Part shown: one piece after another, positions 1 to 64,000 of the stretch
Layout of the letters: every line of letters starts with the position of its first letter
Numbering within the stretch: position 1 is the stretch's first letter
Assembly (NCBI RefSeq): GCF_018598185.1
Contig: NZ_JAHESC010000003.1
Span: forward strand, 1 to 64,000
Direction of reading: 5' to 3'
Length of the DNA stretch: 64,000 nucleotides
From: Dawidia soli
GTDB lineage: Bacteria > Bacteroidota > Bacteroidia > Cytophagales > Cyclobacteriaceae
Program-made: the position numbers and the translations under genes
The notes under the pieces: generated by a model
Databases searched by the model: none
The model's input: the letters and a program-made list of their open reading frames with translations, nothing else
What the model was told of the DNA's origin: nothing

Positions 1-130
1 TGGGCGCCCCACCACACCCGCGGCGCGCCCCGCGGGGCAAAAAAAACCGCCGGGCGGGTCCGGGGCCGCGCCGGGCGGGCCCGGCGACTCGGACCTGGCA
101 TGGGGGGAGTCTTCAGACTCCCCCACGGTA
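1..130. other. Extremely GC-rich, low-complexity edge with a perfect inverted repeat
   Basis: The first 130 bases are almost all G and C, with overlapping CCGG/GGGC palindromes, unlike anything else in the window. At 103-124 there is a perfect inverted repeat, GGGGGAGTCT then a 2-base centre then AGACTCCCCC. No reading frame with protein-like composition crosses it, and there is no T-run that would make the hairpin a standard terminator. It may be a contig-end artefact or a foreign fragment. Confidence 0.5.
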
Positions 131-500
131 CCGTCGTAACCTGCATAACCATACACCCCCCACGCCCACGTCATCCACCCAACATCACACGAAAGCCCCA
201 AAAAATATAATCCCATACGTGTCACCAACGATACTTCGAATTTATTACCTTCACTCTCCCATGTAGAAGACTATATCCTTCGCGGCCCGCCGCCCTGTAT
301 CGATCTCCCGGTATATAGTCGTCCTTTTCTTTCGTCTTTCTGTGCGGTAAGGTTTGTGTTGCAACGAGTTTCGTGTATAGATCATGGCGCTTCGGGTGCC
401 ATTGCGCTGGACTGTCTGTAGCCGCTTATACCGGGTTGTTCTTACCCATCCGGAATGCGGTTGTGTTTGAGTATACAAATCCCCAAAACCCCCTCCTGTT
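131..500. other. Non-coding stretch upstream of the first gene
   Basis: No convincing gene is seen here. Open frames on the minus strand have basic, Arg/Thr-rich, non-protein-like composition. The promoter of the lipoprotein gene at 501 should lie here, but no clear TTTG / TAnnTTTG pair could be picked out. Confidence 0.5.
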
Positions 501-1931
501 ATGAAAAAATCCCTGCTCTGGTTGGCGCTTGCTCCCCTCTCCCGCCTGTTCCAAACCTGTTCGCACGACGACGCCGAACAAACAACCCCTGGCAACATCC
601 AGTTCGCATTCCAGGTAGACGGTGCCGCCGATGGCGGCCGCACCGCCGAAGCCCTTGTCATTCCGCCCGGCAGCAACGCGCTGGTCAGCATCAAAAAGCA
701 CAACGGTGAGATCGTTTATACCCGTAAGCCCGTAGAGATACTTTCCTTCGGCGACGGCTATATCACCGCCCCCCTGGCCTTGCCCTGGGGCGGATACTAC
801 GTAACCGAATTCCTCGTGGCCGACGCGGAGAACACCGTCATCTTCGCCACACCGCGGGCAGGCTCACCCCTGGCAAGCCTGATCGACCACCCCGTGCCGT
901 TCTACTTTGCCATCCAGGCCGACCGCGTTACCCACACCGGCGTGCAAACCATCAGCACCGATTTTCACATGCCCCAGGCCTTCGGCTATGCCACCTTCGA
1001 TCCCGGACTGGTCTCCCCAGACCTGCTGCTGACCACGTTTGTCACCAACTACGAAGGCGGGCTCAAGGCCGCCACGGCACATGCCTATGTATTGCACGGC
1101 ACCGACACCGTCTTTGATGCGATGCTCGGCGCGAAGGTCAATACGGTACACTTCGACGGCGTCGCCACGGAAACCTATAAACTGATCATTATCCGTCCCG
1201 GTTTTGCACCCTACAACCGCACCTTTGTATTGGAACAGCTGCAGGACGAGCTGGACGGCGACCCGCTCGCGGTCGTGCTCGACCCGGCGCTTACCATGAT
1301 GGCGCGCGCCACACCGGAAGACCTGCACTTCGAATTTGGGCTTGCCACGTGGGACATCCTCACCCCGAAGACCCTGTACATCGACTGGGGCGACGGCACA
1401 ACCGACACCCGCGTAATCGAGTATCAGAACGATTACCGGCAAATGCATGACTACGCCACCCCGGGCGAGCACTTCGTGAGCGTGACCGGCGACATCGATA
1501 TCATCATATCCTTTGGAAATGTGCAGAACCTGAGTGGCGGCGGTAGCCTGCACGTGGAGCACCTGGGTGAGCTGCGCTACCTCAGCATCAACGAAGGTCC
1601 CGACCGCGTCGACCTCTCCCACAACAAACACCTGGAGTCCGCCTCCGTACAAACCACCACGCTACGCTACATCGACGTGTCCGACAACCATGCACTGATC
1701 GATCTGGGTTTCTATCCCGGCAACACACACTTCGATATTGCCTCCTTCCGAAAAATGATCGACGACATCCATACTTCCGTGGTGGAACATCCCCGCCAGG
1801 GCCGGCTGTGGATCTCGCGTGACATCGCCGGAACGGAGTTCCTGCAACCGCTGACGCTCGACGATTGGGAAAAGCTCGTAGCCCTGCGAGACACCTACGG
1901 GTGGGTGATCTTCCCCAATCCCGTTAACTAA
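501..1931 (+). CDS. Predicted surface lipoprotein with a PKD-like domain and leucine-rich tail
   Basis: The 476-aa protein begins with MKKSLLWLALAPL, typical of an exported lipoprotein, but the expected lipobox is garbled: a hydrophobic stretch ends in an Arg and then LFQTC. Removing one C near 541-543 and adding one A near 553-555 would restore LSAC followed by SKTCSHDD, so two compensating indels are suspected. Around residues 293-330 the motif YIDWGDGTTD, followed by an HDYATPGEH segment, resembles a PKD/beta-sandwich domain. Residues about 335-400 have an Asn/Leu pattern (VDLSHNKHLES, IDVSDNHALIDL) like leucine-rich repeats of Bacteroidota surface proteins. A role at the cell surface is inferred; substrate and partners are unknown. 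A strong terminator follows directly, so it is probably monocistronic. Confidence 0.7.
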   Translation: MKKSLLWLALAPLSRLFQTCSHDDAEQTTPGNIQFAFQVDGAADGGRTAEALVIPPGSNALVSIKKHNGEIVYTRKPVEILSFGDGYITAPLALPWGGYYVTEFLVADAENTVIFATPRAGSPLASLIDHPVPFYFAIQADRVTHTGVQTISTDFHMPQAFGYATFDPGLVSPDLLLTTFVTNYEGGLKAATAHAYVLHGTDTVFDAMLGAKVNTVHFDGVATETYKLIIIRPGFAPYNRTFVLEQLQDELDGDPLAVVLDPALTMMARATPEDLHFEFGLATWDILTPKTLYIDWGDGTTDTRVIEYQNDYRQMHDYATPGEHFVSVTGDIDIIISFGNVQNLSGGGSLHVEHLGELRYLSINEGPDRVDLSHNKHLESASVQTTTLRYIDVSDNHALIDLGFYPGNTHFDIASFRKMIDDIHTSVVEHPRQGRLWISRDIAGTEFLQPLTLDDWEKLVALRDTYGWVIFPNPVN

Positions 1932-1940
1932 CGTTGCCTG

Positions 1941-1969
1941 AAAAGCCGGTGGTAAGACCGGCTTTTTTT
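1941..1969 (+). terminator. Rho-independent terminator after the lipoprotein gene
   Basis: AAAGCCGGT (1942-1950) pairs with ACCGGCTTT (1957-1965) across a 6-base loop, and a run of seven T follows on the plus strand. It starts 10 bases after the stop codon at 1931. Confidence 0.9.
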
Positions 1970-2035
1970 ATCCTCCCCCACAGCACCACATCCCAGCCAC
2001 AACGAGCTTCAATCGAAAAGCCGGTCATGGCGTCT

Positions 2036-2614
2036 TTACGAAGACAGGGGCGCTAAAGGAAAAGCGATTTTCTGAATAGACACCTGATCGAAAGCGTCCA
2101 CCGCAGTCACCGTCAGTATACAGGGATGAGAAAAAGGCATATTCGAAGTGTATACCCAATCGGTGCGATTGATCTGGCGCGCCTGCCCCGACGACAGAAC
2201 AGCACCGGTAGACGAAGTCAACGTTACATCCACCTGCTTTACCTTGAAGTCCCTCTTAGTAGCCGTCAGTACAATACGAGCCTTGCCTTTCGTAAAGGCC
2301 TTGACATCCTTTGCCTCGATGCTTATCCGCAACATATACTCGGAAATGATGACATTATAAGCACAATGCTTCTTCAGCTTGACAGCAAGCTTCCGATAAT
2401 GCTCTCGCTTGACAGGATCACGAAGGACCGAGCGGGCATACCGTGAAGCCTCCTTGAACCGGTTACAGCTAAGCTGTTGAAGCGGACTATTCTTTTTACG
2501 GCTTCGGGAAGGCCTTCGGGTAACAACAGTCTTATCCTTGTATTTCTTAAATACAAGCTCATCAATGGTCCCACTAATATCCTTTAACGGAGAATCTCCT
2601 ACGACTACAGCCAT
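2036..2614 (-). CDS. Unrecognised 192-aa protein with a conserved-looking N-terminus and an Ig-like C-terminus
   Basis: No signal peptide is visible. The N-terminal part has the pattern DSPLKDISGTIDELVFKKY then KTVVTRRPSRSRKKNSPLQ, strongly basic and reminiscent of a small family of Bacteroidota hypothetical proteins that I cannot name with confidence. Residues about 45-90 are helical and Arg/Lys-rich. Residues about 105-190 read as alternating beta strands (ARIVLTATKRDFKVKQVDVTL, CILTVTAVDAFDQVS), suggesting an Ig-like sandwich. The start ATG at 2614 is preceded on the minus strand by an A-rich stretch. The gene stands alone between the terminator at 1941-1969 and an AT-rich gap. Function is unknown; a nucleic-acid- or surface-associated role would be guesswork. 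Confidence 0.65.
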   Translation of the reverse strand: MAVVVGDSPLKDISGTIDELVFKKYKDKTVVTRRPSRSRKKNSPLQQLSCNRFKEASRYARSVLRDPVKREHYRKLAVKLKKHCAYNVIISEYMLRISIEAKDVKAFTKGKARIVLTATKRDFKVKQVDVTLTSSTGAVLSSGQARQINRTDWVYTSNMPFSHPCILTVTAVDAFDQVSIQKIAFPLAPLSS

Positions 2615-2923
2615 ATCTTTTTGTTGTTATAACCGAATATAGCAAAACCTCCACCATAAATCCATACATCGGTCCACCACAGCACCCCCAACCTTATGGT
2701 TAACCTATGGAAAAGCTATAGCAAACATATACCAAAAGTATGCATTCTCCACTCATCCTCCACTGACGCCCCACTCCCAGGCTTAAAAACCCACGTTTTA
2801 TACTTCAGTAAGATTTTGAATAAAAAGACACACGCCGACGGGCAAGAGTAAAATAATTTATAAACAAATTACCCACAATTGAGATAAGGCATAAGCACAC
2901 GCCACATAAACAAATTTAAGAAT
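2615..2923. other. AT-rich intergenic stretch, nothing identified
   Basis: About 300 bases with many A/T runs and no protein-like frame on either strand. It may hold the promoter of the minus-strand gene ending at 2036, but no clear box was found. Confidence 0.5.
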
Positions 2924-3100
2924 CTACACCTCGTTCTCCAAACGCGCCACCCGGCAGGGCAGCCACACCTGGTCCCGCACCTGGCGCCGGTGTTAGTGCC
3001 CAGCGAAGCGCAGGCGCGTCACCGGTGCCTCGTACTTGTCCGACAACTGGCGGATGGTAGCGGTCTCTGACCGCCTGCACTTCTTCAGCCCACTTGCCAC
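2924..3100 (-). pseudogene. Short degraded coding fragment, family unknown
   Basis: On the minus strand, one frame starting at a GTG (3098-3100) reads 36 protein-like codons (for example RQLSDKYEAPVTRLRFAGH), meets a TAA, then continues in the same frame for 22 more protein-like codons (HRRQVRDQVWLPCRVARLE) to a TAG at 2924-2926. The composition is GC-rich and coding-like, in contrast to the AT-rich flank at 2690-2920. This looks like the remnant of a gene interrupted by an in-frame stop. The parent family is not recognised. Confidence 0.3.
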
Positions 3101-3111
3101 CCTACAGGGCA

Positions 3112-3143
3112 CCGGTCTCGCCCCGAAACGGGGCTGAGACCGG
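3112..3143 (-). terminator. Long GC-rich hairpin downstream of the PUL operon
   Basis: CCGGTCTC-GCCCCG pairs with CGGGGC-(bulge)-GAGACCGG around a 3-base loop, about 14 base pairs with a single bulge. It lies 78 bases beyond the stop of the last PUL gene (3221). There is no good T-run in either orientation, so it may act as a 3'-end stabiliser or RNA-processing boundary as much as a terminator. Confidence 0.5.
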
Positions 3144-3220
3144 CCTTATATTTGTACGATCATTATATCTAAAAAGCTACCGTTATAATACATGGCGTTA
3201 ATTTATAGCGGCCCTTCCGC

Positions 3221-5440
3221 TTACCGGATGATCTTCGATGAATAAACACGCTCGTTGGTAGAAACATAGACAACGTAGATACCGGCGCCCAATCGAGCGG
3301 TGTCGATCTCATGTGTTTCCTGCAGGGCCGCTACTATTTCATGTTGTACTACTTTGCCGGATAGATCGGTTATGCTTACCTCGTGCACCGGGGCTTTCGA
3401 GCGTATCGTCAGCCGGGTGCGGTCGGTATTTTGGTAGATCGATACTTTCGTGCCTTCTTCGCTTTTGCCGATGCTGGTCACTTCGTTTACGTCGCGGATG
3501 CGGAGGGCGAGGCCGCCGCCGGACGCGAGGTGGAAAGTCAGCTTGCTTTGGTTGGTGATGGTGATGATCTCGTGCTGGTAGGATTTGGCGTTGGTTTCGG
3601 AGGTAGGTGTGTCGCGGTAGACGTCGGCTACGCGGTCTACGCCGGCGGGAAGGAACGAGAAGTCTACTTCCACGTCGCGTGCTTCGTAGTTGGTCATGGC
3701 GCCCACGTACCATTCGCCGGCGTGCTGGCGGGCGATGACGGCGTATTTACCTACCTCCGCGGATAACGGCAACGTCTGCTCCCATACGGTCGGTACTTTG
3801 GAGAGGAAGTAGAGAATGTCGGCATACTTTCTGTATTCTGTGGGAGCGTCGCAAAGGTAGGCCAGGGGTTGGTCGAACATGACGTACATGGCCACTTCGT
3901 GCGTACGTGTGCCGATGGTGTTCGGCACGCCGACGCCGATGGGTTGGAATTCGGAGCGGCGCACGTTGCGCATGGAGCCCGGCGTATAGTCCAACGGTCC
4001 GGCCAGCATGCGGATGAAGGGGAACTGCAGGTGATAATCCGGGTTGGGGGTATCGTCCCACTTGGTACACTCGGCGCCGCGTACGGCTTCAAAGTTGACG
4101 ATGTTGGGGTATTTGCGTTGCAGGCCGGTGGGCTTGGCGCAACCGTGGAAGATGATCATGAGCTGCTGCTGTGCGCAGGCACTTGCCAATTGCTCGAACC
4201 AGTTGATGGCCACCTGGTCGTCGCGCTCGATGAGGTCTACCTTTATACCCGCGACCCCATAGCTTTTCAGCTCGGCAATGCGGCCCGGGCTCTCTACCGG
4301 AAGATTGATGAAGTCCCATACGAAGATCTTGACGTTCTTGGAGGCCGCGTATTGCACAAGCTCGCGGATGTAGCTGGTGCTCCAGCCGGCGTCCAGCGTG
4401 ACGTACTCCAGTTTGTTCTGGGCGGCAAAGTCCACGTAGAACTTGTATAGCGCCAGGTTCAGGTTCTTGGTGCCGGAGGGGATCTGCGTTGTTTCCAGGA
4501 TGGCGTCATGCCACCACTCCCACGCCGACCGGCCCGGCTTGATCCAATCGGTATTCGTAAGCACCGAGGGCGTTGCCAGTTTGTAGATCAGCTCGTTGGT
4601 GAGCAATGTTCTGTCGTCGGTTGTTACGATCGCCACCCGCCACGGATACTGGCGTGTGCCCGACGTACGGGCCAGGAACGCTTCGCGTTTGGTTACGCGA
4701 TGGTATTCATATATGTTGTCGGGGAACGATACTTCCTTGGGGTAGTAGGCCCACTTGCCTTTTACGCTGGTGGCTCCGCTGGGCTGCAGGTACATGCCGG
4801 GATAATCCAGCAGGTCCGACTCGGCTACCACCACCCGCATACCCGACGCGGTATACGAAAACATGGCGGGTGTGATCGAGAATCGCTGGGCATTGATCGC
4901 ACTGATGGAGGCATAGGTATTGTACGATCGCTCCCACGAACGCATTTCGGTATCGGCCTCCGGAAATATCACCTGCGTCGTGCCGGCGAAGTTGAAGTTG
5001 GCTTCTTCGGACATGACGTCGACACTGCCGCCGAGCGCCGTCTCAAAGCGGTACGCCACGCCCTCGTCATACGCCCGAACGACGAGCGAATAGTGCTCTT
5101 CGAAGTCGATGCGCAGCTGGTTGTAATGATCGCGCAGGTTATCGTTCTTGCCGTAGGGACGTTCGATGGGCTCGTCGACGCTGGCGGTTGCGGTGGATTT
5201 TACGGTGGCATTGCTGCCCACCACCAGGCCGGTGCTCAGCGTAAACCCGATGGGCGACGGCGTGATGACCGGCGTTCCATTCTTGGCTACGTCGTACCGG
5301 ATGTCGGCGGCCACGTTGAGATGGATCCTCAGCGAACCGTCGGGGGAGACGACGTTGTATTCCTGCGCGTGCGCCGCGGACCAAAGGCCGGCGAGCAGGC
5401 TCAGGCTAAACAGGATTTGAAAACGGACGTTAACTCTCAT
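3221..5440 (-). CDS. GH97 glycosidase (retaining alpha-galactosidase type) with T9SS C-terminal domain
   Basis: 739 aa. A signal peptide ends around AAHAQ, followed by a GH97 N-terminal sandwich domain and the TIM-barrel. The barrel carries the KVDLIERDDQ motif with Asp402 and, 55 residues on, EAVRGAE with Glu457. To my knowledge the Asp and Glu at this spacing are the nucleophile and acid/base of the retaining GH97 alpha-galactosidases, whereas inverting SusB-type alpha-glucosidases lack that Asp. About 85 C-terminal residues form a sorting domain (EVSITDLSGKVV, then LGAGIYVVYVSTNE, ending SSKIIR), which marks the enzyme for type IX secretion to the cell surface or medium. It is the last gene of the PUL operon, 20 bases after galM. 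Likely role: release of terminal alpha-galactose outside the cell; alpha-glucosidase activity is the alternative. Confidence 0.88.
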   Translation of the reverse strand: MRVNVRFQILFSLSLLAGLWSAAHAQEYNVVSPDGSLRIHLNVAADIRYDVAKNGTPVITPSPIGFTLSTGLVVGSNATVKSTATASVDEPIERPYGKNDNLRDHYNQLRIDFEEHYSLVVRAYDEGVAYRFETALGGSVDVMSEEANFNFAGTTQVIFPEADTEMRSWERSYNTYASISAINAQRFSITPAMFSYTASGMRVVVAESDLLDYPGMYLQPSGATSVKGKWAYYPKEVSFPDNIYEYHRVTKREAFLARTSGTRQYPWRVAIVTTDDRTLLTNELIYKLATPSVLTNTDWIKPGRSAWEWWHDAILETTQIPSGTKNLNLALYKFYVDFAAQNKLEYVTLDAGWSTSYIRELVQYAASKNVKIFVWDFINLPVESPGRIAELKSYGVAGIKVDLIERDDQVAINWFEQLASACAQQQLMIIFHGCAKPTGLQRKYPNIVNFEAVRGAECTKWDDTPNPDYHLQFPFIRMLAGPLDYTPGSMRNVRRSEFQPIGVGVPNTIGTRTHEVAMYVMFDQPLAYLCDAPTEYRKYADILYFLSKVPTVWEQTLPLSAEVGKYAVIARQHAGEWYVGAMTNYEARDVEVDFSFLPAGVDRVADVYRDTPTSETNAKSYQHEIITITNQSKLTFHLASGGGLALRIRDVNEVTSIGKSEEGTKVSIYQNTDRTRLTIRSKAPVHEVSITDLSGKVVQHEIVAALQETHEIDTARLGAGIYVVYVSTNERVYSSKIIR

Positions 5441-5460
5441 ACTGATTTTTCATTAATACT

Positions 5461-6504
5461 TTATTGCGCTTGTGTGCTGAATTTAAATACGATCCACTCC
5501 CGGTATTCCTCTCCCGCTGCCAGGGTCGTGTCGGGAAAGTGTGCGTGGTTGGGGCTGTCGGGATAATACTGGCATTCCAGGCAGATGCCGTCAAACGGTT
5601 TGTATAACGCCCCGATGTGACCGGGTTGTTCACTCACCAGATAGTCCGCGGTATATACCATCAGGCCGGGATAAGATGTAAAGACGTCCATTTGCCGGCC
5701 CGAAGCCGGGTCGTATAATACGGCAACCGGTTCGTTTTCAGGAATAGCTTTGTCGAGTATATAATAGTCATTCAGACCCTCCTGCCGGCCGTCCATAGGA
5801 GCCACCTTTTGGCGGACGGTGCTCTGCTGCAGCTGCCGGGTGCCGGCAGCGATGATCTCACCCGTAGGAATATAGGCCGGCGTGGCCGCCAGGATGTGCG
5901 ACGACCGTACGCTCAGCGTGTGATCCAGCATCGTGCCCTGGGCGGCCAGGTTGAAGTATGCGTGGTTGGTGAAGTTCGCGACAGTCTTTTGATCGGTTAC
6001 GGCGGTATAGGTGATGGTCAACGCCTGATCGTCGCTCCAGGTATATGCTACCCGCAGTGTAAGCGTGCCCGGGTAACCGCCGTCGCCGGTGGGGCTCGTG
6101 TAGGTGAACGATACACCGTTGGAGTGCTGTTCCCAGGCGAATACGCGGGCGTGAAAGCCGGCGCGGCCGCCGTGGTTGGTGTTCACGCCGTCGTTCGCTT
6201 CGAGGGGATATACCTTGCCGTCGAGGGCGAAGCGTGCCCGGGCGATGCGGTTGGCATACCGCCCTACCGTCGAACCCAGGTAGCAGCGATCCCGCAAGTA
6301 GCCTTCCAGTGACGGGAAGCCCAACACCACAGGCTCTTGCCTGCCTGCCCGGTCGGGCACGACGACGGATACCAGCGTGGCACCATAGTTTGTTACTTCC
6401 ACGGATGAGCCGTGGGCGTTTGTGAGGCGGAAAAGAAATACGGGCTCGCCCCGGTGTGTGCCCCACGGCGTTTGGGTGATCGTGATCGGGTTTACTTCGC
6501 TCAT
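5461..6504 (-). CDS. galM: Aldose 1-epimerase (mutarotase)
   Basis: 347 aa. The start is placed at the ATG whose first base is 6504 (MSEVNPITITQT); a longer frame upstream would overlap the preceding gene. Family motifs are GATLVSVVVPDRAG, LGFPSLEGYLRD, GSTVGRYANRIARARF, then NHGGRAGFHARVF, the catalytic-His region TNHAYFNLAAQG, and a C-terminal GICLECQYYPDSPN with the Glu expected to be the catalytic base. The enzyme interconverts alpha and beta anomers of galactose or glucose. No convincing signal peptide is seen, so it may be cytoplasmic, although Bacteroidota homologues can be exported. It lies 10 bases after one GH97 gene and 20 before the other, consistent with handling galactose released by the locus. 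Confidence 0.92.
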   Translation of the reverse strand: MSEVNPITITQTPWGTHRGEPVFLFRLTNAHGSSVEVTNYGATLVSVVVPDRAGRQEPVVLGFPSLEGYLRDRCYLGSTVGRYANRIARARFALDGKVYPLEANDGVNTNHGGRAGFHARVFAWEQHSNGVSFTYTSPTGDGGYPGTLTLRVAYTWSDDQALTITYTAVTDQKTVANFTNHAYFNLAAQGTMLDHTLSVRSSHILAATPAYIPTGEIIAAGTRQLQQSTVRQKVAPMDGRQEGLNDYYILDKAIPENEPVAVLYDPASGRQMDVFTSYPGLMVYTADYLVSEQPGHIGALYKPFDGICLECQYYPDSPNHAHFPDTTLAAGEEYREWIVFKFSTQAQ

Positions 6505-6514
6505 CTCCGTTCTG

Positions 6515-8485
6515 TTATTCGTGGATGTATACCACTGCGCCGCCACCCGGTGCAAGCACCAGCTCGGTTTTCGAGCGGTTTGTTACTTCCAGCGTTTTGT
6601 ATGTGTATTGCGTGGCGTCCTGGTGGTCGGCACCGTCGGTATATACTTCCGCCTGATAGGTTTTACCGGAAGGTAAGAAAGAAAAGTCCAGCGGCAACGT
6701 GCGGCCGTCCCAATCTGTCATGGCCCCCACAAACCAACGGTTACCCTTGCGTTTGGCGACGGTGACGTACTCGCCCAGCGTGGCGCTCAGTACGCGGGTC
6801 TCGTCAAAGGCAGTGGGTACGGCCGACAGGTACTTCATGATGTCGGGGTACTTGCGGTATTCTTCGGGCGAGTCGCACAGCATGGCAAAGGGCTGGTCGT
6901 AGAGCACGTACATGGCCAGCTCATGGCAACGGGTGCCCTGGGTAGAGGGCAGGCCCGGGTCGATGGGTTTAAACGTCGCCTGTGTTTCGTTGCGCATACC
7001 GCCGGGGGTATAGTCCAACGGGCCGGCGAGCATGCGGATGAAGGGGATCAGCACATGGTGCTCGGGGCTTGCCGTGAGGTCCCACTTCGAGCATTCGGCG
7101 CCGCGCACCGCTTCGTAGTTGACGATGTTGGGATACGTGCGCTCCAGGCCGGTAGGTTTGCTGCACCCGTGAAAGTTGATCATAAGCTTATGCCGGGCGG
7201 CGGCGGCGGCGATCGTTTCAAACCAACGCATGGCCAGCTGGTCGTCGCGATCGATGAAGTCTACCTTGAAGCCCACGGCCCCCCAACCGGCCACCAGTGC
7301 CATGTACTTGTCGGGGTCGTTCATCAACGTGGTGGCTACGCACCACAAGAACACGCCTACGTTCTTAGACTTGCCGTAGCGGATCACTTCCTGCACGTCT
7401 ACCTTGGGATTGACCTTGCCCAGGTCAAAGATATTGGACCAACCGGCGTCGATCATCAGGTACTCCAGGTGGTTGGCAGCGGCAAAGTCAATGTAGTGTT
7501 TATACAGGGCGGTGTTGCGGTGATCCATGCCGGTGGGAATGCCGGCATCCCGTACAATAGCATCGTGCCACCATTCCCACGCCGCCTTGCCGGGTTTGAT
7601 CCAGTCCTGGCCGTTGCCCAGTACGGACGGGCGCGCCAGTTTATAGACCAGTTTGTTTGCCACCAGGGTGCGGTCGTCGTCTGTAGCGATGATGATGCGC
7701 CAGGGAAAACTGCGGGTGCCGCGTGTGTCGGCGATATAGGGTGCGCGTTCTTTTACCACCGACACAAAGTTGCCCCAGCTGCCCAGCTCCGTGCGCGAAG
7801 GCACGGGGGCCCACGTCCCCTGCAGCTTGCCGTTGTACTTGCCCACATACATGCCCGGATAGTCGGTCACATCCGCTTCTGCGATCACCACGCGCACAGG
7901 GTCGTATGAAAACAATACCGGTGTGAGGGCTTTCTTGCTCTCGGCAATGGTGGATAATGCCGTATAGGGCACGTAGGGCACTTCCCACGAAGTCCATACA
8001 TCGCTCTCGGGAAAGATGGCGGCGGGATCGCCTGTCAGGTTAAAGCTTGCCCGTTCATTCACGATCTGGATGGTCGCCGGCAGCGTGGTCGAGAACCGGT
8101 AGGCTACACCTTCGTTATAGGCACGCAGGATCAAGACATAATTTCCTTCGAACGTTACCTCCAGCTCGTTGTACCGGTCGTCCAGGGTTTCCGTGCTGCT
8201 ATAGGGCAAAGCAAGCCTGCCTTTATGCTTGCGCGGCGTCGCTTTTATTACCTGTGGTTTGGCGCCCAGCACCCGGTCGGGCAACGCCAGGGCAATGGGC
8301 GATGCGTGGACGATCTCCCGGTCTTTAAACGCTACCGTATAAGCCAGGGTATCGCCGGTATGCAGGCGTAATGTCAACCGGCCGTCAGGCGATGTTACCG
8401 TCAGCGGCGTGGGTTTGGGGGTCAGGGCTGACAACGTGCCGACCACCGCCAGGGTCAGCATATACAGGATCACTATCTTCTTCAT
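6515..8485 (-). CDS. GH97 glycosidase (retaining alpha-galactosidase type), periplasmic
   Basis: 656 aa with a signal peptide (MKKIVILYMLTLAVVGTLSA) and no C-terminal sorting domain, so a periplasmic location is inferred. Like its paralogue at 3221-5440, it has the retaining-type residues: Asp409 in KVDFIDRDDQ and Glu464 in EAVRGAE, again 55 residues apart. Other shared blocks are KPGKAAWEWWHDAI, EYLMIDAGWSN, NFHGCSKPTGLERTYPN and AGPLDYTPGGMRN. The two paralogues are clearly different sequences, so the pair is an old duplication with division of labour by compartment, not a recent copy. The gene lies 9 bases downstream of the GH36 gene and 10 bases upstream of galM, which implies one transcript. 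Confidence 0.88.
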   Translation of the reverse strand: MKKIVILYMLTLAVVGTLSALTPKPTPLTVTSPDGRLTLRLHTGDTLAYTVAFKDREIVHASPIALALPDRVLGAKPQVIKATPRKHKGRLALPYSSTETLDDRYNELEVTFEGNYVLILRAYNEGVAYRFSTTLPATIQIVNERASFNLTGDPAAIFPESDVWTSWEVPYVPYTALSTIAESKKALTPVLFSYDPVRVVIAEADVTDYPGMYVGKYNGKLQGTWAPVPSRTELGSWGNFVSVVKERAPYIADTRGTRSFPWRIIIATDDDRTLVANKLVYKLARPSVLGNGQDWIKPGKAAWEWWHDAIVRDAGIPTGMDHRNTALYKHYIDFAAANHLEYLMIDAGWSNIFDLGKVNPKVDVQEVIRYGKSKNVGVFLWCVATTLMNDPDKYMALVAGWGAVGFKVDFIDRDDQLAMRWFETIAAAAARHKLMINFHGCSKPTGLERTYPNIVNYEAVRGAECSKWDLTASPEHHVLIPFIRMLAGPLDYTPGGMRNETQATFKPIDPGLPSTQGTRCHELAMYVLYDQPFAMLCDSPEEYRKYPDIMKYLSAVPTAFDETRVLSATLGEYVTVAKRKGNRWFVGAMTDWDGRTLPLDFSFLPSGKTYQAEVYTDGADHQDATQYTYKTLEVTNRSKTELVLAPGGGAVVYIHE

Positions 8486-8494
8486 GACTTTATC

Positions 8495-10681
8495 TTATTC
8501 TGCTATTGCGCGGAATACCACGCTTTCAAACTCATCGTACAGGGCGAACCGAACGCCATAGGTCATCAGGAACTCGCCGGTGAACTTCTGTCCTTCCAAC
8601 AACGAGAACCTCGAATAGCGCGGGTTCTTATTCACTTCTTTCAGGGTATACATCTTAGCGGGGTCCAGCCCGCGCAGGTATAATACCTGGTCGTTGCCAT
8701 AGATCTCCTTCTTTACCAAATACGAGAAGACCAGGGCCTCTTTGCGATCGGGCAGCACATACATCAGGGCCGTACGTTTGTGCTCGTACGGCGACAACAG
8801 GCGATAGAGATCGCCAAACTGTACGATGTGGCGGATGTCTTTATAGGTCTGTATGGCTTGCCGTGAAAACTCCTTCTCGTCGGGGCTCATATCTTTCGGC
8901 TGCAGGTCCATGCCCAGCTTGGCGGACATGGCGACGTCGAACCGGAACTTGAGCGGCACCGAACGCTGGGTGATGTGGTTCGGTACGACGGACACGTGAC
9001 TGGCCAGGCCCATCGGCGGGAAGAAGTGCGTCGTGCCCCATTGGATAAAAATGCGGTCGAAGGCATCGGTGTTGTCGCTGATCCAGTATTCGTCGAAGTA
9101 CGGCAGGGTGCCGTAGTCGATGCGGCCGCCACCACCGGAGCAGAGCATGATGCGGACATCGGTATATTTCTGGCGCATGCGCTTGAGCACAGCAAACAGG
9201 CCTTCGGTGTATTGGATCCAAAGATGCGACTGCCGGTCGGCGGGCAGGTACGACGAGCCGGGGTTGGTTACGTAGCGGTTGCAGTCCCACTTGAGGTAGG
9301 CTATGCCGGGATTGCGCGTCAGCAGGTTGTCCATGACGTTGTATACATAGTCCTGCACCCGCGGGTTGGACAAGTCGAGGATCAGCTGGTGGCGGCTCAC
9401 GTCGACGGCACGGTGGGGCGCGGTGATGACCCAGTCGGGATGCTTTTCATACAGCTCGCTTTTGGGATTGATCATTTCGGGCTCTACCCAGATGCCAAAC
9501 CTGATCTTCTGGCGGTCGGCCTCGCGCAGCAGCGAGTCGAGGCCGTTGGGCAATTTCTTTTTGTTCACGTCCCAGTCGCCGAGGCCGGCACGGTCGTCGT
9601 TGCGGGGATATTTGTTGCCAAACCAGCCGTCATCGAGCAGGAACAGGTCGAAGCCCATGCCGGCAGCATCGCCGATGATCTGTTTGAGGATCTTTTCGTC
9701 GAAGTCGAAGTAAGTAGCCTCCCAGTTGTTCAGCAGCGTCATGCGCGGCCGGTCGCCTTTGTAGATGCCATAGGTGCGCGCCCAGGCGTGGAACTTGCGG
9801 GTGATCCCGCCTTTGCCTTCGTGGCTGATGGTATAGAGCAGCGCCGGGGTCTTGAATAGTTCTTTCGGTTTTAGTACATACTGGGAAGCATACGGATTTA
9901 TGCCGGCCAGGATGTGCAGGTTCTTGAGCGGGTCTACTTCAAACGCCAGGCTCCAGCTGCCGGGCCAGGCCAAGGTACCGCCGATCACGGTGCCGCTATT
10001 CTCGGCAGCCGGTCCGTCTACGCCCAGTAAAAAGCAGGCGTGGGCAAATTGATCGGTACGTACGCCCAGTTTGGAGTCGATGGTTTTGACACCTTCGGTA
10101 AGCTGCTCTTCTTTCATGTTCATCTCCGACGCCCAGTTGCCGTAAAAGCTCGTGAGCCAATACGACGGCGCGCGCAGGGCGAGCTGGGAGGACATGAAGT
10201 TATGGAGCGTGATGTCTTTCTTCTCTTCATGCACGATCTCGGTCCACTGTTCGATGATGTCTTGCTGCTGATACGCTTTGAAGCAAAGCGTTACCGACAG
10301 GTTGTAGTACCGGTCGCGCAGGCGAATGCGGGTCAGCGCGATGTTTTTGTCTGGTGCCTGTGTTTCGGCGGATACGAACGCCAGCTCGGTCGTCAGGTTG
10401 CCGTCGGCGTGTACGGCGCGGAATGCGGGCTCGTTCACATAGGCTTTGCCGTAGGCCGGGTAGGCCTCAAGGGTGGTGAGCTGGATGCCGGCCACGTCTT
10501 TGTCGTCGATGGTCTTGCCATAGTAACACTGCCGCAGTACCTGGTCGTTGTCGACTTTATAGACCAGGCTGGTGTTGGCGGTGCGAATGACTACGGTTTT
10601 GTTGTTTGCGGACTGCGCTACCGCCAGGTGTATGGCCGCGAGCCAAAATAGTACTGAATATATAGCGTCTCTTCTCCTCAT
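8495..10681 (-). CDS. GH36 alpha-galactosidase
   Basis: 728 aa from the ATG at 10681, chosen because it begins a clean signal peptide (MRRRDAIYSVLFWLAAIHLAVAQ); the frame is open further upstream but would run through the intergenic hairpin. GH36 signatures are LLNNWEATYFDFDE, FLLDDGWFGNKYPRNDD, GIWVEPEMINPKSELY, the nucleophile motif YLKWDCNR (Asp466), CSGGGGRIDYGTLPYFDEYW and the acid/base region ISDNTDAFDR (Asp536 or Asp539). The enzyme hydrolyses terminal alpha-1,6-galactosyl bonds such as those in melibiose, raffinose or galactomannan side chains. The periplasm is the likely site. It is the first enzyme gene after susD, separated by a 95-base gap with a strong hairpin. Confidence 0.92.
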   Translation of the reverse strand: MRRRDAIYSVLFWLAAIHLAVAQSANNKTVVIRTANTSLVYKVDNDQVLRQCYYGKTIDDKDVAGIQLTTLEAYPAYGKAYVNEPAFRAVHADGNLTTELAFVSAETQAPDKNIALTRIRLRDRYYNLSVTLCFKAYQQQDIIEQWTEIVHEEKKDITLHNFMSSQLALRAPSYWLTSFYGNWASEMNMKEEQLTEGVKTIDSKLGVRTDQFAHACFLLGVDGPAAENSGTVIGGTLAWPGSWSLAFEVDPLKNLHILAGINPYASQYVLKPKELFKTPALLYTISHEGKGGITRKFHAWARTYGIYKGDRPRMTLLNNWEATYFDFDEKILKQIIGDAAGMGFDLFLLDDGWFGNKYPRNDDRAGLGDWDVNKKKLPNGLDSLLREADRQKIRFGIWVEPEMINPKSELYEKHPDWVITAPHRAVDVSRHQLILDLSNPRVQDYVYNVMDNLLTRNPGIAYLKWDCNRYVTNPGSSYLPADRQSHLWIQYTEGLFAVLKRMRQKYTDVRIMLCSGGGGRIDYGTLPYFDEYWISDNTDAFDRIFIQWGTTHFFPPMGLASHVSVVPNHITQRSVPLKFRFDVAMSAKLGMDLQPKDMSPDEKEFSRQAIQTYKDIRHIVQFGDLYRLLSPYEHKRTALMYVLPDRKEALVFSYLVKKEIYGNDQVLYLRGLDPAKMYTLKEVNKNPRYSRFSLLEGQKFTGEFLMTYGVRFALYDEFESVVFRAIAE

Positions 10682-10710
10682 TATATTTTTCCTCTCCCAA
10701 AAGGTATATG

Positions 10711-10746
10711 CACTAAAAGAGGCCTGGTTAAGAGCCTCTTTTAGTG
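10711..10746 (-). promoter_or_regulatory. Perfect 13-bp hairpin between susD and the glycosidase genes
   Basis: CACTAAAAGAGGC (10711-10723) pairs exactly with GCCTCTTTTAGTG (10734-10746) across a 10-base loop. It lies 31 bases beyond the susD stop and 30 bases before the GH36 start. On the minus strand only a weak T-rich stretch follows, so partial termination or mRNA-end protection between susCD and the enzyme genes is more likely than complete termination. Confidence 0.7.
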
Positions 10747-10776
10747 CTATTGTTATTTTTTTCCTGCGAGCATTCA

Positions 10777-12321
10777 CTATTGATTGGAGTATCCTTCGTT
10801 TTGATCCTCTTCGTCGATCTCATCGTTTTGTTTGATCTCGTCCAGCGGAATGGGGTACCGACGGTGGTAGTCCTGGATGGCGTTAGCGTCGGCAGTCCAC
10901 TTGTTGCGGGCCAGGATCAGCTGGCGGAACTTGCCGGAGCGGATCAGGTCCATGCGGCGCCAGCCTTCGAAGCAGAGCTCGCGCATGCGTTCGTCCATGA
11001 TCTTGTCGCGGAATTCCTCCTGTCCCATGCCGGCGCTCCATTCCTTGTCGGCCGGCAGTACGCCGCCCCAGGCGCGTTGACGCACGGTGTTGACCGTACT
11101 CACGGCCTCGCCGGTGCTTCCGAGCTCGTTGAGACATTCGGCATAACACAGCAGAATGTCGGCATACCGCAGGTAGTAGATGTTCTTACCGGAATACCAG
11201 AAGCTCTGTGTGCCGTCCAGGCGGATATCTTCATACTTTTTGATGTGGGGATCGAGCTCATCGCCGCCGAAGCCTGCCGCGATCTCGGGGGTCTGGCCGT
11301 TGTAGACAAAGTCGTAGCGGATGCTGGCATCCTTGCGGGCATCGCCGTCTTCCCACAGGCCGCCTTCGCTTGCATCGCTATAGCAGAAGGCGGTGGGCAG
11401 CAGCAGGTCGTAACCACCGAAGTATGCATATTGATTCAGGTTGGCGATCGACCGCGAGCCGGTCTGCCATTGACACTGGTTGTTGTCGGGCCATACGTTG
11501 CTGAACTGGAACGAGAAGATCGACTCGACCGGGTTGGGGCTGTTGGGGTCCCACAGGGTGGCGACGTTGGGCACGAGCTGGTATTTGCCGCTGTTGATCA
11601 CCGTCTGGAACTGGTCACGCGCTTTTGCATAGTCGCGCGCGCCGGATTCTTCGGGCGCATACAGGTATACCTTTCCGAGCAGGGCCTGTGCGGCACCTTT
11701 GGTAGCGCGGCGTTTGTCGGCCTGATCTTCGGGCAGATACTGAATGGCACGCTCGAGGTCGCGGATCACGAGATCGTACACCACCGGCAGCGGTTGGCGC
11801 GTGGTGCCGTACTCGGCTGTTTTTGCGAGGTCCAGCACGGGAATCCCGCCCCAATACTGCGCTATTTCAAACGTAACGGCGGCCCGTATAAAGCAGGCTT
11901 CGCCCAGCAGCATTTCGCGTTGCGCATCGCCTTGTGTGTTGCCTTCCAGCGAGATGATTGCCGTAGCTGCATCCACGATCACCGGCCAGCGGCTGTTCCA
12001 TTGCCCCGTCAGGGCGTTGTTGCTGGCGGTCAGTGTCGCATCGTATTTATCCAGCGATGCCTGCTGCGCTTCCGTGCGCACCTGGTAGGCCCCCTGTTGT
12101 GTTTCGTCTGTGCCGAGGGAGAATATAAATCCGCCGCGGTCTTTTCGGGTTTCCCGCCACCGGTTGTAGAGACCTGTGATTACCTTGTCCAGTTTTTCTA
12201 CATCCTTAAAGGCGTCTTCACGCGACAACGCAGTCTGCGGACCCTGGTCGAGGAAGTCTGAGCAAGATGATACCATCAATAGGATGACCGTCAAACCCAG
12301 TATTATATTTTTTGTATTCAT
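10777..12321 (-). CDS. SusD/RagB-family glycan-binding outer-membrane lipoprotein
   Basis: 514 aa from the ATG at 12321, which begins MNTKNIILGLTVILLMVSSC; the lipobox VSSC fixes the mature N-terminal Cys. Family blocks are CSDFLDQGPQTALSREDAF, the helical TPR-like core (EMLLGEACFIRAAVTFEI, AAQALLGKVYLYA), YYLRYADILLCYAECLNELG, and the C-terminal MDERMRELCFEGWRRMDLIR. The protein caps the SusC transporter directly upstream in the same transcript (38 bases apart) and binds oligosaccharide at the surface. From the neighbouring enzymes the ligand is probably an alpha-galactoside. Confidence 0.95.
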   Translation of the reverse strand: MNTKNIILGLTVILLMVSSCSDFLDQGPQTALSREDAFKDVEKLDKVITGLYNRWRETRKDRGGFIFSLGTDETQQGAYQVRTEAQQASLDKYDATLTASNNALTGQWNSRWPVIVDAATAIISLEGNTQGDAQREMLLGEACFIRAAVTFEIAQYWGGIPVLDLAKTAEYGTTRQPLPVVYDLVIRDLERAIQYLPEDQADKRRATKGAAQALLGKVYLYAPEESGARDYAKARDQFQTVINSGKYQLVPNVATLWDPNSPNPVESIFSFQFSNVWPDNNQCQWQTGSRSIANLNQYAYFGGYDLLLPTAFCYSDASEGGLWEDGDARKDASIRYDFVYNGQTPEIAAGFGGDELDPHIKKYEDIRLDGTQSFWYSGKNIYYLRYADILLCYAECLNELGSTGEAVSTVNTVRQRAWGGVLPADKEWSAGMGQEEFRDKIMDERMRELCFEGWRRMDLIRSGKFRQLILARNKWTADANAIQDYHRRYPIPLDEIKQNDEIDEEDQNEGYSNQ

Positions 12322-12359
12322 CGTATCAAAGTTTTTAAACGTATCCACTGTTCACATCA

Positions 12360-15300
12360 TCAGAAACTAATGTTTACACCGGTCACCAGCATACGCGAGT
12401 TCGGGAAATCGTCACCGGTCTCAGGATCGTATCCCTTGTATTTGGTTACCAGGAAGACGTTGCTGCCGGTCACATATACACGGAAGGTATTCGCCTTTAT
12501 TTTCTGTACCAGGCTATTCGGCAGGTTGTAGGCCAGTGTCAATGCAGACAGGCGCAGGAACGATGCATTTTGCACACCGAGATCGACATCGCCGTAGCCA
12601 TAGCGGTCACCGCCATTGTAGGCGCGGGGAACGTCGGTATTGGTGTTAGTCGGCGTCCAGCGGTTGAGCATGTCTTCGTGCGCGGCATACATGCCGGTGC
12701 CGTTCATATACCCCTCGTACAGGCCGCTGATGCGCTTAGAGCCATAGTTATAGTTGAATATGGCATTCAGCGAGAAGCCTTTGTACGACAGGTCGGTTGT
12801 GAAACCACCGTAGAACTTAGGATCTTTGCGCCCTACGGCGTAGCGGTCGTCGTCGTCGATGTCGCCGTCACTGTCGCGATCCAAGGGCAAAATGTCGCCC
12901 GGGCGCACCTTGCGGCCCAGTTGCATCTCCGACACGCGGGCCATGTCGGACTCCTGCGCGATCTTGTCGAATTTATAGACATAGATCGAGTTGACCGATT
13001 CGCCGACGAAGTAATTCCCTTCCCGTTGCATTTCGACCCCGGTGTAGCCACCACGGTTGTAGATCGCATCGACATCACCGTACAGGGCTTTGATTTTGTT
13101 GCGGGTAGCCGTAAAGTTTGCCGACACGGACCAACGCAGATCTTGCGTATTGACAATGCTCGCATTTGCCGTCAGTTCCACGCCGTGGTTGTTTAGCACG
13201 CCCACGTTGGCGATGGTGCTGGAGAATCCGCTGGTGAGCGGCAGCGTACGACGCATGAGCAGATTGGTGTTGTCGGTGTTGAAGTAGTCTGCCGTAAGGG
13301 TGAGACGGTTGTTCAGCACGGCCACGTCCAGGCCCACGTTTACTTGTTTCTGGCTCTCCCACCCTACGCTGCTGTTGCCGAGAGTACCTTCGGGTTTGTA
13401 GTCCACGTTGGTGCCGGTCACCTGCGCACGGTATAGCGTCAGGTATGCGTAGTTCGGAATATTCTGGTTTCCGACGCGGCCATAACCGGCGCGCAGCTTA
13501 AGCTGGTCGAGGTTGAGGCTCTCCAGGAAGGGCTCTTTGGCCATGTTCCAGGCGAGCACGACAGAAGGGAACGTGCCCCATTTATTTCCGGTGCCAAATT
13601 TCGACGAGCCGTCGCGCCGCACAGTGACGGTGGCATAATAACGATCGTTATAGGTATAGTTCACACGACCGAGGTACGAGACGATCGTCGTGGTCACAAA
13701 GTCGGACGCTACCTGGAACTGATCTTTGTTGAATGCGCCGTTGATGTACTTATACGTAAAATCATTGGAGGCAAAACCTTTGGCGTCGACCTGGTTGTAG
13801 TCCCAGTTATTTTTCTGCAAGCTGAACGTCGCCAGGCCGGAAACGACGTGCTTTTCATTGATGATCTTGTCGTAGGTGACGGAGTTATCCCACTGCCAGT
13901 TCAACCAATGGTCATTGCGTTGTGAGGCGGTTCCGTCGGTGGAGTTGCGCAGCGACTGGCCGATGTCGTTGGGCGTATACCAGAAGTCACGTTTGTCCAT
14001 GACGTCGGCGGAAAATGTAGAACGGAGGTTCAATCCCTCGAGCGGGTTCATGGCTACATAGTTGCTGGACATCAGGCGTGTCTGGTAGCTGTCGCCTTTG
14101 ATGCGCAAGCTGCGCAGCGGATTGTACAGGTTCTGATCCACGATGCCGGCCCACTTCAGGTAGTTGGCTGTATCGGTGATGGCCATCATGGGGTTGGCGC
14201 CGTTGGCGATGTTGAACACGCTGCCTTCGGTAAACTGATCTTCGCTGCGTGAGTACGATGTAGCCGTACCGATCTTCAACCACGGTTTGATGTTTTGCTC
14301 GCCGTTAAAGCGACCGGTATAGCGTTGGTAGCCGGCATTCTGCACGACACCTTTCTGATCGACGTAGTTGAAGCTGACGTAGATCGAACCGTCGTCATTT
14401 CCGCGACTAAAGCCGAGCGTATGGTTTTGCTGACGACCTGTGCGGATGACGCGGTCGAGCCAATCATAGGACTGGTTGTTGCGATAGGCATCAAATTCGT
14501 ACGGGGCAAACGCTACCGAGTTGTTTTCGTTCAGGATCTGATCGTTTATATACTGCTGACGATTGGCGCCGGGATTGTTGTCCATATAGGCGTTGGCAAA
14601 GGCGTCCACACGCAGGTCGAACAAATCTTTGGTACCCAGGCGGGGCATGATGCGGGTCAGTTCCTGTACGCCTATCCAGCCGTCGTAGGTAATGTGCCCC
14701 TCTCCTTTTTTACCTTTCTTGGTGGTGATCACCACCACGCCGTTGGAGGCACGCGAGCCATAGAGGGCTGTTGCGGATGCATCTTTCAAAACATCGATCG
14801 ATGCGATGTCGTTGGGATTGATGAGGTTCAGGCCGCCGTCCATGATCAGACCGTCCACCACTACAATCGGGTTCGTACCGAATTGCAGCGAGTTGTTGCC
14901 GCGGATTTGTACGGTTGTTCCATTCGCGCCTGGACGCGGATCGTTTTGTACCAACACACCGGCCATACGCCCCTGCATGGCCTGACTGACGGTGGACACG
15001 GGTTGCTGCCGCAGTTGCTCATCGGTGGCGTGGGCCACCGCGCCGGTCAGATCCTGGCGTTTCACCACGGCTCCCACGACGACAATCTCTTCCAGGGTCG
15101 TGATGTCGGGTGTGAGCGTAACGTTGATATTCGTCTGCCCACCCACGCGGATCTCTTCGGTGGAATATCCGATAAAGGAGAATACGAGAACGGCGTCGCC
15201 GGACGGTACCTCGATGGAATAGCTGCCATCGGTGTCGGTCACGGTGCCGAGCGTGGTGCCTTTGATGGCTACGCTCACACCGGGTATCGTTTCTTCGGTG

Positions 15301-15428
15301 TTACCATCACTCTGCGAGATCACGCGGCCGGTTACCCGCACGGACTGTGCGGACGCTTCCGTCGCCAAACCTGCCGGCACAAGTACGACCAGCATCAGGT
15401 ATACGATATAGTATAGAGATTTTTTCAT
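12360..15428 (-). CDS. SusC/RagA-family TonB-dependent transporter
   Basis: 1022 aa, normal for the family. Signal peptide MKKSLYYIVYLMLVVLVPAGLATEASAQ, then a carboxypeptidase-regulatory-like domain (GRVISQSDGNTEETIPGVSV, ending near residue 110), a TonB-box-like stretch (EEIVVVGAV), the plug domain (GVLVQNDPRPG, QIRGNNSLQFG, SIDVLKDASATALYGSRASN) and a 22-strand barrel ending in VTGVNISF with a terminal aromatic. There is no STN domain, so it does not appear to signal to an anti-sigma factor. It imports oligosaccharides across the outer membrane with the SusD encoded next. A 172-base upstream gap holds short direct repeats that could be the regulator's site. Confidence 0.95.
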   Translation of the reverse strand: MKKSLYYIVYLMLVVLVPAGLATEASAQSVRVTGRVISQSDGNTEETIPGVSVAIKGTTLGTVTDTDGSYSIEVPSGDAVLVFSFIGYSTEEIRVGGQTNINVTLTPDITTLEEIVVVGAVVKRQDLTGAVAHATDEQLRQQPVSTVSQAMQGRMAGVLVQNDPRPGANGTTVQIRGNNSLQFGTNPIVVVDGLIMDGGLNLINPNDIASIDVLKDASATALYGSRASNGVVVITTKKGKKGEGHITYDGWIGVQELTRIMPRLGTKDLFDLRVDAFANAYMDNNPGANRQQYINDQILNENNSVAFAPYEFDAYRNNQSYDWLDRVIRTGRQQNHTLGFSRGNDDGSIYVSFNYVDQKGVVQNAGYQRYTGRFNGEQNIKPWLKIGTATSYSRSEDQFTEGSVFNIANGANPMMAITDTANYLKWAGIVDQNLYNPLRSLRIKGDSYQTRLMSSNYVAMNPLEGLNLRSTFSADVMDKRDFWYTPNDIGQSLRNSTDGTASQRNDHWLNWQWDNSVTYDKIINEKHVVSGLATFSLQKNNWDYNQVDAKGFASNDFTYKYINGAFNKDQFQVASDFVTTTIVSYLGRVNYTYNDRYYATVTVRRDGSSKFGTGNKWGTFPSVVLAWNMAKEPFLESLNLDQLKLRAGYGRVGNQNIPNYAYLTLYRAQVTGTNVDYKPEGTLGNSSVGWESQKQVNVGLDVAVLNNRLTLTADYFNTDNTNLLMRRTLPLTSGFSSTIANVGVLNNHGVELTANASIVNTQDLRWSVSANFTATRNKIKALYGDVDAIYNRGGYTGVEMQREGNYFVGESVNSIYVYKFDKIAQESDMARVSEMQLGRKVRPGDILPLDRDSDGDIDDDDRYAVGRKDPKFYGGFTTDLSYKGFSLNAIFNYNYGSKRISGLYEGYMNGTGMYAAHEDMLNRWTPTNTNTDVPRAYNGGDRYGYGDVDLGVQNASFLRLSALTLAYNLPNSLVQKIKANTFRVYVTGSNVFLVTKYKGYDPETGDDFPNSRMLVTGVNISF

Positions 15429-15549
15429 AGGATCGTGACGTTAGGTCGTTCATCGGGTCGAACCGGTACGCACACGGTTGTTGCGCTCGCCGTTGGGCAT
15501 GGCAAGGCCACAGGAAGTAGATTTTTCCTTCTCATAGGGTAATTGTTTT

Positions 15550-15580
15550 GTAGTGTTTCGGTAGTGTTTCGGTGTTTCGG
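15550..15580 (-). promoter_or_regulatory. Short direct repeats upstream of susC, possible activator site
   Basis: GTAGTGTTTCG occurs twice head to tail (15550-15560 and 15561-15571), followed by a third partial copy GTGTTTCGG (15572-15580). On the transcribed strand this is three CCGAAACAC-like units about 11 bases apart, 122-152 bases upstream of the susC start. Direct repeats spaced by one helical turn suit an AraC-type activator such as the one encoded at 17035-17931. The binding itself is inference. Confidence 0.4.
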
Positions 15581-15600
15581 GTATTATTTCATAGAAAGCC

Positions 15601-16932
15601 TTAGTGTCGTATGATCTCCGTCTCAAACTGCTCCAGGGTCTTGCCCTTGGTCTCGGGTATATATTTCAGCAGGATGAAGAAGTATAGCAGGCAGACGCCT
15701 GAGAATATAAAGAAGGTCTGGGGCGCATCGAGGGATGCGATCATGACCGGGAAACCGTAGGCGAGCGCAAAGCACGCCGTCCACAGCGCACAGGTTGCCA
15801 CCGACACGGCGATGCCGCGCACCTTTGTCGGGAAGATCTCGGAGATCAGCACCCACGTGACGGGCGCCAGCGTAGTGGCGTAGGTGGCAATGAAAGCGAG
15901 TACAAAGATCGTGAGCCAATAGCCCTGGAAGAGGCCCAGCGCGTAGCACAGTCCTACCAGGAACAGCCACAGCGCCATGAGCGATGCGCCGGCCAGCATC
16001 AGTTTTTTGCGGCCCAGCTTGTCGACGAGCTGCATGGCCAGCAAGGTGAAGAGCAGGTTGATGGCACCGATCATGATCTGTTGAAAGAGCTGGTCTTTTA
16101 CATTCATGCCGGCCTTTTCAAAAATGATGGGTGCATAAAAGAAGATGGCGTTTGCGCCGGAGATCTGCTGGAAGATGGCCATCGTAATGCCGAGCATGAC
16201 GATAAAGGCGATGCCGGGTTGTACCAGGTCGCGCAGCTTGCCTTTTACCTCGCGGCCCATGCCGGCGCGGATGGTCTGAAGCTCGTTCTCCACCACCGTG
16301 GCGCTACCGGCCAGGCGCAGCAACACCCGGCGGGCTTCGTCCGCGCGGCCCTTGCTCAACAGCCAGCGGGGGCTTTCGGGCACGAGGAATACACAAACAA
16401 AGAACAACACCGCGGGTATAGCCCCCGATGCGAACATCCAGCGCCAGTTGTTTTCCTGGTCGGCCAGCAGGTAGTTGGAGAGGTACGCCAGAAGTATACC
16501 GATGACCACGGTAAGCTGGTTGATCGACACCATGCGGCCGCGGATGGCCGCCGGGCTCACCTCTGCTATATAGAGCGGCGACAACATAGAGGCTGCGCCC
16601 ACGCCGATGCCGGCCATGATGCGCCACACCACCAGCCAGGTATAGCTCGACGACCAGCCCATCAGGAGCGACGACACCATAAAGATGCCGGCGGCGAAGG
16701 TCAGCGGCAGCTTGCGGCCGTAACGGTCGGTGAGGTAGCCCGTCACCAGGGTGCCGACGATACATCCTACATAGAGAGAGCTACCGGTCCAGCCCAGCTG
16801 GGCGTCCGTCAGCTGATAATACGGCTGCAGAAAGGGTATCGTACCCGAGAAGATGGCTATATCGAACCCGAACAAAAGCCCTCCGAACGCTGCAATCAGG
16901 CTGATCAAAAATACATATGAGCTTTTCCCCAT
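15601..16932 (-). CDS. MFS sugar transporter (sugar porter family)
   Basis: 443 aa with about 12 membrane segments. Sugar-porter signatures are all present: GGLLFGFDIAIFSG in TM1, DRYGRK (69-74) after TM2, the R-x-G-V-G block (WRIMAGIGVGAASMLSPLYIAE), PESPRWLL at the end of TM6, DKLGRKK between TM8 and TM9, and PETKGKTLEQFE near the C-terminus. Such proteins move monosaccharides (xylose, galactose, glucose) through the inner membrane with protons. It lies upstream of susC in the same direction, with its own probable promoter at 16963-16996, and most likely imports the galactose and partner sugar freed in the periplasm. The exact substrate is inferred. Confidence 0.9.
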   Translation of the reverse strand: MGKSSYVFLISLIAAFGGLLFGFDIAIFSGTIPFLQPYYQLTDAQLGWTGSSLYVGCIVGTLVTGYLTDRYGRKLPLTFAAGIFMVSSLLMGWSSSYTWLVVWRIMAGIGVGAASMLSPLYIAEVSPAAIRGRMVSINQLTVVIGILLAYLSNYLLADQENNWRWMFASGAIPAVLFFVCVFLVPESPRWLLSKGRADEARRVLLRLAGSATVVENELQTIRAGMGREVKGKLRDLVQPGIAFIVMLGITMAIFQQISGANAIFFYAPIIFEKAGMNVKDQLFQQIMIGAINLLFTLLAMQLVDKLGRKKLMLAGASLMALWLFLVGLCYALGLFQGYWLTIFVLAFIATYATTLAPVTWVLISEIFPTKVRGIAVSVATCALWTACFALAYGFPVMIASLDAPQTFFIFSGVCLLYFFILLKYIPETKGKTLEQFETEIIRH

Positions 16933-16962
16933 AAAGACCGAAATCGTTTCCTACAAAATTGG

Positions 16963-16996
16963 CAGAAGTACGCAATCGTTTGAATGGAGAATTAAA
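16963..16996 (-). promoter_or_regulatory. Possible Bacteroidota promoter for the MFS gene
   Basis: Reading the minus strand, TTTA (16993-16996) stands 22 bases before TACTTCTG (16963-16970), close to the TTTG / TAnnTTTG pattern, and 30 bases before the MFS start codon at 16932. Confidence 0.4.
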
Positions 16997-17034
16997 CGTA
17001 ATTGATGGATTTTCTTATGATCTTAAAAATCGGG

Positions 17035-17931
17035 TCAGCCTTTCTTGTTGCGGTATTCCTGGGGCGAAATCCCCATGATCTTGGTAAACATGCGGGAGAA
17101 ATAATAGGGGTCTTCGATGCCCACCTTTACAGATATCTCATTGATCCTCAATGTGGTGAATTGAAGATACTGACAGGCATGCTGGATCTTGAGATGGTTG
17201 AAATACACGACCGGCGAATACCCGGTCTTTTTTCGGAAGATGCTGGAGTAATGGGACACAGATAGATTAATTGCTGATGCCATCTGTTCCAGCGTGAGCG
17301 ATACGTCCAGGTGATGCTGCATGTATTCAATGGACGTGTCGACGGCATCTTTTTCGAGGGTATGATGCGCCGAGGCAAATTTCTCGGGGAAGCTGAACGA
17401 TGCCAGCAAATAGGCGAAGCTGATGTTGGAGTAGGTAAGGTTGTCGAGGCTATAGCCGCTTTCGAGTGCTTTGAAGATGGAATCGAAGATCCGGATGCGA
17501 TCGTCGAGGAAAGGTGAATAGCTGACGAACTCTTTGAACTGGCGGGACAAGAGTGCGCCGAAATACGGTGCCTGCAGGCCTTTGAAATGTACCCAGTGGA
17601 TGGTCCACGGGCTCTTTTCGTCGGCGCCATATTTATGCGGCATGTCCGCGGGGATGATGAGGAACTCGTTGGGGCTCACATTGTATGTGCCGGTGGGCAC
17701 TTCCAGCCACCCCTTCCCTTCCGTACAATAGATGAGGATGTTTTGTGAGATGCCATTGGGGCGTTCGCGGTAGTGATAGGCCGCGCGGGGATAAAAGCCG
17801 ATATCAGTGATATATAATGCATTGACCGGGGGTGTGTAGCCGCAGACCTCCAGTATTTTCTTTGGCAGCACGATGGCCCGCTGCCCTTCGAAACCCTCGC
17901 GTTTACGAATTGTTTGCATGGTTGACTGCAA
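17035..17931 (-). CDS. AraC-family transcriptional regulator of the PUL
   Basis: 298 aa; an in-frame ATG four codons downstream (17919) is an alternative start. The N-terminal half is a cupin-type sugar-sensing domain (YHYRERPNGISQNILIYCTEGKGW, then NEFLIIPADMPHKYGADE). The C-terminal 100 residues hold the two AraC helix-turn-helix motifs (TLEQMASAINLSVSHYSSIFRKKTG and RINEISVKVGIEDPYYFSRMF, ending KIMGISPQEYRN). It is divergent from the DUF5107-TPR gene (83-base gap) and upstream of the transporter and enzyme genes. The likely job is to activate the locus on binding a released sugar. Confidence 0.93.
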   Translation of the reverse strand: MQSTMQTIRKREGFEGQRAIVLPKKILEVCGYTPPVNALYITDIGFYPRAAYHYRERPNGISQNILIYCTEGKGWLEVPTGTYNVSPNEFLIIPADMPHKYGADEKSPWTIHWVHFKGLQAPYFGALLSRQFKEFVSYSPFLDDRIRIFDSIFKALESGYSLDNLTYSNISFAYLLASFSFPEKFASAHHTLEKDAVDTSIEYMQHHLDVSLTLEQMASAINLSVSHYSSIFRKKTGYSPVVYFNHLKIQHACQYLQFTTLRINEISVKVGIEDPYYFSRMFTKIMGISPQEYRNKKG

Positions 17932-17987
17932 TAAGATTGTCCATCAAAAGAGAAAATTAGTCCATCTGAAGACGGTTGCCGGACCGA

Positions 17988-17995
17988 TATTTTTG
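17988..17995 (+). promoter_or_regulatory. Bacteroidota -7 box of the DUF5107-TPR gene
   Basis: TATTTTTG is a perfect match to TAnnTTTG and ends 19 bases before the ATG at 18015, which supports that start. No clear TTTG -33 box is seen at the expected place, so expression may depend on an activator. Confidence 0.5.
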
Positions 17996-18014
17996 CAAAA
18001 AACAATCGTTTTAG

Positions 18015-21000
18015 ATGAAAATCAAGAGCCAAGTATCGGTCTGGGAGGAAAATGTCGTCATTCCCACATATGGAGTAGGTAAACCAGAAAAAAATCCAAT
18101 ATTTCTTGAAAACCGTGTCTACCAGGGCAGCAGCGGCGTGGTATACCCGCACCCGGTCATCGAAAAGATCCTGGACGAGAAGCACGATCAGACTTACCGG
18201 GCGCTCTACCTGGAGAATCACTATATAAAGATCATGATCCTGCCGGAGCTTGGCGGCCGGGTGCAAATGGCGTATGATAAGATCCGGCAGCGGCATTTTG
18301 TATACTATAACCAGGTGATCAAACCGGCGCTGGTGGGGCTAACGGGGCCGTGGATCTCGGGCGGTATCGAGTTTAACTGGCCACAGCACCATCGCCCCAG
18401 CACGTTCGACCCGATCGATTATACGATCGAAGAGCACGTCGACGGCAGCAAGACCGTATGGGTGAACGAAGTGGAGCGGATGTTCCGCACAAAGGGTATG
18501 GCGGGGTTCCGTCTGTATCCCGACAAGGCTTATCTCGAGATCAACGCGCGGCTGTACAACCGTACGCCCTTTCCGCAGACGTTCCTCTGGTGGGCCAACC
18601 CGGCAGTGAAAGTGAACGACGATTACCAATCGGTGTTCCCACCGGATGTGCATGCGGTATTCGATCACGGCAAGCGCGACGTGTCGGAATTTCCGATCGC
18701 GAAGGGCACGTATTATAAAGTAGACTACTCGGCAGGCGTGGACATCTCGCGCTATAAAAATATACCGGTGCCGACATCATATATGGCCATCACCTCCAAA
18801 TACGACTTTATGGGGGGATACGAGCACGACTCTCGTGGCGGGTTGCTGCACGTGGCCAACCACCACGTGTCGCCGGGTAAAAAACAATGGACGTGGGGCA
18901 ACGGCGAGTTCGGTTATGCGTGGGACCGCAACCTGACGGACGAAGACGGTCCCTATATCGAGCTCATGACGGGTGTCTTTACGGACAACCAACCCGACTT
19001 CTCGTGGATCCAACCTTTTGAGGAACGTACGTTCACACAGTACTTCATGCCCTACGGCGAGCTGGGTGTCGTGAAGAATGCCACGCGCGACGCGATGGTG
19101 AGCCTGGAAGTACAAGGCCAATCGGTTGCGATCAAATTATACGCTACGGCGCTATACGAAGGCGCTTCGCTGGAAGTGTTTTACAACGGTCGCGGGGTGC
19201 ACCGGGAGGCGATCACGGTGTCGCCCGAGCACATTTATACCGGCGCGGTTAAGCTGGACAGTGTGCCGCAGGCAGAGCACGTGCGCCTGGTGTTGCGCAG
19301 CGCTACCGGCAAGGTGCTGGTGGAATATCAACCCGACAAGCCGGAGGTGAAACCTGTGCCCGATGCGGCCCGCCCGGCGTTGGACCCGGCGGCGATCACC
19401 AGCATCGAGCAGCTTTTTCTGACGGGTCTGCACATCGAGCAATACCGTCATGCCACGTATCGCGCTACCGACTATTACCAGGAGGCGTTACGGCGCGAGC
19501 CCGGCGACGTGCGCAACAACAACGCGCTCGGCCTTTGGTATCTCAAGCGGGGTCAATTCGCAAAAGCGGAGCCTTACCTGCGCGCGGCGATCGCCACGCT
19601 GACGCAACGCAACCCCAACCCGTACGACGGCGAGCCGTACTTCAACCTCGGCTTGTGCCTCTCCTACCTGGGCCGGTACGACGAAGCATTTGATGTATTC
19701 TATAAAGCCTGTTGGAATGCCGCCTGGCAGGACAGCGCGTATCTGCAGCTGGCCCGCCTAGCTACGCGCAAGGGTTCTTATGAGGAAGCGCTGGACCTGG
19801 CAGAGAAATCATTGGCCCGCAACTACCACAGCCACACCGCGCGCCACCTGAAGGCAGTGCTGCTGCGCAAGCTTGGCCGTGCGGCGGAGGCGCAGGCGTG
19901 GATCGCTGCTTCGCTGGCGATCGACAATTTCAACTATGGCTGTCTGTTCGAAGCGGCGCTGCTCGAAGCGGATGCGGCCGCCGCGGCTGACAAGATCCGT
20001 CAGCTGCAACACCTCATTCGCGGGTATGTTCACAACTACATCGAGTATACATTTGACTACGCGCACGCGGGCTTGTATACCGAGGCCTCGGACTTCCTGA
20101 AGCTTGCACGGAAAGAAGGCCAGCCCTCCTACCCCATGGTGCTATACTACCTGGGTTACTTTGCCGGGCTCATGCAAGATGCGGCCGTTGCGGGTCAGTG
20201 GCATGCGCAAGCGGCCGCGGCCGCCCCCGACTATTGCTTCCCCAACCGCGTGGAAGATGTGCCCGTGCTACAGGCGGCCTTGGTCGTAAACCCGCGTGAC
20301 GCCAAGGCTCATTATTACCTCGGAAACTATTGGTATGCCAACCGGCAATATGCCGATGCGATCGCTTGCTGGGAGAAGTCGGTTCAATACGACGCTTCGT
20401 TCCCGACGGCGCATCGCAACCTGGCGCTGGCGTATTACAATAAACAACAAGACGCTCAAAAGGCGTTGAAATCGTTGCAGCAGGCGTTTGCGCTTAACCC
20501 GACCGATGCACGGGTGCTGATGGAGCTGGATCAACTGTACAAGCAGCTCAACAAGCCACACGCCGAGCGGCTGGCGCTGTTGGAAAAACACCTGGACCTG
20601 ACGGTGGATCGCGACGATCTATACCTGGAACGTGTGACATTGTATAATTTGCTGGGGCAGTTCCAACAAGCCCGGCAGTTGCTGGCGGCGCGGACCTTCC
20701 ACCCGTGGGAAGGCGGCGAAGGCAAGGTGGTCGGCCAATACCTGCTGTGCCACCTGGAGCTTGCCAAGGAGGCTATTTTGCAAGGTTCGTATAGTGAAGC
20801 GCTCGAACTGTTGGATGCCGCGGAAGTGTATCCGCACAACCTGGGCGAGGGCAAGCTGTATGGCGCCCAGGAAAATGATATCTTCTATTTGAAGGGCTGC
20901 TGTTATGAGGCGCTGGGTCAGCCGGCGGAAGCCCAGGCGCATTTCCGGAAGGCCACGCTGGGGCTAAGCGAACCGGCGCAGGCGATCTACTATAACGACC

Positions 21001-21356
21001 AGCAGCCCGATAAGATCTTCTACCAGGGCCTTGGTTGGAAAAAGCTCGGTACGCCGGCACAGGCAACCGCCATCTTCCAGCGTCTGATCGACTTCGGGGC
21101 GGCGCACCGCGAGGACAAGATCCGCATCGATTACTTTGCCGTGTCGCTGCCCGACCTGTTGGTATTCGATCAGGACCTCGATCTGCGCAACCGCATCCAC
21201 TGCCACTACCTGATGGGGCTGGGCCACCTGGGTTTGGGACAGGCCGCGCAGGCAGAAGAACACTTCCAGGCGGTGCTCGCCGCGAACGCCAATCACCTGG
21301 GTGCGTTCTTCCATCGCAAGATGAATCGTATGATACTTCAGCCGTCTGTGGTATAG
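18015..21356 (+). CDS. DUF5107-type mutarotase-fold protein with long TPR region
   Basis: 1113 aa with no signal peptide. Residues about 1-345 match the DUF5107 type: YRALYLENHYIKIMILPELGGRVQ, then GIEFNWPQHHRPSTFDP and NPAVKVNDDYQSVFPP, a beta-supersandwich related to galactose mutarotases. Residues about 450-1100 are tandem TPR repeats (NNNALGLWYLKRGQFAKAEPYL, AHYYLGNYWYANRQYADAIACWE, AHRNLALAYYNKQQDAQKALKSL). The family often sits next to carbohydrate loci, and this one is divergent from the PUL regulator. A sugar-binding or enzymatic role on an intracellular product is plausible; no catalytic residue can be assigned by eye. A clear terminator follows, so it is a single-gene unit. Confidence 0.85.
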   Translation: MKIKSQVSVWEENVVIPTYGVGKPEKNPIFLENRVYQGSSGVVYPHPVIEKILDEKHDQTYRALYLENHYIKIMILPELGGRVQMAYDKIRQRHFVYYNQVIKPALVGLTGPWISGGIEFNWPQHHRPSTFDPIDYTIEEHVDGSKTVWVNEVERMFRTKGMAGFRLYPDKAYLEINARLYNRTPFPQTFLWWANPAVKVNDDYQSVFPPDVHAVFDHGKRDVSEFPIAKGTYYKVDYSAGVDISRYKNIPVPTSYMAITSKYDFMGGYEHDSRGGLLHVANHHVSPGKKQWTWGNGEFGYAWDRNLTDEDGPYIELMTGVFTDNQPDFSWIQPFEERTFTQYFMPYGELGVVKNATRDAMVSLEVQGQSVAIKLYATALYEGASLEVFYNGRGVHREAITVSPEHIYTGAVKLDSVPQAEHVRLVLRSATGKVLVEYQPDKPEVKPVPDAARPALDPAAITSIEQLFLTGLHIEQYRHATYRATDYYQEALRREPGDVRNNNALGLWYLKRGQFAKAEPYLRAAIATLTQRNPNPYDGEPYFNLGLCLSYLGRYDEAFDVFYKACWNAAWQDSAYLQLARLATRKGSYEEALDLAEKSLARNYHSHTARHLKAVLLRKLGRAAEAQAWIAASLAIDNFNYGCLFEAALLEADAAAAADKIRQLQHLIRGYVHNYIEYTFDYAHAGLYTEASDFLKLARKEGQPSYPMVLYYLGYFAGLMQDAAVAGQWHAQAAAAAPDYCFPNRVEDVPVLQAALVVNPRDAKAHYYLGNYWYANRQYADAIACWEKSVQYDASFPTAHRNLALAYYNKQQDAQKALKSLQQAFALNPTDARVLMELDQLYKQLNKPHAERLALLEKHLDLTVDRDDLYLERVTLYNLLGQFQQARQLLAARTFHPWEGGEGKVVGQYLLCHLELAKEAILQGSYSEALELLDAAEVYPHNLGEGKLYGAQENDIFYLKGCCYEALGQPAEAQAHFRKATLGLSEPAQAIYYNDQQPDKIFYQGLGWKKLGTPAQATAIFQRLIDFGAAHREDKIRIDYFAVSLPDLLVFDQDLDLRNRIHCHYLMGLGHLGLGQAAQAEEHFQAVLAANANHLGAFFHRKMNRMILQPSVV

Positions 21357-21399
21357 ATAAAATGTGTTGATAGTGTGTAACACATTGGTTTGAGAACGG

Positions 21400-21430
21400 A
21401 AGGCCGGCGTTTGCCGGCCTTTTTGTTTTT
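21400..21430 (+). terminator. Rho-independent terminator after the DUF5107-TPR gene
   Basis: AAGGCCGGC (21400-21408) pairs with GCCGGCCTT (21413-21421) across a 4-base loop, followed by a T-rich run. It sits 44 bases after the stop codon. Confidence 0.9.
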
Positions 21431-21438
21431 GGGGTGTC

Positions 21439-21537
21439 ATTGCCTTGTATTTTAGCATGGAAAGGCCCCAGATTGCCTTGTATTTTGGCACCGGCGAGGC
21501 TCATATTGCCTTGTATTTTGGCATGGAATGACCCTAG
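21439..21537. repeat. Three tandem copies of a 33-bp unit
   Basis: ATTGCCTTGTATTTTGGCA (first copy: A in place of the first G of GGCA) begins at exactly 21439, 21472 and 21505, a strict 33-base period. The first and third copies extend to GCATGGAA. The remainder of each unit differs. Because 33 is a multiple of three, one plus-strand frame gives an 11-residue periodic peptide starting LPCILAW, and a minus-strand frame gives AKIQGN repeats; neither is clearly a gene. The unit lies between the terminators of two convergent genes. Confidence 0.8.
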
Positions 21538-21543
21538 TCATAT

Positions 21544-21585
21544 AAATAAAAGGAGACCAGTTTTACTAGCCTCCTTATTTTATTT
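21544..21585 (-). terminator. Hairpin at the end of the zeta-toxin remnant
   Basis: AAATAAAAGGAG pairs with CTCCTTATTTTATTT with one small bulge and a 15-base loop. T-rich sequence lies on both sides, so it could stop transcription from either direction. It overlaps the stop codon (21580-21582) of the minus-strand gene. Confidence 0.6.
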
Positions 21586-22442
21586 GAATACTTCAATGTC
21601 ACGTAGAAATTTTTGAGAATCTCCTCCTCTGGCATCAATCATAGTCCGGACGTCTTCCATTTTGCTTTTGAAGTCCGCTTGCTCATCATTCGAAAAAGGC
21701 CTATTTCTTATGAAGGCTAACGTTGTAACTAGTTCTTGAAAATTACACGGATGCTCGGTTTCATAGACCACGTTTAACTTATCGTTTCCATCCCTCGAAT
21801 AAAGTACCAGTTTACTGACCAGCAGGCCACAAGCTTTCCCTAAAGCTAACAAGTTCGCAGGTAAAGCATGATAATTGCGATCGTGAACTTCCATTGATAC
21901 CATACGTTCCGGTGCTCCTATCCTGCTTCCATTCTCAAATCGATAGTGAACGCCCAGGCGGCTTACGTTAATATTAATACCGATTATGTGGATTTCGATT
22001 ATATAACCACGATTGTATAACGTTTGAAATAACTCAATGAAGTGCTCGACCGTACCCCCAACGTGGAATCAACCATTATACTCCGTCTTTCCTCAATGGC
22101 ATCATTCCTCAGCCTGATACTCCAATCCGTTGCATCGGGATTTACTAGATGACCTGCAAATTGATTTGTCCGTTGATCTTCCAACAATGTTGAATATGAA
22201 GGATGAATCCACCTAAGTTCGTCTGTATTAATTAGAACTTCTGCCCCCGTCTGAAGACCGACTCGAAGCTTTGTTTTTCCAGACCCTGGTTGGGCTCCCA
22301 GGAAATATGCCACAGGAGGAATAGATGAATCCGAAACATCCAGATATGTTCTTTGGATAAATTCCTGGTAGTAATACTGATGATCTTCTTCAGACAACAA
22401 ATAAGGTCGCTGCCGAATTGTAGCTTGATCTCTGGCACTCAT
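21580..22442 (-). pseudogene. Zeta-type toxin kinase, frameshifted
   Basis: The N-terminal part (from ATG at 22442) contains the Walker A motif GAQPGSGKT, then NTDELRWIHPSY and MVDSTLG, as in zeta toxins that phosphorylate UDP-N-acetylglucosamine. At the run of five G (plus strand 22055-22059) the frame slips: it stops at 21999, while the other frame continues GTVEHFIELFQTLYNRGY, then RIGAPERMVSMEVHDRNYHALPANL, to a stop at 21580, which is the expected C-terminal kinase half. One missing base in the G-run explains it. The region is visibly AT-richer than its surroundings, suggesting transfer. It is either an inactivated toxin or a homopolymer sequence error. Confidence 0.8.
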
Positions 22443-22449
22443 GGGAGTA

Positions 22450-22731
22450 TCAAGCAGCTTTTTCTTCGGCTAATATCTGCTTTAACTCGTCTTCATACTT
22501 TCGAATTTCCAATACCTTTTCGGGATAACTCAAAGTATAAAGATTAGTCTTCGCCTTTCCTATTTGATTAAACCGACTCTGATATTGATTGGCCTGGATA
22601 TGCAGGTGATTTTTCTTGGCCTTTACCGTAAGACGGACGTATCCTCCTGCTAACTGGCTCAACAGCGATACAATCTGTTCATCGATCAGAAATTTCTCAA
22701 AGCCTAAACTATCATCGCTAAACTTGTTCAT
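22450..22731 (-). CDS. Putative antitoxin of the zeta-type toxin
   Basis: 93 aa, acidic N-terminus (NKFSDDSLGFEKFLIDEQIVSLLSQL), a beta-rich middle (GGYVRLTVKAKKNHLHIQ) and a helical C-terminus (LEIRKYEDELKQILAEEKAA). It ends 7 bases before the toxin start codon in the same direction, the usual order for antitoxin then toxin. It is intact, unlike the toxin. The assignment rests on position, size and composition; no named antitoxin family is recognised. An epsilon-like partner that blocks the ATP or substrate site is the model. Confidence 0.6.
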   Translation of the reverse strand: MNKFSDDSLGFEKFLIDEQIVSLLSQLAGGYVRLTVKAKKNHLHIQANQYQSRFNQIGKAKTNLYTLSYPEKVLEIRKYEDELKQILAEEKAA

Positions 22732-22961
22732 CCTATAAAGATACGAAGCTTTTTACGATTGACTCGGGTCTTTTCCATCTGAAATATTCCGATCTCAGAG
22801 AAGCAACAAACCATTAATAATCAGATACTTATATAATCATAAGAAAAAGTTTCACGGCGTTTAAAATCATTGTTTCTGTCCTGTTGCACCAAACCGGGTA
22901 CGATTTTGAATAGCCTGCAGTTAGCAATAAATTGTACATCGACAAAGTCAACAGATAACCC

Positions 22962-23768
22962 ATGGACAAAAAGAAACTGCAAGATCAGGTTGCGATCGTT
23001 ACGGGGGCCAGCTCGGGGATCGGGGCGGGCATCGCCAGGGCGCTGGCGCGGGAAGGCGCGCGGGTGGTCGTGAACTATTCCAGCAGCCCCGACAAGGCGG
23101 CCGAAGTGTTGAAAGAAATACACGACGGCGGCGGCGAGGGGTTTACGATGAAGGCCAACGTCAGCCGGGAGGAGGATGTGCAGGCCATGTTCGCTGAGAC
23201 GATCAAGCGCTACGGCACAGTTGACATCCTGATCAACAATGCCGGGCTTCAGAAAGATGCCCGGTTCCATGAGATGACGCTGGAGGAATGGAACCAGGTG
23301 ATCGGTATCAACCTGACGGGGCAGTTCCTGTGTGCGCGCGAGGCCGTGAAGGAATTTATGCGCCGTGGCCTGGTGCCAGAGCGCTCCAAATCCGTGGGCA
23401 AGATCATTTGTATCAGCTCCGTGCACGAGGTGATCCCGTGGGCGGGGCATGCCAACTACGCGGCGTCCAAGGGGGGCGTAATGATGCTGATGAAAACGAT
23501 CGCGCAGGAGTATGCGCCGCAGAAGATCCGCATCAACAGCATCGGTCCGGGGGCTATCCGCACACCCATTAACTACGCGGCGTGGCAGACGCCGCAGGCG
23601 TATAACCAACTGCTCAAGCTCATTCCCGCGAAACGCATCGGCGAAACCGAAGATGTCAACGGCGCTGCGGTGTGGCTGGCGTCCGACGATTCGGAATATG
23701 TCAACGGCATCACGCTGTTTGTCGACGGGGGTATGTTGCTATACCCGGGCTTTGAGGACAACGGGTGA
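22962..23768 (+). CDS. SDR-family oxidoreductase, glucose 1-dehydrogenase-like
   Basis: 268 aa, the classic SDR length. NAD(P)-binding motif TGASSGIG near residues 14-21, NNAG near residue 92, catalytic Ser153 (ISSVHE), Tyr166 and Lys170 (NYAASKGG), and the C-terminal GITLFVDGGM. Sequence style is that of glucose 1-dehydrogenase-type SDRs that oxidise beta-D-glucose to gluconolactone, but SDR substrates cannot be read from motifs. The gene opens a plus-strand series with a GH63-like enzyme 34 bases downstream, then an ASRT homologue and a GH15 enzyme. Glucose released by those enzymes would be a natural substrate; this is inference. Confidence 0.85.
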   Translation: MDKKKLQDQVAIVTGASSGIGAGIARALAREGARVVVNYSSSPDKAAEVLKEIHDGGGEGFTMKANVSREEDVQAMFAETIKRYGTVDILINNAGLQKDARFHEMTLEEWNQVIGINLTGQFLCAREAVKEFMRRGLVPERSKSVGKIICISSVHEVIPWAGHANYAASKGGVMMLMKTIAQEYAPQKIRINSIGPGAIRTPINYAAWQTPQAYNQLLKLIPAKRIGETEDVNGAAVWLASDDSEYVNGITLFVDGGMLLYPGFEDNG

Positions 23769-23802
23769 TACTTCCTTTTTGTCTTTTGGTTATATTTAGC
23801 GT

Positions 23803-26418
23803 ATGAACGCTGAAAAGATCCGTCTGCAGGAAGACGTCGCGAAGAAAAAATACTGGCGCAAGTGGGGCCCTTATCTAACGGAACGGCAATGGGCCACGGT
23901 ACGGGAGGACTACAGCGAGAACGGCAATGCCTGGGAATATCTCACACACGACATGGCCCGCAGCAAGGCCTACCGTTGGGGGGAGGAAGGTATCGGTGGC
24001 ATTAGCGACGACAAACAATACCTGTGTTTTGCCCTCGGTTTCTGGAACGGCAAGGATCCTATTCTCAAAGAGCGCATGTTCGGGCTGACGGGCTACGAAG
24101 GCAACCACGGCGAAGACTGCAAGGAGCAATATTATTACCTGGACAGCACGCCGACGCATTCGTATATGAAGATGCTGTACAAGTATCCGCAGGCGGCGTT
24201 CCCGTACGCGGAACTGGTGGAAGAAAACCGCCGCCGCACGAAGGCCGACCCGGAGTACGAGCTTATCGACACCGGGGTATTCGACAACAACCGCTACTTC
24301 GATATCTTTCTGGAGTACGCCAAGGCCGACGATCACGACATGCTCATCCGCGTGACCGTACACAACCTGGGCAATGAGGCGGCTACGCTCGATGTGCTGC
24401 CCCACGTGTGGTTCCGCAATATCTGGTCGTGGAAAAGCGGCACGCAACAGCCGGAGCTTTTTCACGTAGCCGACGGCGTCGTGCAACTGAACCACGAACG
24501 ACTCGGTAAATATTATTTCTATGCCGAACAACCCGACGAGATGCTCTTTTGCGAGAATGAGACCAACACACAGCGGTTGTATGGCTATGCGTCGCCCGGC
24601 ACGTTCAAAGACGGCATCCACGAGTATGTGGTCAACAAAAAAAACAACACGCTCAACGCCAGCCGCCGGGGCACCAAGGGCGCGGCGCGTTACGCTCTGA
24701 CCGTTGCGCCCGGTGAGAAACGGGTCCTCCGCCTGCGGCTTGCCAATACCTTTCTGATCTCGCCGTTCAAAGACTTCGAAGATGTATTCACCCAACGGCT
24801 GCAAGAAGCCGACGCGTTTTACGAGGAGCTGCAGGAGAAGATCCAGGACGAAGACGATCGCAACATTCAGCGGCAAGCCTTTGCCGGCATGCTGTGGAGC
24901 AAACAATATTACTACTACGACGTAGGCAAGTGGATCCGCGGCGACGACGGCCAGCCTGCGCCGGCTAGCCGCAAGCATGGCCGCAACCGCGAGTGGATGC
25001 ACCTGCGCAATTCCGATATCATCTCGATGCCCGATAAGTGGGAGTACCCATGGTATGCTGCGTGGGATCTCGCCTTTCATACCATCCCCCTGGCGGTCGT
25101 CGACGGCGACTTCGCCAAGCACCAGCTGTTGCTCTTTACCAAGGAGTGGTACATGCACCCCAACGGGCAGCTGCCGGCCTATGAGTGGGCGCTGGGCGAC
25201 GTCAATCCGCCGGTACATGCCTGGGCAACGTACCGGGTATATAAGATCGATGAAAAACGGAACGGCAAGAGCGATCGTGTGTTTTTGGAAGAGGTCTTTC
25301 ACAAGTTGCTGCTCAACTTTACCTGGTGGGTGAATAAAAAGGACAACGAAGGAAATAATATCTTCCAGGGCGGCTTTTTAGGGATGGACAACATCGGTGT
25401 ATTCGACCGGAACACCAAGCTGCCCGGCGGCGAATATCTCGAGCAGTCCGACGGCACCAGCTGGATGGCCATGTATACCTTGAATATGCTGCGGATCTCG
25501 CTGGAGCTTTCCAAGGGAAACCCGGTATACCAAAGCCTCTCGACGAAGTTCTTTGAGCACTTCCTCTACATTGCCGGGGCGATGGCCAACATCGGCGGCG
25601 AAGGCATCAACCTCTGGGACGACGAAGACGAGTTCTTTTACGACGTGCTCAACACTTCGGACAATCAATACAGGCGCCTCAAGGTGCGCTCGATGGTCGG
25701 GCTCATCCCGCTCTTTGCGGTGGAGATCCTGGACGAGGAGATCTTTGAATCCAACCCGCAGTTCCGCGAGCGGCTGGACTGGTTCCTGCAGCATCGCGCG
25801 GACCTGGCCGGTCTTATTTCGCGCTGGGTGGAGCGGGGGCGCAAGGAACGCCACTTGTTGTCGTTGCTGCGCGGCCATCGTATGAAACGGATTCTCAAGC
25901 GCATGCTGGACGAGACGGAGTTCCTCTCTCCGTATGGCATCCGGGCGCTGTCAAAAGTATATGATGCCAAACCCTATATCTTCCGCACCAACGACACGGA
26001 TCTGAACGTAAAATATATACCGGGCGAAAGTGATTCGAACATGTTTGGCGGCAACTCCAACTGGCGGGGCCCGATCTGGTTTCCTGTCAACTATTTGCTG
26101 ATCGAATCGCTGCAACGTTTCTATCAATATTATGGCGACGACTTCCGGCTGGAGCATCCTACCGGCTCGGGGCGGATGCGCACGCTCCAAGAGATCGCCG
26201 ACGACCTGAGCGAACGACTTGTGCGCATTTTCCGCAAGGACGCGTCGGGTAAGCGTCCGGTGTATGGCCACCATCCCAGGCTGCAGTCCGACCCTAATTT
26301 CAGCGACTACATTTATTTCTATGAGTACTTCCATGGCGACAACGGCCGTGGGATCGGCGCTACCCACCAGACGGGCTGGACGGGGCTTGTTGCCAAGCTG
26401 ATCCAGCCAAAGGCGTAG
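23803..26418 (+). CDS. GH63-like (MGH1-type) glucosidase
   Basis: 871 aa, no signal peptide, so cytoplasmic. The N-terminal part has the MGH1/GH63-type pattern (RLQEDVAKKKYWRKWGPYLTER, ARSKAYRWGEEGIGGISD). The catalytic (alpha/alpha)6 region contains PWYAAWDLAFHTIPLA, with the Asp expected to serve as general acid, PAYEWALGDVNPPVHAWA, GGEYLEQSDGTSWMA, GNSNWRGPIWFPVNYLLIES and a final HGDNGRGIGATHQTGWTGL. Related proteins act on alpha-glucosides, mannosylglycerate or glucosylglycerate; the substrate here is unknown. It sits in a row with SDR, ASRT and GH15 genes, a combination that suggests turnover of an internal glucoside or compatible solute. Confidence 0.85.
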   Translation: MNAEKIRLQEDVAKKKYWRKWGPYLTERQWATVREDYSENGNAWEYLTHDMARSKAYRWGEEGIGGISDDKQYLCFALGFWNGKDPILKERMFGLTGYEGNHGEDCKEQYYYLDSTPTHSYMKMLYKYPQAAFPYAELVEENRRRTKADPEYELIDTGVFDNNRYFDIFLEYAKADDHDMLIRVTVHNLGNEAATLDVLPHVWFRNIWSWKSGTQQPELFHVADGVVQLNHERLGKYYFYAEQPDEMLFCENETNTQRLYGYASPGTFKDGIHEYVVNKKNNTLNASRRGTKGAARYALTVAPGEKRVLRLRLANTFLISPFKDFEDVFTQRLQEADAFYEELQEKIQDEDDRNIQRQAFAGMLWSKQYYYYDVGKWIRGDDGQPAPASRKHGRNREWMHLRNSDIISMPDKWEYPWYAAWDLAFHTIPLAVVDGDFAKHQLLLFTKEWYMHPNGQLPAYEWALGDVNPPVHAWATYRVYKIDEKRNGKSDRVFLEEVFHKLLLNFTWWVNKKDNEGNNIFQGGFLGMDNIGVFDRNTKLPGGEYLEQSDGTSWMAMYTLNMLRISLELSKGNPVYQSLSTKFFEHFLYIAGAMANIGGEGINLWDDEDEFFYDVLNTSDNQYRRLKVRSMVGLIPLFAVEILDEEIFESNPQFRERLDWFLQHRADLAGLISRWVERGRKERHLLSLLRGHRMKRILKRMLDETEFLSPYGIRALSKVYDAKPYIFRTNDTDLNVKYIPGESDSNMFGGNSNWRGPIWFPVNYLLIESLQRFYQYYGDDFRLEHPTGSGRMRTLQEIADDLSERLVRIFRKDASGKRPVYGHHPRLQSDPNFSDYIYFYEYFHGDNGRGIGATHQTGWTGLVAKLIQPKA

Positions 26419-26465
26419 CGGTACGCGGGCGGTGTGGCTGGCACTCTATTTTATCGGATGCCGGC

Positions 26466-26840
26466 ATGAGAAAGAATATTGGCAACACCTTGTGGGCGAT
26501 ACCCGAGGGCTATATACCGTCGGGCAGCACGGGGCCGGCGCCGGCGATGACCAGTCACGAAACGGCATGTATCCTGAATGCGGGCGATGAGGACGCCCTG
26601 GTACAGTTTACGATCTTCTTCAGCGACCGCGATCCGGTCGGCCCATACCGCGTCACGGTGCCGGCGCGACGTACCAAACATGTTCGGTTCAACGACCTGA
26701 AAGACCCGGCGCCCATTCCGTTGGATACGGACTATGCCTGTATCATCGAATCCAACGTGCCTGTTGTCGTGCAACACACGCGCCTGGACAGCCGTCAGGC
26801 CGAGAATGCTTTGCTGAGCACGATGGCCTACCCGGTGTAA
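26466..26840 (+). CDS. ASRT-family protein (sensory rhodopsin transducer homologue)
   Basis: 124 aa, about the size of the Anabaena sensory rhodopsin transducer. It starts MRKNIGNTLWAIPEGYIP, then HETACILNAGDEDALVQFTIFF, GPYRVTVPARRTKHVRFND and DYACIIESNVPVVVQHTRLDSRQ, following the all-beta single-domain pattern of the family. The founding member binds a microbial rhodopsin, but comparative work has proposed that the wider family binds small molecules, probably sugars. No rhodopsin gene is present here; the gene lies 47 bases after a GH63-like gene and upstream of a GH15 gene, in the same direction. A sugar-sensing or glycosidase-modulating role is inferred. Confidence 0.88.
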   Translation: MRKNIGNTLWAIPEGYIPSGSTGPAPAMTSHETACILNAGDEDALVQFTIFFSDRDPVGPYRVTVPARRTKHVRFNDLKDPAPIPLDTDYACIIESNVPVVVQHTRLDSRQAENALLSTMAYPV

Positions 26841-26892
26841 CCCCTGGTATGGTTTTTACACATCCGTTTATACAACTCCAATCTGCGCGTAT

Positions 26893-27036
26893 ATGGCTAA
26901 AAAGATCGCTCCGCAAAAGGAAGAGCCTAAAAAGCAGGCTCCGAAAAAAGTGACCGATATCTCGGGGCATCCGGCGAAGAGCCCGGATAATAAGCCTCAA
27001 TTATACGAGTCTAATTATAAGAAGACGCGGCGGTAG
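26893..27036 (+). CDS. Small Lys/Pro-rich basic protein (47 aa)
   Basis: The frame runs from ATG at 26893 to TAG at 27034-27036. It begins MAKKIAPQKEEPKKQAPKK, continues VTDISGHPAKSPDN and ends LYESNYKKTRR. It is highly charged, predicted disordered, with no signal peptide. It lies 52 bases after the ASRT gene and 65 bases before the GH15 start, in the same direction, so it is probably translated from the same mRNA. A nucleic-acid-binding or protein-tethering role is possible, but no family is recognised. Confidence 0.6.
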   Translation: MAKKIAPQKEEPKKQAPKKVTDISGHPAKSPDNKPQLYESNYKKTRR

Positions 27037-27101
27037 GTCGCGTGCCGCGAAAAGGCTATCTGAAGACCGCCCCCCATACGTGGCAATACAATTTATACGT
27101 C

Positions 27102-28934
27102 ATGGAAGACTTTCATTCTGATCCTTACATCCCCATCGAGCATTACGGCGTGATCGGTAACTTAAAGACCGTTGCGCTGGTATCGCTTACGGGGTCGATC
27201 GACTTCATGTCCTTCCCGACGTTTGATTCGCCAACCGTCTTTGCGCGTCTGCTCGATTCCCAACGGGGTGGATCGTTCTCAATCACGCCCGTGATGCAGG
27301 ATTATCATAGCAAACAGTTATACCTGCCGGGCACGGCGGTGCTGCTCACCCGCTTCTTTTCCGACGAAGGCATTGCCGAATTGACGGACTTCATGCCCAT
27401 TTTACAGCACAAGGGTAAAAATCTATGCGCCATTGTGCGGCAGGTGACGGCCGTGCGGGGTGACATTACCTTTCGCCTGGAGTGCACGCCGGCCTTTCAT
27501 TACGGGCAGGCTACTTCCCAACATAGGATCGCGGACCATGGCATTTTCTTCCAGGCGGAGCACGACGGTGGCGTGGTCTTACGGCTGATCGCCGATATTC
27601 CCCTGACGCTGCGCGACGGTCATGGCTATACGGAATTTACAGTGCGGGCATCCGAAACTGTCAATATCGTTTTAGAATCTGTACCGGCGGATGAAGCCGA
27701 TACGCTCCTGCCCATCGATTATTATACGAACGTGCTATACGGCGAAACCATTGACTTCTGGCGGAAGTGGATCACCCAGTCTACGTACCGTGGGCGGTGG
27801 ACGGAGATCGTGCACCGGTCGGCCATTACGTTAAAGCTGCTGACCTCGTGCGAGCACGGCTCGACGGTGGCCGCCGCCACGTTTGGGTTACCCGAAACAC
27901 CCGGCGGCGTGCGCAACTGGGACTACCGTTACACGTGGATCCGCGATGCGGCCTTTACCATGTACGCTTTCCTGGAGCTGGGGTTTACCGAAGAGGCGAC
28001 GGCTTTTCTAGGCTGGATCCACGCCCGCACGGAGGAGGACAAACTGCACCTGATGTATACCATCGACGGGCGACACGAGCTTACCGAACGCGAACTGCCG
28101 CACCTGGAGGGTTACAAAGGCTCACGGCCCGTACGCATCGGCAATGCCGCACAGGAGCAATTTCAACTGGATATCTATGGGGAGCTGATCGACACGATCT
28201 ATATCTACAACAACCAGCATCATGCCATCACGTATGAATTCTGGCTGTGTATCGTCAAGCAGGTAGACTGCGTCATCGCCGACTGGCACAAGCCCGATCA
28301 CAGCATTTGGGAGGTGCGCAACGGCAAGCGAGAGTTCCTGCATAGCCGGCTGATGTGCTGGGTGGCGATGGACCGCGCGATCAAGATCGCCGAGCATCGT
28401 TCGTTCCCCTACCCGCGCGACGTATGGTATGCTATCCGCGATGAGATCTACCACGATGTGTACGACAATTTCTGGAACCCCCAAGTCGGTGCCTGGGTGC
28501 AGTATAAAGGTGCCGACCGTGTCGACGCCAGCGTGTTGCTGATGACCCTCACGCACTTTGTCTCTCCCGACGAGCCCCGGTGGCGGTCGACGCTGAAGGT
28601 CGTGGAGAAGACGCTCGGCATGGATGTGTTGTTATACCGGTATCGCGACGATCCGGCGGTCGATGGGTTGCCGGGCGAAGAAGGCACGTTTACGTTGTGC
28701 TCGTTCTGGTATGTCGAGGCGCTGGCGAAAAGCGGCGAGGTGATCCACGCACTGGACTGTTTTGAAAAGATGCTGGGGTATGCCAACCATCTCGGGCTGT
28801 TCAGCGAGCAGATCAGCAAGAACGCCGCACACCTGGGCAATTTCCCACAGGCCTTTACCCACCTGGCGCTGATCAGCGCCGCGTTGGAGCTCGACAAACA
28901 ACTGGATCGCCTGGGCTTTCAACGGCAGCACTAA
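27102..28934 (+). CDS. GH15-family glucosidase (glucoamylase/trehalase-like)
   Basis: 610 aa from the ATG at 27102; an upstream GTG frame (27042) adds a non-conserved tail and is not preferred. Family blocks: YIPIEHYGVIGNLKTVALVS and GSIDFMSFPTFDSPTVFARLLD at the N-terminus, then EHGSTVAAATFGLPETPGGVR, NWDYRYTWIRDAAFTMYAFLEL, YKGSRPVRIGNAAQEQ and PGEEGTFTLCSFWYVEAL, the Glu-containing segment near the general base. No signal peptide, so cytoplasmic. Bacterial relatives hydrolyse trehalose, maltose or alpha-glucans to glucose. With the SDR and GH63-like genes upstream it fits breakdown of an internal alpha-glucoside. Confidence 0.9.
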   Translation: MEDFHSDPYIPIEHYGVIGNLKTVALVSLTGSIDFMSFPTFDSPTVFARLLDSQRGGSFSITPVMQDYHSKQLYLPGTAVLLTRFFSDEGIAELTDFMPILQHKGKNLCAIVRQVTAVRGDITFRLECTPAFHYGQATSQHRIADHGIFFQAEHDGGVVLRLIADIPLTLRDGHGYTEFTVRASETVNIVLESVPADEADTLLPIDYYTNVLYGETIDFWRKWITQSTYRGRWTEIVHRSAITLKLLTSCEHGSTVAAATFGLPETPGGVRNWDYRYTWIRDAAFTMYAFLELGFTEEATAFLGWIHARTEEDKLHLMYTIDGRHELTERELPHLEGYKGSRPVRIGNAAQEQFQLDIYGELIDTIYIYNNQHHAITYEFWLCIVKQVDCVIADWHKPDHSIWEVRNGKREFLHSRLMCWVAMDRAIKIAEHRSFPYPRDVWYAIRDEIYHDVYDNFWNPQVGAWVQYKGADRVDASVLLMTLTHFVSPDEPRWRSTLKVVEKTLGMDVLLYRYRDDPAVDGLPGEEGTFTLCSFWYVEALAKSGEVIHALDCFEKMLGYANHLGLFSEQISKNAAHLGNFPQAFTHLALISAALELDKQLDRLGFQRQH

Positions 28935-28976
28935 CTGTTTGCTATAAAAAAAGGCTGCCTTATGTTAAAAGAAGAA

Positions 28977-28999
28977 AGGCTACCTTTTTGAGGTAGCCT
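28977..28999. terminator. Bidirectional terminator between convergent GH15 and susD genes
   Basis: AGGCTACC (28977-28984) pairs with GGTAGCCT (28992-28999) around a 7-base loop. It lies 42 bases after the GH15 stop and 35 bases after the stop of the minus-strand susD, and T-rich stretches flank it on the minus-strand side (TTCTTCTTTT). Confidence 0.8.
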
Positions 29000-29034
29000 C
29001 TCCTTACAATTTCTCTTTTTAATTCACCTGTAAC

Positions 29035-30720
29035 CTAGTAGCCATCGTTCTGCTCCAGGAAGCCTTCGAACTCCGAAGCGCCGTCGATGGCGGTCTGTGG
29101 AATCGGGAAGAGACGCTTGAGCGGATCGCTGTTGGTTTTCTCGGTCCATGCATTTTCATATTTGCCGAAACGGATCATATCGGTACGGCGCTGCATTTCA
29201 AAATAAAACTCAAAGCCGCGTTCGCGGAACATGATATCGAGATCGATCGCCTCCAGCGGAGGAATGCCGATCCGGGCAGTACGCGCGGCACGTACGGCGT
29301 TGACATCCTGCAGCGCGCCGGCAGCATCGTCCATCCGGAGCTTCGCCTCGGCGCGCATCATATATATATCGGCTAAACGCAGGAGTATGATATCAAATTC
29401 ACCCTTTGCACGTCCGTCGTCGGACGTCTTGCTGAACTCGTATTTCAACACACGGTAACCCGAGCTATACCCGCTATAAGTTGTATAGTCGACCTCTTCG
29501 GTGAAGATCACCGGTTGTGTTGGGTTACCACGGGTATTGTTAAACAGCGGTCCAACGACATAATTCGCTCCGTCTCCGCAACGTTTGAATGGAGTGCCTT
29601 TCCGATCTGTCTGCAAACCGTATTGCTGACCGCGCAGGATACCACGGTCGAGCTCAAAATCGGCGGCAGCGATACACGTGACGGCGGGGTCCAGGTTTTT
29701 CTTATAGAAACGCATGTCCTTGGTGGCAGGATCTGCGCCGTCATAGGCATCTACCCACGAATGGTAGAACTCCGGTGTAATGCCCGGTCCGTCTGTACCG
29801 TTGGCATTTACGAATTGCGGTAACGGAAACTGGTCGCCCGACAATGAAAAGTACGCCATCCGGTTGTTGCCGTTCAGGTTGGCGCGTTGATCGATCGCGA
29901 AGATCAGCTCCTTGTTCGTATGATTTTCGTCGTCGAAGATCTCAAAGAACTCGGACGAAAGCGCATAGTTGCCCGCTTCGATCACTTTGTTACAATACTC
30001 CACGACCTTCTGCATGTCTTCGCGGCGGAAGTCGTGCGTCTCGGCATACGGACTGCGATACACCGGGGCGTTCAGGTACAGACGTGCCAGCAATCCCTGC
30101 GCCGCAGCTTTCGTGATCCGACCGGGACCGTTTGTATTGTCCAGCACCGCTTCAGCGGCCAGCAGGTCCTGCTCGATATAGTTGACAGCTTCGTCGCCAC
30201 GAAGCACACGTGACCGTACATCGAGTGTGTCCTTGGACATGACGATACCGAAAAGATCCAGGCTTAGCATAGAATAATAAGCGCGCAGACCACGTGCTTC
30301 GGCCAGGTATGCGTCTACCTGTTGCCCCTCGCTTTGCAGGGCGCGAACGTTCGAAACGGCAATGACGGAACGCGTGATACCTTGCGAAATGAAATTCCAG
30401 GTATTGGTTACCGGGGCGTTCATCGGCGTGTATGTGTGGCGGTGCATATCGATGTAGATATTATTATCACCCCAATCGGTACCACCGCGGTACGGCAGGA
30501 TGGCTTCGTCCGTGGAGATTTCCTGCAGGGCAAAGTAGCGGGTGTGCAAAAACACCTCCGACAGCGACGCATAGGCCGGTGCCAGGGTACCCGCGATAAC
30601 ATCACCGTTTGTCACATTACCCGTGAGCGACTCGTCCAGCACTTCTTCCTGCAGGTCTGTACAACCTTCTACGAGCATGACGCCCAAAAACAACATCAGT
30701 ACATATATATTCTTTCTCAT
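29035..30720 (-). CDS. SusD/RagB-family outer-membrane lipoprotein (second pair)
   Basis: 561 aa from ATG at 30720 (MRKNIYVLMLFLGVMLVEGC); the lipobox VEGC marks the acylated Cys. Family blocks are LQEEVLDESLTGNV, the TPR-like core (YLAEARGLRAYYSMLSLDLFG, AAQGLLARLYLNAPVYR), ILLRLADIYMMRAEAKLRMDD and FRERGFEFYFEMQRRTDMIRFG. It overlaps nothing and follows the SusC gene by 13 bases. There is no glycosidase in the same transcript; the nearest catalytic gene is the divergent GDPD-phosphatase at 34111. The ligand cannot be inferred with confidence. Confidence 0.95.
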   Translation of the reverse strand: MRKNIYVLMLFLGVMLVEGCTDLQEEVLDESLTGNVTNGDVIAGTLAPAYASLSEVFLHTRYFALQEISTDEAILPYRGGTDWGDNNIYIDMHRHTYTPMNAPVTNTWNFISQGITRSVIAVSNVRALQSEGQQVDAYLAEARGLRAYYSMLSLDLFGIVMSKDTLDVRSRVLRGDEAVNYIEQDLLAAEAVLDNTNGPGRITKAAAQGLLARLYLNAPVYRSPYAETHDFRREDMQKVVEYCNKVIEAGNYALSSEFFEIFDDENHTNKELIFAIDQRANLNGNNRMAYFSLSGDQFPLPQFVNANGTDGPGITPEFYHSWVDAYDGADPATKDMRFYKKNLDPAVTCIAAADFELDRGILRGQQYGLQTDRKGTPFKRCGDGANYVVGPLFNNTRGNPTQPVIFTEEVDYTTYSGYSSGYRVLKYEFSKTSDDGRAKGEFDIILLRLADIYMMRAEAKLRMDDAAGALQDVNAVRAARTARIGIPPLEAIDLDIMFRERGFEFYFEMQRRTDMIRFGKYENAWTEKTNSDPLKRLFPIPQTAIDGASEFEGFLEQNDGY

Positions 30721-30733
30721 ACGCTGTGTACAA

Positions 30734-33700
30734 TTAAAATGAAACATTTAAACCGAACACGATCGAACGTGCTTTCGGATAGCTGGCGAAGTCGATACCA
30801 AACGAATTGGCATCTTCGATCCGGCGACCTTCTGCATTCACTTCGGGGTCATAGCCCGAGTAATCGGTTATTACAAAGAGGTTCTGACCGGTAACCGACA
30901 GACGCAGGGACTTGATCCAGTTACCGATACCCAGTGTCTCGGGACTGAAGTTATAGCCCAGGGAGGCGTTATTCAGACGCAAAAAGGCACCGTTTTCCAA
31001 ATAGCGTGTCGATACGCTGTTGGCGTTGGTAACATCCTCGTTCGGATATCGGGTGGCCACATCCGTTGTGTTACGGCTCTTGAACAGCTGGGCGCGCGAG
31101 AAGTTGAGGTTCGCCGTACCGTTGTAAATCTTGTTGCCGCTCAAGCCGTTGAAATTCAATGACAGGTCGAACCCTTTGTAGGCAGCCCGCAGGTAGAAGT
31201 TGTAAAGCTTGTCGGGAAGCGCCGTTCCGGAGATATAGCGGCTTTCGCCGTCTTCCTGGGGTTCGCGATAGGTACTAAAGCCATCTTCGCCGATACCGGT
31301 AAATTGTTGGAGGAAGAACGTGCCGATGGGCTCGCCATTTATATAGCCGTTTACGGAAGCCGAGGTCAGGCCGCCACCGGAAATGCTGCCCGAAGGAATC
31401 AACGTCGCCGGCGAGTTGCGCACTTCGTTGTTAATGAATGTGATGTTACCGCCTACGTTGAAGGTGAAGTCAGCCCCGGTGTCATACCGGTAGTCGAGTG
31501 CCAGCTCCGTACCTTCGTTGACGATCTCCATGTCCTTTACGTTGCGCCAGTAGAACAAGGCCGGCTGAATCGGGTCGGGCACCGTAACCTTCAGCAACAC
31601 GTTGCTTGTTACCTTCCGGAAATAGTCTACCGAACCTGTGAGCGCGCCGTCCAGAAAGCCAAAGTCGAGTCCGATATCGGTTTGCTTCGAAACTTCCCAC
31701 TGGAGGTTCGGGTTTGCATAGTTCTGAACGATCGTGCCTTGTGGCGCGGTACCGTCGGGGAAGAACGGGTAGCTGTAGCCCGAACCGGTGGCTGTCAGGT
31801 AGCGTGCAAACGAAGCTTTCGGCTCGATCTCCTGGTTGCCGGTCTGGCCCCAACCGGCACGCAGCTTCAGTGTGCTGACCGGAACGGTCGCCATGAAAGG
31901 CTCCTCGGAGATGATCCAGCCCGCCGCAAACGAAGGGAAGGTTCCATACTTGTTGTTGTCTCCGAACTTTGACGATCCATCCGTGCGCACGGTGGCCGTC
32001 AGCAGGTAGCGATCTTTAAAAGTATAGTTAACACGGCCGAAGAAAGACTGCAGCTCGTTCTTGACCGCTTTTCCCCAGGGGCGGTTGTTGTCTGTAGATC
32101 CCGTCAAGTCGATCTCCGAGCCCAGGCCTGCGTTATAGCGCGGCTCGATGCCCGAGATCGGGAAGTTAGAGATACTCCAATAGCGTGTCTTCAGCGTGAT
32201 CTTCTGGTATGAATGACCTGCCAGCAGTGTGAAGGCGTGAACGCCCTTTGAAAAATTATAGGTCAGGTAGTGTTCGATCAGGCTGTTCGTGTTATTGGTG
32301 AAATACGAGTCCAGCCGGCCTTCCTGCGCGGGATATACGCTCGGCATGCGTTGTATATCCTGAATCGCGCTGGTCATATCGATACCGACATTAAGCTTGT
32401 ATACCAGGCCTTCGATGATCCGGAACGAAGGCGAGATATTACCGATGACGCGGTTCGTTTCGGTGATGTCCTTATAGGTATTGAGCATTGCCAGCGGATT
32501 TATCGGGTCTTGCCGCTGGTAAATTCCGCCGACGCTGTCATAGGCAGGCATGGTCGGATTCGCGGTAAGCGCCGTGTTGATCAGGCTCGAAACCTCGGGG
32601 CGATCGTTGCGGGTGTGCGACGCGTTAAGGTTCAGGTCCACGGAAAGGCGATCGTTCAATCCTTTTTGGCTGACGTTGATGCGGCCCGTGTACCGTTTCA
32701 GGTTGCTGTTCTTCAGGATACCATCCTGGTCCTGCATCCCGACGGATGCGTAATAGTTCATGTTCTCGGCACCTCCGAAAAACGCCACATTGTGATCTTG
32801 TGTCGTGCCTGTGCGCGTGATCTGGTCCTGCCAATCTGTATCGCCCTCGAGATCGATCACCTCGGCGCCTGTCTGCGGCACTGCCTGGCGAAACTCGTCA
32901 GCGGAAAAAACGTCGATCTTGCGGGCGAGTTTTGATACACCGTAGCTTGCCGAGTAGGTCACACCGGACTGGCCGGTTTTGCCGCGCTTGGTGGTGATCA
33001 GCACAACGCCGTTTGCGCCACGCGCACCATAAATAGCTGTCGCGGAAGCGTCTTTCAGCACGTCGATCGAGGCAATGTCCTGCGGGTTGAGGAAGTTCAG
33101 CGGATTGGTCGTACCTCCATTGTCAACCCCCATACCGGCAGTGTTGCTGTTGTCCAGCGGCACACCGTCGATAACGTACAACGGCGTGCTTCCGCTGCGT
33201 ACGGTACCGGGACCCCGAACCGTGATGTTTTGTGCCGCCCCGGGCTCGCCGCTGGCGGATGTGATGTTGACACCCGCAACTTTACCTTGCAGCAGCTGCT
33301 CCGGCGAGCTGATGATACCTCTGTTGAAATCGTCGGCCTTGACCGAGCTTACGGCGCCTGTTATGTCGCGCTTGGCTTGCGTACCGTAGCCCACCACGAC
33401 CACCTCGCCGAGCGTCGATGCATCGGACAACAGCTGGACGTCAATGGTGCTTTGCGTACCCACCACGATCGATTGACTGACCGTGCCGACAAAGGTGAAC
33501 ACCAACACTGCATTGGAAGACCCCACGGTCAGGCGGTAGTCACCGTTGGCGTCTGTCACGGTACCATTGGTGGTGCCTTTCTCCATTACGTTTACACCGG
33601 GCAGGGCCGCGCCGGTCTCATCCGTAAGCTTACCTGTCACAGTCAACGATTGTACCTGCTGCTGTAAAACGGCAGCGAACAATGGTCGGGGGCTTGGCCC

Positions 33701-33793
33701 TGCAAAAACGGCCAGCGCCACCGCTACGATATATTTATCGCAGCGACGCAGTAGACAGCCGCATTTTTGGATGCGTTCATAGATGTTTGCCAT
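30734..33793 (-). CDS. SusC/RagA-family TonB-dependent transporter (second pair)
   Basis: 1019 aa. The N-terminus is long and Cys-containing (MANIYERIQKCGCLLRRC) before a hydrophobic segment and FAAVLQQQ, so the signal peptide has an extended n-region. Then a carboxypeptidase-like domain (TVTGKLTDETGAALPGVNV), TonB box-like LGEVVVVGYGTQ, plug (GKVAGVNITSASG, NITVRGPGTVRSG, SIDVLKDASATAIYGARGAN) and a barrel ending IVFGLNVSF. No STN domain. It is the first gene of a two-gene unit with the SusD at 29035-30720, and a promoter candidate lies at 33846-33880. Confidence 0.94.
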   Translation of the reverse strand: MANIYERIQKCGCLLRRCDKYIVAVALAVFAGPSPRPLFAAVLQQQVQSLTVTGKLTDETGAALPGVNVMEKGTTNGTVTDANGDYRLTVGSSNAVLVFTFVGTVSQSIVVGTQSTIDVQLLSDASTLGEVVVVGYGTQAKRDITGAVSSVKADDFNRGIISSPEQLLQGKVAGVNITSASGEPGAAQNITVRGPGTVRSGSTPLYVIDGVPLDNSNTAGMGVDNGGTTNPLNFLNPQDIASIDVLKDASATAIYGARGANGVVLITTKRGKTGQSGVTYSASYGVSKLARKIDVFSADEFRQAVPQTGAEVIDLEGDTDWQDQITRTGTTQDHNVAFFGGAENMNYYASVGMQDQDGILKNSNLKRYTGRINVSQKGLNDRLSVDLNLNASHTRNDRPEVSSLINTALTANPTMPAYDSVGGIYQRQDPINPLAMLNTYKDITETNRVIGNISPSFRIIEGLVYKLNVGIDMTSAIQDIQRMPSVYPAQEGRLDSYFTNNTNSLIEHYLTYNFSKGVHAFTLLAGHSYQKITLKTRYWSISNFPISGIEPRYNAGLGSEIDLTGSTDNNRPWGKAVKNELQSFFGRVNYTFKDRYLLTATVRTDGSSKFGDNNKYGTFPSFAAGWIISEEPFMATVPVSTLKLRAGWGQTGNQEIEPKASFARYLTATGSGYSYPFFPDGTAPQGTIVQNYANPNLQWEVSKQTDIGLDFGFLDGALTGSVDYFRKVTSNVLLKVTVPDPIQPALFYWRNVKDMEIVNEGTELALDYRYDTGADFTFNVGGNITFINNEVRNSPATLIPSGSISGGGLTSASVNGYINGEPIGTFFLQQFTGIGEDGFSTYREPQEDGESRYISGTALPDKLYNFYLRAAYKGFDLSLNFNGLSGNKIYNGTANLNFSRAQLFKSRNTTDVATRYPNEDVTNANSVSTRYLENGAFLRLNNASLGYNFSPETLGIGNWIKSLRLSVTGQNLFVITDYSGYDPEVNAEGRRIEDANSFGIDFASYPKARSIVFGLNVSF

Positions 33794-33845
33794 AGGCTGA
33801 TAGTTTAGTTATTATAATTGGAAGTTATGCAAGCTTTACGAGATG

Positions 33846-33880
33846 CGTAAATATTAGAGGCCTATATTTTGGGGCGCAAA
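33846..33880 (-). promoter_or_regulatory. Candidate promoter of the second susCD pair
   Basis: On the minus strand TTTG (33877-33880) is followed 23 bases later by TATTTACG (33846-33853), one to two mismatches from TAnnTTTG and 52 bases before the susC start codon. Confidence 0.45.
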
Positions 33881-33961
33881 GAAGGTCATTTACTACGGTA
33901 GAGAAAAAAACACGTGTTATCGTTTTATGAACAAACTTTTAACCCGCCTTCATATGTTTTT

Positions 33962-33971
33962 TGAACGTTCA
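33962..33971. promoter_or_regulatory. Short palindrome in a 317-base divergent intergenic region
   Basis: TGAACGTTCA is a perfect 10-base palindrome, flanked by TT on the left and TTCAA on the right, about midway between susC (33793) and the phosphatase gene (34111). It could be an operator. Nothing else was recognised in this gap apart from the promoter at 33846-33880 and general AT-richness. Confidence 0.3.
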
Positions 33972-34110
33972 TTCAATAAATCATATCAATCGTTCACACA
34001 ACAGACTCCGAAATCGGATCGCTTTACCCTTCCCGCGTTAATTAACACCCCGTTAATATGAACATCCTGCTGTAGCTGCTATATTGCTGGCTTTTAACCA
34101 CTCACGCCTC

Positions 34111-35946
34111 ATGAAATACCTTCGTATCGCGCGGCTCAGCTTCTTTCTTTTCCTGTCAACCGTGTGCCGGGCACAACAACATTCCGGTACGGCGCTCATG
34201 CATGCACACAACGACTACGTGCATCCCATTCCGTTCCTGAACGCATACTACCAGGAAGCAGCTTCGATCGAAGTGGATATATTCTTGCATCAGGGCCAGC
34301 TGTGCGTGGCGCACACCGAGCAGGAAATCGATCCCAGAAAAACACTGGCGGCGCTATACCTCGCCCCCTTACAAGATAAGATCCGCTTTCACGGCGGCAA
34401 AGTATACGCCAAAGATAAGCCGCTGAATCTCCTGATCGATCTGAAAACACACGGTGCCACGACGGTACCGGCGCTGGTCAGGGTCTTACAAAAATATCCT
34501 GCGCTGACGTCGTGCCCCTCGCTGACCATTACGCTGAGCGGCAGCGTACCCGAGGCGACCACCTGGTCTTCCTACCCCGCGTATATTCACTTTGATGGGC
34601 GCCCGGCCGTGAACTACACACCGGAGCAGCTTGCCCGGATCAGCATGATGAGCGACGACTTTTCGCAATACACCGTCTGGAACGGCAAGGGGGTGATCCT
34701 GGCGAAAGACCGTCAGAAGATCGAAGACGTCATTCAGTCGGTGCATGCCCGTGGCAAGAAATTCCGTTTCTGGGCGACGCCCGACGTCGTCAATGCGTGG
34801 ATCACGCTCGGCAAGCTGGGCGTGGACTACATTGGCACCGACAAGGTGGTCGATCTCAGCACGTTTATGAAGGAAACTCCGCATGTAACCTATACCAATG
34901 GCGACGTGCACCCGGTGGCTCCTGCCCCGGTGTTGCCCTCCGGCACGACGGTGGCCCGCAACATCATCTTCCTGATCGGCGACGGCATGGGCCTGGCCCA
35001 GCAGTACGCAGGGTATACGGCCAACCACGGTGCGCTGAACCTGTTCACCATGCCGGTGGTGGGGCTTTCGATCACGACATCGGCCGACCGTTATATTACA
35101 GACTCGGCGGCGGGTGCCACGGCCATGGCGTCGGGCAAAAAGACCAACAACCGCGCGGTGGGCGTGGATTCCCTCGGCCGTTCCATTCCGTCGATCATCG
35201 CGCCGCTGCGCCGGCACCGCTTCCGTACGGCGGTCATCTCTACCGGCGACATTACCGATGCTACTCCCGCCGCTTTCTATGGGCACTCCGCCGACCGTTC
35301 GTCGAGTGAAGCGATCGCGGCCGATTTCCTGAGCAGCGACATCGATGTGCTGATCGGTGCCGGCAGCGCGCACTTCCTGCAGCGCAAAGACGGCCGCGAC
35401 CTGCGCGGTGAGTTGCAACAGAAAGGCTATACGGTGGCGACCGATGTTCGCACACTCGACACACTGCGGTCGTCGAAGTTCGTTTTGCTGGACAACAATA
35501 TGGGCCTGTCGATGAAGCAGGGCCGCGGCCCGCTGCTGGCTACGACGCTGGACAAGACGTTGCAGGCGTTCAGCACGGGCAAGGAGCCGTTCTTTATCAT
35601 GGCCGAGGGCGCCCAGATCGACTGGGGCGGCCACTCGAACGATATGGAATACGTTGTGCGGGAGATGCTGAATTTCGACCAGGCCGTGGGCCGTGCGATG
35701 CAATATGTCGCCAAGCACCCGGAAACCCTGCTGGTCGTTACGGCCGACCATGAAACGGGCGGCCTGACGCTGCTGGACGGCAACCTGAAGACGGGCCAGC
35801 TCCGCGGACATTTCAGCACCGACGACCACACCGCTATTCCTGTGATGGTGTATGCGTATGGTGCCGGTGCTTCCAACTTTGCCGGTGTTTATCAGAACAT
35901 CGAGCTGTATAAAAAGATGCTGAAGGTATTGGGCATTCAGCCCTAG
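34111..35946 (+). CDS. Exported GDPD-like / alkaline phosphatase fusion
   Basis: 611 aa from ATG at 34111, which starts a signal peptide (MKYLRIARLSFFLFLSTVCRAQ). Residues about 28-260 resemble the glycerophosphodiesterase/PLC-like barrel: MHAHNDYVHP with two His, then ASIEVDIFLHQGQLCVAHTE and a final VDYIGTDKVVDL. Residues about 285-611 are an alkaline phosphatase: NIIFLIGDGMGLAQ (metal-binding Asp), TDSAAGATAMASGKKT with nucleophile Ser332, EGAQIDWGGHSND, TADHETGGLTLL and a C-terminal His region. The two activities could act in series: cleave a phosphodiester, then strip the phosphate. It probably acts in the periplasm and supplies phosphate. It is divergent from a susCD pair. Confidence 0.88.
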   Translation: MKYLRIARLSFFLFLSTVCRAQQHSGTALMHAHNDYVHPIPFLNAYYQEAASIEVDIFLHQGQLCVAHTEQEIDPRKTLAALYLAPLQDKIRFHGGKVYAKDKPLNLLIDLKTHGATTVPALVRVLQKYPALTSCPSLTITLSGSVPEATTWSSYPAYIHFDGRPAVNYTPEQLARISMMSDDFSQYTVWNGKGVILAKDRQKIEDVIQSVHARGKKFRFWATPDVVNAWITLGKLGVDYIGTDKVVDLSTFMKETPHVTYTNGDVHPVAPAPVLPSGTTVARNIIFLIGDGMGLAQQYAGYTANHGALNLFTMPVVGLSITTSADRYITDSAAGATAMASGKKTNNRAVGVDSLGRSIPSIIAPLRRHRFRTAVISTGDITDATPAAFYGHSADRSSSEAIAADFLSSDIDVLIGAGSAHFLQRKDGRDLRGELQQKGYTVATDVRTLDTLRSSKFVLLDNNMGLSMKQGRGPLLATTLDKTLQAFSTGKEPFFIMAEGAQIDWGGHSNDMEYVVREMLNFDQAVGRAMQYVAKHPETLLVVTADHETGGLTLLDGNLKTGQLRGHFSTDDHTAIPVMVYAYGAGASNFAGVYQNIELYKKMLKVLGIQP

Positions 35947-35951
35947 AAGAT

Positions 35952-36572
35952 CTACGCCCCGGGGCGCTGGTTGGCGCGCATGTAGTCGGCTATCTGGCGG
36001 GCGGCGCCATCGGTGCTGGCCGACAGCGTTTCGATGATGCGTTGCTGTTCCTGGTCGGTCTTGTTCTGGCTGAGCTTCCTGCTGCCTTGCAGGTCTGTCA
36101 CGACGATCTCAAAGGGTACTATGCCGTTGAGCATGCGTAGCTTGTAGTCTTGCGGCAGGCCGGCCCATTGCCGGCGATAGGCCTCTTCGTAGGTATCGAT
36201 CATTTTTTCCAACGCCTCGAATGCCTGGTCCCGGTCGTGGATGATCGTGGCGGCGCCGTAGGCATGTACGGCTACATAATTCCACGTCGGCACACTCTGC
36301 TCCTTGTCGTAGTGCGTAGGCGAAATATAGGCGTGTGGCTCGCTGAAGATCACCAGGTTGACGCGGTCTACGATCTGCCGCCACTGGCCGTTGGCTTTTG
36401 CGAAGTGCGAGGTGAGAATGACATTGTCTCCGCGGGTGGAGATGGCAAACGGCAGGTGTGTAGCTTGCGGCACGTTGTCTTTCGCCGTAACGATGGTCGC
36501 GAAGCTATACTGCTTCATGAATGCCAGCAGCTCGGCGGTATCGGTCGCGGCAAATTGGTTGGGGATATACAT
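35952..36572 (-). CDS. PaiB-like FMN-binding protein
   Basis: 206 aa. Family motifs: MYIPNQFAATD at the start, YSFATIVTAKDNVPQATHLPF, VIFSEPHAYISPTHYD, the signature VPTWNYVAVHAYG and NGIVPFEIVVTDLQGSRKLSQNK near residue 150. The family adopts the split-barrel FMN-binding fold; the Bacillus member was linked to regulation of sporulation and protease genes. The function here is probably flavin-dependent or heme/FMN binding and cannot be fixed further. Its stop lies 5 bases after that of the plus-strand phosphatase (convergent). It appears to be a single gene. Confidence 0.93.
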   Translation of the reverse strand: MYIPNQFAATDTAELLAFMKQYSFATIVTAKDNVPQATHLPFAISTRGDNVILTSHFAKANGQWRQIVDRVNLVIFSEPHAYISPTHYDKEQSVPTWNYVAVHAYGAATIIHDRDQAFEALEKMIDTYEEAYRRQWAGLPQDYKLRMLNGIVPFEIVVTDLQGSRKLSQNKTDQEQQRIIETLSASTDGAARQIADYMRANQRPGA

Positions 36573-36646
36573 ATGCGATGTTGAGGCAGTGTGTTATACG
36601 AAGCATGCCTGCAAAGGTTTTAGGAACCCGATCGAAAACGCCATGC

Positions 36647-37138
36647 TCATGTGGGCGGCTGGTCAAAACGTTTTAGCCCGGCCTGGAGCCGGTTTATAGC
36701 CCTTGCCAACCGCTCAACCTTTGTTTCTTCTTTTTTGGCGGTATAGATCCAGTCGATATAGGCCTTTTGCTCGGCCTCTGTGAGCGACTGGTAGAATTTC
36801 CAGGCGGCGGGTTCGTCACGCAGGCATTGGATCATTTCGCGCGGCGCCTTTACGGGGGTCTCGTCCGGGTATAACAAGATGTGTACCGTGTCACCGGCTT
36901 CCTTGCCGATCTGTTTGCGGATCTCCGCTCGTACCGGCAGGAACAGCCGGCCGTCGCGCATGGGCATGAGGTTGTACTGATCGATCGCGTAGCCGTCGAT
37001 GGTCCCGCGCACCTTTACCATGCCGAAGCGGCGCTTCACGTCGGGTGCCACGCCGGGCAGGCAGACAAAGGTCCAGCCGCCTTTACCCGAGAAACGTTCG
37101 AGTGTATATTTCCGGTTAACAAGGGGTTTGGCTTTCAT
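36647..37138 (-). CDS. DUF1905 / YdeI-OmpD-associated domain protein
   Basis: 163 aa from ATG at 37138; the open frame continues upstream with non-protein-like sequence. The N-terminal 90 residues match the DUF1905 beta-barrel (RFSGKGGWTFVCLPG, FGMVKVRGTIDGYAIDQYNLMPM, GRLFLPVRAEIRKQIGKEAGDTV). The C-terminal part has the YdeI-type helical block (FYQSLTEAEQKAYIDWIYTAKKEETKVERLARAI). The role is unknown; such proteins are common cytoplasmic, sometimes stress-associated, proteins. Confidence 0.85.
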   Translation of the reverse strand: MKAKPLVNRKYTLERFSGKGGWTFVCLPGVAPDVKRRFGMVKVRGTIDGYAIDQYNLMPMRDGRLFLPVRAEIRKQIGKEAGDTVHILLYPDETPVKAPREMIQCLRDEPAAWKFYQSLTEAEQKAYIDWIYTAKKEETKVERLARAINRLQAGLKRFDQPPT

Positions 37139-37423
37139 ATCGGTCAGCTCACGTGGATGTCCTGCCAAGGTAGACGTTTCCGGTGACGGCCCTATGTCAG
37201 GAGCGGGGGTATTTCGTTTCGCTTCTTCCAGGTTCCTCCCAAAGGATATTTTGTTGCGGTGCATGGTCGGGATAAAAATGCCTGTTCTGGAAGAATAAAA
37301 AATGGTAGATTTACCAGCACGATGCCGTGCCATTTTTTACACTCCCAAGGCCGGTCCTACGACATGCCGTTACCGGCGATCCTGTCTCTTTTTCGGTGCA
37401 CTTTTTATGCAATCGATCTCTTT

Positions 37424-37457
37424 TTTGAACTGGCTGGTCGAAGAGGTGTATATTTTG
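37424..37457 (+). promoter_or_regulatory. Promoter candidate of the STN-type susC, within a 469-base gap
   Basis: TTTG (37424-37427) is followed 21 bases later by TATATTTTG (37449-37457), resembling a Bacteroidota -33/-7 pair about 150 bases upstream of the start codon at 37608. The rest of 37139-37607 holds a small hairpin GCACG-ATGC-CGTGC (37316-37329) followed by six T, and no convincing gene. Confidence 0.5.
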
Positions 37458-37607
37458 GGGAAATCGCTCAAAACCAGTTGATTTCGAGGAAAATATCTTA
37501 TACCTGTGTATGTTTTAAGACTCATTACTAAGTGAAGTGCTGGCAATAATTAGTACCTTACTCGTACGAAAGTTTGGTTGCTCCGGCTCAGTTTCAAACT
37601 TACCATT

Positions 37608-40600
37608 ATGCGTAAATGTACAGTTGCTTTCATGCTCGTTAGCGCAGGCCTGCTGCTCGACATCTCCCTGGCATACGGGCAAGGCAACTTGTCACGAAAG
37701 AATATTTCGGTTGCGGAAGGCCATATGTCGCTCATGAACATCTTCCGCGAGGTGCAAATGCAAGCCGGGTTCATGTTTGTTTTCCAACCTACCCTGGTCG
37801 ACCAGTTTGAAAACCTGCCGGTTCCCGGCGGTACGCACACGGTACAGGAATTCCTCGAGATCGTCTTGCGCGATACCCCGGTAGGCTTTGAAGAGAATGG
37901 CCGCAACATCATCATCTTTCGCCGCCCCGTCACCTTCAACCTCCGCGGCCGCGTGCTCGACCCGGAGACCAAAGAAGGCCTGCCCGGCGTGACGATCTAC
38001 ATCAAGGATTCCAATAAGGGAACACACTCGGAGCCCGACGGCAGCTTTGCCATTACCGCCACCAAAGACGACATCCTGATCTTCTCGTACGTAGGCCGCC
38101 TCACCAAGCAGGTGACGGTGAACGAGCACACCCCGAAACAGATCATGCTGCAGCCGATGACGCTGCCGGAAGTGATGGTGCATACCGGCTATTACGACGT
38201 ACCGGAGCCCGAGCGGATCGGGAATATTTCGACGGTAACGCATGAGCAGCTCTGGCGAAACCCGGTCGTCAATTCCCTGCAATCGATTCAAGGACGACTG
38301 GCGGGTGTCTTTGTGGAGCAGATCTCGGGATTGCATGGTAGTGGGTATAAGATCCGGGTACGGGGACAGAATAGTTTGCGTAGTGAAGGGAATGAGCCGT
38401 TATACATTATCGACGGCGTTCCATATCCGTCTGCGTCGATGGTGTATTCTACGACCGGTTACATTTTGCCATTATCCAACTCGCTGAGCCTGGTACCGCT
38501 GTCCACAATTGATCGTATTGACGTGCTGAAGGATGCCGACGCTACGGCTATCTATGGATCAAGAGGCGCCAACGGCGTAGTTTTAATTAGTACCAAGCGC
38601 CCCCCTACCAAAAGTGGCTCGGGAGCAGAAGTTAACATCAACACCGGTTTTAGCCAGGTCGGACATTATGTCGACTTACTCAACACACAACAATGGCGCA
38701 TAATGCGACAAGAGGCATATAAGAACGAAAACATTGACATAGAGGACGCCAAGCCAGCGGATTTGTTCCATTGGGACAATACACGTAATACTAATTGGCA
38801 AAAAAAGTTGATCGGAGGTGTCGCTCCTGTTACAAACGCTGTCGTCAGTCTCTATGGTGGCGAAGAAAATACGAAGTTCTTTTTCTCCGGAAACTTCTAT
38901 AAGGAAGGCAGTGTGTTCCCGAAACGCTTCGATTACATACGTGGTGCAGGCCTGTTTAACATGACGCATCAGTCTAAAAACAACCGTTTTCATGCCAACA
39001 TGATCTTTAATTATACAGGCGACGACAACAATCTCCCTGTTTTCGACATTACTCAACAAGCCTTCTACCTTGCACCCAATGCACCCGCACTATATGACTC
39101 TATCGGGCAACTGAATTGGGCCGATAATACCTGGTATAATCCCCTGGCATACTTGGAACAAACCTACCGTGCGCAAACCACCAATTGGTCCGCGCACGCT
39201 ATGATGGACTATGAGCTGTCACCCGGACTGGTGTTTAAAGCGAACCTTGGACAATCGGTTTTTACGCGAAAAGAAACTACGATAACTCCGCGACGGTATC
39301 ATGCCCCCTCTATGCGTGCCTACCAAATGGGCGAACACTCGGAATCCAATACCGCCCTAAGAACCCTTATTGCAGAGCCCATTCTTGAATATGGCCGCGA
39401 CCTCTGGCAAGGTAAATTTAAAGGTCTGATCGGCTCAACCATTCAACACATGGTACAAGATGCACAAAATACCGTAGGAAGCGGCTATGAGAATGATGCA
39501 TTTATTGACGATCTGGGGGCGGCTCCCACATTAAAAGCCAGTGACCCTGTAACGTGGGTGTACAAATACGCAGCAGTTTTCGGACGCCTGAACTACAACT
39601 GGCGCGAGAAATACATCTTCAACGCTACCGTTCGGAGGGACGGTTCCAGTCGATTTGGTTCTGGAAAAAAGTTTTCCAACTTCGGTTCCATTGGAGGAGC
39701 TTGGATCTTTACCCAAGAACCGTTTTCGGACAAGCTGACGTTTTTAAGCTTTGGCAAGGTACGCGCTACCTACGGCATTACGGGCAACGACCAGATAAGC
39801 GACTACGGTTATTATACTGGCTATGAAGAAACGCTCCCCTATGGTGGTAACAGCGTAACGCCAGTGCAACCTAATAACGCATCGTATTCGTGGGAGACTA
39901 CCCGCAAAGCCGAGGTGGGACTTGCGTTAGGCTTTTTCCGAAACCGGATCCAGGCCGATGTGTCGTACTACCGAAACCGGTCGTCCAATCAACTCCTGAC
40001 AACGCAGGTATCTACCGTAACAGGCTTTTCACAGGCCAATCTTAATTTGCCAGTCATTGTACAAAACTCAGGTTTTGAAGTTCTGTTAACCACAACCCAG
40101 CTAGACGGGCGACATTTTTCCTGGATTACCAATTTGAACTTCACGCTCCCTTACAACAAGTTGGTGCGTTACGATGGCCTTGCCTCCTCCCCAGATTCCG
40201 AGCGCTACATTGTTGGAGAATCCCTCAACAGCAAAAAAGTTTACAAAATTTATGTAAATCCGCAGACCGGTCTATACGACTCTGCAGACCTGAACAGAGA
40301 CAATGTTAAAGATCGAAACGATCGTTATATCCAAAATCGCGGCGTACGATATTATGGCGGCATAGACAATACCATACGCTTTCACAATTTCCAATTGGAC
40401 ATATTGATTCAATTTGTAAAGCAGACAGCGATAACGTATGAGGCCAATGCCGGCGCACCAGGACTAAAAACAAATAATCACACTCCGGAAGTACTGAATC
40501 GCTGGCGGCAACCGGGTGACAACACCAATATCCAGCGGTTTACCATGGGGGAAGGTTATGACGCTTTCGTGAATGCCATGGCTTACGGTGACATCGCTTA

Positions 40601-40820
40601 TGGTGACGCGTCGTACATCCGGTTTAAAAACGTTTCTCTTGCTTATAATCTCGATACATCCCTTATCAAGCGCCTCGCGCTAAAAAGTGCAAAAATCTAC
40701 ATACAGGCTCAAAATTTGCTTACGGTTACCAAGTATGTAGGTGTTGATCCGGAAACTCTTTTGCCGAGTAATCTCCCGCCATTGCGGACCATCGTAGGAG
40801 GTGTCCATTTAACTTTTTAA
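37608..40820 (+). CDS. SusC/RagA-family transporter with N-terminal STN signalling domain
   Basis: 1070 aa from ATG at 37608 (signal MRKCTVAFMLVSAGLLLDISLAYGQ). Residues about 28-110 are an STN domain (ISVAEGHMSLMNIFREVQMQAG, then VQEFLEIVLRDTPVGFEENG, NIIIFRR), used to pass signals to a FecR-type anti-sigma factor. Then a carboxypeptidase-like domain (NLRGRVLDPETKEGLPGVTI), plug (GRLAGVFVEQISG, RIDVLKDADATAIYGSRGAN) and barrel ending VGGVHLTF. No sigma/anti-sigma pair is adjacent. Base composition changes inside the gene: about 37608-38330 is GC-rich, the rest AT-richer, like the following susD. This suggests a recombined (mosaic) gene. Confidence 0.93.
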   Translation: MRKCTVAFMLVSAGLLLDISLAYGQGNLSRKNISVAEGHMSLMNIFREVQMQAGFMFVFQPTLVDQFENLPVPGGTHTVQEFLEIVLRDTPVGFEENGRNIIIFRRPVTFNLRGRVLDPETKEGLPGVTIYIKDSNKGTHSEPDGSFAITATKDDILIFSYVGRLTKQVTVNEHTPKQIMLQPMTLPEVMVHTGYYDVPEPERIGNISTVTHEQLWRNPVVNSLQSIQGRLAGVFVEQISGLHGSGYKIRVRGQNSLRSEGNEPLYIIDGVPYPSASMVYSTTGYILPLSNSLSLVPLSTIDRIDVLKDADATAIYGSRGANGVVLISTKRPPTKSGSGAEVNINTGFSQVGHYVDLLNTQQWRIMRQEAYKNENIDIEDAKPADLFHWDNTRNTNWQKKLIGGVAPVTNAVVSLYGGEENTKFFFSGNFYKEGSVFPKRFDYIRGAGLFNMTHQSKNNRFHANMIFNYTGDDNNLPVFDITQQAFYLAPNAPALYDSIGQLNWADNTWYNPLAYLEQTYRAQTTNWSAHAMMDYELSPGLVFKANLGQSVFTRKETTITPRRYHAPSMRAYQMGEHSESNTALRTLIAEPILEYGRDLWQGKFKGLIGSTIQHMVQDAQNTVGSGYENDAFIDDLGAAPTLKASDPVTWVYKYAAVFGRLNYNWREKYIFNATVRRDGSSRFGSGKKFSNFGSIGGAWIFTQEPFSDKLTFLSFGKVRATYGITGNDQISDYGYYTGYEETLPYGGNSVTPVQPNNASYSWETTRKAEVGLALGFFRNRIQADVSYYRNRSSNQLLTTQVSTVTGFSQANLNLPVIVQNSGFEVLLTTTQLDGRHFSWITNLNFTLPYNKLVRYDGLASSPDSERYIVGESLNSKKVYKIYVNPQTGLYDSADLNRDNVKDRNDRYIQNRGVRYYGGIDNTIRFHNFQLDILIQFVKQTAITYEANAGAPGLKTNNHTPEVLNRWRQPGDNTNIQRFTMGEGYDAFVNAMAYGDIAYGDASYIRFKNVSLAYNLDTSLIKRLALKSAKIYIQAQNLLTVTKYVGVDPETLLPSNLPPLRTIVGGVHLTF

Positions 40821-40839
40821 ATTTACATGGTCATGCACT

Positions 40840-42264
40840 ATGGAAGTCATCACGGTCAAATCATATAACCCCCAACGATACGTTTTAGTATTTCTGCTGT
40901 GTATGGTGGTATTTGGTTGTGATTCACTCGTCGATGTCGACCCTCCTGGCACGCGTCCGCCGCCCGAGTTGATCTTTCAGGACGATTTAACCGCTGTATC
41001 AGCGGTGCGCGGTATGTACAGTGAGATGTCTTCCAAACCCTATTTCAACAACGTTGGTATCAGTCTATTATCCAGTCTGTCGGCAGACGACATGCGGGCG
41101 CTGCCCGGTCTGGACGCTTCAAAAGATCGCACGCCTTTTGAAACGACCGATATCGATCCTTCCAATCCTTTGCTTAAAGAATACTGTTGGCAGCCGGGGT
41201 ATCGCTACATCTATGTTGCCAATTCGATCCTGGAGGGACTTGCCGCATCCACGGGAGTATCTGTCGCGTTGAAAAATCAACTGCGCGGGGAAGCCCTTTT
41301 CATCCGGGCATTTTCCGACTTTTACTTAACCAATCTATTCGGAGATATTCCGCTACCGACGTCTCCCGACTTTGAAAAAAATCTACACATTGAACGCACT
41401 TCATCTGCAAAAGCATATGATGCCATTGTCACTGATCTCCGGGAAGCGCAGGAACTGTTTTTACAAGATAAAGATTCCTTGTTTACAAAAAACGATTTTC
41501 CACGCAATCGCGCTAGCTATTGGGCTGCCACTGCGTTACTGGCCCGCGTCTATTTATATCTCGGGAGATGGATGGAGGCTGAACAACAGGCAACAACAGT
41601 GCTTGACCAGACATCGCTTTTCACACTGAGTGACAGTCTCAATGGTGTATTTCTGGCTGAGAGCCAGGAAGTGATCTGGCATCTACTCCCTGTAGTGAAG
41701 CGCACAGGCACTCACGAAGCCAATCTCTACCTTCGCCAAGTGAATAAAAAGCCCGTTATTCACCTGACAGCATCGTTTCTGGAGACGCTCGAGCCCGGCG
41801 ACCAACGGGCCATACACTGGATACATACGGCCCGCGTAGAAAACACGGATACTGTTTATCATTTCCCATACAAATACCAACAAACCGAAGCTCAGGATCA
41901 ATTCCACGTCGAATTGCGCCTGGCAGAGCTGTACCTAATACGTGCAGAAGCGCGTGCCCATTTGGGAAACGCATCAGGCGCGATCGAGGATGTGGATATG
42001 ATCCGCCGGCGTGCGGGTCTCACATCGTTAAAAGGTCAATCCTTTACCGACGACATTCTATTACAAAAGATTGCACAGGAACGACGCATCGAATTCTTTG
42101 CCGAAGGTGGGCACCGTTGGTTAGACCTTAAACGGACACGCAAAGCTTCAACATTATCGCTAGTCGACTATAAGAAATGGGAGGATACAGATGAACTGTA
42201 TCCTGTCCCCCAATCTGAAATTTCCAGCAACCCAAATCTTGGTCCTCAAAATCCGGGATACTGA
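40840..42264 (+). CDS. SusD/RagB-family outer-membrane lipoprotein (third pair)
   Basis: 474 aa with signal and lipobox VFGC (YVLVFLLCMVVFGC). Family blocks: DSLVDVDPPGTRPPPELIF, the core ALKNQLRGEALFIRAFSDFYLTN, YWAATALLARVYLYLGRW, LRLAELYLIRAEARAHLGNASGA and IAQERRIEFFAEGGHRWLDLKR, ending SSNPNLGPQNPGY. It starts 19 bases after the susC stop and shares that gene's AT-richer composition. The substrate is unknown; no enzyme is linked. A small exported Cys-rich protein is convergent 10 bases beyond its end. Confidence 0.95.
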   Translation: MEVITVKSYNPQRYVLVFLLCMVVFGCDSLVDVDPPGTRPPPELIFQDDLTAVSAVRGMYSEMSSKPYFNNVGISLLSSLSADDMRALPGLDASKDRTPFETTDIDPSNPLLKEYCWQPGYRYIYVANSILEGLAASTGVSVALKNQLRGEALFIRAFSDFYLTNLFGDIPLPTSPDFEKNLHIERTSSAKAYDAIVTDLREAQELFLQDKDSLFTKNDFPRNRASYWAATALLARVYLYLGRWMEAEQQATTVLDQTSLFTLSDSLNGVFLAESQEVIWHLLPVVKRTGTHEANLYLRQVNKKPVIHLTASFLETLEPGDQRAIHWIHTARVENTDTVYHFPYKYQQTEAQDQFHVELRLAELYLIRAEARAHLGNASGAIEDVDMIRRRAGLTSLKGQSFTDDILLQKIAQERRIEFFAEGGHRWLDLKRTRKASTLSLVDYKKWEDTDELYPVPQSEISSNPNLGPQNPGY

Positions 42265-42274
42265 TCTCTCTCAA

Positions 42275-42529
42275 CTAATTTTTATACATTGTAACTGCGC
42301 ATGGAGTTCCTCCGTCCGCCTGCCTTCTTATAGTACAGGATGCCCCTTCAATCAACACGGTACATAATTGTGCTCCGCTCGTAACACATCCTGGATTTGA
42401 ATTCATTACACACCCGCTCGGTGTAACCGCATAATAATTAATAGCCGGATCGCTCACCTGGCTATAGATTGTGCCCGCAACGGCAATGGTGACAGCGGCT
42501 GACGCTGTCAGTAAATTTGAAATGTTCAT
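42275..42529 (-). CDS. Small Cys-rich exported protein, DUF6520-like
   Basis: 84 aa from ATG at 42529. MNISNLLTASAAVTIAVAGTIY looks like a signal or membrane segment, and the mature part has five Cys (SGCVMNSNPGCVTSG, QLCTVLIEGASCTI, TPCAVTMYKN). The pattern resembles DUF6520, a family of small Bacteroidota proteins often found near SusC/SusD genes, though I am not certain. A promoter candidate with a hairpin in the 5' leader lies just upstream. It is convergent with the STN-type susCD pair. Possible roles are a secreted peptide or envelope-localised ligand; none is shown. Confidence 0.65.
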   Translation of the reverse strand: MNISNLLTASAAVTIAVAGTIYSQVSDPAINYYAVTPSGCVMNSNPGCVTSGAQLCTVLIEGASCTIRRQADGGTPCAVTMYKN

Positions 42530-42563
42530 AGGGTTTAAAATGTTTAATGGATAATTGCATTTC

Positions 42564-42624
42564 GTAGGGGCTCCATCCCTACTTATCCGAATATACTGAC
42601 AAACATTTAGAAGTTTCCCCAAAA
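42564..42624 (-). promoter_or_regulatory. Promoter and leader hairpin of the Cys-rich protein
   Basis: Read on the minus strand, TTTTGG (42619-42624) and TATATTCG (42588-42595) stand 23 bases apart, a good -33/-7 pair. Just downstream, GTAGGG (complement of 42577-42582) pairs with CCCTAC (complement of 42564-42569), forming a leader hairpin about 35-53 bases before the start codon. Confidence 0.5.
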
Positions 42625-43024
42625 AGTATACTTAAATATAGTTTTTCAGGAAATACCCTAATAGTTACCTATATATTACATGGGTATATTTTTTGTATTG
42701 AGGAAATTATATAACGGAATCGTTTTCGAAATCGAGAGTATAGTATCATTTCGGGGAAATTGGTACATATACAATATTTAAGCGCAACTTTCTTATACCA
42801 GTTAATTAAATTTGATACATTACAGGAACGGTATTGCTATTACCAGTAGTGTACAGTATATCTATCGGGCCTATCATCAGGAATGAGAATATTCCTAACT
42901 ATTATTATTGGGAACGCAACGCAGCAGGCCCAGGAGCGCCGATACGATCGTTACGCGGGATAATAAGAAGAAGTATGGAGAAGAATTACGCCCTTTACAA
43001 GGTCATTCGTTCCCCGGATGGGTT
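42625..43024. other. AT-rich intergenic region, no gene identified
   Basis: About 400 bases of A/T-rich sequence between the promoter of the Cys-rich protein and the XRE gene. One 64-codon plus-strand frame (42834-43028) has no recognisable feature and its composition is not convincing. Confidence 0.5.
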
Positions 43025-43276
43025 TTAAGCACCCGATCGCTTGAATAAATCGGCGGGAGTGACCTGATAATACGCACACAATCTTTCCAACTGCGAAATC
43101 CGCATTTCGTGCGTTCCGGCTTCGATCGCCGTTAATACCTCGACCTTGATCCTTACGGCTTTGGCAACCGCTGCTATTTCCAACCCTTCCATCTTCCTTA
43201 ATCGTTTTAAATTCACCCCGATCGTCTTTAAACTCTTATCAAAACCCTTTGCAAATTCTTTGTCGGTCTTTCCCAT
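43025..43276 (-). CDS. XRE-type helix-turn-helix regulator
   Basis: 83 aa, essentially one HTH domain: IGVNLKRLRKMEGLEIAAVAKAV, then VEVLTAIEAGTHEMRISQLERL and CAYYQVTPADLFKRSG. It is cytoplasmic and DNA-binding. It stands alone between two intergenic regions, with no partner toxin or phage gene; the target is unknown. AT-richer neighbours and the adjacent composition break in the susC gene suggest this whole patch (38330-43300) may be acquired. Confidence 0.85.
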   Translation of the reverse strand: MGKTDKEFAKGFDKSLKTIGVNLKRLRKMEGLEIAAVAKAVRIKVEVLTAIEAGTHEMRISQLERLCAYYQVTPADLFKRSGA

Positions 43277-43448
43277 GGTGTGCAGCTTATAATTGGTTTA
43301 ATGTCAACGGTGCTATAACCGGTCCTTCATTGCAAAGAAAGGAAGACAACCCCAATCGTGTAACTACATATATGATATTCGCCTCAGCCCCAGGGTGACG
43401 CTGATTTATACTAATCAAAATATCTTATACCGTGTGATCGTTTTAGAT

Positions 43449-43486
43449 ACACCCGTGCATCGCCCGGGATATACCCGGCCGGGTGT
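43449..43486 (-). terminator. Hairpin at the end of the AraC gene
   Basis: ACACCCG (43449-43455) pairs with CGGGTGT (43480-43486), with an inner CCGGG/CCCGG stem. It starts two bases from the AraC stop codon at 43489. There is a T-run only in the plus direction, so function as terminator for the minus-strand gene is uncertain. Confidence 0.5.
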
Positions 43487-43488
43487 TT

Positions 43489-44331
43489 TTACTCCTTTCT
43501 CCTAGCATCCTTTGTGCCGGTGCGTTCGGGGAAGTTTTCGATGAGCTCGTTGGACTGCTGGTGGAACTGAAGAGGTGAGCAACCTGCAAATTCGCGGAAG
43601 GTCCGGATGAAGTGAGACTGATCGGCATAGCCATGTTCAAACGCGATGTCGGAGAGCTTGTCGTACTGCCCGCCGCGCAGGCAGTCGAGCGCGGCCTGGA
43701 AGCGCCCGATGCGCGCAAATAATTTGGGGGAAACGCCGATGTGCTCCCGGAAGCGGCGTTCGAGGCTACGCTCGGATATGCCCAGGTCGCGTTGCAGCAA
43801 CGGCAGGGAGACATCGCCACGGGCGCCGGCGATATACGATGCGATCTGCTGGGTGCGCGCATCGATGCGCAGGTTGTTTCGCTGAATGAGGTGGAAGAGG
43901 TACTGCGACAGTACGTCGATCTGTTCTTGCAAGGACCGGGCGCCGAGCAGGCGTTCGGGCAAGTTGAACGGCTCCGGGCGTGACAGCCCACCCAGGTCGG
44001 TGCAGCTATCGGTCAGGGCCCCGGCGTCGATGCCAAAGACGGTACGCAGGGCATGTGGTTGAAAGTATACACCGATCTGCCGGAACTGCTGCGGCGTATA
44101 TAGCTCGCGGTGGCCGGTAGTCTGACCGTATAGAAAACACGCAGGCAGCTTTTTTTCATCTTTGTCGTAGAAGTTGGTGCCGCTCAGTTGCTGGAAGATC
44201 AACCCCGGACAGCCGTCGGCAATGGCACTGAAGGTTTTCAGCTGGTCGCCGCGATCGTGGTTCTCCAGCGTCCAATAATAGCGGACGTAGGGCTTGAGGT
44301 AATCGGGCGGCGGGATCTGCTGAAAGTGCAT
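43489..44331 (-). CDS. AraC-family regulator with DUF6597-like N-terminus
   Basis: 280 aa. The N-terminus (IPPPDYLKPYVRYYWTLEN, then IADGCPGLIFQQLSG, QIGVYFQPHALRTVFG) is the DUF6597-type sensor found in this regulator group. The C-terminus has the AraC HTH pair (LLQRDLGISERSLERRFREHIGVSPK and LSDIAFEHGYADQSHFIRTFREFAGCSPLQF). It follows a small protein (53-base gap) and a peptidase E gene in the same direction. Its ligand and targets are unknown. Confidence 0.9.
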   Translation of the reverse strand: MHFQQIPPPDYLKPYVRYYWTLENHDRGDQLKTFSAIADGCPGLIFQQLSGTNFYDKDEKKLPACFLYGQTTGHRELYTPQQFRQIGVYFQPHALRTVFGIDAGALTDSCTDLGGLSRPEPFNLPERLLGARSLQEQIDVLSQYLFHLIQRNNLRIDARTQQIASYIAGARGDVSLPLLQRDLGISERSLERRFREHIGVSPKLFARIGRFQAALDCLRGGQYDKLSDIAFEHGYADQSHFIRTFREFAGCSPLQFHQQSNELIENFPERTGTKDARRKE

Positions 44332-44384
44332 ATACCTTAAAGATACGGCTTTACCTCTAAAAAGTTATATACACTGCCGGATCG

Positions 44385-44660
44385 CTACTGAAGCAGCTCC
44401 AGCAGCGTGTGCGGCCAGGCGGACGGATCGTTGCCGTCATCGTCGCTGAGGACAATGGCATAATAGCCTGCGTCGCTCATGAGGCGGATGATGGCCTGCG
44501 TGTGCACAAAGCCCGTGTTGCATTGCACACGCAGGATACGATCGCTGTCGTCGAGGGCGAAATTGGCTTTGTACTCCGGGAAACGTGCGTGGATGCACGC
44601 GAGTAACCAGGCTGCATCGTCTGCATCGGTTACGTTGGTTTTAAAAACTTCTACCGTCAT
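44385..44660 (-). CDS. Small hypothetical protein (91 aa)
   Basis: Alternates beta and alpha (MTVEVFKTNVTDADDAAWLLACIH, KANFALDDSDRILRVQ, HTQAIIRLMSDAGYYAIVLSD), a ferredoxin-like pattern resembling heavy-metal-associated domains but without a CxxC motif. It is cytoplasmic. It lies between a peptidase E gene (34 bases upstream) and an AraC gene (53 bases downstream), perhaps one operon. No specific family is recognised. Confidence 0.7.
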   Translation of the reverse strand: MTVEVFKTNVTDADDAAWLLACIHARFPEYKANFALDDSDRILRVQCNTGFVHTQAIIRLMSDAGYYAIVLSDDDGNDPSAWPHTLLELLQ

Positions 44661-44694
44661 ACGGGGTATGGTTTAAAGTGGCTGGTGCCTTGGT

Positions 44695-45324
44695 TTAAAA
44701 GATCTGCTGGTCATCGCCCTGGATGACCACTACCTGCGTATCGTCGAGGGCGAGGGCATTATAGCCTTCGGCCAGCAACTGCTGGTTGGCTTTGGCTGCG
44801 CCGACCGCGAAGTCGTCGTTGTCCATGTGGGGCACGATAACGGCTTGTGTCATGCCGAGCCCCTCCCAAACGACCTCCGGTGCCCCGGCAGGGTCGTCCA
44901 TGGCGTCGAAGGCCCGGAGGGTAGGCCCGGCCATGATGGCACCGGCGCTCCACCCGGCATATACTTTGCCCAGGCGCACCAGCGCGGGAATGATCTCGTC
45001 GGCGCCGCTTTCCTTCATGATCCAGCGCAGGTAAAAGGTGTTTCCTCCGCCGACCCAGATCACGTCTTTGTGGATCAGCTTTTCGCGCAATGCGTGCCCC
45101 TGGCAATGGCGCAGGTCAATGGTCTCTACGTCAAAACCGTGGTAGGTAAAGGCATCGCGGGTGGCCTTGACCCATCCGGCCGAATCGGGGATCACATCGG
45201 CGGCATTTTCAATGGCCGCCAGCTTGATCTCTTTTGGCAATTTGCCGGCTAACCGCGCCAGGGTGGCATAATGTTCGTCGGGCAAGCCCAACGAGTATAA
45301 AAAGAGCTTGGGTATTTTAGGCAT
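44695..45324 (-). CDS. Peptidase S51 (peptidase E-like)
   Basis: 209 aa, cytoplasmic. VIWVGGGNTFYL near residues 89-100 and the nucleophile elbow GWSAGAIM with Ser126 are the S51 hallmarks, plus MTQAVIVPHMDNDD with the catalytic His. Peptidase E cleaves dipeptides with N-terminal Asp; related members act as cyanophycinase or on N-terminally modified peptides. The sequence diverges enough that Asp-dipeptidase activity is a best guess. It is first in a possible operon with the small protein and the AraC gene. Confidence 0.88.
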   Translation of the reverse strand: MPKIPKLFLYSLGLPDEHYATLARLAGKLPKEIKLAAIENAADVIPDSAGWVKATRDAFTYHGFDVETIDLRHCQGHALREKLIHKDVIWVGGGNTFYLRWIMKESGADEIIPALVRLGKVYAGWSAGAIMAGPTLRAFDAMDDPAGAPEVVWEGLGMTQAVIVPHMDNDDFAVGAAKANQQLLAEGYNALALDDTQVVVIQGDDQQIF

Positions 45325-45435
45325 AACATTGACTTACTCCAAAATTATACCTGCCCGGATCTCATCCCAGAGGGGTATACCGGTCAGGCCGTTTGGCGGT
45401 TTGTGTCGCTCAAATATATGTAACTGTACAGTTTC

Positions 45436-45984
45436 CTATAGATAGGCTACCGTTTTATTTTCCTGTACGTCTTTCAGATTCTGCAGGGTTATTTCCAGGT
45501 CCTTGCCCAGGATCTTTTCGAAGTCGATGAACAGCAGCATGATGTTCATGGGGTATTTCATACCGCTCTGAAAGGCCCAGGTAACGATTGTCTGATCCGG
45601 GGAAACGCTTTGGAACGTTATGGTCGAGTCGGCTTTTCCTTCAAACGGTTTGATGAAACGCACTTCGAGCGCCACGCGCTCATCGGCCACCAGGTCTTTG
45701 ATCTCCTGCTCACCCTGCCCTACCTGCTTCATATCACTGTCCCATGCATATACAAAGCCCACGGTGCCGTCCGTGCCGCGGTAGGTCTTCCGGGCATGGG
45801 GATCAGCCATCATCCATTTATTAAAGGCTTCCTGGTTCCGGACATGACTTACATAGTCGTATAACACGGCACACGGGCGGTTGATCGTAATAGCGCGCTG
45901 CAGGGCGTACTTCTTCCGGACGAACAGGGCAACGATCAAGGGCAGGGCGATGAGGGCCAGGAGGATGCTGAGGAAGGTGGTCAT
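45436..45984 (-). CDS. SRPBCC-family protein with N-terminal membrane anchor
   Basis: 182 aa from ATG at 45984; an open frame upstream of it is not protein-like. It begins MTTFLSILLALIALPLIVALF, a membrane anchor, then the START/Bet v1-like fold: YALQRAITINRPCAVLYDYVSHVRNQEAFNKWMM, GTVGFVYAWDSDMKQVGQGEQE and TIVTWAFQSGMKYPMNIMLLF. Family members bind lipids or polyketide-like ligands in a hydrophobic cavity. The ligand is unknown. Confidence 0.88.
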   Translation of the reverse strand: MTTFLSILLALIALPLIVALFVRKKYALQRAITINRPCAVLYDYVSHVRNQEAFNKWMMADPHARKTYRGTDGTVGFVYAWDSDMKQVGQGEQEIKDLVADERVALEVRFIKPFEGKADSTITFQSVSPDQTIVTWAFQSGMKYPMNIMLLFIDFEKILGKDLEITLQNLKDVQENKTVAYL

Positions 45985-46102
45985 GGTATTGGTTCTGTTA
46001 AATCGTAGTTCAAAGATACTGCGTTCTAGGACCGTACCGGGAGGGGTGAATGTGACAATCGCCGGGGTGCGACGGGACAAGTTGGCCGCGATGCGTGTGT
46101 GT

Positions 46103-46852
46103 TTACAAGGCCAGACCGAATTCGGACCGGAGAACTTCCTTTCGGTGCTCTTCGCCGGTGATCTCTGAAATGATGCGCTGCTCGTGGCGTCGCTCGATGA
46201 GCCGGTCGTTAAACAGCGTGATGCGGCCCGCATCCGTGGGACGGGTGCAGACAATGTTCCTGACGAAGTACGAGTCGGGGTTTATTTGCTTGTCGTAACA
46301 GCTGGGCTCGAAGTCGCTGATGTTTTGTGCGTCGAGGGTAAAGGTATATTTGGGTTGAAAGGTATTGCCGTCGGGCGACATGGCCAATACATACCCGCTG
46401 TCGTGCGGGTCGATGCGGAAGTAGTTCCGGCCGTCGTGCTGTTCCTTGCCGGGGGTGATTTCCAACGGTGCGACAAAAAGATCACCAAAGCCCACGTCGA
46501 GCAAATAATCGGTACCGGCTTCTACCACAATGGCCATGTGATCGAAGCGCGGACCGGGTGTGCCGTTATCGTCGAAGATGCTGGCCGAGATCATGCGGCC
46601 GCGAAAACCCAGACGCTGCAGCAAAGTGAGGAAGAGGCTGTTCAACTCGTAGCAAAAACCGCCGCGACGCTGGGTTACTACCTTGTCGTATACCGCGGCC
46701 GTATCGAGCGTAAATCTTTTTTTATAATGTACGTCGAGGTTTTCAAAAGGTACCTGAAAGACATGCTGGCGATGCAGACGCGTAAGCGTGTCTGCGTCGA
46801 CGGTGGGGGTATGCTCAAAAGCGATCCGGTTCAGGTACTGTGTGATGTTCAT
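46103..46852 (-). CDS. nat: Arylamine N-acetyltransferase
   Basis: 249 aa from ATG at 46852 (MNITQYLNRIAF). The catalytic triad is clear: Cys67 in RRGGFCYELN, His105 in FDHMAIVV and Asp119 in LLDVGFGD, at positions very close to the known NAT enzymes. FQVPFENLDVHY is another family block. The enzyme moves acetyl from acetyl-CoA to arylamines or hydrazines, or builds amide bonds in secondary metabolism. It is cytoplasmic. It lies 68 bases downstream of an unknown membrane-anchored gene. Confidence 0.95.
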   Translation of the reverse strand: MNITQYLNRIAFEHTPTVDADTLTRLHRQHVFQVPFENLDVHYKKRFTLDTAAVYDKVVTQRRGGFCYELNSLFLTLLQRLGFRGRMISASIFDDNGTPGPRFDHMAIVVEAGTDYLLDVGFGDLFVAPLEITPGKEQHDGRNYFRIDPHDSGYVLAMSPDGNTFQPKYTFTLDAQNISDFEPSCYDKQINPDSYFVRNIVCTRPTDAGRITLFNDRLIERRHEQRIISEITGEEHRKEVLRSEFGLAL

Positions 46853-46920
46853 GGGAACAATGGTTTCTATCGGCCTGCCTTTCCCGCTAAAATTTCGTTC
46901 CATCTTGCTACGCCCACCGG

Positions 46921-48132
46921 TCACGGATTATCGCAGTGTATACTCGCAAAGTGATAGGAATCGATCCAGGCAGGTACCGGCGGGGCGGGCGGCGCCGTGC
47001 CCTGAATAGCAAACAACCCCATATACCGGGGGTTGATGGTGAAGTCGCCGTGCGCTGCTTCTTTAAATGCAAAGCCTTCCATCGACCCGATGGCGAACAA
47101 AAAGCGATAGTGATGACCGTGGCGCTCGATCTTCAGGGCGGTGCGCGCCAGGTTGTTTTTCGCGAGTATTTCCTGCTCGGGTTCCAGCGTAAAGAGCGTA
47201 ACGTGTGCTATTTCCTCGGGTTTACTCAGGTCACCGCTGCCGGATGAGCTCATGGCCTGCAGCATGATCTCGGCAGGTTTGTCATAGCCTCCGAAAAAAC
47301 TGTTATACCCTATCGACAAGCGTAGCACTTTGCCGGTGAAGGTTTTGTTTTCGGCCAGCAGGATGCCTACCTGCTGCCAGTTGTGCACCGGGAAAAACCC
47401 GGTCAGGTGGATCTCTGTCGTGAAACAGCCGGTAGGGATCGTTCTGTACAGCAAGTTGGTGATGCTGGTGGATCCGTTGCCGGTAGACCAATTGTCACCG
47501 GGCAAGGTATATAACGCCAGGTGACCGGCCCGGTCGGCCCGCTTTGACCACCAGGCGGTATCCGGGTTTTCCAGGATCCAGCCCCGGCCGCTGAGCGAGT
47601 CTGTTTGTACAAATGTAAAATGTTCGGTCACTGTTTTGGTCTCTCCGCGTGTGAACCAGGGGCGCAAGGCCCATACACTTGTGATCAGCAGGAGCAGGAT
47701 GATCATGCCCGTGACCCAGCGGATCTCGAGGCGCCGGCGCCTATGGCGGGGCAGGCCGGGAAGCGTCGTCTCCGGACTGCCCGCCGTGCTGACCTGGAAG
47801 CGGCTTTTGTAGCGGAACCAATACGGGTGGTGACCTTCGTGATCCTTGCGCTGCACCTCATCGGTGTAGGGCGCCCCGAGCACATAGCGCGCCAGCGTGT
47901 CGCGTGTTGCCACGGAAGGGTTCTCTTTTTTGCCTTCCTTATGTCCGAGGATATACAGGGAGTAGTTCCGGAGGCTTTTCACGCCGATCGTGAGGCCGGT
48001 CTGCTCGTGTATGTCGATGGACAACAGGCGGGCATCGGCCTCTGTGAGCGGCGCATGCGCTACCTGGCCCAGACATTTGGCGCAGGCTTCCCGAAAGAGG
48101 GCGTTGAATGCAGCTTCCTGTTGTTCTTTCAT
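46921..48132 (-). CDS. Unknown membrane-anchored protein with extracytoplasmic sandwich domain
   Basis: 403 aa. Residues 1-90 form a small helical domain (MKEQQEAAFNALFREACAKC, LTIGVKSLRNYSLYILGHKEG, PSVATRDTLARYVLGAPYTD) seen in Bacteroidota hypothetical proteins. A basic stretch (RHRRRRLEIRW) precedes one membrane helix (VTGMIILLLLITSVWALR). The C-terminal 230 residues are beta-rich with WSTGNGSTSITNLLYRTI and IGSMEGFAFKEAAHGDF, reminiscent of a DUF1349/concanavalin-type sandwich. This suggests a cytoplasmic sensor/adaptor domain connected through the membrane to an external ligand-binding domain. Function is unknown. Confidence 0.75.
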   Translation of the reverse strand: MKEQQEAAFNALFREACAKCLGQVAHAPLTEADARLLSIDIHEQTGLTIGVKSLRNYSLYILGHKEGKKENPSVATRDTLARYVLGAPYTDEVQRKDHEGHHPYWFRYKSRFQVSTAGSPETTLPGLPRHRRRRLEIRWVTGMIILLLLITSVWALRPWFTRGETKTVTEHFTFVQTDSLSGRGWILENPDTAWWSKRADRAGHLALYTLPGDNWSTGNGSTSITNLLYRTIPTGCFTTEIHLTGFFPVHNWQQVGILLAENKTFTGKVLRLSIGYNSFFGGYDKPAEIMLQAMSSSGSGDLSKPEEIAHVTLFTLEPEQEILAKNNLARTALKIERHGHHYRFLFAIGSMEGFAFKEAAHGDFTINPRYMGLFAIQGTAPPAPPVPAWIDSYHFASIHCDNP

Positions 48133-48250
48133 TTTTGCCGTAGCGGCTTGTCAGATTTCCGGTGCAATTCCGGAGGTTTCCTGCAGAATTCCAAAGGTGG
48201 CGATCCTCGCGCCGGACCTTTGCCCGACACGATCACCAACGTTCAATTTT

Positions 48251-48972
48251 ATGAAATTCCTGCTTTTTTCCATGCTGCTGGCGGCATGTCTGCCGGCGCT
48301 TTCGCAAAACCTGCAGCTGCACTACGATTTTCGCCATTCGCTCGATCCGGCGCTGCACCGGCGAAATTTCCCTTCGGTCAGTTTTGAATACTTCAAGCAG
48401 CTCGACACGGTCGGCACGGGCTCCTTCCTGCTGAAGGTGCAGGCCGATCTGAACGGAGGGGATCACAACGTGGGGCAGGTGTTCACCCAACTGTCTCAAT
48501 CGTTACGCTTCTGGAAGCCCAAGGTATACCTCGCGCTTCATTACAGCGGTGGCCTGGGCGCTACCGACGAGGGTTATGGTTTCTATCTCCCCAATGCCTA
48601 TGGCGCGGGCGTCTCTTATCCTTTTCAATGGAAAGGCGCCTGGCTGGCGGTCAATGCCCTGGTGCGCTGCAACGCCTTTAGGCGGCCGAGCTATGACCCC
48701 AGGTGACATTTTATTTTGGGCGCGGCTTTTTCCGGTATAAGGTGTTTGTGGGAGGCAGTATGGTGTGTTGGACCGAGAACCGGGACCGGGGCGAAGCCTA
48801 TACCGACTCGCTGCGGGGGAAGAAGCTGGCGATGTTCGGCGACCCGCAGGTCTGGGTCAAGGTCTGGAAGGGTATTTCTGTCGGCACCCGGATGAACATT
48901 TTTTATCATGTGCTGCGCGACGACAACCGCTGGCAAGTATATCCGACGTTGGGAACGAAGGTGCAATTCTAG
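48251..48972 (+). pseudogene. DUF5020-family outer-membrane protein, frameshifted
   Basis: The first part (ATG 48251) has a signal peptide (MKFLLFSMLLAACLPALSQ) then NLQLHYDFRHSLD and FPSVSFEYFKQLDTVGTGSFLL, as in the DUF5020 group (related to nucleoside-specific channel proteins). It stops at 48706 after SYDPR. In another frame the protein continues VTFYFGRGFFRYKVFVGG to WQVYPTLGTKVQF and a stop at 48970-48972. One missing C in the run at 48697-48700 (four instead of five) would join them. So the gene is either newly broken or affected by a homopolymer error. Confidence 0.8.
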
Positions 48973-49120
48973 CACGCTGCCGGCCGGGCGCCGTACAGCA
49001 TTATGCCGCCGGGATCGTTTTGATGATCTCAGGGATACCGGGCAGGTTGAGTAAATATATACGCAAAAATGACACCGATCGGCCGGGTGCATCGGTATGT
49101 TTCTTTTTTGGAAATGAAAT

Positions 49121-49155
49121 TTCGGCGTGGGATATGGCTGGATTTCGTACCTTCG
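49121..49155 (+). promoter_or_regulatory. Promoter of the TPR-receiver-HTH gene
   Basis: TTCG (49121-49124) and TACCTTCG (49148-49155) are spaced 23 bases apart, like a Bacteroidota -33/-7 pair, 22 bases before the ATG at 49177. This supports starting the protein at 49177 and not at the earlier in-frame codons. Confidence 0.45.
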
Positions 49156-49176
49156 GTCTACAAAACCCAACTCTCT

Positions 49177-51306
49177 ATGCGGTGGCTTTCCTGCTTTCCG
49201 GTATTTTTTATTGTATCTATCGTGTATGGACAAGATGCCGTGCCCGCGCGTGCGCGTCGTCTTGAGCATCAGGTGGCCGAGCAACGCCGCGCGCCACAGA
49301 CAGGAGACAATCTTCATGCCCTCGCCGGCGAGCTTCGCCGGCTGACGCTGACCGATGCCGACAGCGGCCGTTATTACCTGGGGCTTCTGGGAAATTTATA
49401 CGACGCTCACCGCCGCGACAACGTGGTGGCTGCACAGTACTTCATTACGGCCGGGCTACACTTTCGTCAGCAGGGTCAGCCCAAGACGGCGCTGCCCTAC
49501 ATGACCTCCGCGCTGGACTACCTGGAGTCCGGCACACCCGACTCTGCCTACGCTGCGCAACTGCTTGTCCTGGGCGACACGTATCAAGCCCTGGGCGACC
49601 CCAGCAGCGCCGAAGACTATCATCGCCGCGCGCTGCGGTTATTCGAGGCGCTTGATAACACGCAGGGACTTGCGCTCGGGCTTTACGGCCTTGGCAGCGA
49701 CCTGCTGGCGCAAGAACAATATCGCCAGGCTGAAAAACACTTTCGCGCCGCCCTCAAGCTGCAGCACGCCTTGCCGGACGCACAGGTGCTCACGGCTGTT
49801 CACGCGGGGCTTGCACGCACGTATGCCGGCATGAGCCGTTCGAGCAAGGCAGTAACGCATTACACACAGGCGCTGGCCCTGGCACAGTCCCACCACCATA
49901 CGGCCGAGGCGCTGGCGCTGATGACCGAGCTCGGCACCTACTACGCGGAGCATCACAACGCGGAAGACGCCAAGAACTATTTATTACAGGCTCTACCCTT
50001 GGCATATACGGCGGGCGATACTACCACCCTGGCCCACATCCGGGCGGCGATCGCCACGCTGAATTCCCGGCGCCGGGGAAACCCCGACGAGCGTGCCTTG
50101 CTGGACGGCCTGCTGGCCACCACGCAAACCGCTACGCTGCACGACTTTCCGGAAGCCTACTATCGCCTGGCCCAGTGGTATGCGCACCGCCGGCAATTCG
50201 ACAAGGCTTATACACAACTGCATGCTTACTTGCAATTGAACGACACCGTTCACGGGCAGGAGGCGCGGCAGGCCTTGCAACGCCTCGAAGCGCACTATGC
50301 CGGCGCGCAACGGGAGTTCGAGCGCCGCCAGCTGACGGCGGAAAATTATGCGCAGGCCTTGCAGTTGCAGCTGGACGAGCTCGCCGGACAACGCAATCTC
50401 TTTATCGGACTGAGCAGCCTGCTTTTTGTGCTATTGGTGGCCGGTGGCGTTTACCACGCCCGTGTGCGGAGGCGGTTTGCACAGGATGCGCTGCTGGAAG
50501 TCGAGATGCCCAAGCCGTCGTTCCCCTCGAATTTGCCTCATACCTCCTCTCCCAGCCTGCGGCCGCTGCTGACCGACGTGGACGCCGAAACTCCTTCGGT
50601 CGCCACGCTTGAGGCCATGCTGGCCGTGCAAGACGACGACGCCAGCCGGCAGGCTTTGGTGTTGATTGCAACGGATGACGCCGATACCCGCGCGCGCATC
50701 ACCCATACGTTGCAGGACCATTTCCGTGTCGCGACCGCGACGGATGGGCTGGAAGGTTGGGAGAAAGCTTATACACAAGTGCCGGACCTCGTGCTTTGCG
50801 AAACGGTCATGCCCCACCTGAGCGGCAACGCGCTGTGCGAGCGTCTGCGTGATGCGACGGTGACGAGTCACATTCCGGTGATTATGCTTACCTCCAATGC
50901 CGACGAGGAAATACGCGTACAGGGGCTGCAAGCGGGGGCTGATGCGTATATACTCAAGCCTTTTGAGCCGACCGAGCTGCGCACGCGTGTACAACAGATC
51001 ATCGGGCAGCGCGAAGAGCTGCGCGTGCTGCTCAGCCAGCAGGTAGCCCTGCAAACGCAGGACATCTTTCTTTCGGATCCTGAATCCGACTTTATCAACC
51101 ACGTGACCCAGCTGCTGGACGCGCACGCCACCGATGCCGGGTTTGGTGAAGAGGAGTTTATTACCGCCGTGGGCCTGAGCCGGATGCAGCTGCACCGGAA
51201 ATTAAAAGCACTGACGGGTAAGTCGACCGGTACGTTCCTGCAAGACTTCCGTTTGACGCGGGCCAAGCAGTTCCTGGCCGAGGACAAAGGCATTCAGATC
51301 AGCTAA
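49177..51306 (+). pseudogene. Membrane-anchored TPR-receiver-AraC regulator, truncated in its HTH
   Basis: 709 aa from ATG at 49177 (signal-like MRWLSCFPVFFIVSIVYGQ). Residues about 20-390 are TPR repeats (AAQLLVLGDTYQALGDPSSAEDYH), followed by a membrane helix (LFIGLSSLLFVLLVAGGVY). Residues about 485-605 are a receiver domain in which the phospho-acceptor Asp is Glu542 (DLVLCETVMPHLSG), while the Lys (ILKPFEP) is kept. There is no histidine kinase between. The C-terminus is an AraC HTH (AVGLSRMQLHRKLKALTGKS) that stops at DKGIQIS, missing the second helix pair. The truncation point coincides with the end of the convergent ORF at 51303. It may still be translated, but DNA binding is probably lost. 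Confidence 0.75.
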
Positions 51307-51527
51307 GCGAAGGATCGATACGTAAACGCCTGGTTGATCCGCGCGATACACTGCAGCGCGCCTCCAGGCGCATCGGTGAGCAAATGAAACTCGGATCGGG
51401 AAAATTCTTTCCGAAAGGCCTTTGTATCCATGGCCTTCCAGGTGTCAACCTGCCATAGGTTCAGGATGGTTCGGATCGTCGGAGCCGACAATGCAGCCGC
51501 TGGTAAGATCTGGTAATGATAGATCAT
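51303..51527 (-). pseudogene. N-terminal fragment of a GNAT-like acetyltransferase
   Basis: 74 aa: MIYHYQILPAAALSAP, ILNLWQVDTWKAMD, EFHLLTDAPGGALQCIARINQ, resembling the start of a GNAT-type N-acetyltransferase but lacking the acetyl-CoA binding half. Its stop codon (51303-51305) overlaps that of the plus-strand regulator (51304-51306). Both genes lack their 3' halves here, as expected from a deletion between two formerly convergent genes. Confidence 0.45.
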
Positions 51528-51577
51528 TTGTGCAGGGCGAATATAGTTGTTTCCGGCTGCTCATTTCCGCCCAGGGC

Positions 51578-51597
51578 ATTGTTCAGATCCGAACAAT
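51578..51597. promoter_or_regulatory. Inverted repeat ATTGTTC-N6-GAACAAT upstream of the permease gene
   Basis: ATTGTTC (51578-51584) and GAACAAT (51591-51597) are perfect arms around six bases. The TTGTTC-N6-GAAC core also occurs twice at 61858-61893, upstream of the other FtsX-type permease. A possible -7 box TACATTTA lies at 51667-51674, about 28 bases before the ATG at 51702. Confidence 0.5.
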
Positions 51598-51701
51598 ATT
51601 CCGATGGTACCATCGCCTGACCGCTCCATTTCGCCGATTCCCGTTCTGGCACAGTTCTCGTATTCCTACATTTAGGAAAATAACCTGATACGAGAACGAC
51701 T

Positions 51702-54299
51702 ATGCCTGGGCCTCCCCGTTTATTTGTGCGCTTCTTCCACTGGTTTTGCCAGCCCAGCCTGTTGCCTCATATCGAAGGCGACCTGATGGAACTGTATCAT
51801 GCGCGGCGGAAGATGCGGGGTAAGCGCGGGGCCGATCTTCGTTTCATACGCGATGTTATACTCTTATTCCGGCCGGGCATTATTCGCCCGGTGTTTGAAC
51901 GTTCAACGCAAACCCCCTATGGTATGTATACAAGCTATCTGAAAATCGGCTGGAGGAACTTACTCCGCCACAAAGGATATTCTGCCATTAATGTCGGCGG
52001 TCTCGCAGCCGGTATGGCCACGGCACTATTAATAGCCCTGTGGATCTACGACGAGCTTTCGTTTAATCGGTACCACGATCACTATGATACGATCGTACAG
52101 GTAGAACGCACCGAGCGCTGGGAAGGCACCGGCGAGGTAAGTGAAATTCACACTACGGGGCTGGGCTCGCTGTTGCGCAACGGTACCTATGACGCGTTGT
52201 TCGAGCGCGTCGTCATGGTGCGGGCTAACCTCGAAGAGCGCGTGGTGGCCGCCGGCGATCGAAAGTTCACCCAACAGGGATATTTCATGCAGCCCGAGGG
52301 CGGCGAGCTACTCAGTTTGCATATGAAGTATGGATCGCGCGACGGATTAAAGGATATGAAGTCCATCCTGTTGTCCGCTTCATTGGCTCAAAAGCTTTTT
52401 GGCGACGTCGACCCGGTGAATCAGGTGGTGATGATGGATGCCCGGTCGGAGCTGAAGGTGACGGGGGTATATGAAGACCTGCCGCGGAATACGACCTTTC
52501 ACGAAGCCAGCTACTTTGCTCCACTCGATCTATACCTGGGGGGTAGTGGTCTGGACGCGTGGGACAATTATCACATGTATGTTTACGCACAGTTGCGCCC
52601 TGGTATAAACGCAGCGCAGGCATCCGCCGTCATTCGCGACATTATGCTGCCCCACGTCGATTCGGAACACATAAAACGAAAGCCTGCCGTATTTCTGCAC
52701 CCTATGCCGCGCTGGCATTTGTATTCGCAGTTTGAAAACGGCGTGAACGTTACCAGCGAGCGACTGCGCACGGTGTGGTATTATGGCATTATCGGCGGCT
52801 TTATCCTGCTCCTGGCGTGTATCAATTTTATGAATCTGAGCACGGCGCGGTCGGAGAAACGCGCCCGGGAGGTCGGCATCCGGAAGTCGATCGGATCGCA
52901 CAGGCTACAGCTCATTCAACAGTTTTATGGCGAATCGTTTTTAACGGCGGGATTAAGCTTTATCGTGTCGCTGGCGTTGTTGTGGTTGGCGCTGCCCGGG
53001 TTTAACGCCATTGCCGACAAGGCGCTTGTACTGCCCTGGCGCAGCGGAATTTTCTGGCTTGCCTGTATGGGGTTCACGGTCTTTACTGCGTTCCTGGCCG
53101 GGAGCTACCCGGCATTATACTTGTCTTCTTTCAACCCGGTAAAGGTATTGAAGGGAACTTTTAAAGCCGGGCCGGCGGCCTCTCTGCCCCGCCAGGTGCT
53201 GGTCGTGGTGCAATTTAGTATTTCGCTGATGCTCATCATTGCTACGGTGGTAGTACACCAGCAGATCCAGTTTGGCAAGACCCGGCCGGCGGGGTATGCG
53301 CGCGAAGGGCTTCTTTCCCTGCGCGCAGCGACCCCTGAATATGCAGGACGCTACCAGGTGTTACGCCAGGAGCTGAAGAATACCGGTATGGTAGAAGAGA
53401 TGGCGGAGGCGAACTACCCGGTGAACAGCACGAAAGGCTGGAACGGTGGATTTTCCTGGAAGGGTCAGACGATCGAGCCTGCGTTCAACACGATCTTCGT
53501 CACACACGAGTATGGCCAGACCGTGGGCTGGGAGTTTATAGAAGGACGCGATTTTTCGCGCGACCATGCCAGCGATATACGAGGCATCGTTATAAACGAA
53601 TCGGCTTCGCGTCTGCTGGGGATGGAGCACCCCGTGGGCGAAAGCCTGGCGTGGCGCGACCGGGGTACATTCAAGATCCTGGGCATTGTGAAAGATATGA
53701 TCAAGGGTTCTCCGTTCGAGGCTACTTATCCCTCTATCATCTTCTTGTCAGAGAACGATATGAAATGGCTTTACATGCGGCTGAAGCCTACGGTAAACCC
53801 GCACCAGGCGATTCCTGCCATCCAGCATGTCTTTGCTACGCTGATCCCTTCCGCGCCGTTCGATTATACTTTCGTAGACGATATCTACGCCGCCAAGTTT
53901 GGCGCCGAAGAACGCATTGGGAAACTGGCTACGCTTTTTAGTGTGCTGACGATCGTGATCAGCTGCCTGGGACTTTTTGGATTGGCCTCGTATGTAGCCG
54001 AGCAACGCACCAAGGAGATCGGCATTCGTAAGATCCTGGGCGCGTCGGTCACGTCGCTGTGGCAAATGCAATCGCGCGACTTTGTGCGGCTGGTGGTGAT
54101 CGCTTGCGGTGTGGCCCTGCCGTTGTCGTTCCTGACGATGCAGCGCTGGCTGGAGCACTACGAGTATCACACCACGCTGTCGTGGCCGTTATTTGTTTGT
54201 GCCGGCGGCGGGGCGCTGGTGTTATCGCTACTGGTGGTAAGCTACCAGGCGTTGCGGGCGGCCGTGTCCAACCCGGTGAAGAGCCTGCGGTCGGAATAA
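51702..54299 (+). CDS. FtsX/MacB-type ABC transporter permease with prefix domain
   Basis: 865 aa. Residues about 1-65 are a permease prefix domain (FVRFFHWFCQPSLLPHIEGDLMELY). Then the MacB-like pattern: NLLRHKGYSAINVGGLAAGMATALLIALWIYDEL (TM1), a periplasmic core, three helices (GGFILLLACINFMNLSTARSEKRAREVGIRKSIGS), a second copy with TTVHQQ-type TM around residue 500, and the last block FSVLTIVISCLGLFGLASYVAEQRTKEIGIRKILGAS. No ATPase is encoded nearby. In Bacteroidota these permeases are numerous; export or mechanical signalling is assumed but the cargo is unknown. Confidence 0.93.
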   Translation: MPGPPRLFVRFFHWFCQPSLLPHIEGDLMELYHARRKMRGKRGADLRFIRDVILLFRPGIIRPVFERSTQTPYGMYTSYLKIGWRNLLRHKGYSAINVGGLAAGMATALLIALWIYDELSFNRYHDHYDTIVQVERTERWEGTGEVSEIHTTGLGSLLRNGTYDALFERVVMVRANLEERVVAAGDRKFTQQGYFMQPEGGELLSLHMKYGSRDGLKDMKSILLSASLAQKLFGDVDPVNQVVMMDARSELKVTGVYEDLPRNTTFHEASYFAPLDLYLGGSGLDAWDNYHMYVYAQLRPGINAAQASAVIRDIMLPHVDSEHIKRKPAVFLHPMPRWHLYSQFENGVNVTSERLRTVWYYGIIGGFILLLACINFMNLSTARSEKRAREVGIRKSIGSHRLQLIQQFYGESFLTAGLSFIVSLALLWLALPGFNAIADKALVLPWRSGIFWLACMGFTVFTAFLAGSYPALYLSSFNPVKVLKGTFKAGPAASLPRQVLVVVQFSISLMLIIATVVVHQQIQFGKTRPAGYAREGLLSLRAATPEYAGRYQVLRQELKNTGMVEEMAEANYPVNSTKGWNGGFSWKGQTIEPAFNTIFVTHEYGQTVGWEFIEGRDFSRDHASDIRGIVINESASRLLGMEHPVGESLAWRDRGTFKILGIVKDMIKGSPFEATYPSIIFLSENDMKWLYMRLKPTVNPHQAIPAIQHVFATLIPSAPFDYTFVDDIYAAKFGAEERIGKLATLFSVLTIVISCLGLFGLASYVAEQRTKEIGIRKILGASVTSLWQMQSRDFVRLVVIACGVALPLSFLTMQRWLEHYEYHTTLSWPLFVCAGGGALVLSLLVVSYQALRAAVSNPVKSLRSE

Positions 54300-54337
54300 G
54301 ACACCACGCTTTCGCTGACGCGGTTACGGAAGGTTCA

Positions 54338-54826
54338 CTATTCCTTCGGGCGAATGGGGATCCATACCTCTTCTTCCGAGTCGGGATGATCGTGTTTGTA
54401 TTTTGCGCCCAGGATCTCAAAATGGGGCCGGTCGTCGAGGACATAGGCTGACGCCGGCAGCCACTCGTGGAAGATGCGGCGGAAGGTGGGCATAAAGGCA
54501 CTGGGCGGACCGTGGTGTAGGAAGACGGCATACAGTCCTTCGAGCTGAAACGATTCCATGCCCGCGGGGATGTTCGAGATGTCTGATACTTCGGCGGTTG
54601 CCCATCGGTTAAACGGAGTGTGAGGTGTAAAGGATTGTGGAGCCCAACCCCGATTGTAGTCCTGAATGGAGTACAGGTCTGTGCCGACCGCATGGATGAT
54701 TTCGCGGCGGCGGGGCATAAAGGTGCGCCAAAGGTCGGCTGTACGGTTTTCGGCCAATGTCATTCTCAGGTACATGCCGATCAGTTTTTTGCCGGGTAGC
54801 TGTTCGATGCGCGGTTGTGTGCTCAT
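54338..54826 (-). CDS. GyrI-like small-molecule-binding protein
   Basis: 162 aa, cytoplasmic. Matches the GyrI-like/AraC effector-binding fold: IEQLPGKKLIGMYLRMTLAEN, FMPRRREIIHAVG, WATAEVSDISNIPAGMESFQLEG, GLYAVFLHHGPPS, PASAYVLDDRPHFEILG, ending EEEVWIPIRPKE. Stand-alone members bind drugs or cationic compounds and some hydrolyse cyclopropanoid antibiotics. No HTH is attached. It is convergent with the permease gene and appears monocistronic. Confidence 0.9.
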   Translation of the reverse strand: MSTQPRIEQLPGKKLIGMYLRMTLAENRTADLWRTFMPRRREIIHAVGTDLYSIQDYNRGWAPQSFTPHTPFNRWATAEVSDISNIPAGMESFQLEGLYAVFLHHGPPSAFMPTFRRIFHEWLPASAYVLDDRPHFEILGAKYKHDHPDSEEEVWIPIRPKE

Positions 54827-54984
54827 GTGGTGGATGGGGGGTCGCAGTGACAGTTTTTTTCAAAAGTACGCTAAATTGCGCTTTCTGGCAGAATCAAAAA
54901 TTTTTCTGGTGAGAGATGTCCAATGCTGGCGGGTTCGGTCATTGTCAGTTAAAATTTATCTTTTCAACGCTAAACAAGAAGTGT

Positions 54985-55320
54985 ATGCAAGAATTCGCAT
55001 TGTTATTTCGCCAACCCAGCTACGACTACAGCCAGTTACCACCGGAAGAAATGAAGGAGCTTACGAAAAAATGGAAAGACTGGGCGGGTGGCGTGGCGGC
55101 ACAGGGCAGGCTGGTGTCGAACGGTCCGCGATTGGGTGAACCTGCCAAGGTGCTCAAAGCTGGCGGTGTTGTGACAGACGGTCCCTTCGTAGAGATCCGT
55201 GAGGTGCTGGGAAGTTTCATCATCGTTAAAGCCGAAAACCTGGAGGACGCTACGACGCTCGCGCACGGTTGTCCAGCATTAGATTCGCAAGGCAGCGTAG
55301 AAATACGGCCTATCTGGTGA
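54985..55320 (+). CDS. YCII-related (DGPF) protein, partner of an ECF42-type sigma factor
   Basis: 111 aa from ATG at 54985 (MQEFALLFRQPSYDYSQLPP). It holds the signature GGVVTDGPFVEIREVLGSFII, with the DGPF motif, and PALDSQGSVEIRPIW at the end. It is a small ferredoxin-like cytoplasmic protein. ECF42 sigma factors are characteristically encoded next to such a gene, and the next gene here (53 bases downstream) is an ECF42-type sigma. A role as sensor or accessory for that sigma factor is inferred from conserved linkage. Confidence 0.93.
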   Translation: MQEFALLFRQPSYDYSQLPPEEMKELTKKWKDWAGGVAAQGRLVSNGPRLGEPAKVLKAGGVVTDGPFVEIREVLGSFIIVKAENLEDATTLAHGCPALDSQGSVEIRPIW

Positions 55321-55337
55321 TCTCTTGTCTGTAAGGA

Positions 55338-55358
55338 CCCCGCCTGTTTTCGGCGGGG
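55338..55358 (+). promoter_or_regulatory. GC-rich hairpin between YCII and sigma genes
   Basis: CCCCGCC (55338-55344) pairs with GGCGGGG (55352-55358) around a 7-base loop, followed by only a short T-rich stretch. It ends 15 bases before the sigma start codon, so it could attenuate transcription or hide the sigma ribosome-binding site. Confidence 0.6.
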
Positions 55359-55373
55359 TTGTTCCTATTTTCC

Positions 55374-56615
55374 ATGATACAAAAACACGACGCCCTTAAA
55401 CAGCTTTTTCAACGCGAGTTCTCCAAAATGGTGGCCGTTATTGCTCGCCTGTATGGGTTGGAGCATATTGCCCTTGCCGAGGACATCGTGAGCGAAACAT
55501 TTCTGCAGGCCATGGAAAGCTGGGAACAGCGCGGCGTGCCCGAACATGCCACTGCCTGGCTATATGCCGTGGCGAAACAAAAGACGCTGTATCACTTTCG
55601 GCGCACAAAGATCCTGCAAGACAAGGTACTGCCTTTCGTTGCCGCCAGCGCGTCGACGAAGGCCGATGCCGTCGAACCTGACTTTTCACAGCAGGGCATT
55701 CGCGATAGCCAACTGCAAATGATGTTTGCCATCTGTACACCGGCCATTGCCAGCGAAGCTCAGATCGGCCTGGCGTTACGTATTTTATGCGGGTTTGGCA
55801 TAGATGAGATTGCGGAGGCATTTCTGTCTAACAAGGAAACGATCAATAAACGTTTGTTCCGTGCACGGGAGAAGTTACGCACGGAAGGCATTACCATGGA
55901 ATTCCCACCGGAGCACATGCTTGCGACGCGACTTGACAACGTACTCCATGTGTTATACCTGTTGTTCAACGAAGGGTATTACTCCACCACCCAGGATAAG
56001 ATTTTGCAGAAAGACATGTGCCTGGAAGCGATGCGGCTCTGCCTGCTCTTAACCGGGTACCCTCCTACCCGCACGCCGAAGACACACGCGTTGCTGGCAC
56101 TGATGTGTTTTCATGCATCGCGTTTCCACGCCCGTCAGGTGTCGCCTGACGATCTTCCCGTGCTCTACGAACAGCAGGATGAGCAACTGTGGGACCAGGC
56201 GCTGATCCATCAGGGGCATCACTTTTTGAACCTCTCCGCCGAAGGCAGCGACCTGAGCTCGTATCATCTGGAAGCACGCATTGCCTCCTGGCATTGTGTC
56301 AAAGAAGATACAACCGAAAAATGGGAGGAGATTCTGCAGCTGTATAACGATTTATTGTTCATCAACTATTCGCCCGGTGTTGCCCTCAACCGAACGTTTG
56401 CCTTGTATAAAGCGCGTGGCTGGCAGGTGGCGCTCGTGGAAGCAGAGAAGCTCAAATTGGAGAACCATTTTTATTTTCTCCTGCTGGGCGAATTATACCG
56501 GCACACCGACACCGGGCAGGCGTTAGTCCATTTCCGCAAGGCGCACACGCTGGCCAAGACGCAGGCCGAAAAGCGCGGTATCCAGGAGAAGATCGACGCC
56601 CTCGGTACTTTCTGA
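55374..56615 (+). CDS. ECF42-type RNA polymerase sigma factor with C-terminal DUF6596/TPR extension
   Basis: 413 aa from ATG at 55374. Sigma region 2 spans about residues 10-75 (YGLEHIALAEDIVSETFLQA, ATAWLYAVAKQKTLYHFRR), region 4 about 125-170 (LALRILCGFGIDEIAEAFLS, NKRLFRAREKLR). The long C-terminal extension (LYLLFNEGYYSTT, ALLALMCFHASRFHAR, EILQLYNDLLFINYSPGVALNR, FYFLLLGELYRHTDTGQAL) is the DUF6596/TPR tail typical of ECF42, which is needed for activity in studied cases and replaces an anti-sigma factor. It directs RNA polymerase to its own small regulon, usually including the YCII gene upstream. It is convergent with DUF1801; the stops are nearly adjacent. Confidence 0.93.
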   Translation: MIQKHDALKQLFQREFSKMVAVIARLYGLEHIALAEDIVSETFLQAMESWEQRGVPEHATAWLYAVAKQKTLYHFRRTKILQDKVLPFVAASASTKADAVEPDFSQQGIRDSQLQMMFAICTPAIASEAQIGLALRILCGFGIDEIAEAFLSNKETINKRLFRAREKLRTEGITMEFPPEHMLATRLDNVLHVLYLLFNEGYYSTTQDKILQKDMCLEAMRLCLLLTGYPPTRTPKTHALLALMCFHASRFHARQVSPDDLPVLYEQQDEQLWDQALIHQGHHFLNLSAEGSDLSSYHLEARIASWHCVKEDTTEKWEEILQLYNDLLFINYSPGVALNRTFALYKARGWQVALVEAEKLKLENHFYFLLLGELYRHTDTGQALVHFRKAHTLAKTQAEKRGIQEKIDALGTF

Positions 56616-56616
56616 G

Positions 56617-57012
56617 CTATTTTTTCTTTTTGACTTTTGCCTGTTCTTTCTCTTTTGCCTTGTCTTCGTTTTGCAGCGCACGGTATTTTACGATACGGCT
56701 GATGAGTGTGAGCGGCAACGGTTCGTCCAGGGGAAACTGTACCGACCCTTTACCGCCTTCATACCGGGCGAGCTCTTTCTTGAATTCTTCAATGCCCTGG
56801 GGTGCGGGATAAAAACCTATGTGGTTCTTATGGGCGGCGAAGTGTACCAGGTTGCCATGCAGGTAAAAGGTCGGGATGGCATAGCTGATCTTTTCTTCCG
56901 CCCGGGGCGCCGCTTTGTGGATCGTTTCGCGAACTTGCTTGAGCAGCTTCTGAATGGCCGGCGGAAACGCCGCGATGTACTCGTCGATGGTGGTTGCCTC
57001 TACGTTTTGCAT
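56617..57012 (-). CDS. DUF1801 (YdhG-like) protein
   Basis: 131 aa. Starts MQNVEATTIDEYIAAFPPAIQKLLKQV, then ISYAIPTFYLHGNLVHFAAHKNHIGFYP and EFKKELARYEGGKGSVQFPLDEPLPLTLI, the DUF1801 fold related to frataxin-like/YjbR domains. It ends in a Lys-rich tail (AKVKKKK). It is cytoplasmic. Function is unknown, with proposed intracellular iron- or stress-related roles that are not established. It lies 88 bases downstream of a membrane protein gene. Confidence 0.92.
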   Translation of the reverse strand: MQNVEATTIDEYIAAFPPAIQKLLKQVRETIHKAAPRAEEKISYAIPTFYLHGNLVHFAAHKNHIGFYPAPQGIEEFKKELARYEGGKGSVQFPLDEPLPLTLISRIVKYRALQNEDKAKEKEQAKVKKKK

Positions 57013-57100
57013 GATCGAAAAGGTTTATACCCAAATTTACAGGCATTTGTCGCCGCTGACGGAGGGCGATCGTGCCTTTGTGAGGGGGAAAAAGGGGCAT

Positions 57101-57808
57101 TTATGCTTTGCGCGTCAGCTGCCGGATGGCTGCCAGGTGTGAAAAGAGCACAATGGGCACGATACACGTGGGCAACCAGCTGTAGGGAAAATTCAGGATG
57201 GCCACGTTGGGCTGGTCAAAGGCAAATTGCTGCAGCGGCGACGGCACCGACAGTGCCGCGTTTATAACGATGTTGAGCAGCAGCCCGAGACATAAAACGT
57301 TCCAGGCTAGCAACACCGATCTGTTCAGACGGCCTTTTGTCACGCCGACATACGCCACGAGCGGCGCGGTGATCCCGGCGAGGATATCGAAGTTACGCCC
57401 TTCGAAGGTCATCAGCTGCGGAACGGCCTGATGCAGGTAGAGCCAGAACAGAACGATTTCGACGGGGATGCGCACAACGTGCACCCAGGTGAGCGCCGGC
57501 AGGGACAAGTTGTCGACAACCTGTCGCCCGGCTTTGGTGACGAATAACAGCACAATCGTTAACAGCGGCGGAAATACACCCAGCATGATAATGCGCGGGG
57601 GCATCGCAGTCGTGTCGGTGTTATAGACGCCCTTTAGGGTCAGAAAGGTTTGCAGGGCCAGCCAGACTACAAGGCAGATGATAATCACGTAATGCTGGGC
57701 TTTCTGGCTACCGGGATAATGTATGGTGCGACAGAACAGATAGATGGTAAGGATGGTTGTCAGGGCAAAGATCCAGGGAACGTAGGTGGGGATTTGTGGA
57801 AGGAACAT
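57101..57808 (-). CDS. Unrecognised integral membrane protein, about 7 TM
   Basis: 235 aa with about seven hydrophobic helices (VPWIFALTTILTIYLFC, YVIIICLVVWLALQTFL, IIMLGVFPPLLTIVLLFV, VVRIPVEIVLFWLYLHQ, ILAGITAPLVAYVGV, VLCLGLLLNIVINAALS, SWLPTCIVPIVLFSHLAAI). No known transporter motif is visible. It begins 12 bases after the DUF1330 stop, in one transcript with DUF1330 and the DNA methyltransferase. Function is unknown. Confidence 0.8.
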   Translation of the reverse strand: MFLPQIPTYVPWIFALTTILTIYLFCRTIHYPGSQKAQHYVIIICLVVWLALQTFLTLKGVYNTDTTAMPPRIIMLGVFPPLLTIVLLFVTKAGRQVVDNLSLPALTWVHVVRIPVEIVLFWLYLHQAVPQLMTFEGRNFDILAGITAPLVAYVGVTKGRLNRSVLLAWNVLCLGLLLNIVINAALSVPSPLQQFAFDQPNVAILNFPYSWLPTCIVPIVLFSHLAAIRQLTRKA

Positions 57809-57820
57809 AAAATAATGGTA

Positions 57821-58120
57821 TTACTGTATACCCTGCGCCTGGATGACCCGGCTTACCGAGGCTTGCTTTAAGTGCAAAACCTGCTCGCGGGTCTTGTCTT
57901 GTTTGAAGGCGTCAAGGTCCGCTTGGGTTGGGAAACTCACGAAATGGATCTCATACGGCAACCCGAGCGAACCACTGATGTAGGTCTCGGACGTAGGGCG
58001 GATGCGAAGGTGTAGGGTGCCGTTGTATTTCTCGATCAGCGGCATCGCGATGTCTTCAAATTGATGGAAGGCTTGCTCCTGGCCTTCATGCAGGTAGACG
58101 AGTTGGGTGATGTAAATCAT
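57821..58120 (-). CDS. DUF1330 protein translationally coupled to the methyltransferase
   Basis: 99 aa, ferredoxin-like alpha/beta barrel pattern (MIYITQLVYLHEGQEQAFHQFED, LPYEIHFVSFPTQADLDAFKQD). Its ATG overlaps the TGA of the upstream methyltransferase by four bases (58117-58120), the classic arrangement for coupled translation. It is cytoplasmic; the exact role is unknown. It is not recognisable as a restriction enzyme. Confidence 0.88.
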   Translation of the reverse strand: MIYITQLVYLHEGQEQAFHQFEDIAMPLIEKYNGTLHLRIRPTSETYISGSLGLPYEIHFVSFPTQADLDAFKQDKTREQVLHLKQASVSRVIQAQGIQ

Positions 58121-59295
58121 GGGCCATACGATTCAAGCGTGAAGTTGTATTGGATCCCGTCGATGTCTTTGCCTTCGCGCAGGTTGGCGAGGCGCCGGGT
58201 AATGATTTCGATGGCTTCGGCACCGCTGTCGCCGGTGATGCAGGAGCGTTTCATTTTAATGGCCCGGGCGAGCGTGGTGCCGCTGCCGCCGTAGAAGTCG
58301 CCGACGAGGTCGTTTTCCCGGGTGGTGATCGACAGGATATATTCGAGCAACTGCTCCGGTTTTTTGGAGTCTTTGAAGTCGATGCCCGCTCCGCCTTCTT
58401 TGTAGATGTTCGGAACGATCTCCGTAAAATCGAGGTCGTTGGTGGGCAGCACGGGGCGACCCGCAGTAAGGGTCGATTGAAAGTATACGCCGCTGCTGCG
58501 CTTGGCCGTTTGTGTCTGGAACCAGCGGTATCCCAGGCCTTCATTTTCCAACCCCGGTACGCGCACAAGCAGGTTGTCGCCCAGCGGGCGTAAGTAGCTT
58601 TCGAAAAATTCTCCCGACCAGTTTGCCGTGGCCAGCTTTCCGGCGATGATATACCGGCGCAGGTTGTGCGCTGCGGGCGCTTCGCGGTGTATCTTATATT
58701 GACCCGGTCGGTATATCTCCACTTCCTTGCCCTGAATGATCCGTCGCTCGGGTTGGTCCGTCAGGGTCTCGATGCGATGGTCAAACTTTTCGAGGCGGGG
58801 ATGTTTCTGGTCGGTATAAAAGCGGGTCTGTTTGTCTTTGCGGTAAAACAGCAAATACTCATAAACGTCGTGATAGGTGGCATTGATCATCAGCTGCCGT
58901 TCGCTATGCCGGATCTTGACAGGAAACAGACCGATAAAACATTCGGAGCCGAACACCGTGTCGCAGATGTGTTTGAGATTAAACAGCTCCATCTGGTTGA
59001 TCGACAGCGCGAGGAATCCCTGCCGGCGGAGCAATTTATAGGTATTGCTTACCACCTCGTGGAGCTGCTCCGACCAGCGGGCGGACCGGTCACGGTAGTG
59101 TTTTCGCGAACCGCGTGACCGCCTGGTGTTATAGGGCGGGTCGAGGTAAATAAGTTGAAACGCCTCCGGGTAGTCGGCTATCAGGTGGTGTGTCAGGCTG
59201 GCGGCTTCCCGCTGGAAAAGTTTGTAGCGGTTCCCTTCAGTCGGTGGCGCCTCCCGGACTGCCGATCGTTGCTCCTGTATAACGTTGTCAATCAC
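58117..59295 (-). CDS. Site-specific adenine/cytosine-N4 DNA methyltransferase, orphan
   Basis: 392 aa. The catalytic motif IV LDPPYN (residues 51-56) comes before the AdoMet motif I DFYGGSGTT (333-341), the beta-class order, as in type III Mod subunits and solitary methyltransferases. Between them is a long central part that probably holds target recognition (QYKIHREAPAAHNLRRYI, DFTEIVPNIYKEGGAGIDFKDSKKP). It methylates the exocyclic amino group of A or C in a specific site. No restriction endonuclease lies within the window next to it, so it is an orphan here. Confidence 0.92.
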   Translation of the reverse strand: MIDNVIQEQRSAVREAPPTEGNRYKLFQREAASLTHHLIADYPEAFQLIYLDPPYNTRRSRGSRKHYRDRSARWSEQLHEVVSNTYKLLRRQGFLALSINQMELFNLKHICDTVFGSECFIGLFPVKIRHSERQLMINATYHDVYEYLLFYRKDKQTRFYTDQKHPRLEKFDHRIETLTDQPERRIIQGKEVEIYRPGQYKIHREAPAAHNLRRYIIAGKLATANWSGEFFESYLRPLGDNLLVRVPGLENEGLGYRWFQTQTAKRSSGVYFQSTLTAGRPVLPTNDLDFTEIVPNIYKEGGAGIDFKDSKKPEQLLEYILSITTRENDLVGDFYGGSGTTLARAIKMKRSCITGDSGAEAIEIITRRLANLREGKDIDGIQYNFTLESYGP

Positions 59296-59391
59296 GACTG
59301 CTATTGCTGGTTGAGGTGATTGACGAAATTAACAGTTTATTTGTTACCGACAAGCTTTTGCTCAGCCTGTCCGTGGAAGCGACGGTTTGTG

Positions 59392-61791
59392 TTACTCGTC
59401 GCGCAGCGTGTCGACAGGGTTTATACGGGCCAGGTGCCAGGCTTTGTACCCGACGGTCAGCCAGGCGATGAGCAATAGCAAACCGATACCGACCCCATAG
59501 GTCACGATGTTCGCCGCCTGGTAATATTTCCAGATCGCGCGCATGATGACGTTGGTCCACGTGGCGCTTGCCAGGCCGCCCAGCAGGGAGGCGACGAGTA
59601 AAATTATAGCGAACTCGGTATTTACCATGCGGCTGATGGACATTGTCGAGGCGCCCAGGATCTTACGGATGCCCAGCTCCTTGGTGCGCTTGATGATGTT
59701 GAGCGACAGCAGTGTAAACAGGCCGGTGGCGGAAAGAAGCATGGCGACAATGCCCAGGAACGCATACGAGTACATAATGCTGACATTCAGCCGGTCGACT
59801 TGCTGCAGGGACGACACAAGCATACGGCCGGGGTAAAGCCGGTGGGGGAATACTTCATTCCACTGGCCGGCCAGGTAGGTGTTAACCTTCGCTACACTGC
59901 CGGCGCCGGCACTGACAACAAGTTGTTTATAGTCATCGGCTTTTACGTATCGGATCATCATCGGTTCCATTTCGTGCCACAGGCCGTGCGTGTATACATC
60001 TTTCACCACACCGACGACCGTCAGGCGAATGGTGTCGCGCCAGAGGATCTCCTTGCCGATGGGATCCGTCCATTTAAACCGGTCAGCGAATTTACGCGTG
60101 ATGATAACGGACTCTTTCAGGTCTGTTTGCGAGTCTTTGCGGAAGTCACGCCCCTCCTCCAGCTTCACGTCCATGGCTTGCAGGTAATTGTCGCCTACTT
60201 CGATGATGTCGGCTTCTATGGGAAGCGTTTCATGGCGAACCGGCTCGTGCGTGTGTTCGGAGAAGATGCCGGTCCTCGCGCCCGCTATCGCCAGGATGTC
60301 TGGGTTTCCCTGCAGCGCATTGCGGTAGGTCTCAAATTCCGACTGGTCATTTACCGGAACCACGATGGCACCGCGCACGTCAAAGCCCAGGTCGTAGGCG
60401 CGCTGATACTGCGCGTTTTGCATGAACGCCACCGCGCTGATGACGGCAATGAGTGAAATGGTGAACTGCAGGCCCAGCAAGGTGCGTGTGAAATAGTTCG
60501 TGCCGGCAAACCGTAGCTTCCCCTTCAGGATCGTGACGGGCTCGAAGCGGCTGATATAAAATGCCGGATAGCTTCCGGCGACGATGCCGGTTGTCAGCAA
60601 GATAGAAACCAGAAAACCAATAAACGCCGGGTTTTGCAGGTAGTGGTTGGTCAGGTGAATGTTGTTATCGGTCATGATGTTCCATCCCTCGATCAACATA
60701 TCCGTTATGCCCAGGGAAAGCATCAACGCAAGGAAGCATATGCAGGTGGTCTCGCCGATAAATTGTACGATCAGCTGTATGCGTAAGCTGCCCATCACTT
60801 TCCGCAATCCGATCTCTTTCAGGCGGCCGGTGGAAATAGCGATCGCAGTATTGGTCAGGTTAAAGCAAGCAATGAGCAGGATCAGGATCGCCATGATCAC
60901 GGACCCTATGATCGCGGCGAGGGGCGGCGCAGCCCAGGTAGCGGCACGAACCTGTTCGTCGCGGTCGTCGTAGGCCAGCGTTGCGAAGGGATCGAGTACA
61001 AATTCGTGGATCCGAAAGTCTTCGCGTACGCGGTTATTGTTTTCCGTATAGGGTTGCAGCTGTTTTTGTACGCCGGCGACGCGGCCCGGGTCTGTGATCT
61101 GTACATAGAGGGTGGTTTCGTAGCGCCAATCATCGGCCCGAATGTCTTTGTACTCGTCGCGGAAGCTTTCTGCATTCATGTAGGCAGAGCCGTCGCGGCG
61201 GTGAAAGCTGGAGTTGGCGGCAGGCTCGCGAAAGATGCCCGAGATCTTTACTTCTTTGAGCTCGCCGCCGTAGACCTGCGTGATAGTCTTACCAAAGGCT
61301 TCCGACGGTGTACGGAACAATCGCACGGCCATGGACTCGCTGATAAAAACGCTGGCCTTGTCGCGTAAATCGGCAGGATGGCCCGCGATAAAGTCGAAGG
61401 AGAACATTTCAAAGAAGGCAGGATCGACGTAGGCAAGGTTTGCCGCAAAGAGGTCATTGTCACGTTTGAAGTTAGAGCCCGAGTATAAATAGCGTGTGGT
61501 GCGGCTGACATCGGGTATTGTTTTATCGATCACGTCGCCCAGCGGCAGCGGGGCATACCCCACCCGCGTGAGCTCGTTTTCGAAAGTCTGGACGGAGCTG
61601 ACGCGGTAGATGCTTGTCCGATCCCGATGTATGGCATCAAAGGTGGTGTCGTATTCGAGAGCGAGGAAGGATATAATGCAACAAGCGAGGGCTATACTCA
61701 AGCCGCAGACGTTGATGATGATGAATACTTTGTTCTTCATCATGCTGCGGAGGGTTATGAGGAGGTAGGTTTTTATCATGTAGGTGGCCAT
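59392..61791 (-). CDS. FtsX/MacB-type ABC transporter permease
   Basis: 799 aa; an alternative start at M5 (61779) is possible. The N-terminus lacks the prefix domain found in the other permease: MIKTYLLITLRSMMKNKVFIIINVCGLSIALACCIISFLAL. A MacB-like periplasmic core follows, then three helices (SVIMAILILLIACFNLTNTAIAIS), the signature RLKEIGLRKVMGSLR, and in the second half RTKELGIRKILGASTMSISRMVN and a final WTVGYKAWHLARINPVDTLRDE. No ATPase gene is adjacent. Cargo is unknown. Confidence 0.92.
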   Translation of the reverse strand: MATYMIKTYLLITLRSMMKNKVFIIINVCGLSIALACCIISFLALEYDTTFDAIHRDRTSIYRVSSVQTFENELTRVGYAPLPLGDVIDKTIPDVSRTTRYLYSGSNFKRDNDLFAANLAYVDPAFFEMFSFDFIAGHPADLRDKASVFISESMAVRLFRTPSEAFGKTITQVYGGELKEVKISGIFREPAANSSFHRRDGSAYMNAESFRDEYKDIRADDWRYETTLYVQITDPGRVAGVQKQLQPYTENNNRVREDFRIHEFVLDPFATLAYDDRDEQVRAATWAAPPLAAIIGSVIMAILILLIACFNLTNTAIAISTGRLKEIGLRKVMGSLRIQLIVQFIGETTCICFLALMLSLGITDMLIEGWNIMTDNNIHLTNHYLQNPAFIGFLVSILLTTGIVAGSYPAFYISRFEPVTILKGKLRFAGTNYFTRTLLGLQFTISLIAVISAVAFMQNAQYQRAYDLGFDVRGAIVVPVNDQSEFETYRNALQGNPDILAIAGARTGIFSEHTHEPVRHETLPIEADIIEVGDNYLQAMDVKLEEGRDFRKDSQTDLKESVIITRKFADRFKWTDPIGKEILWRDTIRLTVVGVVKDVYTHGLWHEMEPMMIRYVKADDYKQLVVSAGAGSVAKVNTYLAGQWNEVFPHRLYPGRMLVSSLQQVDRLNVSIMYSYAFLGIVAMLLSATGLFTLLSLNIIKRTKELGIRKILGASTMSISRMVNTEFAIILLVASLLGGLASATWTNVIMRAIWKYYQAANIVTYGVGIGLLLLIAWLTVGYKAWHLARINPVDTLRDE

Positions 61792-61857
61792 GACAACAAA
61801 TATGCCAGTGGACCAATGGCTAATTTAACCAGATTTATCCGCTTTTGCTTACGCAGC

Positions 61858-61893
61858 TTGTTCGGTGGCGAACGGGGTTGTTCGTCGGTGAAC
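61858..61893. promoter_or_regulatory. Two copies of TTGTTC-N6-GAAC, 20 bases apart
   Basis: Copy 1: TTGTTC 61858-61863, six bases, GAAC 61870-61873. Copy 2: TTGTTC 61878-61883, six bases, GAAC 61890-61893. Both are followed by GGG. They lie in the 152-base gap between the permease (start 61791) and the esterase (start 61944) and could serve either. The same core is at 51579-51594 before the other permease. Confidence 0.5.
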
Positions 61894-61943
61894 GGGAAAA
61901 ATAAATTCGTACTTTATAGCACTACACGTCTAATTCCATTCCT

Positions 61944-62981
61944 ATGTACGCTATGATCACCCGCCCGCTTTCCAACGTCCTTTTTGTGTTTACCGTCTTC
62001 ATGTCCCTGGCCTTTTCCGTACAGGGGCAGGGCCTCCGCCGGCCGTATGCCGGTTATCGCGAGCATCGGCACGAGGGACTGCGGTATGGTCTTTTCATGC
62101 CGGCGGGGTACGACGCTTCGAAGCCTTATCCGCTGGTGGTATACCTGCATGGCGCGAACGACACGCTTTCGCGTGAATTAACATTGTATCGCGCGCCGGT
62201 CCAGCGTGAGCATCCGTGTTTCATACTGACTCCTAAAAGTTTGAATCCCAACGTAGGATGGGGCGATGCCTGGCACGATGCGCACAGCCCGGATATGGTG
62301 AAGGTATTGGCCGTTGTCGATTCCCTTGTGCGTGTTTATCCGATCGACAAGAACCGGCTATACCTCTATGGTATCTCCATGGGCGGGTTTGGAACCTTCT
62401 CTGTCTTGTCTAAAGAGCCCGGCAAGTTTGCCGCGGGGTATGCCGTTTGCGGCGGTGCGAGTGTGGAGGCGGCCCCACGTCTTTTACAAACGCCGCTTTG
62501 GATCTTTCATGGCACCGACGATGACATTGTGCTGGTGCGTTACTCGCGCGACGTATACCACGCGATGATCAAGCTCGGGGGTAACTATGTGCGCTATACC
62601 GAATACCCGGGCGTGAAGCACAACAGCTGGGAAAATGTAGCCCGGGAGAAGAGCTTGCTGAAATGGCTCTTTCTACAGGAGAAGGGCCGTACGCACGGCA
62701 TCCCCGACGCGGTTCAGAAACTTACCGGTACTTCAACGGCTGCCGGCGTTCAACTGGATTGGCGCGCCAACACGGCGGCTGTGCCGGTGGATAAGGACGT
62801 GTGGTTTTATCGCGTGTTTCGCGACGGCGCGCAGATCGACGAAGTGGCCGGCGATGCCACGCGGTACCTGGACACAAAAGCGACTGCCGGACAAAAGCAT
62901 ACCTATCATGTTATAGCCGTCAATTATTTCTTTCAACCCTCGGCGGCGTCGTTGCCCGTAACGGTTGGGAGGTCCAACTGA
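61944..62981 (+). CDS. Exported alpha/beta-hydrolase (esterase/phospholipase-type) with C-terminal Fn3-like part
   Basis: 345 aa, signal peptide ending SVQGQ (a start at M4 is also possible). An alpha/beta-hydrolase: YPLVVYLHGANDTL (oxyanion region), nucleophile Ser145 in YGISMGGFG, Asp in HGTDDDIVL and the catalytic His in GVKHNSWENV. The last 80 residues are a beta-rich domain (VQLDWRANTAAVP, YRVFRDGAQIDEVAGDATRYLDTKATAGQK) resembling fibronectin type III. The substrate may be an acyl ester on a glycan or a lipid; the type resembles phospholipase/carboxylesterase and PHB-type esterases. It is divergent from the permease gene. Confidence 0.9.
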   Translation: MYAMITRPLSNVLFVFTVFMSLAFSVQGQGLRRPYAGYREHRHEGLRYGLFMPAGYDASKPYPLVVYLHGANDTLSRELTLYRAPVQREHPCFILTPKSLNPNVGWGDAWHDAHSPDMVKVLAVVDSLVRVYPIDKNRLYLYGISMGGFGTFSVLSKEPGKFAAGYAVCGGASVEAAPRLLQTPLWIFHGTDDDIVLVRYSRDVYHAMIKLGGNYVRYTEYPGVKHNSWENVAREKSLLKWLFLQEKGRTHGIPDAVQKLTGTSTAAGVQLDWRANTAAVPVDKDVWFYRVFRDGAQIDEVAGDATRYLDTKATAGQKHTYHVIAVNYFFQPSAASLPVTVGRSN

Positions 62982-63014
62982 TTTTCCGTAAACTAGCGGC
63001 CACATTGACATGAT

Positions 63015-63674
63015 ATGTCCTTTCAGATCGACGTACGGCAACACCTTCTTTATGAAGACGAGCACATCCTGGTGTTGTATAAACCCGCAGGCCTGATGGT
63101 GGAGCCCGACCGTAACGGCCACCCCAACCTGTTACACCAGGTACGTCGTTATCTAAAAAGCCTTGTTCCGAAAGGCGAACCGGTCTATGCACAGCACCTT
63201 CACCGGTTGGACCGCCCCGTGAGCGGCATCGTGCTTTTTGCCAGGCGACGGGAGGTGCTGCATACGCTCAGCGATCAGTTCGCGCAGCGCACGGTGAAGA
63301 AATATTATCAGGCGCTGACCTCACACGCACCCACAGAACCTGCGGGTACGCTGGTGCACTGGCACCGAAAGGAAAAGAAAAAAGCGGTGATCGAAAATGT
63401 CGAAGCTCCGGGAATGGAACCGGTACGGCTCGACTATTCGGTGAAGCCGTATGGCGATGATCGCTTCTTGTGGGACATCACGCTGCACACCGGCAAGTTT
63501 CACCAGATCCGTGCGCAGCTGGCGCATGTCGGCTGCCCTATTATCGGCGACAGCCTCTATGGCGCTGCGCTTGCCTTTAAGCCCGATGCTATCGCGTTAC
63601 ACGCCTGTCGGCTACAATTCACACATCCTGTTACGGGCCTGGCATCGCTCGTCGACTCGCCGCATCCATTTTGA
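63015..63674 (+). CDS. RluA-family pseudouridine synthase
   Basis: 219 aa. The signature HRLDRPVSGIVLFA contains the catalytic Asp66. Also present are LYKPAGLMVEPDRNG, KKYYQALTS, LWDITLHTGKFHQIRAQLAHVGCPIIGD and ALHACRLQFTHP. The enzyme converts specific uridines in rRNA or tRNA to pseudouridine. No S4 domain is attached, as in RluA or TruC. The RNA target is not identifiable. It is 33 bases downstream of the esterase in the same direction. Confidence 0.93.
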   Translation: MSFQIDVRQHLLYEDEHILVLYKPAGLMVEPDRNGHPNLLHQVRRYLKSLVPKGEPVYAQHLHRLDRPVSGIVLFARRREVLHTLSDQFAQRTVKKYYQALTSHAPTEPAGTLVHWHRKEKKKAVIENVEAPGMEPVRLDYSVKPYGDDRFLWDITLHTGKFHQIRAQLAHVGCPIIGDSLYGAALAFKPDAIALHACRLQFTHPVTGLASLVDSPHPF

Positions 63675-63677
63675 TCA

Positions 63678-64000
63678 TTACACCTTCTCAGGCATAAGAT
63701 CCTTGCGATACTCCGTCGGCGTCTGCCCCGTGAAGCGTTTGAAGATGAGGTTAAATGTCGACTTGGATTTGAACCCCGCTTCCAGCGCCAACCCCAGGAG
63801 ACTGAGGTTCTGCACATCCGGATCGGCCATGAGCCGTTTGACCTCCTCCACACGGTATTGGTTTACGAAATCATAGAAATTATCGCCGGTACCGTCGTTG
63901 ATCACCTGCGACAACTGGCTGCGGCTCATGCCGATGTGTTTGGACAGCGTACTGAGCGTCAGGTCCGCATCGAGGTACGGCTTCCGTTCTTGCATGTATG
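63678..64000 (-). CDS. AraC-family regulator, C-terminal part only (runs off the window)
   Basis: The frame is open to the window end; only the last 106 or so residues are seen. It has the AraC HTH: LTLSTLSKHIGMSRSQLSQVIND, NFYDFVNQYRVEEVKRLM, NLSLLGLALEAGFKSKSTFNLIFKRFTGQTPTEYR. The N-terminal part lies outside, so any sensor domain (membrane or cupin) cannot be judged. It is convergent with the pseudouridine synthase gene. Confidence 0.9.
   Translation of the reverse strand, partial: YMQERKPYLDADLTLSTLSKHIGMSRSQLSQVINDGTGDNFYDFVNQYRVEEVKRLMADPDVQNLSLLGLALEAGFKSKSTFNLIFKRFTGQTPTEYRKDLMPEKV

Follow-up and report, generated by a model that had tools for sequence, protein, structure and literature searches.

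The window, that is, the whole stretch of 64,000 nucleotides that was analysed, contains a cluster of five plus-strand open reading frames, in the order SDR-GH63-ASRT-K47-GH15. These genes and the features upstream of them are the following.

18015..21356, plus strand: DUF5107-TPR protein, upstream (PF17128, 1.6e-57), syntenic in Parachryseolinea silvisoli
21525..22894, no strand: about 1.4 kb without alignment in P. silvisoli (synteny break)
21999-22442, minus strand: zeta-toxin-like open reading frame within this break (PF06414, 2.9e-17)
22962..23768, plus strand: SDR oxidoreductase, glucose 1-dehydrogenase-like (PF13561, NF005559)
23803..26418, plus strand: GH63-type glycosidase, 871 aa (PF22422, PF03200)
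26466..26840, plus strand: homologue of the Anabaena sensory rhodopsin transducer (ASRT), 124 aa (PF07100, phmmer, signature, predicted fold)
26893..27036, plus strand: K47, a Lys-rich protein of 47 aa (coding by comparison with P. silvisoli)
27102..28934, plus strand: GH15 enzyme with a trehalase-like N-terminal domain (PF00723, PF19291), start corrected from 27042

The listed GH15 frame is homologous to P. silvisoli only from residue 21 onwards, which corresponds to the ATG at 27102. The gene thus probably starts there and not at 27042, and the K47-GH15 gap measures 65 bp instead of 5 bp; after this correction, the four gaps of the cluster are 34, 47, 52 and 65 bp. A consensus scan revealed no plus-strand terminator-like site in these gaps, with counts not clearly above those of shuffled sequences, and a sigma-70-type promoter scan, whose consensus is not of the Bacteroidota type, gave 6 sites vs 6.3 in shuffles. 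All five genes are under purifying selection in the comparison with P. silvisoli. The N-termini of the encoded proteins were all less hydrophobic than those of two neighbouring exported-type proteins, in a crude Kyte-Doolittle check that is not a signal-peptide predictor. The initial annotation had described a 124-aa ASRT homologue flanked by a GH63-like and a GH15 enzyme, preceded by an SDR and followed by a 47-aa Lys-rich protein, with short gaps, every gene on the plus strand and no signal peptide on any of the proteins. The Pfam matches, the dN/dS of K47 and the hydrophobicity comparison agree with this description; only the listed GH15 start had to be moved.

Synteny with P. silvisoli extends over positions 3221-28959 of the window, where nucleotide identity is about 79-84%. 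It is interrupted twice, at length over 21525-22894 and briefly between K47 and GH15. A terminator-like stem (21398-21423) is located behind the DUF5107-TPR gene, which is probably a unit separate from the cluster. Further upstream, the genes include an MFS sugar-transporter, the SusC/SusD type, one GH36 and two GH97.

The ASRT homologue matched PF07100 with 191.2 bits (cut-off 25, E 6e-57) in the Pfam profile search. By phmmer, it matched Anabaena ASRT (PDB 2ii7) at 2.6e-60 (205 bits) and Thermotoga TM1070 (PDB 1NC7) at 2.7e-18 (69 bits), and the far stronger match to 2ii7 places it close to the rhodopsin transducer itself. The full pocket signature is present as SHETACILN, which fits the SHEshChhN signature of the ASRT-like family given in the available text of De Souza et al., 2009 (PMC2739507). 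Also, W10, which opens strand 1, and N38, which closes strand 2, are found in 97/97 aligned ASRT rows. The predicted structure, a monomer model with a mean pLDDT of 82.8, is a stand-alone beta-sandwich domain that Foldseek aligned to 2ii7 (6.1e-15) and 1nc7 (4.9e-10). Among 85 close ASRT rows, which include a few duplicates from one genome, H31 is kept in 84 and C35 in 83, and R110, Q111 and N114 are kept in 85, 85 and 82, with or without a rhodopsin; residues 109-115 form a loop modelled at pLDDT < 50. The comparison with the P. silvisoli orthologue (dN 0.014, dS 1.13) shows a coding sequence. The protein is probably tetrameric, by analogy with what is published for the Anabaena and Thermotoga proteins; sugar binding is a published prediction for the family.

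The GH63-type enzyme scored 82 bits against PF22422 (above the cut-off) and 35.2 bits against PF03200 (cut-off 22.4). Residues D422 and E841 were invariant across 19/19 aligned GH63 sequences, and from the GH63 motifs we take them to be the catalytic acid pair. The protein remained below the equivalog cut-offs of the NCBIfam glucosylglycerate hydrolase (21.2 vs 550) and YgjK-type alpha-glucosidase (21.6 vs 625). Its nearest solved folds in Foldseek were GH63 glucosidase I and YgjK, with a query-normalised TM of 0.36-0.54 and a model mean pLDDT of 69, which is too weak to name a substrate. Phmmer did not provide one either, as the 11 matches at E <= 0.1 comprised two glucosidase I (0.0046, 0.048) and nine chitinase-like chains.

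The SDR matched PF13561 (225 bits, 1.2e-66) and reached the cut-off of NF005559, the glucose 1-dehydrogenase subfamily (242.8 bits, cut-off 215), while falling below that of the stricter glucose 1-dehydrogenase model NF006493 (312.7 bits, cut-off 420). The GH15 enzyme matched PF00723 with 234.2 bits (cut-off 22, 3.5e-69) and PF19291 (TREH_N) with 59.4 bits (cut-off 23.1, 3.8e-16), and contains an EEGTF motif. It was below the NCBIfam equivalogs of the archaeal trehalases TreH1 (374.5 vs 820) and TreH2 (315.5 vs 1000), and the only relatives of known structure that it matched at E <= 0.001 were chains of isomaltose-glucohydrolase (GH15-related), the best at 3.7e-4. K47 matched nothing in Pfam or NCBIfam at E <= 0.01. 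Its coding nature is indicated by dN 0.041 and dS 1.48 against P. silvisoli, with 18/23 changes at third codon positions. It is 91% identical in P. silvisoli and was seen in these two species only; 1/241 genomes sampled from the order, the window's own in a sample without other congeners, contained it. We therefore set aside K47 as a conserved partner, as the order sample (n=241) and the congener loci contained none beyond the two species.

No rhodopsin was matched in the window at E <= 10, in line with the initial annotation, which had noted its absence from the cluster. PF01036 also gave no match in the window's genome; the control of this search was silent in 14/14 genomes, so that it is a weak test of absence across the genome. 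Another ASRT copy is located on contig C80 of this genome, where its neighbours are an ALO-type FAD oxidase and a DUF2721 gene; no rhodopsin was seen near either copy. In 12 paralogue rows of this ALO-side type, picked by their tree position and context (one genome appears twice among them), H31 is present in 7, C35 in 1, R110 in 2, Q111 in 6 and N114 in 2. Pocket and loop residues are thus relaxed in the same paralogue group, which suggests that they may serve one shared function.

We examined seven genomes of the genus, those of the window species and P. silvisoli included. All seven contain a close ASRT and the GH63 enzyme, the latter split over two frames in genome G245, and in all seven the SDR adjoins GH63. 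The initial annotation had called for a check of the five-gene order across relatives, and conservation did not hold: the order was found in 2/7 congeners only, the window species and P. silvisoli. With the GH63/GH15 linkage in just these two, the order looks young. In the other 5/7, ASRT is associated with an LLM oxidoreductase and a GH13 gene, at about 4-5 kb in G243, and with a second ASRT, accompanied by ALO and DUF2721, standing between in G241. The family names of this pair come from one congener, Ohtaekwangia koreensis, where the GH13 is TreS-like (551.9 bits, below the equivalog cut-off of 678) and the LLM neighbour reaches both TIGR03885 and the F420-G6P family model. The window genome contains more distant GH13 (44%) and LLM (51%) homologues, on other contigs. 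In the order sample (n=241 genomes), ASRT was detected in 4 and GH63 in 127. Of 19 further GH63 loci of the order, 5 had an adjacent SDR and 0 an ASRT in the stretches fetched.

A quick tree separated the window ASRT from its congeners, as after an independent horizontal gain. Constraining the genus rows together nevertheless gave a higher likelihood (AU test, p 0.75 and 0.82), and we dropped the idea of such a gain. In a careful tree of 84 rows (13 of 97 dropped, namely 12 paralogue rows and one duplicate), the window species and P. silvisoli joined four congeners with support 88/79; the placement of the fifth, Pseudochryseolinea flava, was not settled by this tree. The careful tree moderately favours descent of ASRT within the genus. 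As the tree favours vertical descent, ASRT probably changed neighbours afterwards, and would thus have moved from one set of an alpha-glucoside enzyme plus an oxidoreductase to another, in a direction that we infer.

We scored ASRT neighbourhoods at 81 loci, the best 80 of 253 relatives plus the genome's own second copy, a sample that thereby leans towards close relatives. We left out alignments shorter than 80 columns and SDR matches with an identity < 38%. Within 4 kb of ASRT, the tested families were GH13 (27 loci), LLM oxidoreductase (19), TPP enzyme (18), ALO-type oxidase (8) and, more rarely, DUF2721 (5), rhodopsin (4), GH63 (3), GH15 (3) and SDR (2). P. silvisoli (L004) and five further congeners are among the loci counted, and near relatives are not independent. 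At 18/81 loci, some of them on short contigs, none of the tested partner families was present within 9 kb. Main-context labels, available for 58/84 tree rows, required at least 13 changes. In a Rubrobacter MAG (L044), ASRT, GH15 and an SDR (40% identity) stand in a row, and in a Gemmatimonadota MAG (L066), ASRT lies together with GH15 and an SDR of 31% identity. GH63 is located 1.5 and 2.3 kb from ASRT in the cyanobacterial loci L042 and L038, and a GH15 homologue was present in the fetched stretch of 7/79 ASRT loci, P. silvisoli left out. For the first 50 of these 79 loci, a Poisson model with genome-wide gene counts, applied to two families and ignoring relatedness, gave GH15 near ASRT in 3/50 (expected 0.22, P 0.0014) and GH63 in 2/50 (expected 0.11, P 0.0056); 29/50 of the genomes contain GH63 and 37/50 contain GH15. 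GH15 and GH63 near ASRT exceed chance, with small counts and in a simple test.

We propose, tentatively and at slightly less than even confidence, that this stand-alone cytoplasmic ASRT takes part in alpha-glucoside turnover as an accessory that senses a metabolite inside the cell. Glucose would be released by GH63 and GH15 from an internal alpha-glucoside, their putative substrate, and oxidised by the SDR. ASRT, probably a tetramer as published for the Anabaena and Thermotoga proteins, would accommodate this sugar, or what its oxidation yields, in the predicted pocket with H31 and C35 and, once bound to this candidate ligand, may modulate the SDR, GH63 or GH15, or their genes; the five genes would be co-transcribed. 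For this reading we counted the intact signature with H31 and C35, the sugar-type neighbours and upstream sugar genes, the Rubrobacter and Gemmatimonadota loci, the excess over chance, and the fact that the congeners pair ASRT either with LLM+GH13 (5/7) or with SDR+GH63+GH15 (2/7). Against it, we counted the SDR-GH63 pair standing without ASRT in 5/7 congeners and in 5/19 further loci of the order, the five-gene order limited to 2/7, the 18/81 loci without tested partners, and the commonness of GH63 and GH15 in the genomes counted. The sugar-cluster sensor of the initial annotation thus gains from the GH15/GH63 excess and from the other alpha-glucoside/oxidoreductase partners, and loses from the narrow distribution of the gene order. 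That annotation would have given up its interpretation if the GH63/GH15 linkage were lost in relatives or if a rhodopsin stood beside another ASRT copy: the linkage is indeed kept in only 2/7, and no rhodopsin was seen near either copy.

The narrow distribution also fits a neighbourhood formed by accident, in which a relocated ASRT landed behind the SDR-GH63 pair with no functional tie, as ASRT is rare in the order (4/241 sampled) and its neighbours elsewhere are many and varied. Yet both species have kept the order at dS 0.7-1.5 despite the adjacent length difference, the gaps are short, and the same partner types recur in other phyla above chance in the simple test, and we consider an accident rather unlikely. 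The conserved loop raises another explanation, namely a DNA-binding and DNA-bending protein that controls how the cluster, or many genes at once, are transcribed; this stays live because the reported DNA-touching residues are kept. R110, Q111 and N114 (85, 85 and 82 of 85 rows) align with the contacts R109, Q110 and N113 reported for Anabaena ASRT (PMC8660804, available text), with a one-residue offset inferred from the alignment, and this conservation, which counts against the sensor reading, fits a DNA-binding role equally well. According to the same text, Anabaena ASRT loops DNA of about 100 bp and activates a reporter; however, the KD given there is about 10 uM, binding depends weakly on sequence, and the pec promoter fragment looped less than a random sequence did. 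The conserved protein loop may also serve another contact. On balance we hold DNA binding to be unlikely.

The frequent pairing of a glycoside-type enzyme and an oxidoreductase beside ASRT, together with the near-invariant His and Cys of the pocket predicted in the available text of PMC2739507, could also be read as a small enzyme, a sugar mutarotase or an aldonolactone-acting protein, feeding the right sugar form to the adjoining oxidoreductase. However, the papers examined yielded no catalytic activity for any ASRT, and the paralogues beside the ALO-type oxidase lack C35 in 11/12 and H31 in 5/12; we consider an enzyme very improbable. A broader and still improbable idea is that ASRT is a portable accessory of modules made of an alpha-glucoside enzyme plus a sugar oxidoreductase. 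It would have been swapped within the genus between the TreS-like GH13+LLM and the GH63/GH15+SDR sets, would act on the aldose or aldonolactone between both enzymes, perhaps as a catalyst, and would later have been recruited by the cyanobacterial rhodopsin.

The idea of a sugar sensor is an already published proposal and is not new here: De Souza et al. (2009) proposed sugar sensing by stand-alone ASRT-like (ASRAH) proteins and predicted a sugar ligand (PMC2739507, available text), and none was found demonstrated in the literature examined. The neighbours named in that text are isomerase-aldolase-kinase, ABC transporter, amylase, pyruvate decarboxylase/oxidase, dehydratase/racemase and FAD-oxidoreductase, whereas GH63 and GH15, found at the window locus, are not among them. 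No title or abstract opening among the matches listed for the family names was about ASRT next to GH63/GH15. The sensor reading can be set beside three kinds of system. The window ASRT shares with that of Anabaena (Nostoc) sp. PCC 7120 (2II7) the family, the fold, the pocket signature and the residues aligned with DNA contacts, but no rhodopsin gene was found in the window, where the neighbours are GH63, GH15 and SDR. ASRT and rhodopsin stand side by side in four cyanobacterial loci of our sample. Xenorhodopsin genomes other than Anabaena were stated in 2011 to be without ASRT (PMC3198991, available text), and Fur mutants show changed asr/asrt expression (PMC12282138, available text). The present locus adds to the case for rhodopsin coupling as a side use of ASRT. 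The stand-alone ASRAH proteins of sugar operons, e.g., Thermotoga TM1070 (1NC7), are likewise cytoplasmic, surrounded by carbohydrate genes and endowed with SHEshChhN, although the window ASRT is nearer to Anabaena ASRT (205 vs 69 bits). Finally, the loci combining ASRT, a TreS-like GH13 and a TIGR03885 LLM, the arrangement of 5/7 congeners, have the same ASRT subfamily with an alpha-glucoside-type enzyme and an oxidoreductase, and differ from the window in the enzyme families. One genus with two alpha-glucoside/oxidoreductase sets beside close relatives of the rhodopsin transducer represents a natural experiment, and these two neighbourhoods single out glucose, its lactone and alpha-glucosides as the narrower set of ligands to test.

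Between the DUF5107-TPR gene and the SDR gene of the Dawidia soli cluster, two features were located in the window:

21439-21528, tandem repeat of 2.8 copies with a unit of about 33 bp, behind the DUF5107 gene
21525-22894, segment without alignment to Parachryseolinea silvisoli, the congener with the same five-gene order

The unaligned segment contains a zeta-toxin-like ORF, together with two small ORFs on the minus strand that gave no Pfam match. Repeated words similar to the tandem repeat are also seen in P. silvisoli. In G245, a congener MAG, the GH63 gene is broken across two overlapping frames (L197:7185-9726) beside an SDR that looks intact; the split may reflect either decay of the gene or a sequencing error.

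The genome of D. soli carries a second copy of the sensory rhodopsin transducer homologue (ASRT), with an altered pocket signature (SHDKIAIVN):

L003:7139-9264, contig C80, second ASRT copy, flanked on one side by an ALO-type FAD oxidase and on the other by a DUF2721 protein

This ASRT/ALO-type oxidase/DUF2721 trio is also present in two further families within the order (loci L137 and L138), and the same oxidase/DUF2721 arrangement was detected near ASRT in Nitrosomonas (L051, L058). Another neighbour is a putative DNA-ligase-D-like gene, so labelled from the start of its sequence. It forms one sequence cluster, lies near ASRT in 10 loci (L026, L028, L029, L043, L048, L054, L057, L062, L067 and L073), 8 of them from Nitrospira. 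In nine of the 10, all except L029, the TPP enzyme also adjoins ASRT.

In two cyanobacteria, Cyanomargarita and Trichormus, tblastn revealed stretches matching the rhodopsin gene directly 5' of an intact ASRT (L042:8780-8941 and L068:8821-8983), which comprise only rhodopsin codons 1-22 and about 30 codons near the gene end (E 3e-6 to 0.007). From these sequences, an internal deletion seems to have removed the rhodopsin while ASRT was retained.

A 2011 report describes the rhodopsin-ASRT pairing as specific to Anabaena PCC 7120 (PMC3198991). In contrast, we found ASRT adjoining a rhodopsin gene, 21-105 bp apart, in four cyanobacterial loci besides that of Anabaena (L014, L020, L038, L052).
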